Assembly (NCBI GenBank): GCA_015064785.1
Contig: SVRM01000010.1
Coordinates: forward strand, 1 to 54,906
DNA length: 54,906 bases
Source: Oscillospiraceae bacterium
Lineage (GTDB): Bacteria; Bacillota; Clostridia; Oscillospirales; CAG-272
Reading direction: 5' to 3'
The translations under genes and the position numbers were made by a program. The notes beneath the pieces were generated by a model. That model had not been told where the DNA came from and searched no databases. It saw only the letters and a list, made by a program, of their open reading frames with translations. The first letter of the stretch is position 1. Every line of letters starts with the position of its first letter. Positions 1 to 54,906 of this stretch are shown piece after piece.

Positions 1-279
1 AAGTTCCGCACGGTAGGCTTCTTCCTCAGGCTTCAGAAGATCTCCGAGCACCGCATAATTGGATAACGGCAGGGACAATTCCGCCGATTTGGAACGAATC
101 GCCGCAATGAGGTCTTCGTCGAATACGCCGGTTTGATCATCAACAAGCGTAAATCCAAACGGGACAAGCTCTATATGTTCTGCCCCCTGTTCTTTTGCAA
201 AGGTCATGACGTCCAGTATCGTCATCTCACCGCTCTGCATATAGTTATCCATACTGTAACTGGAAAGTCCGATTTTCAT
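1..279 (-). CDS. Sugar phosphate isomerase/epimerase-type protein, N-terminal part
   Basis: Ninety-three codons are visible and the gene runs off the left edge without a stop. The start is the ATG at 279 behind GGAG (GGAGATATCAAA-ATG). The protein opens MKIGLSSYSMDNYMQSGEMT and continues with an ELVPFGF strand, the usual beginning of xylose-isomerase-like TIM barrels of the sugar phosphate isomerase/epimerase family: strand one, then a helix that tracks 'days' or 'body plan' of the barrel, then an E-x-V/L-x-P strand. Members act in the cytoplasm on small sugars or polyols; the substrate cannot be told from this fragment. Four 18-bp tandem repeats lie immediately upstream in what should be its leader. 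The family is fairly secure, the specific role is not. Confidence 0.7.
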   Translation of the reverse strand, partial: MKIGLSSYSMDNYMQSGEMTILDVMTFAKEQGAEHIELVPFGFTLVDDQTGVFDEDLIAAIRSKSAELSLPLSNYAVLGDLLKPEEEAYRAEL

Positions 280-292
280 TTTGATATCTCCG

Positions 293-364
293 TTCTGCCG
301 ATTCTACGACTTCTGCCGATTCTACGACTTCTGTCGATTCTACGGCTTCTGTCGGTCCTGCGGC
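293..364. repeat. Four tandem 18-bp repeats in a 5' leader
   Basis: The 18-bp unit TTCTGCCGATTCTACGAC occurs at 293-310 and 311-328 without change, then at 329-346 and 347-364 with a few substitutions. The array lies 13 bases upstream of the start of the isomerase-type gene (read on the minus strand) and downstream of an AT-rich stretch (368-382) that could hold its -10 element. Eighteen is a multiple of three, but no credible reading frame covers the array. Confidence 0.9.
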
Positions 365-394
365 ACTATATTATATTATAATGTAACCCGAAAT

Positions 395-423
395 CGGGAA
401 ATCCCATCAAACAGGATTTCCCG
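395..423 (-). terminator. Probable terminator of the SPFH/zinc-ribbon/TPM operon
   Basis: A perfect 10-bp inverted repeat (CGGGAAATCC / GGATTTCCCG) with a 9-base loop lies 48 bases beyond the stop of the TPM gene. The following T-run on the minus strand is weak, so this could also be a processing or stability hairpin. Confidence 0.5.
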
Positions 424-470
424 AATTTGTTCTTTGATTCAAAATTGTACTCGTGAATTCTGTATCATGC

Positions 471-1253
471 TCAGAATTTTCCACCGCCGCCGCCATGAGA
501 ACGTCCGCACGAGGAACGGTGCGTACTCGAGCCGCCGGAGGAGCTTTCCTGCTTCACCGTACGGTGAACATTGCGGTACAGGAACATCTCTCTCGACTCG
601 GTCAGCTGAAAACTGCCGTCCTTGAGATAAGAACCCGCATTCTGCTGACGCACAGTTTTCAGCTGTGCTTTCATGGAAGAAACAACGATCAGCGCCGCGA
701 TCAGACCGATCACTGCGGCAATCAGAAATGAGGACCCCGGATCAAATGGTTCCGAACCGACATCAAACGGCGTACCATTTCTTGCAAGGGTGATGTATTC
801 ATCACATCCGCGGGCAAAGGTTTCAAATGCATCTGCGTAAAACCCGTTTCCGAGATCGGGCAGAAACTGATCGGAAAGGCAGGTAATGCCATAATCCGTA
901 AATGCCGTAATACCGTAACCGCTTGTGGAAATCCACCAATCGCGGTCCTCCATGCTGACCAGCAGCAGCACACCGTCATAAGAGGATCCGAATCCGTAAC
1001 CGTTATAGTCAAAAAAATCATCGGCATACGCCATCGCGGATTTCCCTTCCAGCGTATTCGTGGTGACGATGACAACATCGAGCATCTGACGTGCGCTGAT
1101 CTCGTCCAGCATAGAAAGCAGTTCCGCTTCCTCACTGTCAGAAAGAAGATCGGCACCGTCCACCAGACGCGGCATCGATGCGGCTGATGCGGATAAGGTC
1201 ATACCCAAAATCAAAAGCAATGTAAAAAGAAGGATTCCCAATTGTTTTTTCAT
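471..1253 (-). CDS. TPM-domain (YgcG/YdjH-like) membrane-anchored protein
   Basis: This 260-aa protein has a signal peptide (residues about 1-24, ending SASA), a TPM/TLP18.3-type domain (about 28-150, with LVDGADLLSD near its start and the DGVLLLVS strand), one membrane helix (about 165-183) and a Gly/Ser/His-rich tail ending GGGGGKF. The start is the ATG at 1253 behind AGGAGG; an upstream extension of 29 codons has no ribosome site. It follows the zinc-ribbon gene by 17 bases and is the last gene of a three- or four-gene operon. In Bacillus the same trio (YdjG zinc ribbon, YdjH TPM, YdjI SPFH) is encoded with PspA in an envelope-stress operon, so a membrane-stress role is inferred. No PspA homolog is present here. 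Confidence 0.85.
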   Translation of the reverse strand: MKKQLGILLFTLLLILGMTLSASAASMPRLVDGADLLSDSEEAELLSMLDEISARQMLDVVIVTTNTLEGKSAMAYADDFFDYNGYGFGSSYDGVLLLVSMEDRDWWISTSGYGITAFTDYGITCLSDQFLPDLGNGFYADAFETFARGCDEYITLARNGTPFDVGSEPFDPGSSFLIAAVIGLIAALIVVSSMKAQLKTVRQQNAGSYLKDGSFQLTESREMFLYRNVHRTVKQESSSGGSSTHRSSCGRSHGGGGGKF

Positions 1254-1270
1254 GTTGTTGTCCCTCCTCC

Positions 1271-2353
1271 TCACAGTCCAAGCAGATATTGCAGGAAAAA
1301 GCAGACTGCCGTCACCGCAGCAAAGATTCCAAAGAACCATCTTCTGGATGCAGCCTTATCCACCGGCAGATCGCCGACAATCTTCCCGGACTGTCCGTTG
1401 ACCGCAAACGTATACTTTGTTCCGTTCCAGTCGGTATTCAGAAGCCAGACCGGATACAGCGCATATTTTGCCGAACCGTTTTTCAGCTGAATATTGCTGC
1501 TTTCCGGAATGACGCTGGTAAAACCTTGCACCGTCTGCGCAAATGCGCGTTCGGTGCTCGTTTTGATACGCTCGTTTGCCCGACCACGGCTGGCATCCGC
1601 ATCTACATCATATTTGTCAGCAAGATAACCCGCCAGATATGCCGTCTGGAAATCAACCGCCGCCGAAAAATCAAAGGGTTCCAGCGATTCCATCATTGTA
1701 TCGTCGATTTTGGACGAGCCGTCTACCGGAACTCGTTCAAATCCGACAGAGCCGGCCCGTACAACCGAATAATAACTGGTTTCCGTATAATTGTAACGAC
1801 TGTCACTCCAATGGCGGATTCTCGATGCCTTGTATCGGATCTGTGCATCCGCGTCGGCATCAAACAGCCAGAACGGTACATACACACCCTTGACTTCCTC
1901 AATGTGATTCTGATCCTTGAAGACCTTGGGCAGAAGCCGTTTTCCGCTGTAATGACGGTTCAGCGCCGCAACCGCCGCTTTTTTGTCTACCTTGAAGGGG
2001 ATGACATAATCCGGCTTCAGTGCACCACGGAACTGTCCCATCATGACAACGGGATTGTCACAGAACGGACATGCGGTTGCCGCCATCGTTTCATCGCCAA
2101 CGATTTCACCGCCGCACGATTTGCAGATGTATACACGCAGATGATCGGTTTCGCCGTCTTCCCATTCGTTGCCGGGCGCCGTTTCCCACTCCATGCTGTC
2201 GCCAACTTCCTGCTTCAGCTCATTGTCATACGACGCAAGTGTTTCCATTTCAAATTCCGTATCGCAGTACGGGCATTTCATTTTTTGCAGATTTGCATCA
2301 AACGCAATGGCACCGCCGCAGCACGGACACTTATATTCCTGTATCTGTGACAA
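1271..2353 (-). CDS. TFIIB-type zinc-ribbon membrane protein (YdjG-like)
   Basis: This is a 360-aa protein if translation starts at the TTG at 2353, which sits five bases after a perfect AGGAGG; the longer frame to 2419 has no ribosome site. It carries two zinc ribbons, the first at residues 9-30 (CPCC then CPYC) and the second near 75-100 (CKSC then CPFC). A long middle region contains VYVPFWLFDADADAQIRY, and one C-terminal membrane helix (about 335-357) lies in FGIFAAVTAVCFFLQYLLGL. This architecture matches the YdjG family, which anchors a complex with the neighbouring SPFH protein at the membrane. Zinc binding is read from the cysteine pairs; the cellular role is inferred from the Bacillus ydjGHI operon. 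Confidence 0.85.
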   Translation of the reverse strand: MSQIQEYKCPCCGGAIAFDANLQKMKCPYCDTEFEMETLASYDNELKQEVGDSMEWETAPGNEWEDGETDHLRVYICKSCGGEIVGDETMAATACPFCDNPVVMMGQFRGALKPDYVIPFKVDKKAAVAALNRHYSGKRLLPKVFKDQNHIEEVKGVYVPFWLFDADADAQIRYKASRIRHWSDSRYNYTETSYYSVVRAGSVGFERVPVDGSSKIDDTMMESLEPFDFSAAVDFQTAYLAGYLADKYDVDADASRGRANERIKTSTERAFAQTVQGFTSVIPESSNIQLKNGSAKYALYPVWLLNTDWNGTKYTFAVNGQSGKIVGDLPVDKAASRRWFFGIFAAVTAVCFFLQYLLGL

Positions 2354-2448
2354 GGGAACCTCCTGTTCTCTGATACAATAACCCCTCCCACCCTGAACAG
2401 GATCGGGAGGGGCGTTCATTCAGTCTATCAATTCATCCAATATGAGAA

Positions 2449-3870
2449 TCAGATGATATCACCGTTGTCAAACGGATCGCCGCATTCGGGGCAGAACTTG
2501 GGCGGCTTGACGCCCTTTTCGGGTTCCCATCCGCACTTGTCGCACTTGTACTGCGGGACACCTGCCGGCTTCTTCGCGCCGCATTCGGGGCAGAACTTGC
2601 CCTTGTTGACAGCACCGCAGGAGCAGGTCCAGCCCTCGTCCGCAGGCTTGGGTGAGCCGCATTCGGGACAGAACTTACCGGTCGCAGTTGCGCCGCACTT
2701 GCACGTCCATGCATTTGCCGGCTTTTCCTCGGGCTTCTTTGCGCCGCATTCCGGGCAGAACTTGCCGGTTGCAGTTGCACCGCAGGAGCACTTCCAGCCC
2801 ATCGGGACAGGATCCGCCTGCTGGGTAGGAATCCGCTGTGTCTCAGCCTGCTGTTGTTGCTGCTGACCCATGGCAAACAGATTCTGTGCGTTCATGCCGC
2901 CGGCGTTCATCGCCATGCCCATGCCCATGAAGCCCTGCATTGCACCGCCTTCGTTTGCGGCAGCGGTACGCATTGCATCTGCCTGTGCGCCGACCAGACG
3001 GGAGCCTGCGACCATCGGGTTCATCGTCATCGCATTTTCTTCCCATTCGGTGATCTTCTTCTTCTGCTCGTCCGGAATGGTCAGGGAGTTGACGTTGAAG
3101 GAGAAAACCTCCAGACCGCGCTTTTCACCCCATTCGCGGTCGAGCACTTCGTTGAGTGCGTCGCGGATGTCAAAGGTGTGTGCGGGAATTTCGTAGTACT
3201 GCACACCTGCTGCAGACAGCTTTGCCAGTGCCGGCTGGAGTGCATTGAGCAGCTCAGACTTCAGAATCGAATCGATTTCGGAGCGGTCAAAGCTCTGTGC
3301 GGAATTGCCGCAGACGTTGGTGTAGAACAGCATCGGATCGACGATCTTGTAGGAATATTCGCCGTTGCAGCGGATATCGACAGAAAGCTTGAAACCGAGC
3401 TCCTCATTGACGACAACGCGGAACGGAACGGGATTGGCAGTTCCGTACTTGTTGCCGGAGATTTCCTTGGTGTTGAAGTAGTAAACGCGCTGATCCTTGC
3501 CGGTGTCGCCGCCGAACGTGAAACGCTTGCCGATGGCACGGAAGGTATCCTTGATGCTGTCGCCGAGGCTGCCTGCGAAAATCGACGGTTCGGTCGATGC
3601 GTCCCATGTGAATTCACCGGGTTCTGCGCAGAATTCCACGATCTTGCCCTGCTCGACGATGATCATTGCCTGACCGTCGGCTACCGCAATGACGGAGCCG
3701 TTGGAAATCAGATTTTCCTCACCCTTTGTGTTGGAGGATCTGCCGGAGGTACGCTTCTGACCCTTGACCATCAGCGTGTTCATGTCCAGTGCATCACAGT
3801 AGAAGAATTCCTTCCATTGATCCGCGAGTACGCCGCCTGCTGCGCCGAGCGCTGCTTTTATAAGTCCCAT
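2449..3870 (-). CDS. SPFH-domain protein with C-terminal zinc ribbons (YdjI-like)
   Basis: This 473-aa protein starts at ATG 3870, eight bases after AAAGGAG; an upstream in-frame TTG has no proper spacing. Residues about 20-300 form an SPFH/band-7-like ('virion core') domain, with QWKEFFYCDAL near the start and FSFNVNSLTIPDEQKKKI at the end. A Met/Gly/Gln-rich hinge follows, then four zinc ribbons between about 360 and 470, three of them in the near-repeat form CSCGA-(8)-CPECG. The protein is expected to be soluble or peripheral and to form membrane-linked assemblies. It is first of the three operon genes (79 bases before the next gene start). B. subtilis YdjI is the closest named relative known to me; the internal ribbon repeats suggest recent duplication. 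Confidence 0.85.
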   Translation of the reverse strand: MGLIKAALGAAGGVLADQWKEFFYCDALDMNTLMVKGQKRTSGRSSNTKGEENLISNGSVIAVADGQAMIIVEQGKIVEFCAEPGEFTWDASTEPSIFAGSLGDSIKDTFRAIGKRFTFGGDTGKDQRVYYFNTKEISGNKYGTANPVPFRVVVNEELGFKLSVDIRCNGEYSYKIVDPMLFYTNVCGNSAQSFDRSEIDSILKSELLNALQPALAKLSAAGVQYYEIPAHTFDIRDALNEVLDREWGEKRGLEVFSFNVNSLTIPDEQKKKITEWEENAMTMNPMVAGSRLVGAQADAMRTAAANEGGAMQGFMGMGMAMNAGGMNAQNLFAMGQQQQQQAETQRIPTQQADPVPMGWKCSCGATATGKFCPECGAKKPEEKPANAWTCKCGATATGKFCPECGSPKPADEGWTCSCGAVNKGKFCPECGAKKPAGVPQYKCDKCGWEPEKGVKPPKFCPECGDPFDNGDII

Positions 3871-3915
3871 AATTGAAACTCCTTTCAAATATTGTTAAAT
3901 TTATTATGTAAATTT

Positions 3916-4218
3916 TTACTTTGTTTCGGTTCCGTCCTGTTTTTTTGCCCCGACGGAATAGGGGTTTTTGTTTTCTTTCGGTCGGTCGGGAATGCTGCCG
4001 CATCTGGCCGCCCAACTGTAAAAGCGGCCGACAATCAGCATCCAGAGTATCATACCGCCGATCCAAACACCAAGCGCGATCCAGAACCATTTTACAGAAA
4101 GACCGAATAAAAAATGCAGAGCAAGCAGAATCCATGCCGGAATCGTTCCTTCCAAATGGAACAACAGATTGATCAGCAATGCCAGGAAAAAATTGCCGTC
4201 AAAACGCATTCTCCGCAT
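3916..4218 (-). CDS. Small membrane protein of unknown function
   Basis: This 100-aa protein has two hydrophobic segments (about 10-40 and 42-65) joined by a short turn, with the charged C-terminal tail KNPYSVGAKKQDGTETK. The start ATG at 4218 has GGGAGG seven bases upstream. It lies directly before the SPFH gene on the same strand (45 bases from stop to start) and may be the first gene of that operon. I do not recognise the family. The fold resembles small envelope proteins often found with SPFH/TPM operons, but that is association only. Confidence 0.65.
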   Translation of the reverse strand: MRRMRFDGNFFLALLINLLFHLEGTIPAWILLALHFLFGLSVKWFWIALGVWIGGMILWMLIVGRFYSWAARCGSIPDRPKENKNPYSVGAKKQDGTETK

Positions 4219-4330
4219 CGTTCAAGCCTCCCGTGTATTCTTCGTTCAATTTTATAAAATACGCTCTGCATCGGCAAAACCCTTTTTTTATCCCAAAAAA
4301 TTCTTTTTTCCGGAATTCTGCCATCAGATG

Positions 4331-4359
4331 TAGACAAATACAGGTTTTTGTTGTATAAT
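4331..4359 (+). promoter_or_regulatory. SigA-type promoter of the GH95 gene
   Basis: TAGACA (4331-4336), a 17-base spacer and TATAAT (4354-4359), 37 bases before the ATG at 4396. Confidence 0.75.
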
Positions 4360-4395
4360 GTTGAAAACACCATTGACCGAAAGGAATTTTTCAAT

Positions 4396-6636
4396 ATGCA
4401 AACGTTATGGTATAATCAGCCCGCATCCACCTGGGACACCGCCCTGCCGCTCGGCAACGGTTCGATGGGCGCCATGTGTTTCGGCGGCACATTACAGGAC
4501 CGCATCTCGCTCAATGATGACACCGTCTGGTCCGGCGGATATCTTGACCGCATCAATCCCGAGGCGGCAGCTTCTCTGCAAACCGTCCGGCAGCTTCTGC
4601 GGCAGGGCCATTTTGCAGAAGCGGAGGAAATGACCGAGGAGCGGGTTCTCGCTCTGCCGGAAGGTCAGCGCGACTACGAGCTGCTCTGTGAGCTGACGCT
4701 GGAATTCAAAACGCCGAAGCATCCGCGCTTCATCACACCGCACCAGGCACTGTGGTTTATGAAACGCAATATGCACTGTTATGAGCCGGAGGAGGGCGTC
4801 ACTGAGTATCACCGTTCTCTCGATCTGGATGACGGTGTCTGCCGTGTATCCTACAACCTCGACGGCATCCCCCACAAACGCGAAGCATTTATCTCCTATC
4901 CCGCCGGTGTCCTTGCCATCCGCATGGAGTGCGGCGAATGGAGAGCGTATCTGCGCCGCGCCAGCCTCAATGAGGAGCAGAAAAAGCTCGATGACCGCAC
5001 AGTCCTGCTCCGCGGTACAACCGGAAATGGCGGTCCCTCCTTCTGCTGTGTTCTGCGTGCCATTGCAGGTGAGTTCCATGCCGTCGGTGACATGCTCCGC
5101 GGCACCGGGGAGACCGTCCTGCTTGCCGCCTCCGCAACCACGCTCCGCGATGGAGAGCATTTCATTGAAACTGCACTTGCACGGCTCGACCGTGCAGAAC
5201 AGAAGGGCTGGGATGCGCTTCTTTCCGAACACCTGGCAGATTTCCGTCCGATCATGGATGCCTGCCGTCTGACACTGCCGCACGCCCCCGCCCTCGATGC
5301 CATCCCGCACGATGCGCGTCTGGAAGCAGTCAAACACGGTGCCGCGGACCCGGGACTTGTCGCCGATATGTTTGCAATGGGACGGTATCTGCTCGCCTCC
5401 TGCAGCCGACCGGGAACGCTCCCGGCAACCCTTCAGGGCATCTGGAATGAGCTTTACAATCCGCCGTGGGGCAGCCGTTATACCATTAACATCAATACCG
5501 AAATGAACTACTGGCCAGCGGAGGTCACAGGTCTTTCCGACATGCATCAGCCACTGTTTGACCATCTGCGCCGCATGGTACCAAACGGTCGTCATGTTGC
5601 GCGCGAAATGTACGGCGCACGCGGTTGGGTTGCGCACCACAATACCGACGTCTGGGGCGACTGCGCACCGCAGGACAACTATCTTGCCTCTTCTATGTGG
5701 CAGATGGGCGGCGCATGGCTGTCGACACACATCTGGGAGCATTACGCGTTCACTCAGGACCGTGATTTCCTTGAAGAATATTATCCGATCATGGAAGAGG
5801 CGGCGCTGTTCTTTGTCGATACGATGATTCGCGAGGACGATGGAAAGCTCTGCATCTCTCCGTCCCTCTCGCCGGAGAATGAGTATGAACTGCCGGACGG
5901 CTCCGTCAGTGTCATGTGCGATGATGCGGCAATGGACCAGCAGATTGTATACGAGCTGTTCTCCGATGTCATCCGTGCAGGCGACATTCTCGGACGTGAT
6001 GTCACCGTGTACCGCGCGTTGATCGGCCGTCTGCGCCCAACCGTGATTTCCGCGGACGGACGGATTATGGAATGGATGAACGCCGATAAGAAGGAAATCG
6101 AGATCGGTCACCGTCACATCTCTCACCTGTTCGCCCTGTATCCCGGTCAGCAGATCACCGTCAAGACCCCCGATGTCATGGCGGCGGCACGCAAGACGCT
6201 GGAAACGCGGCTTGCCTACGGCGGCGGCGGAACCGGCTGGAGCCGTGCGTGGATTATTTCGTTCTGGGCGCGTCTGCTCGATGGCGAAAAGGCAGGCGAA
6301 AACGTACAGCTCCTGCTTGAAAAGTCGACACTGCCGAACCTGTTCGACAACCACCCGCCGTTCCAGATCGACGGCAACTTAGGCTATACCGCCGGTGTTG
6401 CGGAAATGCTTCTGCAAAGCCATGAGGGGATGCTTCGTCTTCTGCCCGCGCTGCCTCCCTCCTGGAAATGCGGCAGCATCCGCGGTCTGCACGCACGCGG
6501 CGGGTATACCGTGGACCTCACATGGGAAGACGGCAAGCTGACAGAAGCTGTCATAACGGCATCGGTCGACGGTACCCTTCGTCTGTCCGATGGCAGAGAA
6601 TTTTCCCACTGTGCGGGGGACATCATCCGCATCTGA
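4396..6636 (+). CDS. Glycoside hydrolase family 95 alpha-L-fucosidase-like enzyme
   Basis: This 746-aa protein starts [22 protein letters not shown], the typical GH95 N-terminus (LPxGNGxxGAM), with AAGGAA upstream of ATG 4396. GH95 enzymes are inverting alpha-L-fucosidases (some are alpha-L-galactosidases) that cut terminal 1,2-linked fucose. The catalytic set is visible: the Asn pair N365-I-N367 in [14 protein letters not shown], the general acid E494 in SPSLSPEN, and the Asp D659 in [17 protein letters not shown] is also family-typical. There is no signal peptide, so the enzyme should be cytoplasmic and act on imported oligosaccharides. It is monocistronic with its own promoter and terminator. 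Family assignment is very firm; fucose versus another 6-deoxy or galacto sugar is not decided by the sequence. Confidence 0.93.
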
Positions 6637-6651
6637 TCTCAGACAACAGCT

Positions 6652-6683
6652 CAGCCACAGATCGCAAAAACGGTCTGTGGCTG
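6652..6683 (+). terminator. Rho-independent terminator after the GH95 gene
   Basis: The 10-bp stem CAGCCACAGA / TCTGTGGCTG with a 12-base loop is followed by AAGTTTTGGTTT. It lies between two convergent genes and may serve both. Confidence 0.75.
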
Positions 6684-6693
6684 AAGTTTTGGT

Positions 6694-8418
6694 TTATTTC
6701 TGTTCCATCAGTACGACAAAATCATGATCGGTCACGCCAAGCCCCAGCGGTACCGTCGGATCGATTTCCGACATACAGCGTGTTTCGAGATCAAGCAGTC
6801 GGACGCGATAAGCAGAATCCATGCCGCAAAGCGTCACGGGCGCTGCCTTCTGCCGACGCATCGTGTAGCATTCCACCGGCTGACCGTCATTATCCTTCGT
6901 CACACAAACCACCGATTCGATATTGCGCAGGTAAACCACGCGCAGACGATCGTCATCGGCGGAAAATGCCTTCTGCTGATAGCCCGCAATCGGTGCAAGA
7001 TACGGCTGATATGCGGCAAATGTCTCATGCGTCACCGATTCCAGCGGAATTCCCTCACCCAGTGCGAAGCGCACCGGAATGCCGCTTTCCAGACTCCACC
7101 GCTCGACATTCAGCAGTGCGGCATACTGCTGGCTTTCGGACTTGATGCAGAAGCGATGACCGCCGTCCGTTGCATCCCGGTCGGGACACCATTTCCAGTC
7201 GGGATAGACGCATTCCGCCGCCCCCTGCTTCCACAGCACCTCAAACCATGCCTGTGCCGCAGCAATGTCGATGACCAGCGGTGCTGACGGGACAAGCGCA
7301 TAGGCATCAAGCTGGGAAAACAGTTCTGTGACCGCATGATATTCTCCATACCCGCGCGCCAGCCAGGAAATGCAGCCCGGCGCCCCCGACAGCATCGTCA
7401 TCCATGCCGTATCACGGGACAGCAGTGCCTGGACACGGTCCTCGTTCTGTTCTTCTGCAAATGTCACACGGTATGCTCTCCACTCACCCATCATCGTCGG
7501 AACACAGGCGGAGGTATATTGCACCAGCATATCGTTGATCGCGGCATAATCGATGCCGGGACGGGAACCGCAGATATCGGGATAATTGTGTACAGAGAAG
7601 AAGTCGGGTCCGATTTCACGGCTCCAATGAATGGTATCGTGTCCGAGAATGCTGACACCCGGATTGCTGATGCAGAGCGGAATGTGCGGCACAACGCGGC
7701 GCACATGCTCTGCCATATCGCGGTGCCAGTCCAGATACCCGGGTGTATCCTCCCAGCGGAACGTGTTCATCGGACGCGCATGAGGACTTGCCCATCCCGA
7801 TTCGTTGAACAGCTCAATGGCAAACAGATCATCCCCGAACTCCGAAAGCCGCGGCAGAATTTCATCCAGAAATCTGTGACAGCAGTCGCGCACATCGGGA
7901 TCCGTGAAAAAATCGTCATAGGAAACAATGTCATCGGGATTGTCAAGAAAGCGCTTCTGTGACGGTGCGGCACAGCGCAGCTCCTCATCCTTCCACAGCC
8001 GTCTGCCCCAGTAGGTACGGGTGTCGCGCTGGCAGTAGAAGCTGCACTCCGGCTCGGTGAACAGACACAGCTGCAAACGAATGCCGTATTCTCTTGCACA
8101 GCGCAGATACGCTTTCATTTTTTCAAACAGCGCACGGTGCACCCTGCCGCCAATGTCCAGTCCTTCCCATGCAGAACCGCCGCAGTCTCCGCGTGGAAAC
8201 ATGCGGATGGCGGTACAGCCCTCGTCTGCCAGGAATTGAAAGAACTTCCGCCAGACACTGACTGTACAGTGTTGGAATTCGATCAGTGCGTTTCCGTGCT
8301 GGGAATTGGCGACCATTTCTTCTCCGACATAGCTGAGATTGAAATAGCAGCCGAACAGTCCCATCGGAAAGTAACGGCTTCCATCTTCACGATAAAAATA
8401 ACTGTCGTTCCAATGCAT
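6694..8418 (-). CDS. Clan GH-A (GH5-like) glycoside hydrolase
   Basis: This 574-aa protein starts at ATG 8418 with GGAGGG seven bases upstream. It opens as a retaining (beta/alpha)8 glycosidase: FYREDGSRYFPMGLFGCYF, then RMFPRGDCGG. Two clan-A glutamates are recognisable, the acid/base in LFAIELFNESGW (E206) and the nucleophile in PTMMGEWRAYRVT (E312). The C-terminal third (after about 390) looks like beta-sandwich accessory domains. There is no signal peptide, so it is probably intracellular. It lies 28 bases downstream of a small membrane protein gene and may share its transcript. Cellulase-like or beta-mannosidase-like activity are both possible; the substrate is not deducible here. Confidence 0.8.
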   Translation of the reverse strand: MHWNDSYFYREDGSRYFPMGLFGCYFNLSYVGEEMVANSQHGNALIEFQHCTVSVWRKFFQFLADEGCTAIRMFPRGDCGGSAWEGLDIGGRVHRALFEKMKAYLRCAREYGIRLQLCLFTEPECSFYCQRDTRTYWGRRLWKDEELRCAAPSQKRFLDNPDDIVSYDDFFTDPDVRDCCHRFLDEILPRLSEFGDDLFAIELFNESGWASPHARPMNTFRWEDTPGYLDWHRDMAEHVRRVVPHIPLCISNPGVSILGHDTIHWSREIGPDFFSVHNYPDICGSRPGIDYAAINDMLVQYTSACVPTMMGEWRAYRVTFAEEQNEDRVQALLSRDTAWMTMLSGAPGCISWLARGYGEYHAVTELFSQLDAYALVPSAPLVIDIAAAQAWFEVLWKQGAAECVYPDWKWCPDRDATDGGHRFCIKSESQQYAALLNVERWSLESGIPVRFALGEGIPLESVTHETFAAYQPYLAPIAGYQQKAFSADDDRLRVVYLRNIESVVCVTKDNDGQPVECYTMRRQKAAPVTLCGMDSAYRVRLLDLETRCMSEIDPTVPLGLGVTDHDFVVLMEQK

Positions 8419-8446
8419 ATGATTGCCCTCCGCCGCAAATCTGTGC

Positions 8447-8764
8447 TTACTGTCCCGATGCCGCACGTTCGCGGTCGAGCTTCGAGTTGCGGAAATAGAG
8501 TGCCACATCGATGGAAATCATAATAAAGTTGAGGATGTAGAAGAAGAACGAAAGGAAAAACAGCAGTCCGCTTGCATCCATCGTGGTCAGCTGGATGACC
8601 TTGCGCGTAATGCCGCAGGCATAACCGATCAGTAAAAACACCTCAAAAAACAGGCTCTTGCCCTTTGCTGTACGGGAAATCACAGATTTGCGAATGGAAA
8701 TCGGCCAGGAAAGACCGAAACAGAAAATGGTCAAAGCCTCCAGTAAATCAACAATACCGCTCAT
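8447..8764 (-). CDS. Small membrane protein, SemiSWEET/PQ-loop-like
   Basis: This 105-aa protein is almost entirely three hydrophobic helices (about 5-25, 35-55 and 65-92) with a short basic tail. AAGGAG lies ten bases before ATG 8764. The spacing of a helix ending in a proline (LSWPISIRKS), a basic K-S-x-S-R-T-A-K-G-K-S loop and a helix with GYACGI resembles bacterial SemiSWEET/PQ-loop half-transporters, but the canonical PQ pair reads WP here, so the link is tentative. It precedes the clan-A glycosidase gene by 28 bases, which would suit a small-sugar carrier. A hairpin array occupies the whole upstream gap. Confidence 0.6.
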   Translation of the reverse strand: MSGIVDLLEALTIFCFGLSWPISIRKSVISRTAKGKSLFFEVFLLIGYACGITRKVIQLTTMDASGLLFFLSFFFYILNFIMISIDVALYFRNSKLDRERAASGQ

Positions 8765-8781
8765 GATCGTTATACTCCTTG

Positions 8782-9031
8782 TAATAAATTAAATTTTTGG
8801 CAATTGCAAAATTGCCTACCTTCATCGCCCAAAGGGCGATATATGAACAAATTGCGTCGCTTGGGCGGGTTTCCCGCCCAAAAAGACACCTTCAAAGCGA
8901 CCAAAGGGACGCCATCCGAAGAAATGCATTGCATTTCTTCAGAAGTTGCGCTGCAACTTCGTTGGCTATGCGTCAGCCCGATGAAACCGATTGCAAAATG
9001 CAATTTTGCAATCGATTAATAAGTTAAATTT
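8782..9031. repeat. Multi-hairpin array (element 1) with flanking 15-bp near-direct repeats
   Basis: About 215 bases hold six perfect hairpins with 3-5 base loops: 8799-8816 (7-bp stem), 8824-8840 (7 bp), 8861-8881 (9 bp, TTGGGCGGG/CCCGCCCAA), 8918-8940 (10 bp, GAAGAAATGC/GCATTTCTTC), 8942-8960 (8 bp) and 8988-9014 (11 bp). The block is bounded by TAATAAATTAAATTT (8782-8796) and TAATAAGTTAAATTT (9017-9031), one mismatch apart, the second overlapping the stop codon of the flavoprotein gene. Short open frames across it have no ribosome sites and simply read through the palindromes. It resembles the block at 45716-46008. Confidence 0.85.
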
Positions 9032-10631
9032 CCGAGCGTCTGCCCGTGTAATTGGGCAAAAGCTTCGGGGAAACCGCATCGGATACAATGCCCTCCGCGG
9101 ACAGTGCCGCTTCAAAAGCCTCCACATGGGACAGCGTCAGCGCACCCGGCTTCACCGTTTGTGCCGCTGCTGCCGCATTGCGTCCGGCAGATCGACCGAA
9201 CACGATGATGTCGAGCAGCGAGTTGCCCATCAGACGGTTGCGTCCGTGGATGCCGCCGACCACCTCACCTGCGGCAAACAGGTTCTCAACGCCGGTTGTC
9301 ATGCATGTCCCATCAATGTCAAGTCCACCGTTCTGGTAGTGCAGTGTCGGATAAACGAGAATCGGCTCGACGCGGATATCAATGCCGAATCTGCCGAACA
9401 TACGCATCATCGCGGGAATCCGCGCTTCAATCGTTCCCGCACCGCCGAGCAGCTCAATCATCGGGGTATCCAGCCAGACACCGCATCCGGACGGCGTTTC
9501 GACACCGTTTTTGCGTGCAGTACACTCCCGGATGATTGCCGCGGCGGAGACATCACGCGTTTCCAGCGGGTGCATGAATACGGTTCCGTCCGCGCCTATG
9601 AGCTTAGCACCAAGCGAGCGCACCTTTTCGGTCACAAGCGCACCGAAAATCTGCTCCGGATATGCCGCTCCCGTCGGATGATACTGTAAGGTATCGGCAT
9701 ACAGCAGAGACGCACCGGCTCGGTAGCCGAGAACCAAACCGTCCGCCGTTGCACCGTAATGGTTGGAGGTGGCAAAGCCCTGATAATGCATTCTGCCGGC
9801 ACCGCCCGTTGCAAGGACCACGGTCTTGGCCCGTGCGATCAGCAGTTCCTTCGTTTCCATATTTTGGAGAACCGCTCCTGCCGCGCGTCCGTTTTCGTCC
9901 AGAATCAGCTCAACCGCCGCCGTAAAATCGAGCACGGGAATTTCGCGGTTGAACACCTCATCCCGCAGAGTCCGCATGATTTCCGCGCCGGAGTAATCCT
10001 TTGCGGCGTGCATACGCTTGCGCGAGGTTCCGCCGCCATGCGTGGTAATCATTGTGCCGTCCGGTGCCTTGTCAAATTCCACACCGAGACGGTCGAGCCA
10101 GCGGATGGCTTCCGGTGCTTCGGTGACAAGCTTGCCGAGCAGTTCCGGCTTTGCCGCAAAATGGCCGCCGCCGAAGGCATCAAGGTAATGGATTGCGGGA
10201 CTGTCTCCGGGCTTGTCTGCCGCCTGAATGCCGCCCTCCGCCATCATCGTGTTGGCATCACCGATGCGCAGCTTGGTCACGATCATGACCGAAGCACCGG
10301 CTTCTTTGGCTTCAATGGCCGCCGCGGCACCGGCACCGCCGCCGCCGATCACCAGCACATCCACGTCATACATAACGGCGGTCAGATCGACATCGGCCGG
10401 TGTGATTCTGCTGTGCGCATGGAGCATTTCGCAAAGCTCATGCGGAACAGCATCTCCTTTGTTTTTCCCGACCGCAAGCGCCGCAAATGCATCGGTTTTA
10501 TAGTCGGGATGATAGGTTCTGAGAAGTGTTTCCTTCTCCTCTGCCGTCATGCGCGGCGGCTCATATGCAAGATTTCTCTCCCGTGCCTGCGCCAGTGCGG
10601 TCAGGGACGCTTCATATTGACTTGGATACAT
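9024..10631 (-). CDS. Fumarate reductase-like FAD flavoprotein subunit
   Basis: This 535-aa protein uses ATG 10631 (GGAGG eight bases upstream); an ATG six bases earlier is too close to that site. After an unusual 88-residue N-terminal extension comes the dinucleotide-binding motif DVLVIGGGGAGAAAAIEA. The fumarate reductase/succinate dehydrogenase active-site set is complete: H318 in QYHPTG, T334-E335 in ALVTEK, R359 in ETRD, H431 in LHYQNGG and R464 in HGRNRLMGNSL. The His that binds FAD covalently in FrdA is replaced by Asn (N127 in DANTMMAEGG), so FAD is probably non-covalent, as in thiol:fumarate reductase TfrA. It is the last gene of the Hdr/Flox operon, 13 bases after the iron-sulfur subunit. 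Physiological direction and exact substrate (fumarate or another enoate) are inferred, not shown. Confidence 0.87.
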   Translation of the reverse strand: MYPSQYEASLTALAQARERNLAYEPPRMTAEEKETLLRTYHPDYKTDAFAALAVGKNKGDAVPHELCEMLHAHSRITPADVDLTAVMYDVDVLVIGGGGAGAAAAIEAKEAGASVMIVTKLRIGDANTMMAEGGIQAADKPGDSPAIHYLDAFGGGHFAAKPELLGKLVTEAPEAIRWLDRLGVEFDKAPDGTMITTHGGGTSRKRMHAAKDYSGAEIMRTLRDEVFNREIPVLDFTAAVELILDENGRAAGAVLQNMETKELLIARAKTVVLATGGAGRMHYQGFATSNHYGATADGLVLGYRAGASLLYADTLQYHPTGAAYPEQIFGALVTEKVRSLGAKLIGADGTVFMHPLETRDVSAAAIIRECTARKNGVETPSGCGVWLDTPMIELLGGAGTIEARIPAMMRMFGRFGIDIRVEPILVYPTLHYQNGGLDIDGTCMTTGVENLFAAGEVVGGIHGRNRLMGNSLLDIIVFGRSAGRNAAAAAQTVKPGALTLSHVEAFEAALSAEGIVSDAVSPKLLPNYTGRRSEI

Positions 10632-10644
10632 CGTCATCCCCTCC

Positions 10645-11319
10645 TCACACTTCGATCTCACGGTTGTTGTAAAGCTCTTTCATCTCATCAATCGGCTTCT
10701 GCATCAGTGCTTCTAAAAGCTCTGTAAATGTGCCGTTTTCAATCTCACGCACACGGTCCTCCAGATGCGCTGACGGCGGTGCGAGATACTTGCCGTTGAG
10801 CCGGCGCGACAGCATTGCCACCTGCGGATGCGAAATGCCGGCGGGACAGCGCGACGAGCAGACACCGCACATGACACAGTCAAAGGATGCCTCGGCACAT
10901 TTGTCATATTCACCGCGCTGTGCATAAGCAATGTACTGCATGACATTCAGTCCCTGCGTGCAGGAGCGCGTACAGGCATTACAGCCGATGCAGGCGTATA
11001 TTTCCGGATACAGCTGCATCATGATCTGCTCGGTCGGACGGATTTTTTCCATATCGTAAACCTGTTTGACCAGCGGGAAAAACGGAAGCGCGGCAATGTA
11101 CATGCCGTCCTCGACCTTCGTCTGACACGCAAGGCACGTTTTCAGCTCGCGCTGACCGTGAATGCGGTAGACCGTCGCACACGCACCGCAGAAGCCGTTT
11201 CTGCATCCGCAGCCGCGGATCAGCTGATAACCGGCGTATTCCATCGCACGCATGACCGTCAGGGAATCGGGTACCTGATATGCTTTCCCAAACAGGTGAA
11301 TTGTTACCATTGTTTCCAT
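10645..11319 (-). CDS. Fumarate reductase-like iron-sulfur subunit
   Basis: This 224-aa protein has an N-terminal 2Fe-2S ferredoxin fold with clustered cysteines (GCGCRNGFCGAC, then TCLAC) and a C-terminal alpha-helical domain with two cluster motifs (CIGCNACTRSC and CVMCGVCSSRCP). This is the FrdB/SdhB layout. It lacks the fused HdrB-like CCG domains of methanogen TfrB; those domains are encoded separately in this operon as HdrB. The start is ATG 11319 after GAGGAA at 11-base spacing, with a second ATG three codons in. It precedes the flavoprotein gene by 13 bases. The protein should wire electrons from the Hdr/Flox module to the flavoprotein; no membrane anchor subunit is encoded nearby, so a soluble complex is likely. 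Confidence 0.85.
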   Translation of the reverse strand: METMVTIHLFGKAYQVPDSLTVMRAMEYAGYQLIRGCGCRNGFCGACATVYRIHGQRELKTCLACQTKVEDGMYIAALPFFPLVKQVYDMEKIRPTEQIMMQLYPEIYACIGCNACTRSCTQGLNVMQYIAYAQRGEYDKCAEASFDCVMCGVCSSRCPAGISHPQVAMLSRRLNGKYLAPPSAHLEDRVREIENGTFTELLEALMQKPIDEMKELYNNREIEV

Positions 11320-11340
11320 AGAAATCTGAATTCCTCGTAT

Positions 11341-12183
11341 TTAATCATATTCCTCAGGCAGTGCATCCAGCGCATCAAAGCGGAACACCGGACCGTAACG
11401 GCAGACATATTTCTGTCCGATGTTGCACCTGCCGCATTTGCCGATGCCGCACTTCATGCGCATTTCCATTGTTGTGTAGACCTGCTCACGGGAAAAGCCC
11501 ATTGCCTCCAGAGAAGCCAGCGTAAACTTAATCATGATCGGCGGACCGCAGATGATGGCTGTGCGGTCCGGAACAAAGTCAAGCTCTTTTACATAGTTCG
11601 GAACAAATCCGACATGTCCTCCCCAGCCTTCCTGCTCCCGGTCAATGGTCAGATGGACGCGAATGCCGTCCTCCTCACACCATTCCCCGAGAATCTCGTC
11701 ATAGTCCACCAGATCCTGCATCGAGCGGGAACCATAGACAATATCGATCTCGCCGTACCGTTCTCTGAAATGCCGGACATAATTGATGACTGAGCGCAGC
11801 GGTGCCAGACCGATGCCGCCGGCAATGAACAGCAGCTTCTGTCCGACAAACGCCCCGTCCACCGGAAAGCCGTTGCCATACGGACCGCGGATTGTAATCA
11901 TCTGTCCGACATCCATCGCATGAAGCCAGTCCGTCAGACAGCCGCACTTCTTGATGGAGAACTCCATATAATCCGTGTTGGTCGGAGAGGAGGTAATCGA
12001 AAACATCGCCTCGCCGACACCCGGAACAGAGAGCATGGCGCACTGTCCGGGCTTGTGGTCAAACGGCTTTGCTCCATCGGGTGTGACCACACGGAAGGTC
12101 TTGACATCGGGCGTGTCGCGCCGGATATCCGTCACCACACCGATGGCGGGAATCAGCGCTTCCGGCCGAAAATTTTGTCCCAT
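11341..12183 (-). CDS. FAD/NAD(P)-binding oxidoreductase, FloxA-like
   Basis: This 280-aa protein is of the ferredoxin-NADP reductase/DHOD electron-transfer subunit type. The FAD-binding barrel carries AMFSITSSP, the nucleotide domain carries LLFIAGGIGLAPLRSV, and the C-terminal 2Fe-2S binding motif is C-x4-C-x2-C-x7-C (CGIGKCGRCNIG...). ATG 12183 directly follows the stop of the upstream gene, with GGAGGAG inside that gene's end. In HdrABC-FloxABCD complexes this subunit oxidises NAD(P)H and feeds MvhD/FloxD and HdrA. The sulfite-reductase subunit AsrB belongs to the same family, but no siroheme subunit is present, so the Flox role fits better. Confidence 0.85.
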   Translation of the reverse strand: MGQNFRPEALIPAIGVVTDIRRDTPDVKTFRVVTPDGAKPFDHKPGQCAMLSVPGVGEAMFSITSSPTNTDYMEFSIKKCGCLTDWLHAMDVGQMITIRGPYGNGFPVDGAFVGQKLLFIAGGIGLAPLRSVINYVRHFRERYGEIDIVYGSRSMQDLVDYDEILGEWCEEDGIRVHLTIDREQEGWGGHVGFVPNYVKELDFVPDRTAIICGPPIMIKFTLASLEAMGFSREQVYTTMEMRMKCGIGKCGRCNIGQKYVCRYGPVFRFDALDALPEEYD

Positions 12184-13215
12184 TTACGACTCCTCCTTCC
12201 CGCCAAGCATATTCATCACTTTTGTAATATTCATTGCAATCGGACATGCCGCAAGACACCGTCCGCAGCCGACACAGCCAAACATCCCGTCATTGTTCGC
12301 CGGGAAGTACACCAGTTTGTGCAGAAACCGCTGTCGGAACCGCTGCATCTGCGTGGTACGCGGCTGACCTGCCGACATTTTTGTGAATTCCGAATACATA
12401 CAGCTGTCCCAGCACCGATACCGGCAGATGCCGTGTCCGGTATCAAAGTCGCGGATATCATAGCACTGGCAGGTCGGACAGACAAAGGTACATGTGCCGC
12501 AGCCCAAACACGATTCGGAAAGCGTTTCCCACTCCGGACGGTCAAACAGCACATCAAGCGCATCCGCGCCGAAGCCATCGGTCGTAAGCGATGCCAGCGG
12601 AAGCCGTTCCGTGCGTGCGCGGATCAGCTGCTTCTGTTCTGTCACCGCCGCATGGTCATCGCTGCAATCTTCCAGAATCGCGCCGCACGCATCAAGCAGT
12701 ACCTGACCGCGTTCCGTGCAGCCGTCAAGATACAGCGCGTCCTCCGTCCGATAACAGGCAATATCACCGCCCGGGTCGGATGCGTCAATGCCAAAGGCAT
12801 GGCAGAAGCAGGTCTGTGCCGGACGTGTACACGCCATTGTCATGAGAATCACATGATCTCTGCGTGCCGCATAATAGCTGTCAGCGGGTGCAGACAGAAA
12901 CACACGGTCAAGAACGTCAATGCTTTTTGCATCACACGCGCGGACACCGAACAGAATGAAATCCTCCGGTTCTGTCCGTTCGTCGATGACAGAAACCGAT
13001 TTTCCCTCCCGGCGGAACTTCACCAGATCCTCGGTCTGCGGAAAGAAAAAGGATTTCGGCGAGAGACGTGTGTTGGAAGATGCACTGTAGGTCACACCTG
13101 CCGCATATTTGGTATACACCGCGCCGTTGTCTGATTCCGTCGGAAGATACAGCGGTGCCGTCTGCGACAGCGCCTCAAACAGCGCAGTCAGATCGGAATG
13201 CGGATAACATTTCAT
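12184..13215 (-). CDS. 4Fe-4S dicluster protein, FloxB/AsrA-like
   Basis: This 343-aa protein starts at ATG 13215, overlapping the previous stop by four bases (ATGA), which indicates coupled translation. The N-terminal half resembles the AsrA/hydrogenase-beta accessory domain (FILFGVRACDAKSIDVLD). The C-terminal half has two 4Fe-4S motifs (CLGCGTCTFVCPTCQC and CVGCGRCLAACP) with extra cysteines near CRYRCWDSC. Proteins of this type relay electrons between the FAD/NAD subunit and the other iron-sulfur proteins. The next gene begins immediately after its stop. Assignment to a particular Flox letter is by position and similarity, not certain. Confidence 0.8.
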   Translation of the reverse strand: MKCYPHSDLTALFEALSQTAPLYLPTESDNGAVYTKYAAGVTYSASSNTRLSPKSFFFPQTEDLVKFRREGKSVSVIDERTEPEDFILFGVRACDAKSIDVLDRVFLSAPADSYYAARRDHVILMTMACTRPAQTCFCHAFGIDASDPGGDIACYRTEDALYLDGCTERGQVLLDACGAILEDCSDDHAAVTEQKQLIRARTERLPLASLTTDGFGADALDVLFDRPEWETLSESCLGCGTCTFVCPTCQCYDIRDFDTGHGICRYRCWDSCMYSEFTKMSAGQPRTTQMQRFRQRFLHKLVYFPANNDGMFGCVGCGRCLAACPIAMNITKVMNMLGGKEES

Positions 13216-14213
13216 TTGTCATCCCTCCCATCCGCCCGGACTGACGCTTCCGGATCATCGGTACGGTAATCGACCAGAGGAAACCGCTGTCCGACCTCCG
13301 CACCCGCCGTATAGGCACCCCAGCTGCGGTTGATATCCAAAATCATCTTCCGGTTCAGCAGATGAAGCGGGATCCGCTGCGGACAGACACGGGAGCATTC
13401 ACCGCAGTCGACACAGCGTCCCGTGACGTGATAGGCGCGGATGATGTGGAACATCTGCTCCTCAAACAGATCTGCCGCCGCTTTATTTTCAAGTCCCGAT
13501 TTCGGGTTGTCAAAGACACATTTTTCGCAGGTACAGACCGGACAGACATCGCGGCAGGCATTGCATCGGATACAGCGGGAAAACGCCTCCTGCCAGAACG
13601 CAAACCGTTCCTCCTCCGTCATCGTCTCCAGCGTATCCACCGCAGAATAACGTGCGGGATGTTCATCCGGCTCCGTTTTTTCACACGCCATCCACTCGTC
13701 ACAGTCCGCAGCATGACCGTGTCCGCAGGTCCTGCACCGCTCGGGCAGAACATCGGGGAGCGGATACGATCTGTCGCCGTCATAAAGGGTGTGAAGCACC
13801 AGCGTATCACCCTCGCATTCGGCACCTGTGATGCCGTCCGGCGAAAGCGCATTTGTTGTATGGACATCCATCATGCCGCCGCACGAAATGCCGATGGCAT
13901 AAACCTTTTCACGGTCAAACCGATGCTCGGTCAGAAGTGCATTGAACGCATAGCTGTCACAGGGCTTGAGAAAGATCAGCGTCTTACCCTTACTGTCGTT
14001 GTTTGCTTCTCTGATCAGATATTTTGACAGATTGGCACAGCAGAACACATCAAAGACAAAGTCCCGCTCAAGTGCCCCGGTATCCGAAAACACGGCAGGC
14101 GTGACGTCATAGGAAAAGTCACCGCGCCGCCAGCCAAGCACACGGGAAACTGTCCCGTCATCCAGAAGCTGCCGCGCACGCGATACCAGCTGTGCCTGTG
14201 TTACTTTCTGCAT
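13212..14213 (-). CDS. 4Fe-4S dicluster protein, FloxC/F420-hydrogenase-beta-like
   Basis: This 333-aa protein starts at ATG 14213, seven bases after GGAGG; the frame extends further upstream without a ribosome site. It has an N-terminal domain with VFCCANLSKYLI and LKPCDSYAFNALLTEH (cysteine residues in a 'KPCD' loop as in coenzyme F420 hydrogenase beta-like proteins), a small cysteine knot CRTCGHGHAADC, and two 4Fe-4S motifs, CIRCNACRDVCPVC and CVDCGECSRVCP. It overlaps the MvhD-type gene upstream by 13 bases and the next gene by four, so the three are tightly coupled. It is expected to be a soluble electron-relay subunit of the Flox module. Confidence 0.8.
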   Translation of the reverse strand: MQKVTQAQLVSRARQLLDDGTVSRVLGWRRGDFSYDVTPAVFSDTGALERDFVFDVFCCANLSKYLIREANNDSKGKTLIFLKPCDSYAFNALLTEHRFDREKVYAIGISCGGMMDVHTTNALSPDGITGAECEGDTLVLHTLYDGDRSYPLPDVLPERCRTCGHGHAADCDEWMACEKTEPDEHPARYSAVDTLETMTEEERFAFWQEAFSRCIRCNACRDVCPVCTCEKCVFDNPKSGLENKAAADLFEEQMFHIIRAYHVTGRCVDCGECSRVCPQRIPLHLLNRKMILDINRSWGAYTAGAEVGQRFPLVDYRTDDPEASVRADGRDDK

Positions 14214-14644
14214 CGTAAATCCTCCAGTCGTCTGCTCGGTCCAAGCTCTCGTACTGTTTCGCAGAACGCTTTCATCACAGCAGCAAATTTCGCACCTTCC
14301 GCGGCAGAGACCCATTCCACCCGCATTCGCTGCCGTTCAATTCCGAGGTAGGACAGCATGGAAAACAGTGCCGTCATACGACGGCGCGTAAAGTAGTTGC
14401 CTGTCGTATAATGGCAGTCCCCGGGATGACAGCCGCACAGAATCACACCGTCTGCACCGCGCCCGAACGCACGGAGAAGGAACATCGGATTGACACGGCA
14501 GGAACACGGAACACGGATGATTTTCACGTCAGCCGGATAGGAGAGCCGATTGTTCCCCGCCAGATCCGCACCGGCATAGGAACACCAGTTGCAGCAGAAT
14601 GCCACCACCGTCGGGCGGAAATCGTTTTGTTCATTTATTTGCAT
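14201..14644 (-). CDS. MvhD/FloxD-type electron-transfer linker
   Basis: This 147-aa protein starts at ATG 14644 (GGAGG about ten bases upstream), overlapping the end of hdrA by ten bases. It has the family signatures CCNWCSYAGADLAG, the VPCSCR loop and GCHPGDCHYTTGN, which bind a 2Fe-2S cluster and pass electrons to HdrA. In methanogens MvhD links the hydrogenase MvhAG to HdrABC; in bacteria without MvhAG the same protein (FloxD) links to an NAD(P)H-oxidising Flox module, as the downstream genes here suggest. The usual CSGR sequence reads CSCR, adding a cysteine. Confidence 0.9.
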   Translation of the reverse strand: MQINEQNDFRPTVVAFCCNWCSYAGADLAGNNRLSYPADVKIIRVPCSCRVNPMFLLRAFGRGADGVILCGCHPGDCHYTTGNYFTRRRMTALFSMLSYLGIERQRMRVEWVSAAEGAKFAAVMKAFCETVRELGPSRRLEDLRCRK

Positions 14645-16629
14645 ATGGCATCCACCTCCGCCATAATCTGATCGTTTTTGAAGCCCTGCAAATCCATCGC
14701 TCCCGATGGGCAGGCAACCGTACAGGCACCGCATCCCAGGCACACTGCCGCATTGACACAGGCAACCCGGCGTACCTTCATCGAGCGGTCGGGCATACGG
14801 AATTCTTTGTCTTCATAGGAAATCGCACCGGCAGGACAAACACCGGCACACTGCGCACATCCGGAACACAGCATCGGATCAGACTGCGCCACACACGGGT
14901 TTCCGAGCAGCGTCTGTTTGGACAACAGACCGATGACCTTTGCCGCCGCCGCGCTCGCCTGTGCCACCGTTTCGGGAATATCCTTCGGACCCTGACAGGT
15001 TCCGGACAAAAAGACACCTGCGGTCGGTGATTCCACCGGACGGAGCTTCGGATGCGCCTCGGTAAAGAAGTCGTTTGTATCCATCGACGCATTCAGCTTT
15101 GTTGCCAGCGCACGTGCCGATTTGTCGGGTTCAATCGCCGCAGCAAGCACCACCAGATCGGCATCAACGTTCATCTGCCGTCCGTTGAGCAGATCGGAGG
15201 CCTGGACACGCAGAACCTCACCCTGCGGTGTCACCCGACCGACCATGCCCTTGATGTAATGCACACCGTATTCTTCGACAGCACGACGCTGGAATTCGTC
15301 AAAGTTCTTGCCGGGCGTTCTGACATCGATATAAAACACATACACCTCGGTGTCGGGATACTTGTCGCGGATGAGCATGGCGTGCTTCGCTGTATACATA
15401 CAGCAGATTTTCGAGCAGTATTCCTTGCCGCGCCGCGCATCTGCCGAACAGCGGCTGCCGACACACTGCACAAACACGACCGTGTGCGGATGGCGTCCGT
15501 CCGACGGGCGCTGCAGCTGTCCCTGTGTCGGACCAGCGGCATTGGTCAGACGTTCCAATTCGAGCGAGGTGATGACATCCGGCGAGAGACTGTACGCATA
15601 CTCGTCAAACGCATCCATCGGAATCGGATTGTATCCGGTTGCCGCAACAATGGCACCGTACTCCTCCTCGATGGTTTCCGGCTCCTGCCGATAGTCGATC
15701 GCACCGGCGCTGCATACCCGCGCGCAGACGCCGCATTTGCCGTTTTTGAGCATGTTGCAGGCATCGGGATCAATCACCGCCACCTTCGGCACCGCCTGCG
15801 CAAACGGAATGTATATCGCGCGGTGTGTATCCATATTCAGATTGAAAGCATTGGGAACCTGCTTCTGCGGACATTTTTCGGTACAGATGCCGCATCCGGT
15901 ACACAGGTCTTCCTTTACATATCGCGGTTTCTTCTTGATTTTCACGTGGAAATTGCCGACAAAGCCGCCGACCTCAACGACCTCGGCATAAGAGAGAATC
16001 CGGATATTTTCATGCTGCGCCGCGTCCACCATTTTCGGTGTCAGAATACACGCGGCACAGTCCAGCGTCGGAAAGGTCTTATCAAGCTGTGCCATCTTTC
16101 CGCCGATGGTCGGTTCGCGCTCAACGATATCCACCGGGAATCCGGCTTCCGCAATGTCAAGTGCGGTCTGAATGCCGGCAATGCCGCCGCCGATGACAAG
16201 CGCTCGCTTCGTGACCGCGCTCTGACCGGGGGTCAGCGGTGTGTTGAGATGCACCTTCGCAATCGCCGCACGGGCAAGCACAATGGCTTTTTCCGTGGCA
16301 GATGCAATATCCTTATGTACCCACGAGCATTGCTCGCGGATGTTGGCAATTTCAATCATGTAGGGATTGATGCCTGCCGCCTGCGCCGTCCGACGGAAGG
16401 TCGCTTCATGCATACGCGGCGAACAGGAGCAGATCACAAGCGCTGTCAGTGCGTGTTCCTTTACCGCATCGATGATCATGCGCTGTCCCGTCTGCGAGCA
16501 CATATACGGATAGTCGGCAGCATACACAACGCCCCACTCTCCGCGTACCGCATCGGCAACAGCACCGACATCGACCGTCGCTGCGATATTCGTTCCGCAA
16601 TGACAGACAAATACGCCAATTCTTTGCAT
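14635..16629 (-). CDS. hdrA: Heterodisulfide reductase subunit A (HdrA), electron-bifurcating flavoprotein
   Basis: This 664-aa protein has the full bacterial/archaeal HdrA layout: an N-terminal domain with IGVFVCHCGTNIA and ICSCSPRMHE, an FAD motif ALVIGGGIAGIQTALD, an inserted ferredoxin domain (CTGCGICTEKCP and CGVCARVC), a cysteine-rich middle stretch (CVQCVGSRC-like, then CSKICCMYTAKHA), and two C-terminal 4Fe-4S motifs (CSGCAQCAGVCP and CLGCGACTVACP). HdrA is where flavin-based electron bifurcation takes place in HdrABC-MvhAGD and is proposed to do so in HdrABC-Flox. ATG 16629 has GGGAG 13 bases upstream. It lies between hdrC and the MvhD-type gene, overlapping the latter. Family certainty is very high. 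Confidence 0.94.
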   Translation of the reverse strand: MQRIGVFVCHCGTNIAATVDVGAVADAVRGEWGVVYAADYPYMCSQTGQRMIIDAVKEHALTALVICSCSPRMHEATFRRTAQAAGINPYMIEIANIREQCSWVHKDIASATEKAIVLARAAIAKVHLNTPLTPGQSAVTKRALVIGGGIAGIQTALDIAEAGFPVDIVEREPTIGGKMAQLDKTFPTLDCAACILTPKMVDAAQHENIRILSYAEVVEVGGFVGNFHVKIKKKPRYVKEDLCTGCGICTEKCPQKQVPNAFNLNMDTHRAIYIPFAQAVPKVAVIDPDACNMLKNGKCGVCARVCSAGAIDYRQEPETIEEEYGAIVAATGYNPIPMDAFDEYAYSLSPDVITSLELERLTNAAGPTQGQLQRPSDGRHPHTVVFVQCVGSRCSADARRGKEYCSKICCMYTAKHAMLIRDKYPDTEVYVFYIDVRTPGKNFDEFQRRAVEEYGVHYIKGMVGRVTPQGEVLRVQASDLLNGRQMNVDADLVVLAAAIEPDKSARALATKLNASMDTNDFFTEAHPKLRPVESPTAGVFLSGTCQGPKDIPETVAQASAAAAKVIGLLSKQTLLGNPCVAQSDPMLCSGCAQCAGVCPAGAISYEDKEFRMPDRSMKVRRVACVNAAVCLGCGACTVACPSGAMDLQGFKNDQIMAEVDAICK

Positions 16630-16650
16630 GGTAACCGGTGTTCTCCCTTC

Positions 16651-17055
16651 TTATTTCCGATATTTTCGCATCGCGCTGACGAGCAACTGCTGCGGCATGT
16701 CTTCATCAAGCCGTGCGGGGATGTCGTCAGGCGAGAAGGTATATCCTCCGCGCAAACGCTGACGGACGGTGCATACCGCCTCCACCAGCTTTGACGGCTC
16801 CACGCCGCGCGGACACCGCTCGGTACATGCCATGCAGGACAAACAGCGGTCAAGGCTCGGCGCATCCAAAAGCGGTACGATCTCGCCGCGGTCGACGAAA
16901 TCGACAACCTCATGCGGATGGTATTCCATTTCATGATAGGCAGGACAGGTACCGGTACATTTGCCGCACCGCATACATTTTTTCGGATTGACACCGCTGA
17001 TGCGCAAAATTTCTTCGCGCAGAAGCGATAATTTCTGATTCATTTTCGTTTCCAT
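16651..17055 (-). CDS. hdrC: Heterodisulfide reductase subunit C (HdrC)-like 4Fe-4S protein
   Basis: This protein of about 134 residues has two classical motifs, CMRCGKCTGTCP and CLSCMACTERCP, and little else, which is the HdrC pattern: it carries electrons between HdrA and HdrB. I placed the start at ATG 17055, six bases after GAGG. An alternative ATG at 17067 overlaps the hdrB stop as ATGA and would add four residues. It lies between hdrB and hdrA, 21 bases before the latter. Confidence 0.9.
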   Translation of the reverse strand: METKMNQKLSLLREEILRISGVNPKKCMRCGKCTGTCPAYHEMEYHPHEVVDFVDRGEIVPLLDAPSLDRCLSCMACTERCPRGVEPSKLVEAVCTVRQRLRGGYTFSPDDIPARLDEDMPQQLLVSAMRKYRK

Positions 17056-17063
17056 GGTATCCC

Positions 17064-17858
17064 TCATCCATCACAGACACCGAGTGCCTGCGCCAGAAGT
17101 TCCGTAAAATAGACAACCGGCAAACCGGATGCTGTTTTTGCAAGATTGTATCGGCACAAGGGACATGCCGTAACCAGCAAATCCGCTCCGGCTGATACCG
17201 CATTTTCCGTGACCGCACAGCTCTGTCTTTTTGCGGCATCGGGATCATCCAGCGCCGTATAGCCGCCGCAGCACTCCACACGCTTTGCAAACCGGACCGG
17301 CTCCGCACCGAGTGCCCGGATCAAATCCTCGATGATGTTCGGATTTTCCGGGTCATCCATTGCCATCACCGGCGACGGACGGAGCAGAAGACAGCCGTAA
17401 TATGCACCGATGCGCCTGCCGGCAAGCGGTTTTTTTACCGCCGCACGGACTCCTTCCCATCCGACTACATCACGCAGAAGCTCCAGATAATGGTAGATCT
17501 GCACTTCCCCGTGATACGGCGTGTACCCGGGATTGCCCTGTGCAAGATATCGGTTGGCACGGTCGGCAAAAACAGAATCGGTACGCATTGCCGCATTGGT
17601 CCGCTTGAGAACGTTGTGACACGCGGAGCATACCGTCACAATCGGCTGACCGGCATCATACGCCGCTGTCAGCGCGCGGACCGCCGACAGCTTGTCTGCA
17701 ATCTGATCGTTTGCGGTATTGTAAACACCGCCGCAGCACTGCCAGTCAGGAAGCTCCTCCAGCGTCACACCGAGGCGTTTGGCACAGGCGCGGGTGTCTG
17801 CATCCAGCTGTTTTGCTTTTGTTTTCAGCGTACAGCCGGGAAAATAACTGTATTTCAT
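17064..17858 (-). CDS. hdrB: Heterodisulfide reductase subunit B (HdrB)-like CCG-domain protein
   Basis: This 264-aa protein has two CCG domains. The first begins YFPGCTLKTKAKQLD and carries CQCCGG and CSACHNVLKR; the second carries VECCGGYTALDD and CPLCRYNLA. In methanogens these hold the non-cubane 4Fe-4S clusters that reduce heterodisulfide; the bacterial substrate is unknown. The start ATG 17858 has AGGA 11 bases upstream. It is the first gene of the nine-gene operon, 55 bases from a strong promoter. All CCG cysteines expected for both domains can be seen, so a catalytic disulfide- or thiol-linked site is plausible. Confidence 0.9.
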   Translation of the reverse strand: MKYSYFPGCTLKTKAKQLDADTRACAKRLGVTLEELPDWQCCGGVYNTANDQIADKLSAVRALTAAYDAGQPIVTVCSACHNVLKRTNAAMRTDSVFADRANRYLAQGNPGYTPYHGEVQIYHYLELLRDVVGWEGVRAAVKKPLAGRRIGAYYGCLLLRPSPVMAMDDPENPNIIEDLIRALGAEPVRFAKRVECCGGYTALDDPDAAKRQSCAVTENAVSAGADLLVTACPLCRYNLAKTASGLPVVYFTELLAQALGVCDG

Positions 17859-17912
17859 ATCAAATGCGATCCTTTCTGAATTGATGCGCATGTATTTATC
17901 TTTATTCTTTAT

Positions 17913-17941
17913 ATTATAGCATATCTTGCCGTGCTTGTCAA
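17913..17941 (-). promoter_or_regulatory. SigA-type promoter of the hdr/flox/frd-like operon
   Basis: Read on the minus strand: TTGACA (17936-17941), a 17-base spacer and TATAAT (17913-17918). The match is perfect, and it is the only obvious promoter for the nine genes. Confidence 0.88.
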
Positions 17942-18050
17942 ATCTTCTCAGAACAAAAACAGGTAGATGAGAATCGATTTTTCACAGAACATCTCTATTG
18001 TTGCGAAACAATTCAGGAAACCTTTTCTATGCAAAATACTTATCAACCCG

Positions 18051-18079
18051 TTGACAAAATCACTTGATTGTGATATAAT
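18051..18079 (+). promoter_or_regulatory. SigA-type promoter of the shell-protein gene
   Basis: TTGACA (18051-18056), a 17-base spacer and TATAAT (18074-18079), 37 bases before ATG 18116. It is a consensus promoter divergent from the hdr operon promoter; their -35 elements are about 110 bases apart. Confidence 0.9.
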
Positions 18080-18115
18080 AACGTTGTATTGAATGACAGA
18101 GAGGAGATGTATGCT

Positions 18116-18853
18116 ATGTTCCGTCCGACTGACCTTTTTTCGGACCACACAATTCCGGAATTTGTCGGCTGTACCCTGCTTGATACCATTGGTCTGGTCA
18201 TTTCCGGCGTAGATTCTGCATTGAAAGAACAGATGCAGCAGCAGATTCCCTTCTCCATCGGCAAAAGCATCTCCGCACTCGGTCTGCTCTCCTCCCGTAC
18301 CGGTGCCGCAGGTCAGATTGTAGCCTGTGATGACGCCGTCAAGGCAACCTCGACGCAGCTGATCTCTGTCGAGCTTCCGCGCGATACCAAGGGCTGGGGC
18401 GGACATGGCTGTTATATTGTCCTCGGCGGAAATACACCTTCCGATGTGCGACAGGCAATTACCTTTGCACTGAACGGCGTTACCAAAAACGCCGGTGAAG
18501 TGTATATCAGCGATGCAGGTCATCTGGAATTTGCATTTACTGCGCGCGCAGGTGACGTTGTTCACCGTGCCTTCGGTGCTCCAAAGGGAGCAGCATTCGG
18601 CTTTCTCGCGGCATCACCCGCCGCCATCGGTCTGGTTCTTGCCGACCGCGCACTCAAATCCGCACCTGTGGACATCGTTTCCTATATGACCCCGACCGTC
18701 GGAACCAGCCATTCCAACGAAGTCATTCTTGCATTTTCCGGTGATGCCGATGCCGTGCGGACAGCGGTCAGAGAAGCGCGTGAGGTCGGACTGGTCCTTC
18801 TGCGCACCATGGGTTCCGAGCCAAAATCGCCCGGTGCTGCACCGTATATCTGA
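18116..18853 (+). CDS. Bacterial microcompartment shell protein, PduB-type (tandem BMC trimer)
   Basis: This 245-aa protein has two BMC domains in tandem. Family marks are EFVGCTLLDTIGLVISGVD, SSRTGAAGQIVACDDAVKAT, ELPRDTKGWGGHGCYI, DAGHLEFAFTARAGDVVHRA, PAAIGLVLADRAL and TSHSNEVILAFSGDADAVR, closing with the PduB-like end SEPKSPGAAPYI. PduB-type trimers form facets of propanediol, ethanolamine and glycyl-radical microcompartments. The start is ATG 18116, nine bases after AGGAG; an ATG touching that site is less likely. No other shell, enzyme or encapsulation gene lies beside it, so it is an orphan with its own strong promoter. The DUF1836 gene follows after 129 bases. Confidence 0.92.
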   Translation: MFRPTDLFSDHTIPEFVGCTLLDTIGLVISGVDSALKEQMQQQIPFSIGKSISALGLLSSRTGAAGQIVACDDAVKATSTQLISVELPRDTKGWGGHGCYIVLGGNTPSDVRQAITFALNGVTKNAGEVYISDAGHLEFAFTARAGDVVHRAFGAPKGAAFGFLAASPAAIGLVLADRALKSAPVDIVSYMTPTVGTSHSNEVILAFSGDADAVRTAVREAREVGLVLLRTMGSEPKSPGAAPYI

Positions 18854-18982
18854 ATCTGACCGAATTCCAGCGTTTTTCGCCACACCTGACAATCCGATTA
18901 CAGCTTATTATCGTTTTGTTTTTCATATTTCCTATGCAGTCATTGATCTGACTGCAAATCCACACAGAAAGGAAGCACACCA

Positions 18983-19561
18983 ATGACAATCAAAATCGAC
19001 AATCGCATGATTCCCGGCACACAGATGGACAAAGAAGCCATGGGCAATGTCACCGGCCTTGCATTTCTGGATAAAATTTTCTACATTCAGCAGGGGATTA
19101 TGCTGGCACAGATCCGCGATATCTCCGGCATCGACGGTTCCACCTTGCAGAACTGGGTCAAGCGCGGCTGGACCGGTAATGCCATCAACAAAAAATATTC
19201 CAAGGATCAGCTTTCCCGCATCCTGCTCATCAACATGATGCGCCAGGCATTACAGCTGGAAAAGATTGACTATCTCCTGCATTACATCAACGGCGATATC
19301 GACTCCAAGGATGACGACATCATTCCCGAATCGAAGCTCTACGACTACGTGTGCAGAATCGTGGATGCCGTCAGCGGCGATGTGGTTTATAACACTGAGG
19401 ATCTGCGCGCCTGCATTGCACAGATGACCTCCGATCATCCCGAGGTGTATCCCGGCGCACGTGATCGCCTCAACGCTGTTCTTGAAATCATCGTCACAGC
19501 ATACAACGCGTCGCTGCTTGCAGATTATGCAAACGCACAGCTCCAGCAGCTCTCCATCTGA
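18983..19561 (+). CDS. DUF1836-family protein, possible regulator
   Basis: This 192-aa protein is probably cytoplasmic. The N-terminal half (about 24-100) has LAFLDKIFYIQQGIMLAQIRDI followed by STLQNWVKRGW, which looks like a MerR-like or winged-helix reading head, and then RILLINMMRQALQLEKIDYLLHYING. This matches what I know of DUF1836 proteins, which are often annotated as putative DNA-binding regulators in Clostridia. GGAAG precedes ATG 18983. It is downstream of the shell-protein gene and may be cotranscribed; whether the two work together is unknown. Confidence 0.75.
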   Translation: MTIKIDNRMIPGTQMDKEAMGNVTGLAFLDKIFYIQQGIMLAQIRDISGIDGSTLQNWVKRGWTGNAINKKYSKDQLSRILLINMMRQALQLEKIDYLLHYINGDIDSKDDDIIPESKLYDYVCRIVDAVSGDVVYNTEDLRACIAQMTSDHPEVYPGARDRLNAVLEIIVTAYNASLLADYANAQLQQLSI

Positions 19562-19565
19562 TTTA

Positions 19566-19618
19566 TTGGCATTACAACGGCTTTGGGTTCCGAAATGACC
19601 AATGCCGTTTTTCTTTTT
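19566..19618 (+). terminator. Probable terminator after the DUF1836 gene
   Basis: GGCATT (19568-19573) pairs with AATGCC (19601-19606) across a long loop, followed by GTTTTTCTTTTTT. The stem is short but the T-tract is strong. Confidence 0.5.
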
Positions 19619-19859
19619 TGTTTTGAAATTGTTCATAATTTTGTCATTCCCTTGTTTCATTCATGTGGTAGAATAATATGAAATTCTGGAAACATTCCGG
19701 CTTTTTCAGAAAAAAAGAAATTATTTCTGTTTTTTATGGAACAAATCCGAAATTTTTGCGTCTATTATAACAGGGACTGTATTTTCTGCTTCCGGCAGCT
19801 GCCGCAGCCCCATCACACCTTTGAGTACCATCCGAAACACCGATACAGGAGAATTTCAA

Positions 19860-21560
19860 GTGAACCAGAATCAGCCTACCACATCGAAACCGGCAGGAAC
19901 ACCACCTGCCGCCGAGAAGGATTATGTTTCGCTGGAGGAAATTGAACAAATGCGCCAGAAAATGGAAAAGGAAGACGACGAAGCCTTCCGTCATGCCATT
20001 GAACGCAAGCTGTCACACCGCGCGGATGAAAAAAACGCAGCACCGGCGACAGACAGTACAAGTGCCGCAGCTGCTCCATCCGACAATCCCACCCCGACGG
20101 ATGCAGATGCACCGTCCGAGGAGGGAACCATTTCCTTCCCCGACTTCCCTGACCGCAGTGAAGAAGATGCCGCAGCGGCGATTTTTGCCGCTTTGCAGAC
20201 AACAGAACTTCATCAGGGGGCAGATAATCCGACAGAAGCGGAAGACCGCCGCCTGTTCGATGATGTCAACTCTGCCGAATACACCGACAGCGAACCCGCA
20301 GAACCGACCGCCGCGGTATCCTCAGAGGAAGAACCGCAGCAGGATGATAGCAGCGCACAGCCTTCCGGCAAAAAACGCCGCCGCTGGCCGTGGATTACCC
20401 TTGCGTGTGTGCTGTTTGTGGTCGTTGGATATCTGACGGTTCTGTTTGTCCCCTCCGGACCGATTGCAAACCTGCGTGATCTTTACATACAGACCGCAAT
20501 GTCCACCGCAGATCACCAGTGGCTGGCAACATGGCTGTTCCCCCAATGGGCCATTGACCGTGCCTGGAAGGATCCGAACGTCAAACCCGATAACGTTCCT
20601 GATGACTTCGAAGGTCTGGAAACCGTCGGCACAAATACCGAATCTGTCGGCACAACCAACATCGAAACGCCGCCGGCACCGACAACGGGCGATGTCAATG
20701 ATCCACCTCACACAGAAACAACGGCGCCGGAGAAAACAGATCCGCCCAAGCAGGAAACCGACATTCTCGGTCTTGCCTCACTCAAGGTCGGCGGAACCGA
20801 CTATGCCGGAAATAAAGTGACTGTGGTGGATGTCGAGGAAGGTCTTTTCATCTCCGAATTCACCGGAAAGAGCCAGATGATTCCCCTGACCAAATACCAC
20901 GGATATGTCATGGTGATCGACGATCCTTCCCGTGTGTTTGTCGGCTCCACGCCCGAAAAAGACAGAACCGGCTACCGGATTCTTGATATGATGAATTACT
21001 ACGGCGATGTCGTCGCTGGTATCAACGCAAGCGGCTTTGCCGATCCCAACGACTCCGGCGCTGGAAATGCGGTCATCGGTGCCTGCATTTCCGAGGGACA
21101 ATCCTGGGGCCGCTACACCGATACGATGGCGAGTGTTGTTCTGACAGAAGACAACCGGCTGAAAGTCGGCTGGCTTCCCAACTGGTCAAACTATACCAAT
21201 ATCCGTGACGGTATGCAGTTCGGTCCTGTCCTTGTCAGCAAGGGCAAAAATCTGATCAGCGAGGACGGCGGCGGATTGGGTGCTCAGCCCCGTACCGCAA
21301 TCGGTCAGCGCGAGGACGGTGCGATCATCATGATCGTCATCGACGGACGTGTCACCTCCTCCATCGGCTGCACACTGTGGGAAATGGCGGATATGATGGT
21401 TCGCTACGGAGCAGTCACCGCAGGCGGCTGTGACGGCGGTTCCTCTGTCGTGCTTGCTTATGACGGCAAGGTTCTCAACGACAACTCCTCTGCCAATCCG
21501 AAATACGGACGCCGGATCCCGAACGCTTTCCTGGTTCGTTCCAAAAAAGAAGATCCATAA
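19860..21560 (+). CDS. Membrane-anchored phosphodiester glycosidase (NAGPA-domain) protein
   Basis: This protein is about 566 residues from GTG 19860, eight bases after AGGAG; an earlier in-frame TTG lacks a site. A long acidic, Pro/Ala-rich cytoplasmic N-terminus (about 170 residues, probably disordered) is followed by one membrane helix (about 178-198, PWITLACVLFVVVGYLTVLF), a Thr/Pro-rich linker and an extracellular phosphodiester glycosidase domain (about 310-560). That domain has GINASGFADPN, AIGQREDGAIIMIVIDGR and TAGGCDGGSSVVLAYDGK, the family's conserved core. Relatives cleave GlcNAc-1-phosphodiesters, for example on wall polymers. A strong bidirectional terminator follows. Confidence 0.88.
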   Translation: MNQNQPTTSKPAGTPPAAEKDYVSLEEIEQMRQKMEKEDDEAFRHAIERKLSHRADEKNAAPATDSTSAAAAPSDNPTPTDADAPSEEGTISFPDFPDRSEEDAAAAIFAALQTTELHQGADNPTEAEDRRLFDDVNSAEYTDSEPAEPTAAVSSEEEPQQDDSSAQPSGKKRRRWPWITLACVLFVVVGYLTVLFVPSGPIANLRDLYIQTAMSTADHQWLATWLFPQWAIDRAWKDPNVKPDNVPDDFEGLETVGTNTESVGTTNIETPPAPTTGDVNDPPHTETTAPEKTDPPKQETDILGLASLKVGGTDYAGNKVTVVDVEEGLFISEFTGKSQMIPLTKYHGYVMVIDDPSRVFVGSTPEKDRTGYRILDMMNYYGDVVAGINASGFADPNDSGAGNAVIGACISEGQSWGRYTDTMASVVLTEDNRLKVGWLPNWSNYTNIRDGMQFGPVLVSKGKNLISEDGGGLGAQPRTAIGQREDGAIIMIVIDGRVTSSIGCTLWEMADMMVRYGAVTAGGCDGGSSVVLAYDGKVLNDNSSANPKYGRRIPNAFLVRSKKEDP

Positions 21561-21565
21561 AAAAT

Positions 21566-21603
21566 CTGCCGCATTTGCAAATCATTCCGTGCAAATGCGG
21601 CAG
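21566..21603. terminator. Bidirectional terminator between convergent genes
   Basis: A perfect 14-bp stem (CTGCCGCATTTGCA / TGCAAATGCGGCAG) with a 10-base loop, with a T-rich tract on the plus side and AGATTTTTT on the minus side. Confidence 0.85.
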
Positions 21604-21619
21604 TCTTATTTGTTTTTCA

Positions 21620-23158
21620 TCATTTCAAACGGTCGTGCGCCTGTTCCCGCCGGACTTCCGTGTCCGCGTCGGAATGATAGGTGTAATGATAATCAATCAT
21701 CTTCTTCAGCGACGACAGATATTCGCCGAACACCCAGAGAAACCATAGATTCACAACGATTCGCACCATGGCAATCGACGTGATCGTAAACGAAAACATC
21801 GGCAGTGCGCGCAAAATCTCAAACCCGACAGAAACACAGAACCACAGAAACACTTTTTTCGGCTGTTTCTCAAATTTTTCACGTTCTGTGCGCATCATGT
21901 CCTTCGTCATACTGTCGTAAAGCGTATGTCCGTCACCGGCATTCAAACGGTTCAGTCCGGAAAGCACCCGCAGAAACCGCCAGAACAGCCAGATGACAAG
22001 CGCGGTTTCCAGGATCGCCAGCACCAGCATCACCAGCTGCATCTGCATGGTATATGCCTGTTTTTCAGCGGATACCGGAACCGTGCGGCGGAAATAATCG
22101 ACCAGATTGTCTGTCCAGAAGCCATGATGCACCACACTGTGCCAGGTACGCACAACGGCATACGGTACCGTCATCAGCGCACCTGCCATACCCATTCCCA
22201 GATAAGCCTTCGGCAGTTCTGTTTTCCGGCGCAGTAAAAACACCGCAATCCACAAAAACAGCAATCCAATGCAGTCCGGGAGAATATTGATGTTTTCAAA
22301 GGTGAAATGGCAGAGGAACACACCGCCGACCATCATACACCCAAACGCAATCGAAAAGCGTTCGATCGTCGCGCATGACACAATCCGTGCCTGCCGTTCC
22401 TCCGACAGTGCCGCAAATCCCATCTGCATCGCAGGGTCACACTTCAGCCGATAGACATAACGGGAGAAGCGAATGAGCCAGCGCAGACCGTAAATACCCG
22501 CAATCAGGGAGAAGAAAATGATCAGATACGGACGGTAGTCACGGATATCAATGACAACGCCGTAGATGACATTGCCGAGGTATTCGGTGGAGCGCAGATA
22601 GACCAGCTCCGGCACAAAGGACGATACGAATCGCCAGATGAAAAACCAGAAGGTCAGCCGCCGCAGTCCATCCGCATAATCGCGGCGACGGCGTGCAGTA
22701 CGTTTCTTTTCGATCTTCGGTTCCCTGTCTGTTCCGTACAGAGCAACCCGGCTGTCATGCAGAAGGCCGAACTTCGATATCGCATCCATCCATCCGCGCA
22801 TGACACGGAGGCCGAGAAACATCTCAAACGCACCGAAGCATACGGTGTATGTAAGAACCATGGTAGGCTCGGCGAGCAGCGGCAGGGTCTTTGCGCCGAT
22901 CAGGGAAAACGCCATCGGTGCCAGCTTGACTGCAGTAATTCCGACGAGAATCCATGCATTGCGGCGCAGATACGCGACATCGTCCATCGCCCACGCAAGC
23001 TGGGTCATCGACAGCGCGGCAAGCAGCCAGCCGATGCAGTCGGGAAGAACATCAATGACATTGATATGCGGATTCCATAAAAACAGCATTGCCGCGATCA
23101 TCAGACCGAAGCCGCCGCGGACAGTGCGTGTCTGCGGTACCTGCGTCACTGCGTTCAT
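21620..23158 (-). CDS. Multi-pass membrane protein with internal duplication
   Basis: This 512-aa protein starts at ATG 23158 (GGAGG, short spacing); the frame continues upstream without a start signal. It has roughly ten to twelve hydrophobic segments. Two stretches repeat the same motif: NPHINVIDVLPDCIGWLLAA near the N-terminus and ENINILPDCIGLLFLWIA in the middle, each starting a four-helix block, so the protein seems to be a fused duplication. A basic loop (EKKRTARRRRDYADGLRR) separates the halves. It lies 13 bases after the 253-aa membrane protein gene, which has the same kind of block. I do not recognise a function. Confidence 0.7.
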   Translation of the reverse strand: MNAVTQVPQTRTVRGGFGLMIAAMLFLWNPHINVIDVLPDCIGWLLAALSMTQLAWAMDDVAYLRRNAWILVGITAVKLAPMAFSLIGAKTLPLLAEPTMVLTYTVCFGAFEMFLGLRVMRGWMDAISKFGLLHDSRVALYGTDREPKIEKKRTARRRRDYADGLRRLTFWFFIWRFVSSFVPELVYLRSTEYLGNVIYGVVIDIRDYRPYLIIFFSLIAGIYGLRWLIRFSRYVYRLKCDPAMQMGFAALSEERQARIVSCATIERFSIAFGCMMVGGVFLCHFTFENINILPDCIGLLFLWIAVFLLRRKTELPKAYLGMGMAGALMTVPYAVVRTWHSVVHHGFWTDNLVDYFRRTVPVSAEKQAYTMQMQLVMLVLAILETALVIWLFWRFLRVLSGLNRLNAGDGHTLYDSMTKDMMRTEREKFEKQPKKVFLWFCVSVGFEILRALPMFSFTITSIAMVRIVVNLWFLWVFGEYLSSLKKMIDYHYTYHSDADTEVRREQAHDRLK

Positions 23159-23171
23159 ATCTGTTCCTCCA

Positions 23172-23933
23172 TTATTTTTTCCTGCCGCGTTTGTTTTTTC
23201 TGGTTCTCTCAAGCTGACGCTGACGCATTGCCGCGTCATAATCGGCTTTTTCTTTTTCCTTCTTTGCCTTTTCCGCGGCCGCCAATTCTTCTTCGGTCAC
23301 ATCCTCTTCTTTGGGTCGTCCGAACAGACGCGGCATTTTTCGGTCACCGACTGGCATATCCAGATCCTCCGGCAGACAGATGCGCATATAGCAGACAAAG
23401 ATCATCTTTGCATTCAGCAAAATCCAGATGACGCCGAACAGCGATACGTATCCAAGCACCTTATAGTACGGAAGAACATCCGTGACCGCCGGTACATTCA
23501 GAAAGCACGATACAATCACCGCGGCAACGTACAGCCATGTCACAATGATATTGCGCGATGCTTCCGTCACGAGCTTCGGCAGATCCACTTCCCGCGCGAT
23601 GGTCTTCACCGCAAGCAGAAGCAGCATATGGAACACCAGCAGCATCACCGCAAGCAGAATGCTGTACGGGACCGAAACCACCTGTGAAACCGTTTCATAC
23701 AGCCTGTCCGCGCCGAACCACGAAAAGCATTGTAAAACGAGGGAGAACGCGCCGAGGGGAATCAGCGCGCTCACCGCATATTTTGCATATCGGAAATACT
23801 TACCGTATTCGCTCAGAAGCGTGAGCGCACGGAACATGATCAGATATCCGAGAAGCTCGAAGCAGAAGCCCATGGAATGCAGGGTCACTGACAGAATCAG
23901 CGGATATCCGAGCAGAAGAATTCCAAATCCCAT
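23172..23933 (-). CDS. Multi-pass membrane protein with charged C-terminal tail
   Basis: This 253-aa protein has six or so membrane helices between residues 1 and 195, then a strongly charged tail (about 200-253) with runs of Glu, Lys and Arg ending RKNKRGRKK, likely cytoplasmic and helical. The opening (GFCFELLGYLIMFRALTLL) resembles the repeated block in the next gene, so the pair is probably paralogous and cotranscribed. The start at ATG 23933 has only a weak ribosome site; secA ends 24 bases upstream on the same strand, so read-through from secA is possible. Function unknown. Confidence 0.68.
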   Translation of the reverse strand: MGFGILLLGYPLILSVTLHSMGFCFELLGYLIMFRALTLLSEYGKYFRYAKYAVSALIPLGAFSLVLQCFSWFGADRLYETVSQVVSVPYSILLAVMLLVFHMLLLLAVKTIAREVDLPKLVTEASRNIIVTWLYVAAVIVSCFLNVPAVTDVLPYYKVLGYVSLFGVIWILLNAKMIFVCYMRICLPEDLDMPVGDRKMPRLFGRPKEEDVTEEELAAAEKAKKEKEKADYDAAMRQRQLERTRKNKRGRKK

Positions 23934-23957
23934 GTGTACTTACCCGTGCCTCACCGA

Positions 23958-26729
23958 TCAGTCATCGGGGTTGTTGGGATTGAAGCCGCAGCACTTCTTG
24001 TATTTCTTGCCGCTGCCGCAGGGACACGGATCGTTGCGGCCGACCTTGGTGCCGTCAGCTTTTCTGGGAGCCGCAGCCGGTGCCGCAGACGACGAAACGG
24101 TATCGCCGCCTTCAAAGCCTTCGCTGGTTGCACGTGCGACCTTTTCACGCTTGATTTCCTGATCGGGCTTGGGCATGATGGAAAGCAGCGTTCTTGTGGT
24201 ATCCTCGCGGATGGAGGCAATCATTTCGTCAAACATATCGCCGGATTGCAGACGGAACTCGGTAACAGGGTTTCTGTGTGCATAAGCCTGAAGACGAATA
24301 TTGCCCTTCAGCTCGTCCATTGCATCCAGATGGTCCATCCACTTGGTATCGACATTGCGCAGAAGTACAACGCGCTCGATTTCACGCATCTGCTCAGATC
24401 CAAACTGCGCTTCCTTCTCGGCATACAGGGCGTCACAGCGCTCCTGAAGGGTGCGAATCAGATCCTCACGCTTCAGTGTGTTGTAGTCGTCCGCATTGTA
24501 GTGGAAGTCCTCCGCACGGCAGAGCGTACCGTAGAAGTAGGTACGCAGACCGTCGAAGTTCCAGTCGTCGGCAACCTCAGCCGTGGTGAAGCTGTTGACC
24601 GCATGTTCGATGGTCTGGGTCATCATCTTCTGAATCTTGGGCTGGAGATCGTTGCCGTCCAGAACCTCCTGTCTCTGCGTGTAAATGACCGCACGCTGCT
24701 GGTTCATGACGTCGTCGTAGGTCAGGACATATTTTCTGCGCTCGAAGTTCATGGATTCGAGCTTCTTCTGTGCATTTTCAAGCGAGTTGGAGAGAATCTG
24801 CGCATCGATCTGCTGATCCTCCTCAAGACCAAGCTTCTCAACCATACCGAGAATGCGCTCGGAACCGAACAGACGCATCAGATCGTCCTCAAAGGACAGA
24901 TAGAAACGGGATTCACCGGGGTCGCCCTGACGTCCGGAACGGCCGCGCAGCTGATTGTCGATACGGCGGGATTCATGACGCTCGGTACCGATGATGAACA
25001 GACCGCCCAGCTCACAGATTTTCTTCGCCTCGGGTGCAATCTGCTCCTTATACTTCTTGTAAAGATCATTGAAGACAACTCTTGCCGCCATCGCTTCTTC
25101 GCTGACGGAAATCGCCGTACCGGTCGCGTCGATGATGACATCCTCGGGATAACCCATGGCACGCATTTCGCGCTTTGCATAAAATTCGGGATTACCGCCG
25201 AGCTGGATATCGGTACCGCGTCCTGCCATGTTGGTGGAAACGGTGACAGCGTGGAGCTTACCTGCCTCTGCAACGATTTCCGCTTCCTTGTCGTGGTACT
25301 TTGCGTTCAGAACGTTATGCGGAATGCCTTCGCGCTTGAGCATCTGAGAAAGATACTCAGACTTTTCGACGGAAACGGTACCGACAAGCACAGGCTGTCC
25401 CTTTTCGTAGCACGCTTTGATCTGCGCAATGATCGCGTTGTACTTGCCGCGCGTGTTCTTGAAGACCGCGTCGGGATGGTCACGGCGAATCATCGGCATA
25501 TTGGTCGGGATGGCAACAACGTCGAGGTTGTAAATCTCTCTGAATTCTTCTTCCTCGGTCAGCGCCGTACCGGTCATACCGGACAGCTTCTTATACAGAC
25601 GGAAGAAGTTCTGGAAGGTGATGGTTGCAAGTGTCTTGGACTCGCGTTCGATCTTGACACGTTCCTTGGCTTCGATTGCCTGATGCAGACCGTCGGAGAA
25701 ACGTCTGCCGGGCATCTGACGTCCGGTAAAGGAGTCGATGATGACGACCTTGCCGTCCTTGACAACATAGTCAACATCGCGCTGCATACAGCCGTGTGCA
25801 TGCAGAGCCTGATTGATGTGGTGCAGCAGGGAGGAGTTCTGTGCATCGGACAGGTTTTCAACGTGGAAGTATTCCTCGGCGTGCTTGATGCCGTTGCCGG
25901 TCAGAACCGCGTTCTTCGCCTTTTCGTCAACGAGGTAATCCTCTTGGATTTCTTCCATATCGTCCTTGTCGTCCATTTCCTTGACCTTGTAGCAGGACAG
26001 CGTTTTGACAAAACGGTCAGCAAGGTCATAAAGCATGGTAGACTTTTCACCCTGACCGGAGATGATCAGAGGCGTTCTTGCTTCGTCGATCAGAATGGAG
26101 TCCACTTCGTCAACGATGGCAAAATTATGGCCGCGCTGGACCATTTCTTCCTTATATGTGACCATATTGTCGCGCAGGTAGTCAAAGCCAAACTCGTTGT
26201 TCGTACCGTAGGTGATGTCCGCATTGTAGGCATCCATACGTTCCTGCTTGCTCATTTCATGTACGATCAGACCGGTCTTCAGTCCGAGGAATGCATAAAC
26301 GCGTCCCATTTCCTCCGCACCGACACGCGCAAGGTAATCGTTGACCGTGATGATATGCACGCCCTTGCCTGCCAGCGCATTCAGGTAAGCCGGCATGGTC
26401 GCCATCAGCGTCTTACCTTCACCGGTTTTCATTTCTGCGATTCGTCCCTGATGAATAACGATACCGCCAAGCACCTGCACCTTGAACGGGCGCTTGTTGA
26501 GCACACGATCGTCCGCTTCACGGACAACGGCAAATGCGTCGGGCAGAATGTCGTCAAGCCCTTCGCCTTCCCGCAGACGGTTCTTCAGTCTTGCAGTCTG
26601 CTTCTTCAGCTCTTCGTCGGACATGCTCTTATATTTATCGGCAAGCGCCTCGACACGGGCAACCGTGCTCATCAGTTTTTTGACCTGACGCTCCGAATAG
26701 GTACCAAACAGCTTATCAATGAGTCCCAT
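23958..26729 (-). CDS. secA: Preprotein translocase ATPase SecA
   Basis: This 923-aa protein is full-length SecA, the motor that drives unfolded proteins through SecYEG. Visible parts: N-terminus MGLIDKLFGTYSERQVKKL, Walker A EMKTGEGKTLMA, the VNDYLARVGAEEMGRVYAFLGL motif, Walker B IVDEVDSILIDEARTPLI, the preprotein cross-linking domain, NMAGRGTDIQLGGNPEF, the arginine-finger region RRIDNQLRGRSGRQGDPG, the C-terminal scaffold, and the SEC-C zinc tail CPCGSGKKYKKCC that binds SecB or ribosomes. Nothing is missing. The two membrane-protein genes downstream may share its message. Confidence 0.97.
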   Translation of the reverse strand: MGLIDKLFGTYSERQVKKLMSTVARVEALADKYKSMSDEELKKQTARLKNRLREGEGLDDILPDAFAVVREADDRVLNKRPFKVQVLGGIVIHQGRIAEMKTGEGKTLMATMPAYLNALAGKGVHIITVNDYLARVGAEEMGRVYAFLGLKTGLIVHEMSKQERMDAYNADITYGTNNEFGFDYLRDNMVTYKEEMVQRGHNFAIVDEVDSILIDEARTPLIISGQGEKSTMLYDLADRFVKTLSCYKVKEMDDKDDMEEIQEDYLVDEKAKNAVLTGNGIKHAEEYFHVENLSDAQNSSLLHHINQALHAHGCMQRDVDYVVKDGKVVIIDSFTGRQMPGRRFSDGLHQAIEAKERVKIERESKTLATITFQNFFRLYKKLSGMTGTALTEEEEFREIYNLDVVAIPTNMPMIRRDHPDAVFKNTRGKYNAIIAQIKACYEKGQPVLVGTVSVEKSEYLSQMLKREGIPHNVLNAKYHDKEAEIVAEAGKLHAVTVSTNMAGRGTDIQLGGNPEFYAKREMRAMGYPEDVIIDATGTAISVSEEAMAARVVFNDLYKKYKEQIAPEAKKICELGGLFIIGTERHESRRIDNQLRGRSGRQGDPGESRFYLSFEDDLMRLFGSERILGMVEKLGLEEDQQIDAQILSNSLENAQKKLESMNFERRKYVLTYDDVMNQQRAVIYTQRQEVLDGNDLQPKIQKMMTQTIEHAVNSFTTAEVADDWNFDGLRTYFYGTLCRAEDFHYNADDYNTLKREDLIRTLQERCDALYAEKEAQFGSEQMREIERVVLLRNVDTKWMDHLDAMDELKGNIRLQAYAHRNPVTEFRLQSGDMFDEMIASIREDTTRTLLSIMPKPDQEIKREKVARATSEGFEGGDTVSSSAAPAAAPRKADGTKVGRNDPCPCGSGKKYKKCCGFNPNNPDD

Positions 26730-26993
26730 GATTGTTATACTCTCGTTTCTTGATTATTTGCATCCCGAATTTTTCCGAATCCGAGTACCGGAAAATAAAG
26801 ATACATACATTATACTATATTTTTGAAAAAAATACCACAGGAAAATGTAAATTTTATGCCAACAAATACAGTTTTTTATTACCAAACCATCAAATTTCAA
26901 ACGATTTGTGAATATTTCAAAAACACTCTTCCATTTTTGCCGTCAATCGTTTATAATTAGTAGTGAAATTCAAACACAAGAAAGGATCCCATC

Positions 26994-27332
26994 ATGGACT
27001 GCTTATTCTGTAAAATCATCGCAGGCGACATCCCCTCCAAGAAAGCATATGAGGACGCGGATATGCTCGCCTTCTACGACATTGCCCCGCAGGCAAAGGT
27101 TCACATTCTCGTCATCCCCAAGGAGCACATTCCCTCCATGGACGGTGTGAACGCCGACAATGCCGCTGTTGTCGCAAAGATTTTTGCAAAGATTCCCGAA
27201 ATCGCACGGGAAGCCGGCATCACAAACGGCTACCGCGTCGTCTCCAACTGCGGCGACGATGCCTGCCAGTCGGTAAAGCATCTGCACTTCCACATCCTCG
27301 GCGGCGAGCAGCTCACCGAAAGAATGGCATAA
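26994..27332 (+). CDS. HIT-family (histidine triad) nucleotide hydrolase
   Basis: This 112-aa protein is the standard length for Hint-type proteins, which hydrolyse AMP-lysine-like phosphoramidates. It begins CLFCKIIAGDIPSKKAYEDADMLAFYDIAPQAKVHILVIP and ends with the triad HLHFHIL (H96, H98, H100), with the preceding conserved S-V-K. AAAGGATCC lies before ATG 26994. It is monocistronic with its own terminator and divergent from secA. Confidence 0.95.
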   Translation: MDCLFCKIIAGDIPSKKAYEDADMLAFYDIAPQAKVHILVIPKEHIPSMDGVNADNAAVVAKIFAKIPEIAREAGITNGYRVVSNCGDDACQSVKHLHFHILGGEQLTERMA

Positions 27333-27339
27333 AAAAAGA

Positions 27340-27373
27340 AACGGATACCGCATGGTGTCCGTTTTTCTCTTTT
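27340..27373 (+). terminator. Rho-independent terminator after the HIT gene
   Basis: AACGGATACC / GGTGTCCGTT (10 bp, one G-T pair) with loop GCAT, followed by TTTTCTCTTTT. Confidence 0.85.
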
Positions 27374-27422
27374 CAGGTGATAAATACAACCGCCGGGTGC
27401 ATCCGATGTGCCGAAACGGTTA

Positions 27423-27451
27423 TTGCAGGTTTTCGGAAAATCGTGTATAAT
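27423..27451 (+). promoter_or_regulatory. SigA-type promoter of the XRE-regulator gene
   Basis: TTGCAG (27423-27428), a 17-base spacer and TATAAT (27446-27451), 43 bases before ATG 27495. Confidence 0.8.
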
Positions 27452-27494
27452 GGTATTGCGATCGCAAAGAACATCATCAAGGAGGTCAAATCCT

Positions 27495-28589
27495 ATGACC
27501 ATCAACGAAAAAATCAAGGAATTGCGAAAAAAAGCCAACCTTACGCAAGAAGCGCTTGCCGCCGCGCTCAATATCGCCTATCAGTCTGTTTCAAAATGGG
27601 AATCAGGAACCGCGTCGCCCGACATCTCGCACCTCGTTCCGCTTGCCAACATCTTCGGTGTGACGCTGGATGAGCTGTTTGACCGCGGAAAGGATACGGA
27701 AGAACGCGACTTGACCGAATACCTTGCACGGGAGCAGCAGCTGTCCCACAACGGTCTGATTGAGGAACGGCTTTCGCTGTGGCAGGAGGCCGCCGCAAAA
27801 TACCCGAACAACCACACCTGTCTGAGATATTACGCCAATGCGCTCTGGAAGGTGCGGTATCTTGACTCCATTCCGTTTGAAACCCGCACGGAATACCTCG
27901 GAAAATCCATTGCCATCAATGAACGGCTGGTCAAAGAAGCGGAAGAACTGTCCGTCCGATTCGGTGCGCTACAGATTCTCATCTTTTCTCTCTCCGATCC
28001 GAAATTCCCGTTTGCGGATGAGAAAAAAGCGGTAGAATATGCCAATATGGCACCGAGCTTTCACTGCACCCGTGATTTGTTTTTTGAGCGCGCCTATTTC
28101 ACGGAGGAAAACAAAGAAAAATCCCGCGGCATTTGTCATCAGAATATTCTTTCCATGTTTGATTATGCAACCCATCGCATCCGCACACAGTCATGGGCAA
28201 CACCCGAAGAACGCATTGCGGCATATGAAACGGTTGTGAAGCTCTGGAACACAATGATTCCCGACGGCAATTTCCTGTTCTATCACTGCCGTCTTGCGGA
28301 AACGCACACGTCCCTTGCCAACAACTATGCGATGCTCGGCGACAGGGAAGATGCATTGCAGAACCTCACCGCCGCACTGCACCATGCAGCGGCATACGAA
28401 AACCAGACACCGGGCGAGGTACACTACACCGTCCCGTGGCTGTCGTCCGCCTATGCCGACTGCGCAAGATCGACCAAATCCGCACCGATCACACAGATCG
28501 GACAGCTGCAAAACGCATTGTCCAACACATGGTACGATTTTCTGCGCGAAGACGCGGAGTTTATCGCAATTTGTGATACCCTGAAATAG
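27495..28589 (+). CDS. XRE-family helix-turn-helix regulator with a large C-terminal helical domain
   Basis: This 364-aa protein has AAGGAGG nine bases before ATG 27495. Residues 3-58 are a Cro/C1-type HTH (INEKIKELRKKANLTQEALAAALNIAYQSVSKWESG), ending LANIFGVTLDELF. The remaining 300 residues are mostly helical and TPR-like, with no catalytic motif; such domains in Clostridia act as ligand- or peptide-sensing modules. No divergent target gene is adjacent, so its regulon is unknown. It ends at a strong terminator shared with the convergent anti-sigma gene. Confidence 0.85.
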   Translation: MTINEKIKELRKKANLTQEALAAALNIAYQSVSKWESGTASPDISHLVPLANIFGVTLDELFDRGKDTEERDLTEYLAREQQLSHNGLIEERLSLWQEAAAKYPNNHTCLRYYANALWKVRYLDSIPFETRTEYLGKSIAINERLVKEAEELSVRFGALQILIFSLSDPKFPFADEKKAVEYANMAPSFHCTRDLFFERAYFTEENKEKSRGICHQNILSMFDYATHRIRTQSWATPEERIAAYETVVKLWNTMIPDGNFLFYHCRLAETHTSLANNYAMLGDREDALQNLTAALHHAAAYENQTPGEVHYTVPWLSSAYADCARSTKSAPITQIGQLQNALSNTWYDFLREDAEFIAICDTLK

Positions 28590-28595
28590 CGCAAA

Positions 28596-28634
28596 ATGCC
28601 CACCCGACAGAATCGATTCCGTCGCGGTGGGCAT
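28596..28634. terminator. Bidirectional terminator
   Basis: The stem ATGCCCACC / GGTGGGCAT is extended inward by CGACAG/CCGTCG-type pairs with one bulge. On the plus side it is followed by CTTTGATT and on the minus side by TTTGCG. Confidence 0.7.
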
Positions 28635-28641
28635 CTTTGAT

Positions 28642-30255
28642 TCAATTGAACCGACCGTCCGTGACCATGGACGTGTCGAGATAATCGGGATGCACGGCAG
28701 GCACCCAGTAGCCGCCGTAGTGCTCAAGTCCCTCCGCCATGTTGTGTCCCGGGAAATTGTCAAGCCGTACATAATAATGGTAGTACGGAATATAGTACGT
28801 ATCAAGGTTCGACGGACGATATTCCAGCTCACAGGACAGAATGGCATCCTCACAAAAACCGGCATCCGTCATATATTCCGCCGGAACCGTGGTGATATAT
28901 TCCCCGGCAAACAACATCTCCGTCGCTTCTTCCTCGGAAATCAACGGATAGTCGCCGAGCTTTTCCAGCGCACCTGCCTGATTCCGGATGTGAATGCCGC
29001 CGAGCGTGTCATCGCTCTCACCGGGGAAGAACTGAAGACTCGCAAACGAGGCATTGAAATAGTTCTGCTGTACATCGTCCGACACGGTGAACACTCCGAA
29101 GTCCCGATGCGGCTCACCTTTGAAATCGCGTTGACAGGTCAGACGGTACTGTCCGTATTGACCGTCAAGAAGCATATAGTACTGCTCACAGAGATACGCG
29201 GTCGTTTTTTCCGCTGCTTTGTTGGATATTTCGCCATTCAGCCGCCGGTTTCCCGACAGTGCAATCGGTTCGGCAAAGTCAATCGTTGTAAAACCGTTGC
29301 CCTGCACGCGGATCTCACCGCCCGAGGTTTGCAGAATCACCAGATCGCCGGGGATATCCTCCTCGTCCCACGCAGATCCGGTTTCATAGGACAGCACCTC
29401 ATAGCCAAGCAGGTCGGCATAGCGCTGACCTTGCGCGAGCATGACATCATCGGACAAATACACCGGCTTTCCGGAGTAATCGTAAAACGCCAGATTTTTG
29501 TAGACCGGCAGCGTTTCGGGCGTGCCGTACTGATCGAGCAGATTGTAATTGCAGTACACATCATCGGCATAGAGCAAAATTCCCTCAAAGCCGAAGGCAT
29601 CCTTGATTTCCTCCAGTACAATCACCGGCAGCTGATCCCAAGACGCCTCTCCTTCATAGGACAGAACCTTGTCGGATGCGTCTTCCCCGGCAGATGTGTC
29701 ACAAGCCGGAACGTCCGCCGGTATGTCGGGCGGCTCCTCCATAGGTGCGTCCTCCTCTATGACATCCTCCCATTCCACTTCTTCCTCCGCTTCCGTGGCG
29801 GTGCCCTTCTTCAGCGCGGCATCTGAGGATGCAGCATTCTCTGCTGCGTCATCGGCTTCCGGCTGCGGCGCTTCCTCAACCGACGGAAAAACGACATCCT
29901 CCAATGCCTCGTCATCCTGTGCAAGATCTATGGTGACCACCGCATCGTCCATCGTCTCGGAATAGGTAAAGGATGGGTCTGTGACCGTGACCTCCGGCGC
30001 GGTGCTGACAGCAGAATTCTGCGTCTGCACTACAGCTTCCGTCGCGGTTGTGGTTATCAGGGTATCATCCTGTGTCCGGTCAAACACCGGAAGCATCCGG
30101 ATACCAATCGACAGCACCAGCACCGCACAAATGCCCGCCGCCATGCGCCGAATCCGCTTCCGCCGCCGGCTGCACATTGCGGCATATTCGTCACACTGTG
30201 CAAGCAGATCAAGCTCCGTTTCGCCCAAGGCTTCCATCAGTTCATATGCGTTCAT
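28642..30255 (-). CDS. Probable anti-sigma factor, membrane-anchored
   Basis: This 537-aa protein begins four bases inside the sigma-factor gene (ATGA overlap), the usual arrangement for an ECF sigma and its anti-sigma factor. Residues 1-36 are a short cytoplasmic part (YELMEALGETELDLLAQCDEYAA, then RRRKRIRR), followed by one membrane helix (about 37-56, AAGICAVLVLSIGIRM), a Thr/Ala/Glu-rich acidic linker (about 60-200) and a large outer domain (about 200-537) rich in Tyr and Asp. There is no zinc HxxxCxxC motif in the cytoplasmic part, so this is not a ZAS-type anti-sigma. The outer domain is unrecognised and could be the sensor. Calling it anti-sigma is inference from position and topology. 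Confidence 0.65.
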   Translation of the reverse strand: MNAYELMEALGETELDLLAQCDEYAAMCSRRRKRIRRMAAGICAVLVLSIGIRMLPVFDRTQDDTLITTTATEAVVQTQNSAVSTAPEVTVTDPSFTYSETMDDAVVTIDLAQDDEALEDVVFPSVEEAPQPEADDAAENAASSDAALKKGTATEAEEEVEWEDVIEEDAPMEEPPDIPADVPACDTSAGEDASDKVLSYEGEASWDQLPVIVLEEIKDAFGFEGILLYADDVYCNYNLLDQYGTPETLPVYKNLAFYDYSGKPVYLSDDVMLAQGQRYADLLGYEVLSYETGSAWDEEDIPGDLVILQTSGGEIRVQGNGFTTIDFAEPIALSGNRRLNGEISNKAAEKTTAYLCEQYYMLLDGQYGQYRLTCQRDFKGEPHRDFGVFTVSDDVQQNYFNASFASLQFFPGESDDTLGGIHIRNQAGALEKLGDYPLISEEEATEMLFAGEYITTVPAEYMTDAGFCEDAILSCELEYRPSNLDTYYIPYYHYYVRLDNFPGHNMAEGLEHYGGYWVPAVHPDYLDTSMVTDGRFN

Positions 30256-30818
30256 AACCGATCCTCCCCTCCAAGATAGTCTTTCAGCCGTCCCCGTGTC
30301 CGCGACAGAATTTTGGACACACTGTTTTCCGATATGCCGAGCTGCCGTGCGATTTCATTGACCGCCTGGGCATAGAAATACCGCCGCAGAAACACCGTGC
30401 GGTCACGCAGAGGAAGGTCGGTCAGAAAATGACGGAGCTTCTCTGCAAGCTCATTTTTGTGAACCTCCTCAAATACGGTGTCACCCTCCGTTGCACAGTC
30501 AGACAGCTCCTCAAGCAAAAGCGGCATCTCTCCGCCGCCGCGCTTATCCGCATGAAGACGGCGATAACGGTCCAGCGAAAGATTCCGTGTGATGCGCCCG
30601 AGGAACAGCCGCAGACTGGACGGCTTCTGCGGCGGAATCGTATTCCATGCACGCAGCCAGGTATCGTTGACACATTCCTCGGCATCGCCTTCGCTTTGCA
30701 GAATCCTGTCCGCGATGGTATGGCAGTAGATATGATATTTTTCGTCGGTATGCTGAATTGCCCGCTCATCACGGCTCCAATACAGATTCACAATAGCTTC
30801 ATCCTGCACGCGGTTCAC
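30252..30818 (-). CDS. ECF-type RNA polymerase sigma factor
   Basis: This 188-aa protein has region 2 around residues 20-90 (SEGDAEECVNDTWLRAWNTIPP and FLGRITRNLSLDRYRR) and region 4 at 130-185 (DLPLRDRTVFLRRYFY, then EIARQLGISENSVSKILSRTRGRLKDYL). The start is GTG 30818; a second GTG at 30809 has better spacing to GGGAG, so the true start may be nine bases later. Two candidate promoters lie upstream: a SigA type and an ECF type shared with a lipoprotein gene 3.6 kb away, which suggests autoregulation. Confidence 0.9.
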   Translation of the reverse strand: MNRVQDEAIVNLYWSRDERAIQHTDEKYHIYCHTIADRILQSEGDAEECVNDTWLRAWNTIPPQKPSSLRLFLGRITRNLSLDRYRRLHADKRGGGEMPLLLEELSDCATEGDTVFEEVHKNELAEKLRHFLTDLPLRDRTVFLRRYFYAQAVNEIARQLGISENSVSKILSRTRGRLKDYLGGEDRL

Positions 30819-30839
30819 ACTCCCTTTTGCCTTTCATAT

Positions 30840-30866
30840 AATAAGACGTAATTTTTTCGAAAATCT
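30840..30866 (-). promoter_or_regulatory. Candidate ECF-type autoregulated promoter
   Basis: On the minus strand AGATTTTC (30859-30866) is followed after exactly ten bases by CGTCTTATTATATGAA, about ten bases before the gene's ribosome site. The CGTC -10 is typical of ECF promoters. The same two blocks with the same spacing occur at 34479-34500. Confidence 0.6.
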
Positions 30867-30889
30867 GACAGAATTTCTTTGTATTTTTC

Positions 30890-30918
30890 ATTTTATCACA
30901 ACGACTGCTGTCTGTCAA
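30890..30918 (-). promoter_or_regulatory. SigA-type promoter upstream of the ECF sigma gene
   Basis: On the minus strand: TTGACA (30913-30918), a 17-base spacer and TAAAAT (30890-30895). It would give basal expression upstream of the ECF-type promoter. Confidence 0.7.
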
Positions 30919-30977
30919 GGCAGACACACCGACAAACGTACTATTTTCGGAACATTTCCGAAAATTCCCGTATTTCC

Positions 30978-31006
30978 TTGCTTTTTCTGCCGGAATCGCG
31001 TATAAT
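30978..31006 (+). promoter_or_regulatory. SigA-type promoter of the nuclease-like lipoprotein gene
   Basis: TTGCTT (30978-30983), a 17-base spacer and TATAAT (31001-31006), 34 bases before ATG 31040. Confidence 0.75.
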
Positions 31007-31039
31007 AATATCAGATCATGAATCGGAGGTGTTCTGTCC

Positions 31040-32161
31040 ATGACCCGTCATGCACGAAACGGTGCCGCCCTGTTCTGCGTGCTTCTCTTGCTGCCCCTAT
31101 CTGTTTTCGCCTGTTCGTCGAAGAAACCGGAGCCGTTCGATGCTGCCGCAGCACCGGAGGACCGGACCATCACCCTGATCAACTACAATGTCGCCGGTCT
31201 TCCCAAAATTTTCGGCAATCAGGCGGAGGATGTCGGTGCAAACCAGCGTCAGATCGGGGCACAGCTTACTGATCGCGCCTTTGATATTGCCGCTGTACAG
31301 GAGGATTTCGGCTATCACGGTGATCTGATTGCCGGGCTGGACAGTGAGGTCTATCCGTTCCGTACCGTTCATTCCGGCGGTGTCCCGGGCGGCGACGGTC
31401 TGAATCTCTATTCCCGTTATCCACTGTACAACGAAACACGCACACCATGGGAAACGGCATACGGCATCATCGATGACGGTGCCGACGAAATGACACCGAA
31501 AGGCATTTTATATGCACTGATTGAGATTGAAGACGGCGTTTATCTCGACTTTTACGACATTCATGCCGATGCTTACGGGGACGAGGGCTCGACTGCCGCC
31601 CGCGAGGTACAGTTCCGCCAGCTTGCCGCACTTCTGCAAAGCCGCACCGTTGACCGTCCTGTCATTGTCACAGGTGACTTCAACACCTCGCTTCACCACG
31701 GAAACGATTCGGGACTGTATGAAAATCTGATGGTGCCGTGCGGGCTGACCGATGTCTGGATCGAACTGTACAACGGCGGTGTCACCGATGATTTCTCGGC
31801 ATTTGCTGATACCTCCGAACGCTGGGACGGCATTGAAAAGGTGCTGTACCGCTCCGGCGGCGGTATTGCGCTGACACCGCTGGACTTCACATATGAATCT
31901 CTGACCGACGGGGACGGCGCATCGCTTTCTGACCATCCGGCGGCGGTCTGTTCCTTTGCCTATACGCTGACGGAAGATTTTTCGCCGACGGAGGAACCAA
32001 TCACTGTCACAAAGCGGAATGTGTTCCGGGATGCGGTGACCAAGGTACGTTACATCGGACTGGATCTGTGGAAAATTTTCACCAATTTCGAACAGCTCAC
32101 GGCATATCTTGCGCCGGAGATCGAAAAACTCAAAGAGGCTGTGTCGGCGTGGTTTTCCTGA
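31040..32161 (+). CDS. Lipoprotein of the endonuclease/exonuclease/phosphatase family
   Basis: This 373-aa protein has GGAGGTG before ATG 31040. It has a signal peptide with a lipobox (LSVFAC, Cys25), then an EEP fold: TLINYNVAGLP, AAVQEDFGYH (catalytic Glu in the Q-E pair), YDIHADAYGDEG, PVIVTGDFNTSLHHG (D and N of the GDFN motif) and SLSDHPAAVC (the S-D-H triad). Members are metal-dependent DNases, RNases or sphingomyelinase-like phosphodiesterases. Being anchored outside the membrane, this one would act on extracellular nucleic acid or lipid head groups. The C-terminal 60 residues are a helical extension. Confidence 0.88.
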   Translation: MTRHARNGAALFCVLLLLPLSVFACSSKKPEPFDAAAAPEDRTITLINYNVAGLPKIFGNQAEDVGANQRQIGAQLTDRAFDIAAVQEDFGYHGDLIAGLDSEVYPFRTVHSGGVPGGDGLNLYSRYPLYNETRTPWETAYGIIDDGADEMTPKGILYALIEIEDGVYLDFYDIHADAYGDEGSTAAREVQFRQLAALLQSRTVDRPVIVTGDFNTSLHHGNDSGLYENLMVPCGLTDVWIELYNGGVTDDFSAFADTSERWDGIEKVLYRSGGGIALTPLDFTYESLTDGDGASLSDHPAAVCSFAYTLTEDFSPTEEPITVTKRNVFRDAVTKVRYIGLDLWKIFTNFEQLTAYLAPEIEKLKEAVSAWFS

Positions 32162-32180
32162 CACGGCAGAACATAACAGA

Positions 32181-32225
32181 ACAGCACGGTATCCATCCTC
32201 TTCCGGAACACCGTGCTGTATTTTT
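32181..32225 (+). terminator. Rho-independent terminator
   Basis: ACAGCACGGT (32181-32190) pairs with ACCGTGCTGT (32210-32219), followed by ATTTTTC. It lies between convergent genes. Confidence 0.75.
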
Positions 32226-33004
32226 CAGATCAGAATATCGAAATAGCTCTCTACCCGCTCAGAGATGCGGCGCATGGTCCGTGCGTCCAGCCGTTCACGC
32301 CAGTCGGTATCGTGCATGTCGCAGTAATCGGCGCGCGTGAAGGTAACCTCAATGGTTAAGGGGAAGCCGGGATCAAACGGTTCTCTGCCAGTGAGCGCCA
32401 TACCGGCAACAGCCGCATTGTAAATGCGTTTTTCCGCCTCGTCATTTGGCAGACAGACGGCTGTATTGCGCACCTCGGCATATTTTACCTCTGCCGTGAT
32501 GACGCCCGGCAGCAGTGCTTCGGCTTCTGCACACGCCGCTCGGTCACCGGTCACCATGACACAGGGAATGCCGAAATATCCCGCAAAAATGCACTCCTGC
32601 GTAATCTCACCGCGGCGGATGCCGTTGTATTTGTAGTCAAAAATCGACTGCGAGGACTGCGTGTGGTCAAGAAACGCTTTTGCCGTTCCCGACATGGCGT
32701 GCATACCGACCAGCATCAGCACGTCACAGTCACGGATGATTCCCATGATCGTTTTGCCGTTGATCTGCGTCGCACGGGGATCAAGCGCACCCTCAATGAA
32801 GTTTTTTCCGCTGCCATGACCGTCCCAGACGTAGACTGCATCGGCTCCCGCGTCAAAACAGCCGGCAACGGCGGCATTGGTATCCGCCATCAGCCGCTCA
32901 CGTGTGTGGATGTAATCGGGGGCTTCCGTGTCCATAACCTGCTCGATCTTTGACACGCCGGAAATACCCTCAAGGTCGGTAATCATCAGTACTTTTTTTT
33001 CCAT
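32225..33004 (-). CDS. M55-family D-aminopeptidase (DppA-like)
   Basis: This 259-aa protein matches DppA, a self-compartmentalising zinc peptidase that removes N-terminal D-alanine from peptides. The metal ligands are visible: D10 and E12 in ITDLEGISG, H63 in DGHGSGK, H102 in GMHAMSG and E133 in RGEITQE. The length is that of the B. subtilis enzyme (about 274). AGGAGGATTTTGCG lies upstream of ATG 33004. There is no signal peptide, so it is cytoplasmic. With murQ elsewhere in the window it suits recycling of cell-wall peptides. No Dpp permease genes follow, unlike the Bacillus operon. Confidence 0.9.
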   Translation of the reverse strand: MEKKVLMITDLEGISGVSKIEQVMDTEAPDYIHTRERLMADTNAAVAGCFDAGADAVYVWDGHGSGKNFIEGALDPRATQINGKTIMGIIRDCDVLMLVGMHAMSGTAKAFLDHTQSSQSIFDYKYNGIRRGEITQECIFAGYFGIPCVMVTGDRAACAEAEALLPGVITAEVKYAEVRNTAVCLPNDEAEKRIYNAAVAGMALTGREPFDPGFPLTIEVTFTRADYCDMHDTDWRERLDARTMRRISERVESYFDILI

Positions 33005-33031
33005 CGCAAAATCCTCCTATGATGGATTGCT

Positions 33032-33586
33032 CTATTCTTCTTCCGTCCGGAACGCATAATGCGCCGTCCCGCTGTATGCCCCGTCTGACACATCCCATGC
33101 GGCAATCACCTCATACAGTGCATTGTCCTCTGTCAGTGTCAGTACGCCTCCCTCTGCCGTGACCGTTTCATAGGCATCATGCCCCTCGGCATCGGCCGGG
33201 TATCGGCGTACTTCAAGGGATGTAAGCGGCAGCGGTACCTCTGCGGGGATTTCAAACACCAGCGTCACCTCTGCCCCGTCTCCCGCCGTGATCACCGGGA
33301 CTGCGTCCCCGGCGGTAAGCGGATGAAAGCTGTCGGCATGTTTACCCGATCCCATACCGTTGTCAAGGTGGACAAACCATGAATAGGTACCGCGCCATGC
33401 GGTGACGGACTCCTCACCGCAGACAATGGTCATATTCGGCGGCGCTTGGGGGAAGCCTGTTTCCGTAACGGAACGAAAGCTGCCCGAACCATCGGTTGTA
33501 TCGGATGTTGTTCCGTGATCGCTGCCGCAGGCGAAAAGCATAAAAACGCACAGTGACAATAAGATAAGCCAAAGTTTCATTTTCAT
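33032..33586 (-). CDS. Small lipoprotein of unknown function
   Basis: This 184-aa protein has GGAGG eight bases before ATG 33586. It has a signal peptide and lipobox MLFACGS, a Ser/Thr/Asp-rich linker, then a compact beta-rich domain (about 50-180) including WRGTYSWFVHLDNGMGSGKH and a TLVFEIPAEVPLPLTSLEVRRY strand pair. It lies 14 bases after the 274-aa lipoprotein gene and is cotranscribed with it, possibly under the ECF-type promoter at 34479-34500. Function unknown. Confidence 0.72.
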   Translation of the reverse strand: MKMKLWLILLSLCVFMLFACGSDHGTTSDTTDGSGSFRSVTETGFPQAPPNMTIVCGEESVTAWRGTYSWFVHLDNGMGSGKHADSFHPLTAGDAVPVITAGDGAEVTLVFEIPAEVPLPLTSLEVRRYPADAEGHDAYETVTAEGGVLTLTEDNALYEVIAAWDVSDGAYSGTAHYAFRTEEE

Positions 33587-33600
33587 TGTGGTGTCCTCCT

Positions 33601-34425
33601 TTATTCGATCCATGCCTGATGGGAATTGATAACAGGCACAATGGCAGCCCCGTCCCAGTCCTCGCGGGGAATGGCGGCAGCGATTGCCCAATATGCCATG
33701 TCACAGGTACCGATCTCAGGCACCTCGCGCCGGATGTGAATCTCGATGGTCTCCCCGACACGTCGCACCATCGTCACTTCGTGCGAGATCGAGCCGCTGC
33801 CCTCTTCCAGATAGACGACCGCCAGCACGTTGTCTTCAAAAAATGCCGCGTCATATTCCGGAAACTGCTCTCTGTGTCTTGCGGGAAACTCGTCATACGT
33901 CTGATACAGCCGGACACCCGGTGCTGTAAATTCACCCTCCAGCCATCCGCCGCGCACGATTTTTGCTTCATTCGGAAGGGAATCCCCATAACAAAGCAAA
34001 TGGTATTCGCCCGATTCCCTGTCATACACGGCAATTTCGTAGGCAGGGTCTGACCCTGTAATTTCATAGAAATGTGCGCCGATCGGATATCCGAACGATG
34101 TCAGATCGGGAACATTCGTCACATAATCCATCGGCGTCGGGTACGGCGGCTTTGATTGCACTGTACCGAGCTGCGTGCCGATTTTCTCCTCGGCAATCAC
34201 CGTCGGCGGTGCAAAATCGCGTGTGTAGCTGCGTCCGTTGTACCGGACAAAGATCATCCAGTCGACGATAGCATAGGCTTCCCCCTCTGTCCCGGAGCCG
34301 CCGTCATCCGTTTCCGTGACGGCAGAAAAATCCGGACAGACCGGAATTGCGTCCGACGCCGCACCGCAGGAAATCAGCGGGAACAGCAGACAAACCAGCC
34401 ATACAAAAATCAGAATCCGTTTCAT
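33601..34425 (-). CDS. Lipoprotein of unknown function, candidate ECF target
   Basis: This 274-aa protein has AAAGGAG before ATG 34425. The lipobox is PLISCGA. The outer domain (about 45-270) is mixed alpha/beta with VDWMIFVRYNGRSYTRDFAPP, FYEITGSDPAYEIAVYDRESG and VYLEEGSGSISHEVTMVRR. I do not recognise the family. The promoter region shares a CGTC-type -10 and an AGATTTTC block with the ECF sigma gene, so it is probably part of that sigma factor's regulon. Confidence 0.72.
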   Translation of the reverse strand: MKRILIFVWLVCLLFPLISCGAASDAIPVCPDFSAVTETDDGGSGTEGEAYAIVDWMIFVRYNGRSYTRDFAPPTVIAEEKIGTQLGTVQSKPPYPTPMDYVTNVPDLTSFGYPIGAHFYEITGSDPAYEIAVYDRESGEYHLLCYGDSLPNEAKIVRGGWLEGEFTAPGVRLYQTYDEFPARHREQFPEYDAAFFEDNVLAVVYLEEGSGSISHEVTMVRRVGETIEIHIRREVPEIGTCDMAYWAIAAAIPREDWDGAAIVPVINSHQAWIE

Positions 34426-34478
34426 GGGAAAACTCCTTTCACGTTTTGCGGCAGAATGCATCTGCCTTCATACAATAA

Positions 34479-34500
34479 GACGCAAAACATCGGAAAATCT
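34479..34500 (-). promoter_or_regulatory. Candidate ECF-type promoter of the lipoprotein pair
   Basis: On the minus strand AGATTTTC (34493-34500), ten bases, then CGTCTTATTGTATGAA running down to about 34467. It is nearly identical in sequence and spacing to the site at 30840-30866. Confidence 0.6.
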
Positions 34501-34544
34501 TCCCGTATTTCCGAAAATTTCCGGTTTTCCGGAATTCTGCAAGA

Positions 34545-35201
34545 TCAGATCAGCGCCTGACCGTTGATGACCAGCTTGAAGACCAGACCCAGTCGGTCAG
34601 CGGCTTTGCGGCAGAGAATCATGCGCTCCAGAAAAATTTCAAAGTAGTCCATGACGGAGCTGTAGTGCGTGTCGACGGTCAGCTTCAGCGTCAGATGCGT
34701 GTGCGTATCGTTGAGCATCAACTCGGACGAGGTGACCGAATAGTTGACACGATCATGAATGTCAAAGGTCGATGCATCGGCATTGCGGACGCGGCTGCGG
34801 CGCACGTCTGCCTTGTCGGCGAGAATCAAAGCCGCTGCCGCGGCGTTGACGGGAACACCGGTCCCCTCGTCGTGGTTGCCGATGGCAGATACGATCATCG
34901 CGATATCCTCGGCATCCATACCGTATTTATCGAGAATGCGGAACGCCATGACCGCACCGCTCTGGCTGTGGTCAGCACGGTTGACAAGATTGCCGATATC
35001 GTGCAGGTATCCGGCGATTTTCGCAAGTTCTACCGTATGCTCGTCAAAGCCGAGGGAGGCAAGCAGTCCTCCTGCCGTTTCTGCCGTTTTGCAGACATGT
35101 GCAAAGCTGTGTTCGGTGTAGCCGAGCGCATTCAGCGCCTCGTCTGCTTTTGTAATATAAACGCGGATCGCAGGATCGCGTTTCAGTTCTTCGTATGTCA
35201 A
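34545..35201 (-). CDS. HD-domain phosphohydrolase-like protein
   Basis: This protein is about 218 residues from TTG 35201, eight bases after GGAG; a GTG nine bases upstream touches the ribosome site and is less likely. The HD motif set is intact: H34 in TEHSFAHV, the HD pair in AGYLHDIGN, ADHSQSGAV and AIGNHDEG, then D in LILADKADVRRSRV. Such proteins are metal-dependent phosphohydrolases of nucleotides or signalling molecules. It is monocistronic and divergent from the T-box/trpB unit. The substrate is unknown. Confidence 0.83.
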   Translation of the reverse strand: MTYEELKRDPAIRVYITKADEALNALGYTEHSFAHVCKTAETAGGLLASLGFDEHTVELAKIAGYLHDIGNLVNRADHSQSGAVMAFRILDKYGMDAEDIAMIVSAIGNHDEGTGVPVNAAAAALILADKADVRRSRVRNADASTFDIHDRVNYSVTSSELMLNDTHTHLTLKLTVDTHYSSVMDYFEIFLERMILCRKAADRLGLVFKLVINGQALI

Positions 35202-35311
35202 TGGATTCACTCCTCTGTTGTGAAAGTTTTTTCATAGTATACCACATTTTTTACCGCTGTGCAAGAGCTCTTTGATTTTCTGTAATTTTTTTGAAAAATC
35301 ACGATTTTCTC

Positions 35312-35340
35312 TTGACAAATGCACCTGGGCGTGCTATAAT
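35312..35340 (+). promoter_or_regulatory. SigA-type promoter of the T-box/trpB transcript
   Basis: TTGACA (35312-35317), a 17-base spacer and TATAAT (35335-35340): a consensus promoter placing the RNA start near 35347. Confidence 0.9.
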
Positions 35341-35346
35341 ACATAC

Positions 35347-35660
35347 ATTCAATGGAAACCGTTGAAGCGGAGATAACGGCACCGATGCCGCCACAGAGAG
35401 CCCGTGATGCTGGGATGCGGGTGCGAAACACGATGTCAAATGGACCGCTGAGGGTGCGGAGGAACACGGATGATGTCCGTCAGTATTCCGTAACGTATGA
35501 CCTGCGTCAAAGGTCGGGGATGTGACTGCATCCTGTGAGGGGTATGACGGAGTTCTGACGAATTCCTCATAAATCAAGGTGGCACCGCGGATTTGGCAAT
35601 AAACTGCTGATTCGTCCTTGGCAGAAGGAGATTTCTTTCTGTTGAGGGCTGTTTTTATTT
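35347..35660 (+). promoter_or_regulatory. T-box leader, tryptophan specifier
   Basis: The stem I landmarks AGAGAG (35395-35400) and the GATGCTGGGATGCGG region are followed by a specifier loop in which TGG (35441-35443, Trp) precedes ACC, and then by the GGAGGAAC region. The T-box sequence AAGGTGGCACCGCGG is at 35576-35590. A 13-bp terminator stem with G-T pairs (35616-35628 with 35635-35647) ends in GGCTGTTTTTATTT. Uncharged tRNA-Trp would bind and favour the antiterminator, in which AAGG pairs with CCTT at 35616-35619. The Trp specifier agrees with the downstream trpB. Confidence 0.92.
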
Positions 35661-35674
35661 CGGAGGATACGCAT

Positions 35675-35701
35675 ATGCTGATTCTGACAAGACGATGGTG
35701 A
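35675..35701 (+). CDS. Eight-residue leader peptide ending in Trp (MLILTRRW)
   Basis: A tiny frame, ATG CTG ATT CTG ACA AGA CGA TGG TGA, lies between the T-box terminator and trpB, with GGAGG eight bases before its ATG. The only Trp codon is the last sense codon. Its position beyond the terminator means it would be translated only when the T-box lets transcription through. A pause at the Trp codon or a regulatory peptide would add a second tryptophan check. No separate terminator follows it, so any such control would act on translation or RNA stability. Reality as a translated gene is inferred from the ribosome site and codon content. Confidence 0.55.
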   Translation: MLILTRRW

Positions 35702-35777
35702 CCAAAGAGCCGTTCCCCATCCTACAATAGCAATAAAAATCTGATCAATATTTCATATATTTACGGAGGATAAAACC

Positions 35778-36995
35778 ATGATTTTCAATAACGTAGATTT
35801 CGATACCTACTTCAAGCATTATCCCAACGCCGAAGGTTATTTCGGCAAGTACGGCGGCGCATACATTTCCGACGAGCTGAAGCAGGCTATGCAGGAAATC
35901 AATGAAGCATATTTCACCATCTGCAAGTCCACAAAGTTCATCAATGAGCTGCGCAGCATCCGCCGCGACTTCCAGGGCCGGCCCACACCGATTACACACC
36001 TCGACCGTCTGTCCAACGCACTGGGCAACGTTCAGCTGTATGTCAAGCGCGAAGACCTCAACCACACCGGCGCACACAAGCTCAACCACTGCATGGGCGA
36101 GGTTCTGCTCGCCAAGTTCATGGGCAAGAAGAAGGTCATCGCGGAAACCGGTGCCGGTCAGCACGGTGTTGCACTGGCAACAGCAGCGGCGCACTTCGGT
36201 CTGGAATGCGATATCTACATGGGTACCGTCGACATTGCAAAGCAGGCGCCCAATGTCGCACGCATGAAGATTCTCGGCGCAAATGTTGTCGAGGTTACGC
36301 ACGGTCTGGCGACCCTCAAGGAAGCAGTTGATGCGGCTTTTGACGCATACACACGCGAATACAAGGATGCCATTTACTGCATCGGTTCCGTTCTCGGCCC
36401 GCATCCGTTCCCGATGATGGTCCGTGATTTCCAGAGCGTTGTCGGCTTTGAAGCGCGCGCACAGTTCAAGGAAATGACCGGTGAGCTTCCGGATGCCGTT
36501 GTTGCCTGTGTCGGCGGCGGCTCCAACTCCATGGGTATGTTCGCAGGCTTCTTAAATGACCCCGTTGATCTCTACGGCGTTGAACCGCTCGGCCGCGGTA
36601 CGGCACTGGGCGATCACGCCGCATCCCTGACCTACGGTACTGAGGGCATCATGCACGGCTTCAACTCCATCATGCTCAAGGACGAAAACGGCGATCCCGC
36701 ACCGGTCTACTCTGTCGCTTCCGGTCTGGACTACCCGTCCTCCGGTCCGGAACACGCATTCCTGCATGACCTCGGCCGCGTCAAGTACGATGTCATCAAC
36801 GACGAAGAAACCATCGACGCTTTCTACACCCTCTCCCGTATGGAAGGCATCATCCCCGCCATCGAATCTGCACATGCTGTCGCATACGGTATGAAGCTGG
36901 CAAAGACGATGGGACGCGGCTCTGTCCTCATGTGCCTCTCCGGACGCGGCGACAAGGATATGGACTATGTCATCGAAAAGTTCGGTATGCGCTGA
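35778..36995 (+). CDS. trpB: Tryptophan synthase beta chain
   Basis: This 405-aa protein is a complete TrpB of the TrpA-dependent (TrpB1) class: [34 protein letters not shown] with the PLP lysine K101, [20 protein letters not shown] with catalytic E123, [13 protein letters not shown] for the PLP phosphate, and [13 protein letters not shown] near the end. It condenses indole with L-serine. ACGGAGGATAAAACC precedes ATG 35778. It stands alone: no trpA, trpC or trpE is adjacent, and a terminator follows. It may salvage external indole, or trpA may lie elsewhere. It is regulated by the Trp T-box just upstream. Confidence 0.97.
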
Positions 36996-37023
36996 TTCCC
37001 ACACATCCCAATCAATGAAAACA

Positions 37024-37057
37024 GCCTCTGCCCGGATGTCCGGACAGAGGCATTTTT
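37024..37057. terminator. Bidirectional terminator between trpB and a solute-binding gene
   Basis: GCCTCTG / CAGAGGC with a 14-base loop that itself contains TCCGGA, followed by ATTTTTTG on the plus strand and TGTTTTC on the minus strand. Confidence 0.85.
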
Positions 37058-37072
37058 TGTTTGCGGTTTTGG

Positions 37073-38548
37073 TTATTCCGCTGCATTCAGTTGGTCAACG
37101 TACTTTGTGATAGCGTTGTCAAGTGCCTTCGTACTCTTTTCCACCTGGGACGCAAAGGTACCGATCCTGCTCTTGGCTGCACCGTTGAAGATCGAGAAGC
37201 TGGTACCCCACTGGAAAATCGCGCCAAGATCGTAGCTTCTGGTTGCAAGCACCAGCTCGATCATATCCTCGGATTCCGCATCGCGGACAAACTTGCCCTT
37301 GAGCGAGACATCCATATATGCCGGCGTCAAAATGTACTGCGAAACCTGCGCCATGGATTCCAGAATCATACCGGTACGGGCAGCATCACCGACCGTCGCG
37401 GGGATCGCATACGCCGTCATATTGTACGGGGAGAAGGTGTTGCGGTACATCTCCTGCGCTTCATCCAGCTTGGGCGAGGGCAGAATACCGAAGTCGGTTT
37501 CGCTTTCACGGAAGTCGGAGATCAGCGCCATTGCACCGTAGTCAAAGAGCCCGCGGCCCTCAGTAAAGCATACGTTCATATCGCTGTATGCCGGGAAGAC
37601 CGCAGAACCTGCGACAGCGGATACATTCGCATCAAACTGCATTTCGAGCACCTTGTCATAGACCGTTGCGGCACGTTCGTTGAGCATCGCCGATACGGGC
37701 ATATCGTCAGCGTCTTTCTGAATGATCATATTATTGCCGCCGACCCACAGTGCATAAATGTTGTAAACCTCCGTTAAGAAGCCGAACTGGTCGGAACCGG
37801 TCATCTTGCCGTCACCATCAACGTCCTTGGCAACGGCTTTTGCCATTTCGTACATCTTGTCGATGGTCCATGTTCCTCCCTCAACAAGTGCATAGGGATT
37901 GTCAAGATCATAATCCTCGATGAGCTTCTTGTTGAACAGAATACACCAGGTTCCTTCGTTGTCCATGATGGAAATGTCACCGGTCGCAAAGAAGCACTTT
38001 CCGCCGATGGAAAGCTCAGTGCGTATCTGCTGATCCCACCAGGGCTGGTCGAACTGAATTTCGGCAATGTCGTTGATGTCGTACAGCATATTGCCGGTGG
38101 TCAGCTTCGTCAGCGCATTCAGACCGTCGGTAAAGACATCAATGGTATCGTCACCGGCGATAATCAGCTTCTGCATATTGTCAACAGGACCGTACACGCC
38201 CTCTTCCTTGATCTTGATGTTGAAATGCTCTTCGATCAGACGGTTGCGCTGGAACACGGCATCGTTGATCGCGTCGCCGGTTTCGGATTCGGCATACACG
38301 TCATAGGTGTGCCACGGAGTGTGCTCGGAGTTGCGGTCCATGATTGTGAATTCATAGCCGCCGAAGTCCTTTTGGGGCAGAGCGGCCACAGTCTGGTCGA
38401 GCGGGGAGAGTGTTTCCGCGGCAGTCTGTGCTTCGGTTCCGCCGCCGGTGGTTTCTGCTTCAGCCGCGGTTCCGCCGCCGCAGGATGTACCGAGCAGTGC
38501 TGCCGCCAGAAGCAGTACCGCGAGGGACCGGGTCTTGTTGATTTTCAT
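37073..38548 (-). CDS. Extracellular solute-binding lipoprotein, sugar ABC type (copy 1)
   Basis: This 491-aa protein starts at ATG 38548 behind GGAGG. It has a signal peptide and lipobox (LLGTSCGGG), a Thr/Ala/Glu-rich tether, then a two-lobe family-1-like binding domain. Typical marks are YEFTIMDRNSEHTPWHTYD, INDAVFQRNRLIEEHFNI, QPWWDQQIRTELSIGGK and DFGILPSPKLDEAQEMY. An EF-hand-like calcium loop DVDGDGKMTGSDQ is present. It should bind an oligosaccharide for a separately encoded permease. It lies downstream of its paralog (copy 2) but has its own promoter with a palindromic operator. The ligand is unknown; the neighbouring glycosidases and MurQ suggest amino sugars or mixed glycans. Confidence 0.88.
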   Translation of the reverse strand: MKINKTRSLAVLLLAAALLGTSCGGGTAAEAETTGGGTEAQTAAETLSPLDQTVAALPQKDFGGYEFTIMDRNSEHTPWHTYDVYAESETGDAINDAVFQRNRLIEEHFNIKIKEEGVYGPVDNMQKLIIAGDDTIDVFTDGLNALTKLTTGNMLYDINDIAEIQFDQPWWDQQIRTELSIGGKCFFATGDISIMDNEGTWCILFNKKLIEDYDLDNPYALVEGGTWTIDKMYEMAKAVAKDVDGDGKMTGSDQFGFLTEVYNIYALWVGGNNMIIQKDADDMPVSAMLNERAATVYDKVLEMQFDANVSAVAGSAVFPAYSDMNVCFTEGRGLFDYGAMALISDFRESETDFGILPSPKLDEAQEMYRNTFSPYNMTAYAIPATVGDAARTGMILESMAQVSQYILTPAYMDVSLKGKFVRDAESEDMIELVLATRSYDLGAIFQWGTSFSIFNGAAKSRIGTFASQVEKSTKALDNAITKYVDQLNAAE

Positions 38549-38629
38549 TGTTCTGTCCTCCGTTGTAATTGTCATCCGGGGATGGCTGCGCTGTGCAGAC
38601 CCGATCCCCGGATTGCTTTAATTAAATAT

Positions 38630-38696
38630 ATTATACAATGATTGCAGCAATCTGTCAAGTACAAATCAGGAATTTTCACAATATATTGCAGCAATC
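38630..38696 (-). promoter_or_regulatory. Promoter with operator palindromes before solute-binding copy 1
   Basis: On the minus strand: TTGACA (38653-38658), a 17-base spacer and TATAAT (38630-38635). The 13-bp palindrome GATTGCTGCAATC fills the spacer next to the -35 (38640-38652). A second ATTGCTGCAAT core sits at 38685-38695, its centre 44 bases from the first, overlapping the end of the upstream gene. This looks like a repressor operator pair. Confidence 0.78.
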
Positions 38697-40167
38697 ATTC
38701 TTCGTAATCGGAAATACTTTCCAAAAATTTTTCAATGTCTTTGACAATCTTAGCTTCGTTGGATTCGATCAGTGATGCCACGGGCTTCCCTGCCGAGCTG
38801 ATCAGCGTGGGATTGAAAATACCGCCGAAATTGCAGATCATACCAATGTCATACATTCTGGAATCGAAGATGATATCGAGCATCTTCGACGCCTGTTCAT
38901 CGCGCACGAGCTTGGTATCCAGAACAAGGTTGTAGAACGGATCGATGACCTCGTAATACGACTCGCACGCCAGCAGCTGTAAAACGTCGGCCGTCTTTGC
39001 CGGGTCCTCAATGACATTCGGAACCACCATGGTGGTTGCCGCATACGGATTGACCGCGATGGAGTACGATTCCTGATCCTCGGAATACTTCGGATACGGG
39101 ATGATGCCGAAGTCCGCCTTCATATCGCGCAGAACCATAACCGTCTGCATCGGACGTGTCAAAAACAGCGTGCGGTTGTCGATCATCATATTGATGCCTT
39201 CCGCAACAGTCAGATTGAATGCCTGACGGTTGAAGAACAGCTGCTTGTCAGCCATCATTTCAAATGTTTTCTCGAGAATGTCGATGGCTTTTTCCTCTCC
39301 GAGCGAGAAAACAACGCCATCTGCGGTGTTTTCGCAGATGCGCACGCCCGCGGAATGCAGCATGACGTAAATGATATCGTTCTGCGAGGAGTGACCGTAG
39401 GAGTCTTCCTTATCGTAGACACCGTCACCATTGACATCGCGCGAAACGCCCTGCGATAGTGTCATCATCGCATCAAATGTCCACTTGCCTTCCTCGACCA
39501 TGGCATACAGATCACCGACGTCGTTCTGCTTTGCCATTTCCTTGTTGAAGAAGGTCGTCATGCAGGCGAGCTTGTCGATAAAGGTGATATCGGATACGAC
39601 CGAGAACAGTCTGTCGGAAACGGTCAGAAGCTCGATGGCGTTCTGATCCCACCACGGATAGGACAGATCCAGTCCGTCCAGCGTGTTCAGGTCAATAACC
39701 AGACCGCCGTTGATGAAATCCGGCAGATGAATCATACTCGGAAATACCGCATCGTAATCGGTATTGCCTGCCATCACGCTCTTGCGGATGGTATTGACAA
39801 GATCCACCGATGCGATCTTCTCGGATGTGATTTTGATGTTGAGTGTTTCCTCAACCGTGCGATTGCGCTGGTAGACCGCGTCACCGAGCAGATCGCCTGT
39901 TTCTTCCTCGCAGAAGATGTCGTCGGGAATGCCGACCCACTGGTTATCGGTGACATTGTCATAGTTTACAATGTGGAAGATATCGCCGCCGTAGTCCCGA
40001 TCTGTCATATCAAGAACAATGCGTTCATCCTCCGTCACAGCCTCAGTTTCGGTTCCCGTACCGACGGCGGCGGTTCCGGTATCCGCCGGGTCTGCGGCGC
40101 CCTCGCCGCACGAAGCACAAAGCAAAGCAGTCAGAAGCAGAATTGATATCCAGGTATGCTTTTTCAT
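38695..40167 (-). CDS. Extracellular solute-binding lipoprotein, sugar ABC type (copy 2)
   Basis: This 490-aa protein starts at ATG 40167 after AGGAGG. The lipobox is LLCASCGEG. It has the same overall pattern as copy 1: LLGDAVYQRNRTVEETLNI, YPWWDQNAIELLTVSDRLF, DFGIIPYPKYSEDQESY, and the EF-hand-like loop DVNGDGVYDKEDS. Sequence identity with copy 1 seems low, so the two may bind different sugars. It follows the DUF6259 gene by 26 bases and is probably the last gene of the kinase-murQ-glycosidase operon. No permease gene is present in the window. Confidence 0.88.
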   Translation of the reverse strand: MKKHTWISILLLTALLCASCGEGAADPADTGTAAVGTGTETEAVTEDERIVLDMTDRDYGGDIFHIVNYDNVTDNQWVGIPDDIFCEEETGDLLGDAVYQRNRTVEETLNIKITSEKIASVDLVNTIRKSVMAGNTDYDAVFPSMIHLPDFINGGLVIDLNTLDGLDLSYPWWDQNAIELLTVSDRLFSVVSDITFIDKLACMTTFFNKEMAKQNDVGDLYAMVEEGKWTFDAMMTLSQGVSRDVNGDGVYDKEDSYGHSSQNDIIYVMLHSAGVRICENTADGVVFSLGEEKAIDILEKTFEMMADKQLFFNRQAFNLTVAEGINMMIDNRTLFLTRPMQTVMVLRDMKADFGIIPYPKYSEDQESYSIAVNPYAATTMVVPNVIEDPAKTADVLQLLACESYYEVIDPFYNLVLDTKLVRDEQASKMLDIIFDSRMYDIGMICNFGGIFNPTLISSAGKPVASLIESNEAKIVKDIEKFLESISDYEE

Positions 40168-40193
40168 TTATGTATCCTCCTGTATCATTGTAG

Positions 40194-42302
40194 TCATTTC
40201 AGAACGATGACGGCATATTCATCCGCCGGCAGTGTCAGACGCAGTCCTCCCGCGGTCTGTTCTGCGGGGACAGTCACACCGTCCGGATTTCCCGGCGTAT
40301 AGGATTTCACGGTACCGGGCATTCGGTCAGTCAGCACTGTCAGCCCCTGTTCTTCCCCGCTTCCGTTTGCCCATGCCAGCAGAATGCCGTCCGGCAGCCC
40401 GTACCTGCGAACAAGACAGCGCACGTCCTGCGGCAGGCCGGCAAGTCCGACGGTATCGCGGAAGATGCCCGCGCCGAAGGTTTCCAGCCAGAAGGTGCGG
40501 AGACGGATGACCGCCTTCAGCTTCTCCAGCTGCTCCGGGTCACGCGAGAAGGAGTTGTCGTCTTCCAGATCGTAGATCCAGAAATACATGCCGTCGACAA
40601 ATGCAGTGCGCATCAGCCGGTCGGAGCTCTGCTCGACAAACACCGGACGCATCGCCAGATTGCGTGACGGATACAGCATGTCAATCAGCCGGTGCGTCGG
40701 GAACGTATAGCGGTACATCTCCGGAAACACGCAGTTTTTCAGGTTGAAAAAGCTCTGCGTCAGCTGTCCTGCCAGATACGGACCGTATTCGTCGCAGACA
40801 TGCTCGCCCATCAGCACCAGATTCAGCGCATCGGCCCCGGACAAAATCGTTTTATAACCGCGGCACCAGTCGCCGGGCGCATGTCCGTGCTCCCCGGAAA
40901 AGCAGAAGCGCGCACCTGCCGCAAGACAGTCCAGATATACGCCGTCGACGGCGTACCGGTGCTTTGCGCGGCCGAGAATCTCCGCCATTTCCCCCTGCCA
41001 TCCGGGCGATGAGGGACACATGCAGCCGAATGTGATGCCGGCATTGCCGTAGCGCTCCAGCGCCTGTGAGCCGTCGCGCTGAATGATTACGCGGTCGGAG
41101 ATGTCCTTGTATCTGACATTGGCGATACGTGCATTGATGTAAAACGTGGTGTGAATGCCGTCGCCGCCGCAGAGACAGCCATCGTGCAGTTCTTCCTCTG
41201 TACCGAGTTCGGGATCAGGATAATACTGCGGAAAGCCGTTGTCAAAGCCGTCGGTATGCCAGCCGGAGAACAGCAGGTGCTTCAGACCGAACGCCTTTGC
41301 CTGTTCCTTGAGTGCGGGGATATCGCGGTAGGTATGCACCACCCCGCCGTTCTGGTATTTGAAGTCGTAATGTGCCAGCAGTCCGGCATCGGTGTCAAAC
41401 CACGCGGGATGTGCAATCCCCGCATCGAGGCGCGGCTCCTTGTAGGCGCGGTACATATCGGCCCCCTCGTGCCAGTCACCGCCGTGGAGGGCAACCACGG
41501 TGTCATTGGAGACAAATGCCTCCCCGGGTGCGGCGGTCAGCTCATACTGCGCATAAAAGCACATGCACGGGTTGGCGGGCCCCGGTGTTGCGGCGCCGAG
41601 CATGACAAGCGACGCATCCTCTCCGTGTGAGGCAAAATAAAGTCCGCTCTGCCCGTCCGCATAATCGAGATAGGACATGGAAAGCCCGCCCGGATAGACA
41701 GCCCGCATGGCATACATGTCGTCCTCGTTTTTCCAGCCGCAGCAGCTGTCGGCAGGATAGTGATAGCGGTATTCCTGCCAGCGCCACTGGATATGCCGCA
41801 TCGGACGCGCAAAATAGTCGACGGGATTGACAAACCGCTGACCTGCGGTGTTCGGATAGTACAGCGCGTCGTCCTCCCACGTTTCCCCAAGATAGACACC
41901 GTTGATGCACGGAAAGCGCACCGTGCGGAAGTCTCCCGCATCCTGCAGATACAGCCTCCAGTGCGTCCGGTTTCCGTCAAAGGTCACGGTATAGCGGACT
42001 TCGGCGGGATAGATATGTTCCCCGTCTGTCAGATGGGAATAGCGCACCTCCACCGTGTCCCCGTTGTGTGAGATTTCGCAGCGCAGGGACGGATCGGTGA
42101 GAATCCGGTCCGTGCGCGGCGGATACAGTCTCCGCCCGTCACCGGTTGTCAGAATCAGCGGCTGGGGTGCTGTAAACAGCGAATTCTTGATGAAATTTTC
42201 TCCGGTGCGCAAGTCGTGCAGCTCCAGCAGCTCCCCCGACAGCGCATCGAGCGCGACGGAAATGTCACCGCCCGAAAAATGATATCTGCTCTGATACATC
42301 AT
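40194..42302 (-). CDS. DUF6259-type putative glycoside hydrolase
   Basis: This 702-aa protein starts at ATG 42302 after GAGGTGA, eight bases past the previous stop. A beta-rich N-terminal domain (about 1-280, HFSGGDISVALDALSGELLEL) is followed by a TIM-barrel-like centre with HLLFSGWHTDGFDNGFPQYY, YAVDGVYLDCLAAGARFCF and MGEHVCDEYGPYLAG, then a C-terminal beta domain. The layout resembles alpha-galactosidase-like clan D enzymes; the D in VYLDCLA is a candidate nucleophile. No characterised member is known to me. There is no signal peptide. It is co-operonic with the GH42-like gene and murQ, so a role on imported host or wall-derived glycans is inferred. Confidence 0.78.
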   Translation of the reverse strand: MMYQSRYHFSGGDISVALDALSGELLELHDLRTGENFIKNSLFTAPQPLILTTGDGRRLYPPRTDRILTDPSLRCEISHNGDTVEVRYSHLTDGEHIYPAEVRYTVTFDGNRTHWRLYLQDAGDFRTVRFPCINGVYLGETWEDDALYYPNTAGQRFVNPVDYFARPMRHIQWRWQEYRYHYPADSCCGWKNEDDMYAMRAVYPGGLSMSYLDYADGQSGLYFASHGEDASLVMLGAATPGPANPCMCFYAQYELTAAPGEAFVSNDTVVALHGGDWHEGADMYRAYKEPRLDAGIAHPAWFDTDAGLLAHYDFKYQNGGVVHTYRDIPALKEQAKAFGLKHLLFSGWHTDGFDNGFPQYYPDPELGTEEELHDGCLCGGDGIHTTFYINARIANVRYKDISDRVIIQRDGSQALERYGNAGITFGCMCPSSPGWQGEMAEILGRAKHRYAVDGVYLDCLAAGARFCFSGEHGHAPGDWCRGYKTILSGADALNLVLMGEHVCDEYGPYLAGQLTQSFFNLKNCVFPEMYRYTFPTHRLIDMLYPSRNLAMRPVFVEQSSDRLMRTAFVDGMYFWIYDLEDDNSFSRDPEQLEKLKAVIRLRTFWLETFGAGIFRDTVGLAGLPQDVRCLVRRYGLPDGILLAWANGSGEEQGLTVLTDRMPGTVKSYTPGNPDGVTVPAEQTAGGLRLTLPADEYAVIVLK

Positions 42303-42310
42303 CCGTCACC

Positions 42311-43972
42311 TCATATCTTCTCCATGCGGTACAGCCGCCCCTCGCCGCAGGCAAGCGTCAGCGTATCCCCGCAGACATCCTCTGAAAACATCTCGTGCAG
42401 AACGAGTCCAACCGGTACAGAAACGCGATGCTCCCCATCCCGGCATGCATGAACAAAGAGGTATGAACCGCATCCGTATACCACGGCATCGGCGCACCAG
42501 ATATGCACACCGCAGTCAGCGCAGAATGCGCGGATGACATCCGCAGGAATCTCCATTTCCGTCGGTGTGATGACCAGTGCGGTTTCGGCGGCATCCAGGA
42601 TCGCAGCACTGACCGCCTCGGTCGGTGCCGGCTGAATGAAAATATGAGCCCGATAACGCGCTTTGACCGCGTTGTAGTCGTCAATCAGATAAATATCATA
42701 GGGTGCGCCAATCATGCCGAGTGTTTTGCGGATGGCGTAACTCAGATGTCCGATCGCCCCTTCCCGGCTGTATGCGCGCTCATCGATGAACACGGCGATC
42801 TCCGCACGGCTGGTGCGGTCTTCCTCCATGGCTTCCCCGACAATCTCCCGACAGCGGCGCAAAAGCGTCAGATACCGCTCATCGTCATACCATCCGCCCC
42901 ACATGTCAAACCACCACATCGCATGCCCGTGTGTCAGCGCACGTGAAAAATGCATCCGGATGTTCTCGCATGTCAGCTCCGGTGCGGGACCGAACCAGAT
43001 CGGCGTATTGTATGCGGGCAGTTCGTTCGGCGCACGGGACAGATGCGTGCGGGTATCGTTCTCCGCAAAGTACAGCTTCCCGTGCAGCTTGACCGAGTCG
43101 ATGGGCAGCATATTGGCATGATCCATGCCGGCAGGACGCAGATTGGCATAGGAGATGGGCGAACACAGAAAATCGACATCATCGGAGGCAAGGATCGTCC
43201 CCAGTGCGTGATGGCAGTGTTCGGGCGCAGGACATTCCATGGTATAGCCGTAAAAACAGCCGATGACCAGCCGCCGCTCTGTTTTTTCCTTTGCGAAAGC
43301 GGAAAACTCCAGAATCCGCCGTGCCATCATATCCGAATAAAACCGCCGCTGATCGGTCTCGTTTCCCGCAAGTCCACGCTCGGCACAGTAGGACGCGAAC
43401 GCTTCCCGGCTCCGAGGTCCGACCGAACCGCGCATATCAAAGGGAAACCATTCCTCGGTATTGCCGCCCGCCAGCTGGTAGCCGACGATGTGTTCACGAA
43501 AGGGTGCGCCCTCGATGTGATCGATAAAGCGTCCGAGCAGACGCTTGGTTTCTTCCGCCCAGGCATCCGAGGAAACGCACGCGCGGTGATGTCCGCCGGG
43601 GAACGCGAAGTCACAGCATTCCGCGGGATGTACATCCTCCCATGCACGCGGCAGGGACAGATTGACGCGCGGGAAGATGTATGCTTCCGGACACGCTGCG
43701 AGAATCTTTTCCACATCCGCATCGAACTGCGAATAATCGGGTTCGTCCCCTTCAAAAATCCCCTCTGCCATCGGCGGAATCTGCGAGGTTTCGTTGATGG
43801 TCTGCGTGCCGAAAAAGACAGGCATGGAAAACAGCGTACAGCCGAGGGATGCAAATGCGTCATATCGGCTGTTGTAGGTGCGGTATGTCATATAGGCAAA
43901 GCCGGGAATCGGCTTGTCCTCAACAAACAGCGTCGGCACACCGCGGTAATTCCTTACAGATGAGTACATCAT
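42311..43972 (-). CDS. GH42-like beta-galactosidase-type glycoside hydrolase
   Basis: This 553-aa protein uses ATG 43972, whose ribosome site GGAGGAG is inside the end of murQ. It has a TIM barrel with FSMPVFFGTQTINETSQIPP, YIFPRVNLSLPRAWEDVHP, the acid/base-like GYQLAGGNTEEWFPFD, FLCSPISYANLRPAGMDHAN, and LYFAENDTRTHL, which resembles the nucleophile region of GH42-type enzymes. A second alpha/beta domain with IAVFIDERAYSRE follows (trimerisation-domain-like). There is no signal peptide. The specific sugar cannot be read. It sits between murQ and the DUF6259 gene in one operon. Confidence 0.75.
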   Translation of the reverse strand: MMYSSVRNYRGVPTLFVEDKPIPGFAYMTYRTYNSRYDAFASLGCTLFSMPVFFGTQTINETSQIPPMAEGIFEGDEPDYSQFDADVEKILAACPEAYIFPRVNLSLPRAWEDVHPAECCDFAFPGGHHRACVSSDAWAEETKRLLGRFIDHIEGAPFREHIVGYQLAGGNTEEWFPFDMRGSVGPRSREAFASYCAERGLAGNETDQRRFYSDMMARRILEFSAFAKEKTERRLVIGCFYGYTMECPAPEHCHHALGTILASDDVDFLCSPISYANLRPAGMDHANMLPIDSVKLHGKLYFAENDTRTHLSRAPNELPAYNTPIWFGPAPELTCENIRMHFSRALTHGHAMWWFDMWGGWYDDERYLTLLRRCREIVGEAMEEDRTSRAEIAVFIDERAYSREGAIGHLSYAIRKTLGMIGAPYDIYLIDDYNAVKARYRAHIFIQPAPTEAVSAAILDAAETALVITPTEMEIPADVIRAFCADCGVHIWCADAVVYGCGSYLFVHACRDGEHRVSVPVGLVLHEMFSEDVCGDTLTLACGEGRLYRMEKI

Positions 43973-43973
43973 T

Positions 43974-44783
43974 TCAGCACTCCTCCCGTTCCACCGCCGC
44001 ACGGATAGACCAGTCATGAGCCTCAAGCCGCCGGACAGCCTCGTCCTCGGAGCAGGACAGAATCTCACAGACAATCGAGATGACGCGGCGGCGGAGCTTG
44101 ATGTTGGTCGGCTTTAAGTTGATCATCAGATTTTCATAGACCATACCAAGGCGCGTCATGACCGTGGTTGTCAGCATGTTGCAGACCATTTTCTGCGCAC
44201 TGCCCGCCTTCATACGTGTAGAGCCGGTGATTGCCTCGGGTCCGGTGTCAGTCACAATCGAAATATCGGACTCCAGATCGAGCCGCGAGCCGTAGTTGGA
44301 GGTGATACCAACGGTAATACAGCCGATGGAACGCGCGTATTCCAATGCCGCCGCAACATAGCCTGCGTTTCCGGCAGCAGAAATCCCGACCACGGCGTCT
44401 TCTTTGGCAAGACGGATCGCCGCAAGATCAGCAACACCCGCCTCGGCACTGTCCTCCGCACCTTCCGCCGCACGGAACATACAGTCATAGCCGCCGGCAA
44501 TCAGTCCGACGACCAGCTCTCTCGGTACCCCGTAGGTCGGCGGACATTCCACCGCATCCAGAACACCGATGCGTCCGGAGGAGCCTGCACCGAGATAGAT
44601 CAGCCGTCCACCCTGCCGGATGGACGCTTCAATGGCATCACACGCACGGGCGATCTGCGGAATTGCCGCACCGACTGCGTCAACAGCCGTTTGATTCTCG
44701 TTCTGAATCAAACGGAGCATTTCCTCCGTTGTGCAGCGGTCGATGTGCATGGTATTGGGATTGCGCATTTCTGTTTTCAGCAT
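43974..44783 (-). CDS. murQ: N-acetylmuramic acid 6-phosphate etherase
   Basis: This 269-aa protein starts at ATG 44783 behind GAGGAA, overlapping the kinase stop by seven bases. MurQ splits D-lactate from MurNAc-6-phosphate to give GlcNAc-6-phosphate. The SIS-domain core is clear: TEMRNPNTMHIDRCTTEEML, LIYLGAGSSGRIGVLDAVECPPTYG with the catalytic Glu, FRAAEGAEDSAEAG with the second Glu, and the GSTRMKAGSAQKMVCNML motif. It is a little shorter than E. coli MurQ (298) at the C-terminus. With the kinase it forms a complete MurNAc-to-GlcNAc-6P route. Confidence 0.95.
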   Translation of the reverse strand: MLKTEMRNPNTMHIDRCTTEEMLRLIQNENQTAVDAVGAAIPQIARACDAIEASIRQGGRLIYLGAGSSGRIGVLDAVECPPTYGVPRELVVGLIAGGYDCMFRAAEGAEDSAEAGVADLAAIRLAKEDAVVGISAAGNAGYVAAALEYARSIGCITVGITSNYGSRLDLESDISIVTDTGPEAITGSTRMKAGSAQKMVCNMLTTTVMTRLGMVYENLMINLKPTNIKLRRRVISIVCEILSCSEDEAVRRLEAHDWSIRAAVEREEC

Positions 44784-45703
44784 GATGATTCCTCTGTTTT
44801 TCCAAGTTTTTGTGCTGCCATTGCCGCGCCCCATACGGGTTCGCACGTCATGCATTCTATCATCAGACGGGGATGAGATGACAGAAAACGCTCCAGACGA
44901 CAAACAATTTCCGGTTCCTTTGATAAACCGCCGCACAGAACCACCGGAATGGTGTTCATTTCTGCGGGAAGACGGTTTTCCGCCGCGAAAATCAGTCTGG
45001 CAATACAGCAGGCATTGGTATCGAGAATGGACAGCGCCATGCGGTCACCGTGCCGGGCGGCTTCCGTGACAAACGGCGCAAAAGAAGCGACAAAGGTTTT
45101 TCCGCCGGCATAAATCCGGCTGACCAACGCTTCCGGCGAACACTGTGTTTTTTCTTCGATGAGCGATGTTAAAAGCGTATCCGGACCCGAGCCGTCATGT
45201 GCGGAATAGTACGCATCCAAGGCATCCCGTCCGAGATTGAAGCCGCTGCCGCCTTTGTCAACAAAATAGCCCCAGCCGCCGACACGGTGCAAATCCGCGC
45301 CGTATTTCGCCTGCACACAGATACCTGTTCCGAGGATTGCACAGATACCATCACGCGACCCCAGTCCCGCTTCCAGAATGTTCCGGTTGTCGCCGTCACA
45401 GTCAAAGGCACCAAAGCCAAAGCCTGCAAAAAAAGCCGCAAGCGTCTGCCGTGCCGACGGAGAACCGCCGCCGGCAATCCCTGCAAACATCGCGGTTTCC
45501 GACAGGTCAATTCCGGCGCAGATGTCATCAATGGCAGAACGCAGAACCGACTGCGCCCGTTCAAATCCAATATCCATCGGGTTACATGCAACTGTGCAGC
45601 GCTGTCTTTGGACTGCGCCCTCACGGTCTGTCAGAAGCAGCGCGGTTTTGGTACCGCCGCCGTCGATTCCGAGAAAATATCGAATGCATTTCTGCATATG
45701 CAT
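44777..45703 (-). CDS. BadF/BcrA-type N-acetylmuramate/N-acetylglucosamine kinase-like protein
   Basis: This protein is about 308 residues. The phosphate motif FLGIDGGGTKTALLLTD is at the N-terminus; AGIAGGGSPSARQTL, AILGTGICVQAKYGADLHRV, GGWGYFVDKGGSGFNLGRDAL and VVLCGGLSKEP complete the ASKHA fold. Adjacent to murQ and overlapping it, the protein most likely phosphorylates MurNAc (and GlcNAc), as Clostridium MurK does. The start is uncertain: ATGs at 45709, 45703 and 45697 all lack a good ribosome site. The upstream 300 bases are a hairpin array, which may have displaced the original leader or may itself control expression. Confidence 0.85.
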   Translation of the reverse strand: MHMQKCIRYFLGIDGGGTKTALLLTDREGAVQRQRCTVACNPMDIGFERAQSVLRSAIDDICAGIDLSETAMFAGIAGGGSPSARQTLAAFFAGFGFGAFDCDGDNRNILEAGLGSRDGICAILGTGICVQAKYGADLHRVGGWGYFVDKGGSGFNLGRDALDAYYSAHDGSGPDTLLTSLIEEKTQCSPEALVSRIYAGGKTFVASFAPFVTEAARHGDRMALSILDTNACCIARLIFAAENRLPAEMNTIPVVLCGGLSKEPEIVCRLERFLSSHPRLMIECMTCEPVWGAAMAAQKLGKTEESSC

Positions 45704-45715
45704 TACCATCAAGGC

Positions 45716-46008
45716 GCTGCAAGACTTCAACTTACAGCACTCCCATCCTTTCATTGCGGTATTGGAACTGTTCAAAAAGAATCGCCATCGGATGACGATG
45801 AACCGGGCTATTGCACTTACGTGCCTCAGCCCAAGGGACTGCATGAATGCAGTCCGGAAGTTCTCCCTTGCCCCTCATCCGAGGGGCATTTTCATATGCG
45901 AAGACCCGCAGTCTGACTGCGGACCGGCATGAAAACCGGGAAATTCGGGTCACTTCGTGACCCCGTGGCTGTCGCAGGTTGAATACCTGCCGCAAGTTTT
46001 CAACTTGC
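45716..46008. repeat. Multi-hairpin array (element 2)
   Basis: About 290 bases hold at least nine short hairpins: 45716-45738 (8 bp, one mismatch), 45786-45800 (5 bp), 45805-45832 (nested GGGCT/AGCCC and GCAC/GTGC), 45837-45854 (8 bp, GACTGCAT/ATGCAGTC), 45870-45887 (7 bp, GCCCCTC/GAGGGGC), 45906-45922 (7 bp), 45947-45963 (7 bp, GGGTCAC/GTGACCC), 45974-45990 (6 bp) and 45992-46008 (7 bp). Loops are mostly 2-5 bases. No gene-like frame covers it. The structure matches the array at 8782-9031 in kind, not in sequence. Confidence 0.85.
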
Positions 46009-46230
46009 AACAACCCCATCAAAGATTCTTTTCATATACAAATTCTCTTTAGTAAATTATACACGAAAACCACTGTATTGTCAACCGAAATCTATGGAAA
46101 CCGACAAAGTATTTTCGTGGAAAAATGGAAAATCACCGTTTGTATTCACAAAACCGCAACAATTCAAAAACATTTATGACACATCTGCGTGGTATACTAT
46201 AACAATCTTATCACAAGGAGCAAAATGCTT

Positions 46231-46692
46231 ATGAACTGGCTTACCGCGCTGCTTCAAAACCCGTTTCTGATTATTCCGATGCTTGCATGGTTCACGGCAC
46301 AGGTTCTGAAAACGATCATTCATGCTGTCATCAACCGAAAATTCGATATCACGCGTATGTTCGGCGACGGCGGTATGCCCTCCGGACATTCTGCGACCGT
46401 AACCTCTCTGGCGGTTCTGTCCGCGCTGGTTTACGGCTGCGGCTCCTTTCAGTTTGCCATCGCGGCGGTGCTTGCCATCATCGTCTGCCACGATGCCATG
46501 GGTGTCCGTCTGGAAACGGGCAAACAAGCGGAAGTGCTCAATGACCTGATTGAGATCATCGATATGCTGACCACCGAAAAGCTGCCGGAGGTCAAGCTCA
46601 AGGAGTTTGTCGGGCATACGCCGGTACAGGTTGCAGCCGGCATCATCGTCGGCATTGCAAACGCATTTGCCTGGTATCACCTGCTGTTTTGA
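46231..46692 (+). CDS. Divergent PAP2-family (DUF212) membrane protein
   Basis: This 153-aa protein starts at ATG 46231, ten bases after AAGGAG; an ATG two codons earlier is also possible. It has four or so membrane helices, the acid-phosphatase-like signature MFGDGGMPSGHSATVTSLAV, and AIIVCHDAMGVRLETGKQAEVLN. The family is related to PAP2 lipid phosphatases, but its activity is unproven; plant members localise to organelle membranes. It is monocistronic with its own terminator. Confidence 0.88.
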   Translation: MNWLTALLQNPFLIIPMLAWFTAQVLKTIIHAVINRKFDITRMFGDGGMPSGHSATVTSLAVLSALVYGCGSFQFAIAAVLAIIVCHDAMGVRLETGKQAEVLNDLIEIIDMLTTEKLPEVKLKEFVGHTPVQVAAGIIVGIANAFAWYHLLF

Positions 46693-46707
46693 TCTTTATG
46701 ATTGAAC

Positions 46708-46744
46708 ACCGCATCGGAGAATCCAATCGCCGATGCGGTGTTTT
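46708..46744 (+). terminator. Rho-independent terminator after the PAP2-like gene
   Basis: ACCGCATCGG (46708-46717) pairs perfectly with CCGATGCGGT (46730-46739), followed by GTTTTTATC. Confidence 0.88.
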
Positions 46745-46765
46745 TATCGATTTGTCTCAACCCTC

Positions 46766-46794
46766 TTGCGTCTCCGACGGATCTGTGCTATAAT
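46766..46794 (+). promoter_or_regulatory. SigA-type promoter of the UroD-family gene
   Basis: TTGCGT (46766-46771), a 17-base spacer and TATAAT (46789-46794). Confidence 0.75.
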
Positions 46795-46855
46795 GATAGC
46801 AGAAACGCATTCCGCCGTGACGGATACCCATTCATTCAAAGGAGAACCTCTTATC

Positions 46856-47920
46856 ATGACCAACCGTGAGAATTATCTTGCCATTGCCAGACGGCAGGGC
46901 TACGAATATATGCCCGTTCATTTCAGCATGTGTCCGAGCTTGCAGGCACGCTTCAACGAATATCTGGAAACACATGCGCTGTTCATTCCGGAGGGACCGT
47001 CGCATGTCGGTGCTCTGCCGATGATCTGTGCGTCCTCTGATACATTTCTGCCGTATTTTGATCAGAAACCGCTCAAGCCGGGATCGAACATCGACCGGTG
47101 GGGTGTCGCACATGAACCTGGCTCTGCGGCGGCATTTCATATGACCCATATGCGTCATCCGATGGAGGCTTTCGACTCGCTCGAACAGTTTGCATCCTAT
47201 CCGTTCCCGGTGTTCTCCGCCGAAGGTGCTGAAGCGCAGAAGGCACGGACAGAAGCCCTCCATGCAGCCGGAAAGGCAGTACAGGGCGACCTCGGCTGCT
47301 CAATCTGGGAACAGGCATGGTATCTGCGCGGCATGGAGAATCTGTTCTGTGATATGATGAGTGAGGATCCGATGGCGGAAATTCTTCTGGACCGCGTCAC
47401 GGATATTGCGGTACAGCAGATGGAAAGCCTTGCACGTGCCGGCGTGGATTCCGTGTATTTCGGGGATGACATCGGTATGCAGCACACAATCATGATGAGC
47501 GAGGAGCTGTACTGTGCCTGGCTGAAGCCGCGTCTGAAGCGGCTGATCGATGCGGCAAAGGCAATCAAGCCGGACATCATCATCATTTACCATTCCTGCG
47601 GTCATATCAACGAGCTGATTCCGCATCTGATCGATGCCGGCATCGACGTTCTCAATCCCGTGCAGCCGGAAAGCATGGAATTCCGCGCCATTCACCGCGA
47701 ATACGGTGACCGGCTGTCCTTCCACGGTACCATCGGCACACAGTCCACCATGCCGTTCGGCACACCCGCCGAAGTCCGGCAGAAGGTTTTTGAAAACCTC
47801 GATATCGCAGGCAAAAAAGGCGGGCTGTTCGTTGCTCCGACACATCTGCTCGAACCGGATGTCCCGGTGGAAAATATTGTTGCATATATCCGCGCCTGCG
47901 CAGAATATACAAGCTGTTAA
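46856..47920 (+). CDS. Uroporphyrinogen decarboxylase-family protein (MtaA/CmuA-like)
   Basis: This 354-aa protein starts at ATG 46856, eleven bases after AAGGAG. It has the UroD TIM-barrel fold with the zinc-binding motif seen in corrinoid methyltransferases (IIYHSCGHINELIPHLIDAG), plus DSVYFGDDIGMQ and VLNPVQPESMEF. It lacks the RQAGRYLPEY motif of true HemE, so it is not a heme enzyme. Relatives transfer methyl groups between corrinoid proteins and thiols or act on methoxylated compounds. No corrinoid protein gene is adjacent, so the substrate is open. Confidence 0.87.
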   Translation: MTNRENYLAIARRQGYEYMPVHFSMCPSLQARFNEYLETHALFIPEGPSHVGALPMICASSDTFLPYFDQKPLKPGSNIDRWGVAHEPGSAAAFHMTHMRHPMEAFDSLEQFASYPFPVFSAEGAEAQKARTEALHAAGKAVQGDLGCSIWEQAWYLRGMENLFCDMMSEDPMAEILLDRVTDIAVQQMESLARAGVDSVYFGDDIGMQHTIMMSEELYCAWLKPRLKRLIDAAKAIKPDIIIIYHSCGHINELIPHLIDAGIDVLNPVQPESMEFRAIHREYGDRLSFHGTIGTQSTMPFGTPAEVRQKVFENLDIAGKKGGLFVAPTHLLEPDVPVENIVAYIRACAEYTSC

Positions 47921-47938
47921 TCCCCCGACAACATCACA

Positions 47939-47975
47939 CGAGGTGCTGCAAAAATCCGCAGCACCTCGGTTTTAT
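47939..47975 (+). terminator. Rho-independent terminator after the UroD-family gene
   Basis: CGAGGTGCTGC (47939-47949) pairs perfectly with GCAGCACCTCG (47958-47968), followed by GTTTTATTTT. Confidence 0.9.
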
Positions 47976-48015
47976 TTTGTGAAACATGGTCCTGCCGGCA
48001 AACAAACAGCCGCAG

Positions 48016-49536
48016 TCAGTTGTTTTCCTCGAATGCCTCGTACAGCTCTTCCAGCTTCCGTTCCGCACCGCGGCGGAGCTTTTCCACCGAGGAGGTGTAA
48101 TCCGACGACTGCCCGGTAACGAGATCACGGTAGATCATACCGATGCCGTTCAGCGCATAATTGTATGCGTAAATGAAATTGGTAGTAATCGTATCGTGAA
48201 TCAGATCGATCATCTGCGACGAGACATCATCGCGGGAATACTTGATCTTGGTCGCGGTTTCATACCAGACCGGCGTAACAGACCGATAGGTTTCGGCACA
48301 CATCGCCTCCAGAATCGCACCGGTCATATCAATATTGACCGAGCTTGCATTGACCGCACCGATGGACGCGGCATCATGCACCAATGACCGGTACTGTTCC
48401 TGTTCTTCGTCAAACTTCGGATACGGAATCATGCCGAAGTCATCCTTCATGTCTCGCAGATATTTCGCACCGCTGAGATGCGCACACCAGAACATGGACC
48501 GGCCCTCGGAGAAAATTCGCGTTGCATCGGTCGAGCTTTCCGTGCCGGAAAAACTGCCGGCCTGCCAGAAGAATTCCGACAAACGTTCTGCAAGCGTCAC
48601 CGCATCTTCCTGCTGTAGGGTCAGCTCCACAGATCCCTCACCTGTGCGGCGGGCAAACGGAATATCCGTGCTGTAAACAAACGGGTCAACAGTACCTGTG
48701 GTGCGGTATGTCACATAGCCGAGCATATCATCGCCGTCGGTTCTGCCGTTGTTGTTCAGATCGGACCAGACATCACGGCTGATTCCCGCCATCCGCTCAA
48801 ATGTCCAGCTGCCGTCCAGCACCGCCTCGTATAATCCGTCGGCATGATCGGCATATTCGGCATACAGCGCTTTGTTGAAATATACCGTATGCGCGTACAT
48901 CAGCGCACGGATAAAGTAATCACCGACCGCAAAGAAGCGGGATGTCTCCCCGAGCTGAAGCTGGGTCATGTAGTCTTCCCACCACCATGGCTGTGAAAAA
49001 TCCACGTGATCGAGATGGTACAGATTGTATAGTCCCCCGCGGGAAATCAACGGTGCCAGTTCATACTGGTAAGCAATGAACAGATCATATGTCTGATCGC
49101 CTGCCATCAGCAGGGACGAAATCGAGTTGATGCTGCCATTGGGCTGAGAGATCTGATCCAATGTGATGTTCAGCCGCTCCTCAACCGCAAGATTGCGCGC
49201 AATAACCGCATCATTGACAATATCTCCGGCGGCATTCTCCAGACCGATGGTATATTTTGCGGCTTCCTCATAGGCATAAATCCCGAAGCTGCGTCCTTCA
49301 AAATCCAGATCGGCGGGGAGATTGTCGGGGATTGCCGTGCGGTCATCAGCAGATGCTTCCGTCTGCACCGTCACCCCGTCCGTGATCGGTAACGCAGTGG
49401 TTGCTTCACCGGGCTGCGCAGTCCCCGCATGACAGGAGGACATCAGCAAAAGTACAGCCAGTGAAAGAAGTAATGTTCGATTGTGTTTCATCATTTTGAT
49501 TGCATCGGCTTTCTCCGGCGAAAACCGTCCTTTCAT
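48016..49536 (-). CDS. Extracellular solute-binding lipoprotein, sugar ABC type (copy 3)
   Basis: This 506-aa protein starts at ATG 49536 after GAGGG. That start gives a long positive n-region; internal Met at residues 15-16 would give a more usual signal peptide but has no ribosome site. The lipobox is LLMSSCHAG. Family marks: IVNDAVIARNLAVEERLNIT, QPWWWEDYMTQLQLGETSRF, DFGMIPYPKFDEEQEQY, and the calcium-loop-like DLNNNGRTDGDDM. It follows the heparinase-like gene by 25 bases, so the pair is probably one operon importing and processing a uronic-acid or host-glycan oligomer. The ligand is inferred. Confidence 0.88.
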   Translation of the reverse strand: MKGRFSPEKADAIKMMKHNRTLLLSLAVLLLMSSCHAGTAQPGEATTALPITDGVTVQTEASADDRTAIPDNLPADLDFEGRSFGIYAYEEAAKYTIGLENAAGDIVNDAVIARNLAVEERLNITLDQISQPNGSINSISSLLMAGDQTYDLFIAYQYELAPLISRGGLYNLYHLDHVDFSQPWWWEDYMTQLQLGETSRFFAVGDYFIRALMYAHTVYFNKALYAEYADHADGLYEAVLDGSWTFERMAGISRDVWSDLNNNGRTDGDDMLGYVTYRTTGTVDPFVYSTDIPFARRTGEGSVELTLQQEDAVTLAERLSEFFWQAGSFSGTESSTDATRIFSEGRSMFWCAHLSGAKYLRDMKDDFGMIPYPKFDEEQEQYRSLVHDAASIGAVNASSVNIDMTGAILEAMCAETYRSVTPVWYETATKIKYSRDDVSSQMIDLIHDTITTNFIYAYNYALNGIGMIYRDLVTGQSSDYTSSVEKLRRGAERKLEELYEAFEENN

Positions 49537-49561
49537 GAATCTTGTCCCTCACCCCGGGGAA

Positions 49562-51514
49562 TCAGACCGTTTGCAGTTCAAACCGGACAAGGAACCTCTC
49601 TTCCTTCCGTTTCTCCAGCGCTGTAACCGTAATTCTGCCCCAGCCGCCTTCATCGTCATTGACATTGGGATTGATGCCGTTGTGAAGGCTTTTTTCATTG
49701 CGCGGATGATTGACGCCGCCAAGGGAGAATTCCATGTTTTCCCCGCCGATGGCCTCAATTCTGCAGTTTTCGGGTTCCAGAACCGTACACAGCAGCCGTC
49801 CGCCGCCGTTTTCTATGACGAATTGGCGGTCACCAATCAGTGCCGGTTCTGCCTGACAGTGAACATGGAACTGTTTGATAAACGAGGCATCGAGTGCCGT
49901 CAAGGTATCCTCTACCGTGAACACACCGCACTCCCCGGTCCCCGGCTCAAATGTCATGGTTCGGATATACGACGCACAGCTTTCCCGATACGGCACGGTC
50001 AGATCGCCCGTGATGGAAACGAAATCCTCCCGTTCCGTGTGGGACATAACAACACCGCGGCGGTAATCTGACTGCATCGTCATCAGGTCCGGGACCTCCC
50101 AGCTTTCATTCAGAATCAGCTGTCCGCCGTCATAAACTGCATCCGGTCTTCCCCAGAACGGAATTGTCGTTCCGATTTTCGCCGGATCGGAAACAGTCAG
50201 GCAGTTGTGCGCATAAGTACGGTTCAGATAGTTATAGTGATGCTCACAACCGAACCAGTCATAGTAGCCGCTGTCGGAGGCGAGAATCCCGCGGTGGTAA
50301 ATTTCAAAATGACCGCAGTCATAATGGTCGTGTGCCGTGGAAAAATATTCGCCGATTTTCATAATCAGCAGGGTATCGTCCTTTTTGTAAAGCGTGATGC
50401 CGGCAGGCGTTCCGAAATACCGCGCAGACGGCAGCTGTTCAGACGGCTTGGGCGGTGTAAAGCGATTAAAAATCAAAAAGACCGTCGGGGACAGCATTCC
50501 CTCGCTGAAGGAACCGTCGATATAATAGTCCCTTCCGTATTTATCGGGAACCAGAAACAGCGGATGGTAGTGATTGAAATAGTGAGAGCGATACATCTCT
50601 CTGCCGGTCAGCGCACCGGCGAAGAACATCGGTACCGTGGCAGGCGAGCGCTTCGTGTAGCTGTCCTTGCCCTTGCTTTCTCCGAAATCGTCGGCAATGC
50701 GCATGTATTCCCCATCCGGACGGAGCAGGTAGAACAGCGATTCCGCCATGTTGTCAAAGTTCTCATCAAAAACTTTTTCACCGCTCATCGCCGCAAACAG
50801 AAGCTGACACCATGCCGCAAAGCAATAGCGGTAGCCGCCATAGGACGGACCTTGCAGCTGATAACGAGCGCGGTAAAAGAATTCGTAGGTCGGAACATAT
50901 TCGTCGAGAATCCGTCCGGCGCAAAAGTCGTAAATATCCGGACGCTCATCATAAACGGCAATCGAAAAGCTCAGGCAGTCGCGCATCAGCTGTGCTTCTG
51001 CCGCATGGGAGCCGATGGGAGACTGCTTGGTCGGCGGATAACCCATTTCCAGTGTTGATGACAGAATGGTTTCACAGCAGCCGATCATTTCCTGCCGCTG
51101 TTCTTCGGAAAAATATGGATACAGCCAGTCGTAGCACAGGGCGCAGGTGTGTACCACATGCCCGCCGAACCGCGCCTTCATCAGTTTATCACTCTGCGGA
51201 TTGTAGTTTGCCGCCAGACGCAGACTTGCGGAAACGACCGTCTCCGCACCTGCCCGGTCATCCGTCAGAAGTGCCGCCAGCGCCTTTGCCTCCAGCACGA
51301 TGCAAAGCTGACTGTGATAATTTCCGCTCACAAATGCATCTTCATATTCCGCGAGATTCTTTTCGCACAGGAATTTCCACTGCGCGTATTCCCGCTCGCA
51401 TTCGGGCAAGGTCATATTGTTTCTGATCCGGTCAAAATCGCGTCTGCGGAGCATCACGCGCGGATGCTCGCCCGGCGGTGTGATGCGTGGCTTTCGGTAA
51501 GGGGATGATATCAT
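49562..51514 (-). CDS. Heparinase II/III-like protein
   Basis: This 650-aa protein starts at ATG 51514, six bases after GGAGG; earlier in-frame ATGs lack spacing. The N-terminal half is an alpha/alpha toroid (residues about 60-330, e.g. ALCYDWLYPYFSEEQRQEMI). The C-terminal half is the beta-sandwich heparinase II/III domain with STAHDHYDCGHFEIYHRG, SDSGYYDWFGCEHHYNY and YAHNCLTVSD. The family holds lyases for uronic-acid polysaccharides (heparin, alginate, chondroitin). There is no signal peptide, so it should act on imported oligomers. It has its own promoter and is followed by solute-binding copy 3. Confidence 0.87.
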   Translation of the reverse strand: MISSPYRKPRITPPGEHPRVMLRRRDFDRIRNNMTLPECEREYAQWKFLCEKNLAEYEDAFVSGNYHSQLCIVLEAKALAALLTDDRAGAETVVSASLRLAANYNPQSDKLMKARFGGHVVHTCALCYDWLYPYFSEEQRQEMIGCCETILSSTLEMGYPPTKQSPIGSHAAEAQLMRDCLSFSIAVYDERPDIYDFCAGRILDEYVPTYEFFYRARYQLQGPSYGGYRYCFAAWCQLLFAAMSGEKVFDENFDNMAESLFYLLRPDGEYMRIADDFGESKGKDSYTKRSPATVPMFFAGALTGREMYRSHYFNHYHPLFLVPDKYGRDYYIDGSFSEGMLSPTVFLIFNRFTPPKPSEQLPSARYFGTPAGITLYKKDDTLLIMKIGEYFSTAHDHYDCGHFEIYHRGILASDSGYYDWFGCEHHYNYLNRTYAHNCLTVSDPAKIGTTIPFWGRPDAVYDGGQLILNESWEVPDLMTMQSDYRRGVVMSHTEREDFVSITGDLTVPYRESCASYIRTMTFEPGTGECGVFTVEDTLTALDASFIKQFHVHCQAEPALIGDRQFVIENGGGRLLCTVLEPENCRIEAIGGENMEFSLGGVNHPRNEKSLHNGINPNVNDDEGGWGRITVTALEKRKEERFLVRFELQTV

Positions 51515-51548
51515 AGGACGTTCCTCCGACATGTTTTTCGTTGAAACC

Positions 51549-51577
51549 ATTATAACAGAAACACCGGAGAATTACAA
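51549..51577 (-). promoter_or_regulatory. SigA-type promoter of the heparinase-like gene
   Basis: On the minus strand: TTGTAA (51572-51577), a 17-base spacer and TATAAT (51549-51554), 34 bases before the start codon. Confidence 0.8.
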
Positions 51578-51670
51578 TGCTTTGCGGAAGATTTTTCGTT
51601 TGTTTGATCGAAATTGCATTTACGAAAAACAAATTTTCATCCTATCTCCCCCGGTCAAACAAAACTTCTG

Positions 51671-51699
51671 TTGATATTCACGCACAAATATAGTATAAT
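51671..51699 (+). promoter_or_regulatory. SigA-type promoter leading into a decayed gene
   Basis: TTGATA (51671-51676), a 17-base spacer and TATAAT (51694-51699), pointing to the broken frame at 51713-52096 and divergent from the heparinase promoter. Confidence 0.65.
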
Positions 51700-51712
51700 G
51701 AATACAGCCCCC

Positions 51713-52096
51713 CTGAAAAGAGATGATATCATCATACGCCTATATGAACAACTCCTTGCCTAAAATCCGCTTGTCTCCTATGAAGAAGATCGCGCCAAAA
51801 ACGGACCGCTTGCCCTTGTCTCAGTGGAGGAAACCCGGATGGTCACACACAGTGTCACATACAAAAAATGTCTGTACCGCCGCGGAAACGATCAGGACAT
51901 CTTGGGATATCTGACAACAGTCGCTCCGGATGCCGCAGCTGAGATTGCCGTCTTTGCCTGCCCGCTGAAAACCATCAAGCCGGTCATGGAACACACTGCT
52001 GATGCGCTCGCCTTCTGTACACGTTCCACCACGGATGTCATTTTGCTTACAGCGAACAGGTGCGCCTCTCACCAATGTTATGTCAGAATACAATAA
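51713..52096 (+). pseudogene. Decayed gene fragment with an in-frame stop
   Basis: One frame reads protein-like sequence for 128 codons: KRDDIIIRLYEQLLA, then a TAA stop (51761-51763), then NPLVSYEEDRAKNGPLALVS, VTYKKCLYRRGNDQDILGYL, IAVFACPLKTIKPVMEHTA and DVILLTANRCASHQCYVRIQ. No ATG or ribosome site fits, although a good promoter lies just upstream. Its end overlaps the 3' end of the sialidase-like gene by 14 bases. I do not recognise the family with confidence; the divergent position to a glycan operon would suit a truncated transcriptional regulator. A coincidental open frame is possible but less likely given the composition. Confidence 0.4.
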
Positions 52097-53429
52097 TCTC
52101 AACAGTTTTTATGCCCTTGCGCTTGATGCCGTCGCTGTCTGGGACATAAAAATCGCTGAACGCAAGCAGTGCGCGGTCATCTGCAATCGGCAGAATCGTG
52201 CAGTTGCAGCAGCTGCCCGCCCATTGGTGGAAATTCGGGCGTGCAGGCGGATGATTGGCAAGAACGCTGCGGTCCCCGTCGGTCATGACCTCAAGTGCAT
52301 CCGACCATGTGCGGCCGCTGTCGCAGCTTGCATAGACATAAATGCCCGGACGGGTGATGACTGCCAGCGTCACGCCGTTTTTCAGCTGTATTAACTGCGG
52401 AAGTGCGCCGCGATCATGAAAGTACTCCGGCTTTGACCAGGTATAGCCACCGTCCTCAGAGCGGGACAGATATGTCGGTCCCCATTCCGGCGCTCCGCGG
52501 AACACATCGCAGGTACGCAGAATGCACAGTATCGAACCGTCGGGCGTAAACGCGAGCTTCGGCTCACAGAATCCGTTTTTCAGATGTGCCAGCGGATCTC
52601 GCGTCTCATCAGGTTCCTTGTAGGGAATGTAACCGCGCAGCTGCCATGTTTCTCCATTGTCATCTGAATGCAGGATATAGGCATTGGTCGTTCCCTCATA
52701 CACGCCGGTAAACGGGTTGGTACCGTTCCCGCGATAATGCGCAAGATAAAGAGAACCGTCCGGTGCAACCTCGACATCACGGCAGGTATACAATCCGGCA
52801 TTATTGAGCATAACCGATTCCAGATCCTTGCGTGTCGCATGGGACGGTGAGAAGCTCACCGTTGTGCGGTATTTCCAATCGACCCCGGCATATACTTGTC
52901 CACCTTCACTCTCACCGTTCCTCAGACGATGGAAGCAGAAGCGCTTTTCGATCATGTGATCGTGAATTGAGTCAAGAAAGTAAACCTTATATTTTAAGCC
53001 GAAAATATCGGTGTATGTCGTGATCGGGAACGGAAGCTGGTTTTTATCCTCCGGTTTCTGTGGAATCAGCTCGTCTGTTGGCAGATGATATGTCGCAAAA
53101 GACCATGGTGCTTCCTTCACTCCGACCAGACTTTCCGGAGGATTGGGCATAGAGCGCAGGACATCGCCGTTTGGCAGCTGTGTTCCCATCATATCCTTGT
53201 CTTCCTTTGTCGCCGGACTCCAGCTTGCACCGCAATCTTCGGTGACCATCCATTTTCCGGCAGTATCCCCATCCAGACAGACCCACGAATCGTCATCATC
53301 GTGGATATACATTCCGATATTTCCGTTTTTCATCGGATAGAGCTTCGGAAACTGTACCCAGCCCCATGAAAGATTTTCCATTGTATCGCCGATATATACG
53401 ACACGCTCATTCTCCTTATACAACTGCAT
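52083..53429 (-). CDS. Sialidase/BNR-repeat (Asp-box) protein
   Basis: This 448-aa protein starts at ATG 53429, six bases after AAGGAG. It is a six-bladed propeller with three clear Asp boxes of the form S-x-D-x-G-x-T-W: HSDDNGETW, RSEDGGYTW and SCDSGRTW. Other marks are CRDVEVAPDGSLYLAHYRG, GFCEPKLAFTPDGSILCILR and RPNFHQWAGSC. The arginines could belong to a sialidase triad, but the assignment is not secure, and many proteins of this type are exo-glycosidases of unknown target. There is no signal peptide. It has its own consensus promoter and is the last intact complete gene of the window. Confidence 0.85.
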   Translation of the reverse strand: MQLYKENERVVYIGDTMENLSWGWVQFPKLYPMKNGNIGMYIHDDDDSWVCLDGDTAGKWMVTEDCGASWSPATKEDKDMMGTQLPNGDVLRSMPNPPESLVGVKEAPWSFATYHLPTDELIPQKPEDKNQLPFPITTYTDIFGLKYKVYFLDSIHDHMIEKRFCFHRLRNGESEGGQVYAGVDWKYRTTVSFSPSHATRKDLESVMLNNAGLYTCRDVEVAPDGSLYLAHYRGNGTNPFTGVYEGTTNAYILHSDDNGETWQLRGYIPYKEPDETRDPLAHLKNGFCEPKLAFTPDGSILCILRTCDVFRGAPEWGPTYLSRSEDGGYTWSKPEYFHDRGALPQLIQLKNGVTLAVITRPGIYVYASCDSGRTWSDALEVMTDGDRSVLANHPPARPNFHQWAGSCCNCTILPIADDRALLAFSDFYVPDSDGIKRKGIKTVEIIVF

Positions 53430-53484
53430 ATTTTTCTCCTTCATAATCATAATTGGGGTCAAACACACCGGATGTTCTGTTCTC

Positions 53485-53513
53485 ATTTTAGCATACCTTA
53501 CTTCGCATGTCAA
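53485..53513 (-). promoter_or_regulatory. SigA-type promoter of the sialidase-like gene, with a nearby inverted repeat
   Basis: On the minus strand: TTGACA (53508-53513), a 17-base spacer and TAAAAT (53485-53490). The inverted repeat AGGTAT / ATACCT spans about 53519-53539 just upstream, and AAGGTATGC recurs in the spacer, a possible operator. Confidence 0.75.
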
Positions 53514-53560
53514 GGAAGAGGTATATTTTTTTCATACCTGTATCTTCCGTACGCTTTTTC

Positions 53561-53589
53561 TTGACAAGTTTGTGTTTATTCTGTATAAT
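53561..53589 (+). promoter_or_regulatory. Consensus promoter leading into an interrupted gene
   Basis: TTGACA (53561-53566), a 17-base spacer and TATAAT (53584-53589). It precedes the short frame at 53674 and is among the best promoters in the window, yet no intact gene follows. Confidence 0.75.
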
Positions 53590-53673
53590 TAAGATAACAG
53601 ATTCACACAGCAGATATCATTTGTCAGAGCATGTATTACATATGATACGACATCAAATAAAGGAGGACTAAGT

Positions 53674-53790
53674 TTGAATTGCTCCACAAAGCGAGGGAAT
53701 AGAGAAAGGTATGACAAAAAGACTGTCGAGAGACAGCCAAAAAAATTATACAGAGGAGTTACGAAACAGTGGAAGGAACATCATCCTTGA
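53674..53790 (+). pseudogene. 5' stub of a gene apparently truncated by an IS110 insertion
   Basis: TTG 53674 follows AGGAGG by seven bases and opens a 38-codon frame, beginning MNCSTKRGNRERYDKKTVER when the TTG is read as Met. The frame enters the 3' end of the IS110 remnant at about 53755 and stops at 53790. Strong promoter, strong ribosome site and sudden end together suggest a real gene start whose remainder was lost. The product is very basic and unrecognised. Confidence 0.45.
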
Positions 53791-54022
53791 TAATGTAATC
53801 TCTGGACTTTAAGAGATTGAGAGCCTGTGCAGTAGAAAGCACTTTATTAGATTTTGCAGGACGCACGGTCACAAAACCGTCGGAGGGATACGGTTCGAGT
53901 TTAGAGAGGATATGCCAGATAGCAGTAAGGATCATTCTGCAAATGGCGATAATCGCTTTTTTGTGACCGCGTCTTGCCTTAATTCTGCGGAAAATCTTAA
54001 ACATGGTGTTCCTCCCAGCCAT
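53759..54022 (-). pseudogene. IS110-family transposase, C-terminal remnant
   Basis: This 87-codon fragment has FRRIKARRGHKKAIIAICR, ILTAIWHILSKLEPYPSDGF and a tail KVLSTAQALNLLKSRDYIIK, the C-terminal end of IS110-type (DEDD plus Tnp_20) transposases, which are normally about 400 residues. A stop lies four codons upstream of its first Met, and the N-terminal catalytic domain is absent. The 200 bases to 54220 show no gene and probably include the element's edge and non-coding part. The element cannot move by itself. Confidence 0.75.
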
Positions 54023-54226
54023 GTATTTGGAGAATCAACAGGGACTGGTCATCCGGCGAAATCGAGTATGATTCGTAAGAGATAAGTTTTCGGGCTGTTT
54101 TTTGCGCCATTCGTTGATGCCTTTACAGATGACCGACACCATATAAGTTTGCGGGGTTAATCCCGCCAATCACCTCCACGGGTTCTGTAGTGTGTTGACT
54201 CTTCGGAACCATTATAGCATAAATTT

Positions 54227-54547
54227 TTGAACATTTTCGGAAGACTTGTTGGCTTTCATTGCCTCATTGATGTCTTTCGAAGAAAGGCACTTTATAAGTT
54301 TGACAAAAAACTGTTTGCGACGAAAAAAAGCATTGAAACGTTTATCATGATGGCAAAGACCTACTTTGCCACCGGCGGACAGCAGTTGTCGATCAATGTG
54401 CTTGATCGACAACTGTTTGCGCCACAGAAGAACCCCGTGCAGTACAAAAATCTGATCGTCCGCGTCGGCGGCTACAGTGATTATTTCTGTAATATTTCCC
54501 CAGATTTGCAGCAGAATGTCATTGATCGGTCGGAGTTTTCTGTCTGA
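54227..54547 (+). pseudogene. Glycyl-radical enzyme C-terminal fragment
   Basis: The 106-codon frame matches the last 85 or so residues of pyruvate formate-lyase-like glycyl-radical enzymes: FIMMAKTYFATGGQQLSINV, then QKNPVQYKNLIVRVGGYSDYF and SPDLQQNVIDRSEF. The radical-bearing glycine is intact (codon 54470-54472 in RVGGYSD). The catalytic barrel with the active-site cysteine is absent, and no start signal is present, so this is a remnant next to the IS110 fragment. It could in principle be a spare-part protein like GrcA, but the poor start argues against that. It contains a perfect 14-bp inverted repeat at 54383-54415. Confidence 0.75.
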
Positions 54548-54643
54548 TCGGACGCTTTTCACCAAAGACACAGCAAGCCGGAGCCGAAATTTCCGGATAT
54601 GCAGTGTCAAACCGTAAAACTGATATAGTAGTTTCACATGAAA

Positions 54644-54690
54644 AAAGATCTGTATCCCGGCGAAAGAGTCCCGGATACAGATCTTTTTCA
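54644..54690. terminator. Strong terminator after the partial solute-binding gene
   Basis: AAAGATCTGTATCC (54644-54657) pairs perfectly with GGATACAGATCTTT (54673-54686) across a 15-base loop. T-runs follow on both strands. On the minus strand it ends the gene at 54728. Confidence 0.88.
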
Positions 54691-54727
54691 GTCTTAAATG
54701 CTATGGCACAATGTCAGTCGGAGACGA

Positions 54728-54906
54728 TCAGCCTTCCGCCTCTATCGCGGTGAACTGTTCATACAGCTTGTCCAGCTGTGCGTTTGCACGGTTTTCTAAT
54801 TTTTTCCATCTGGACACAAAGTCATCTTTTTTACCCATCGTGACATCGCGCAGCAGGACGAACGAACCGCCAAAGTCATAGCTGCAGTTCAGATCCAGAT
54901 ACATAT
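54728..54906 (-). CDS. Solute-binding lipoprotein, sugar ABC type (copy 4), C-terminal end only
   Basis: Fifty-nine codons to the TGA at 54730-54728 are visible; the 5' part lies outside the window. The reading LNCSYDFGGSFVLLRDVTMG, then KKDDFVSRWKKLENRANAQL and DKLYEQFTAIEAEG is the C-terminal signature of the same solute-binding family as copies 1-3 (compare SYDLGAIF and a helical tail in copy 1). The ligand is unknown. Confidence 0.75.
   Translation of the reverse strand, partial: MYLDLNCSYDFGGSFVLLRDVTMGKKDDFVSRWKKLENRANAQLDKLYEQFTAIEAEG

Follow-up and report, generated by a model that had tools for sequence, protein, structure and literature searches.

Nine consecutive genes in the window (the whole 54,906-nt stretch of DNA analysed, from an Oscillospiraceae bacterium) form one conserved operon, and we put at roughly two in three the probability that they encode, as their sequences suggest, a soluble NADH:ferredoxin/fumarate reductase working as one bifurcating complex. 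In such a complex FloxA would oxidise NADH and electrons would pass through FloxB, FloxC and MvhD to the flavin of HdrA, where they would be split: one stream would reduce ferredoxin and the other would run through HdrC, HdrB, FrdB and FrdA to reduce fumarate to succinate, with HdrB serving to conduct electrons from one half to the other and not to reduce disulfides. From the protein families we infer that NADH is the donor, that electrons are bifurcated at HdrA, that ferredoxin is reduced, that HdrB and FrdB touch directly and that the nine subunits form a stable complex. The preliminary description of this DNA had offered the joining of Flox-HdrABC to a fumarate reductase pair as a new inference; the seven and two genes do lie together in one operon, but two papers already proposed the combination in 2019–2020 (PMC7282089, PMC6315080), and we rejected the idea that it is categorically new. 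The present analysis adds that HdrB of one type accompanies fumarate reductase and is predicted to connect the two halves electrically. If the complex works as proposed, succinate formation would yield energy by ion pumping in many gut Clostridia, through an enzyme that is soluble and with no need of a membrane-bound fumarate reductase.

Organisation of the operon

The operon occupies positions 9024–17858 of the minus strand, and each of its nine reading frames begins with ATG and is free of internal stops. It starts with hdrB (17064–17858, 264 aa; two CCG domains), hdrC (16651–17067, 138 aa; a 4Fe-4S dicluster protein) and hdrA (14635–16629, 664 aa; an FAD plus 4Fe-4S protein), continues with mvhD/floxD (14201–14644, 147 aa; FlpD/MvhD family), a floxC-like gene (13212–14213, 333 aa), a floxB-like gene (12184–13215, 343 aa; Fer4_22, kin of sulfhydrogenase beta/AsrA) and floxA (11341–12183, 280 aa; an FAD/NAD(P)-binding reductase with a DHODB-type iron-sulfur motif), and closes with a frdB-like gene (10645–11319, 224 aa; a plant-type 2Fe-2S motif at C39, C44, C47 and C65 and two CxxCxxCxxxC motifs) and the gene of a FrdA-like flavoprotein (9024–10631, 535 aa; FAD_binding_2). 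Pfam and NCBIfam profile matches back the family names of the products; for FloxC these profiles gave no specific family match beyond its 4Fe-4S dicluster domain. Consistent with the overlaps and tiny gaps described earlier, neighbouring genes overlap by up to 13 nt or are separated by at most 21 nt.

Upstream of hdrB, at 17913–17941 on the same strand, stands the single consensus promoter from which the series had been said to run: a sigma-A-type TTGACA-N17-TATAAT that matches at 12 of 12 positions and has a TG before the -10 element. The promoter scan returned 14 promoter-like sites in total (shuffled sequences: mean 7.1, SD 3.0), and those on the operon strand inside the block include two 10/12 matches, one in floxC (13513–13485) and one in frdA (10075–10048). 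A second 12/12 promoter, at 18051–18079, points in the opposite direction at a neighbouring pduB-type gene (18089–18853, plus strand). This gene was ruled out as a member of the system because it has its own divergent promoter, and pduB matches were found in none of the 56 loci of one related-locus set and none of the 80 of another.

Conservation and genomic setting

The closest relatives of the operon are found in gut Clostridia. We assembled 98 related loci (18 from relatives and 80 from named records), of which 94 were distinct after removal of four repeats. The preliminary description had suggested looking for all nine genes in the same order across Clostridia, and the complete set stands in the window's order in 71 of the 94 distinct loci (75/98 before repeat removal); the other 23 end at contig ends and none contradicts the order. 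Across related loci the median junctions lie between -13 and +16 nt. Only one of 20 control stretches of ~20 kb from FrdB-bearing genomes contained any of the nine genes, in the form of two hdrA-like frames of 38 and 27% identity.

Relatives usually carry the block within a 'succinate operon', with a predicted malate dehydrogenase and a fumarase upstream and an AspT-family permease downstream. Counting only distinct loci long enough to contain the gene in question, fumC lies upstream in 63/70, a malate/lactate-dehydrogenase-like gene upstream in at least 49/70 (a lower bound, since some loci stop short of its position) and the permease downstream in 57/72. The dehydrogenase has an arginine at the Q/R102 position, which we count with this pathway context. 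In a phylum-wide draw, 29 of 38 FrdBA loci had a TCA/C4 gene nearby at ≥35% identity, compared with 0/20 control stretches, and among relatives FumC was present in 14/19 genomes with FrdB against 14/40 without it, a weak association (Fisher test, P = 0.011, kinship ignored). Because the block sits among succinate-operon genes in relatives, fumarate is the most likely acceptor, as had been proposed, and the active-site residues described below point the same way.

In the window itself neither a fumarase nor a transporter gene adjoins the block. In the window's own genome, which is 85.7% complete, the FumC query found just one partial match at 26%, and searches for a class I fumarase C-domain, an AspT-family permease and an ATP-type PEPCK found none; the malate/lactate dehydrogenase query likewise had no hit, in a search run without a positive control. 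FumC is missing from 5 of the 19 FrdB-bearing genomes among the relatives, this one included. That neither a fumarase nor a conventional malate dehydrogenase was detected would fit a FrdA whose substrate in this organism is a different enoate. We regard this reading as highly improbable, given the incompleteness of the genome, the presence of fumC directly at the block in three relatives of the same genus and the agreement of the substrate-site residues with distant FrdA rows.

FrdA and FrdB

FrdA keeps the fumarate-site residues (H318, T334, E335, R338, H431 and R466), which do not vary across 13 diverse and 29 close alignment rows. Its AF2 model (pLDDT 75.9) has E. coli FrdA as the best Foldseek match (TM 0.65) and flavocytochrome c fumarate reductases as the best VIA-align matches. 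The window's FrdA thus shares both the site residues and, as far as the model indicates, the fold with FrdA/SdhA of membrane quinol:fumarate reductase and succinate dehydrogenase. In those enzymes a histidine links FAD covalently, whereas at the position of this histidine in E. coli SdhA the window's FrdA has Asn127, an asparagine that is invariant in the same 13 and 29 rows; furthermore, membrane quinol:fumarate reductase has a membrane anchor gene and none is present among the nine. The best NCBIfam match of FrdA is TfrA (324.9 bits, below the cut-off of 718). FrdB resembles SdhB and TfrB only weakly in sequence, and its AF2 model is poor (pLDDT 50.7); Pfam and NCBIfam profiles detect no HdrB-like domain in it, and HdrB and the FrdB-like subunit are indeed separate proteins.

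One type of HdrB goes with fumarate reductase

The HdrB tree has two sides (support 100/99) separated by a branch of ~0.7 changes per column. HdrB of the type found in the window, here called Frd-type, occurs in 31 of 37 sampled FrdBA genomes and in none of 19 Frd-less genomes, all of which have HdrB of the other side. Five genomes contain both, with the Frd-type adjacent to FrdBA and the other type at a second Hdr-Flox locus. Two motifs beside the cluster cysteines mark the split: CxxCxxV in 103/103 Frd-type rows and CCGxY in 102/103, each in 0/31 of the others. In the window's HdrB the two marker residues are V83 and Y200. The split and its two-residue signature would offer a simple sequence predictor of HdrABC complexes that feed fumarate reductase as against another acceptor. 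SdhE is the HdrB-like subunit that partners the FrdB subunit in E-type succinate dehydrogenase and methylmenaquinol:fumarate reductase. NCBIfam profiles for SdhE and for HdrB failed to tell the two types apart, scoring within ~22 bits of each other for the window's HdrB, eight Frd-linked and eight other Flox-type HdrB proteins. Loss of a catalytic arginine in the Frd-type was considered and dropped, since the CxxCxx position is a serine in two methanogen HdrB alignments.

The main HdrB/HdrA tree included 9 of 19 type-1 loci and 6 of 11 loci of the second HdrA type. L238 was left out of the main HdrB tree (elsewhere its HdrB grouped with the Frd-less ones, 20/20), as was the row of L245, in which HdrB was not found; L063 and L096, which have no frdA, were left out of another tree. 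At the FrdBA locus L112, HdrB falls on the non-Frd side and HdrA on the Frd side, and HdrB of L253 also falls on the non-Frd side. Since L255, L251, L112, L078 and L093, among others, are long branches, their places are unsure. HdrA splits as HdrB does, with a short branch (0.055, support 96/93); the pattern seen in HdrB could thus in part reflect how the Hdr genes evolved as a set.

These data bear on whether the operon might encode two enzymes, with Flox-HdrABC bifurcating electrons from NADH to ferredoxin and a disulfide and the resulting dithiol feeding FrdBA in the manner of a thiol:fumarate reductase. All ten HdrB cluster cysteines (C9, 41, 42, 77, 80, 156, 196, 197, 232 and 235) are kept in the window and in 84/84 rows, and HdrB could therefore still reduce a disulfide. 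Moreover, of the 20 Hdr loci inspected in genomes that lack Frd, 19 are hdrC-hdrB-hdrA-mvhD-floxCBA sets without frdBA, so Flox-Hdr works elsewhere without FrdBA, and the TfrA match of FrdA also fits a thiol donor. Nevertheless, FrdB has no HdrB-like domain with which to accept thiol electrons, the residues near the cluster cysteines differ between the HdrB types, and HdrB of FrdBA loci lies on one side of the tree with or without adjacent Flox genes, HdrCB-FrdBA loci included. We therefore consider the two-enzyme arrangement unlikely.

Bifurcation and the fate of ferredoxin

The single bifurcating complex also has to be weighed against a soluble NADH:fumarate reductase in which HdrA is only an electron-transfer subunit. 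Electron transfer from NADH to fumarate is strongly exergonic by itself, judging from the potentials, and the occurrence of FrdBA in HdrCB-only loci and in four genomes without an HdrA match (L087, L089, L091 and L094; E 1e-120, 38 genomes searched) implies that fumarate reduction may not need bifurcation. Against this, HdrA can be aligned from end to end with HdrA chains in solved structures of methanogen complexes (E 2.3e-203), it is close to HdrA of solved complexes that are named as ferredoxin reductases, and mvhD and the flox genes are found in each uncut close locus. Two RnfC above cut-off were present in the window's own genome; ferredoxin thus has a use, and in reduced form it could drive an ion pump. 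We judge the non-bifurcating enzyme decidedly unlikely.

FrdBA across the phylum

According to the preliminary description, the single-complex idea would fail if the last two genes were often found apart from the first seven or if related genomes showed a promoter between them. The 21-nt floxA–frdB gap contains no promoter match in the same-strand scan of the block, and in relatives this gap has a median of 16 nt, exceeding 100 nt in 4/96. Separation was never seen in the 98 close loci; phylum-wide, however, 33 of 38 other FrdB loci were not part of a full set of nine, with some of these loci truncated at contig ends. FrdBA is therefore a module, and the single-complex idea loses ground only if it is taken to hold without exception.

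Across the phylum FrdBA lies beside Flox-HdrABC, HdrCB alone, other Hdr sets or cytochrome b, or has no Hdr nearby. HdrA is present in 34/38 genomes with FrdB and 94/359 without. A cytochrome-b-like gene adjoins FrdBA in 5/38 genomes, and 4 of the 5 Hdr loci of cytochrome-b-type genomes belong to the non-Frd HdrB side (L251 to the Frd side). Twelve FrdBA loci have neither Hdr nor cytochrome b nearby; four belong to the genomes without an HdrA match, and at the best HdrA locus of the other eight HdrB adjoins in seven, six of which are unlinked hdrB-hdrC-hdrA-mvhD-flox sets with HdrB on the Frd side. We tentatively propose, stopping short of an even bet, that FrdBA is a plug-in acceptor module and that Frd-type HdrB gave up disulfide reduction to become a wire into FrdB, the drivers being bifurcating Flox-HdrABC, HdrCB alone, other Hdr sets or, where no Frd-type HdrB was found, cytochrome b.

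Relation to known systems

FlxABCD-HdrABC of Desulfovibrio vulgaris is a seven-gene NADH dehydrogenase/heterodisulfide reductase proposed to bifurcate. Its subunits HdrA, HdrB, HdrC and FlxA–D are all encoded together in the window too, whereas the D. vulgaris set, as described, lacks frdBA and has a DsrC thiol/disulfide as the proposed carrier. The seven-gene loci of the Frd-less genomes (n = 19) have the order hdrC-hdrB, in contrast to hdrB-hdrC in the window. TfrAB of methanogens is soluble and consists of a FrdA-like flavoprotein with FrdB-like iron-sulfur and HdrB-like parts; in TfrB these two parts form one protein, while in the window frdB and hdrB are separate genes with the HdrC, HdrA, MvhD and Flox genes between them.

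The nearest described set is the 'succinate operon' of Pseudoclostridium thermosuccinogenes, in which a fumarase gene is followed by seven genes for an electron-bifurcating NADH dehydrogenase/Hdr, then by two for fumarate reductase and one for a possible succinate transporter; the account of it, which cites a 2019 preprint, offers transcript data but no assay of the enzyme and assumes that fumarate reduction is linked to ferredoxin (PMC7282089). It shares the seven Flx-Hdr and two fumarate reductase genes with the window and differs in its fumarase and possible transporter, neither of which adjoins the window's block or was found in the host genome. In gammaproteobacterial symbionts and their kin, tfrAB is interspersed with flxABCD-hdrABC and korABCD, from which gene order a Flx-Hdr-TfrAB complex passing electrons straight to fumarate reductase was suggested in 2019 (PMC6315080). 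Those TfrAB homologues lie inside an rTCA cluster, whereas the window has a separate FrdB, and HdrB is the sole CCG subunit of its nine.

Content and conservation of the nine-gene block

The preliminary description had proposed that nine genes form one operon, and all nine, hdrB-hdrC-hdrA-mvhD-floxC-floxB-floxA-frdB-frdA on the minus strand at 9024-17858, were recovered intact, each with an ATG start, behind a promoter that is indeed a perfect consensus match. Family searches identified HdrB (two CCG domains), HdrC, MvhD/FloxD, two 4Fe-4S dicluster proteins, an FAD/NAD(P) reductase and the FrdA-like flavoprotein; HdrA aligned over its full length with solved HdrA chains, and the FrdB-like protein carries one 2Fe-2S and two 4Fe-4S motifs. 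Several short palindromes in series, possibly a small repeat element, were spotted by eye between frdA and the neighbouring gene (8770-9020).

Among 59 genomes searched, own included, 18 others have a true orthologue of FrdB (E under 1e-100); the nine genes stand in order in 14 of these, and contig ends cut the remaining four. Most of the 80 named records examined are gut MAGs under the titles Clostridia, Oscillospiraceae or Ruminococcus, and two bear the title Treponema; as the best hits of the query alignment they form a close set, in which all nine genes were present in 61 and 19 were cut. With four loci common to both sets, this gives 94 distinct loci, 71 full and 23 cut, and the gene junctions are short throughout the related loci.

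Fumarate as the most likely electron acceptor

FrdA residues H318, T334, E335, R338, H431 and R466, which we take to have catalytic and binding roles, are retained in alignment with E. coli SdhA/FrdA and across 13 diverse as well as 29 close rows. For the predicted FrdA structure (pLDDT 75.9), the structural matches were E. coli FrdA and flavocytochrome c fumarate reductases. Asn127 stands in place of the E. coli histidine that binds FAD covalently and, because an E. coli FrdA lacking this histidine retains fumarate reduction but hardly oxidises succinate, would by analogy fit the reductive direction.

Among distinct loci that leave room for the gene concerned, a class II fumarase lies upstream of the block in 63 of 70, a malate/lactate-dehydrogenase-like gene occurs in 49 of 70 cases and a permease of the AspT family (PF06826) lies downstream in 57 of 72. 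Despite its NCBIfam name, L-lactate dehydrogenase, the neighbouring dehydrogenase is read from its sequence as a putative malate dehydrogenase, because it has Arg at what we presume to be the position where lactate dehydrogenases carry Gln. SucE, an AspT-family member of Corynebacterium, exports succinate. In the wider phylum, 29 of 38 FrdBA loci lie near fumarase, malic enzyme, pyruvate carboxylase, succinyl-CoA ligase, aconitase or isocitrate dehydrogenase genes, whereas none of the 20 control stretches has such a gene at the identity limit used for the loci (one FumC-like match at 28%). Fumarate is therefore most likely the electron acceptor.

Midpoint potentials are -320 mV for NADH, +30 mV for fumarate and -420 to -500 mV for ferredoxin; from these values, the use of two NADH to reduce one fumarate and two one-electron ferredoxins would be exergonic by roughly 30-50 kJ/mol.

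FrdBA is modular and goes with a distinct HdrB

Of 398 genomes drawn from the phylum, 39, own included, carry FrdB (E 1e-20), and HdrA (E 1e-120) was found in 34 of 38 FrdB-positive compared with 94 of 359 FrdB-negative genomes. FrdBA is modular: at the 38 other phylum loci it adjoins a complete Flox-HdrABC in five (frdBA first in four, last in one), hdrC-hdrB alone, in front of it, in five, hdrCBA with a second HdrA-like protein and MvhD in 11 (some cut by contig ends), and a cytochrome-b-like neighbour in five, with none of these in 12. These arrangement classes cluster on the FrdB+FrdA tree (55 rows; 8 changes against a shuffled mean of 32.3).

The clusters at loci L099-L112 (minus L103, L106 and L108) hold hdrC-hdrB-hdrA, mvhD, frdBA, sucCD, 2-oxoacid:ferredoxin-oxidoreductase-like genes and a second HdrA-like protein of ~1070 aa with two FAD regions, perhaps an entire TCA branch with its own electron carrier. 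Many HdrA genes of other phylum genomes contain one in-frame TGA each, a possible selenocysteine; none was seen in the window HdrA or in FrdBA-adjoining HdrA matched by place.

A tree of 61 HdrB proteins split 31 versus 30 (support 100/99). The half that goes with FrdBA holds 24 of 25 FrdBA-adjoining HdrB, drawn from all five Hdr arrangements (the exception being locus L112), six of seven unlinked sets of genomes with stand-alone FrdBA, and locus L251. The other half holds the HdrB of all 19 Frd-less genomes (chosen by HdrA matches, so that Frd-type HdrB there may have escaped), the HdrB of the second Hdr-Flox set in each of the five HdrCB-FrdBA genomes, four HdrB from cytochrome-b-type genomes, and loci L253 and L112. 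Species descent alone fails to explain this split, because the five HdrCB-FrdBA genomes carry one HdrB of each kind. On the HdrA tree, 27 FrdBA-associated rows grouped likewise (support 96/93), but the separating branch is 0.055 changes per column compared with about 0.7 for HdrB, and HdrB has thus diverged far more than HdrA between the two kinds.

Among 103 HdrB rows that adjoin FrdBA or fall on the Frd side of the tree (four are repeats), Val occupies CxxCxx(V) in all 103 and Tyr occupies CCGx(Y) in 102, whereas other-side HdrB has Arg at the former position in 29 of 31 rows and Tyr at the latter in 0 of 31. Both positions adjoin cysteines that bind the clusters, and the full set of ten such cysteines is conserved in 84 of 84 rows. 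We read the Frd-type HdrB as putatively adapted to pass electrons to FrdB.

Passages in earlier papers bear on this layout: the succinate operon of P. thermosuccinogenes is laid out like the block, and ferredoxin-linked fumarate reduction is assumed there with citation of Ramos 2015 and a 2019 preprint (PMC7282089); a complex of the flxABCD-hdrABC, korABCD and tfrAB products has been suggested (PMC6315080); Tfr, Hdr and Mvh genes have been noted to lie in one cluster (PMC8542988); and the title of Meyer 2014 connects Hdr-Flox and Rnf with fumarate reduction in Desulfovibrio alaskensis. Among the titles and abstract openings listed from an open-access library, none announces an enzyme test of a Flx-Hdr-Frd-type complex or a fumarate-specific HdrB.

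The host genome

The host genome, 85.7% complete at 3.58 Mb in 173 contigs, encodes two RnfC proteins over cut-off, so ferredoxin has a use in the host. In this 85.7% complete assembly the FumC query gave a 26% partial match only, and the other forms queried, a class I fumarase C-domain, the malate/lactate dehydrogenase, the AspT permease and ATP-type PEPCK, all went unmatched. Where the window has pduB with its own promoter, three same-genus relatives carry fumC directly at the block; the unmatched pathway genes may reflect loss, an assembly gap or a mis-join. The pduB-type gene (18089-18853, plus strand; perfect promoter match at 18051-18079) is divergent from the operon, encodes a BMC shell protein over the NCBIfam PduB cut-off and was absent from all 136 related loci scanned. 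Contig C3 of the host genome holds six other BMC domains and C141 holds one, and amid the BMC genes of C3 lies an RnfC-like frame (G000:C3:4588-5922) with one internal TAA, which we presume may be PduS.
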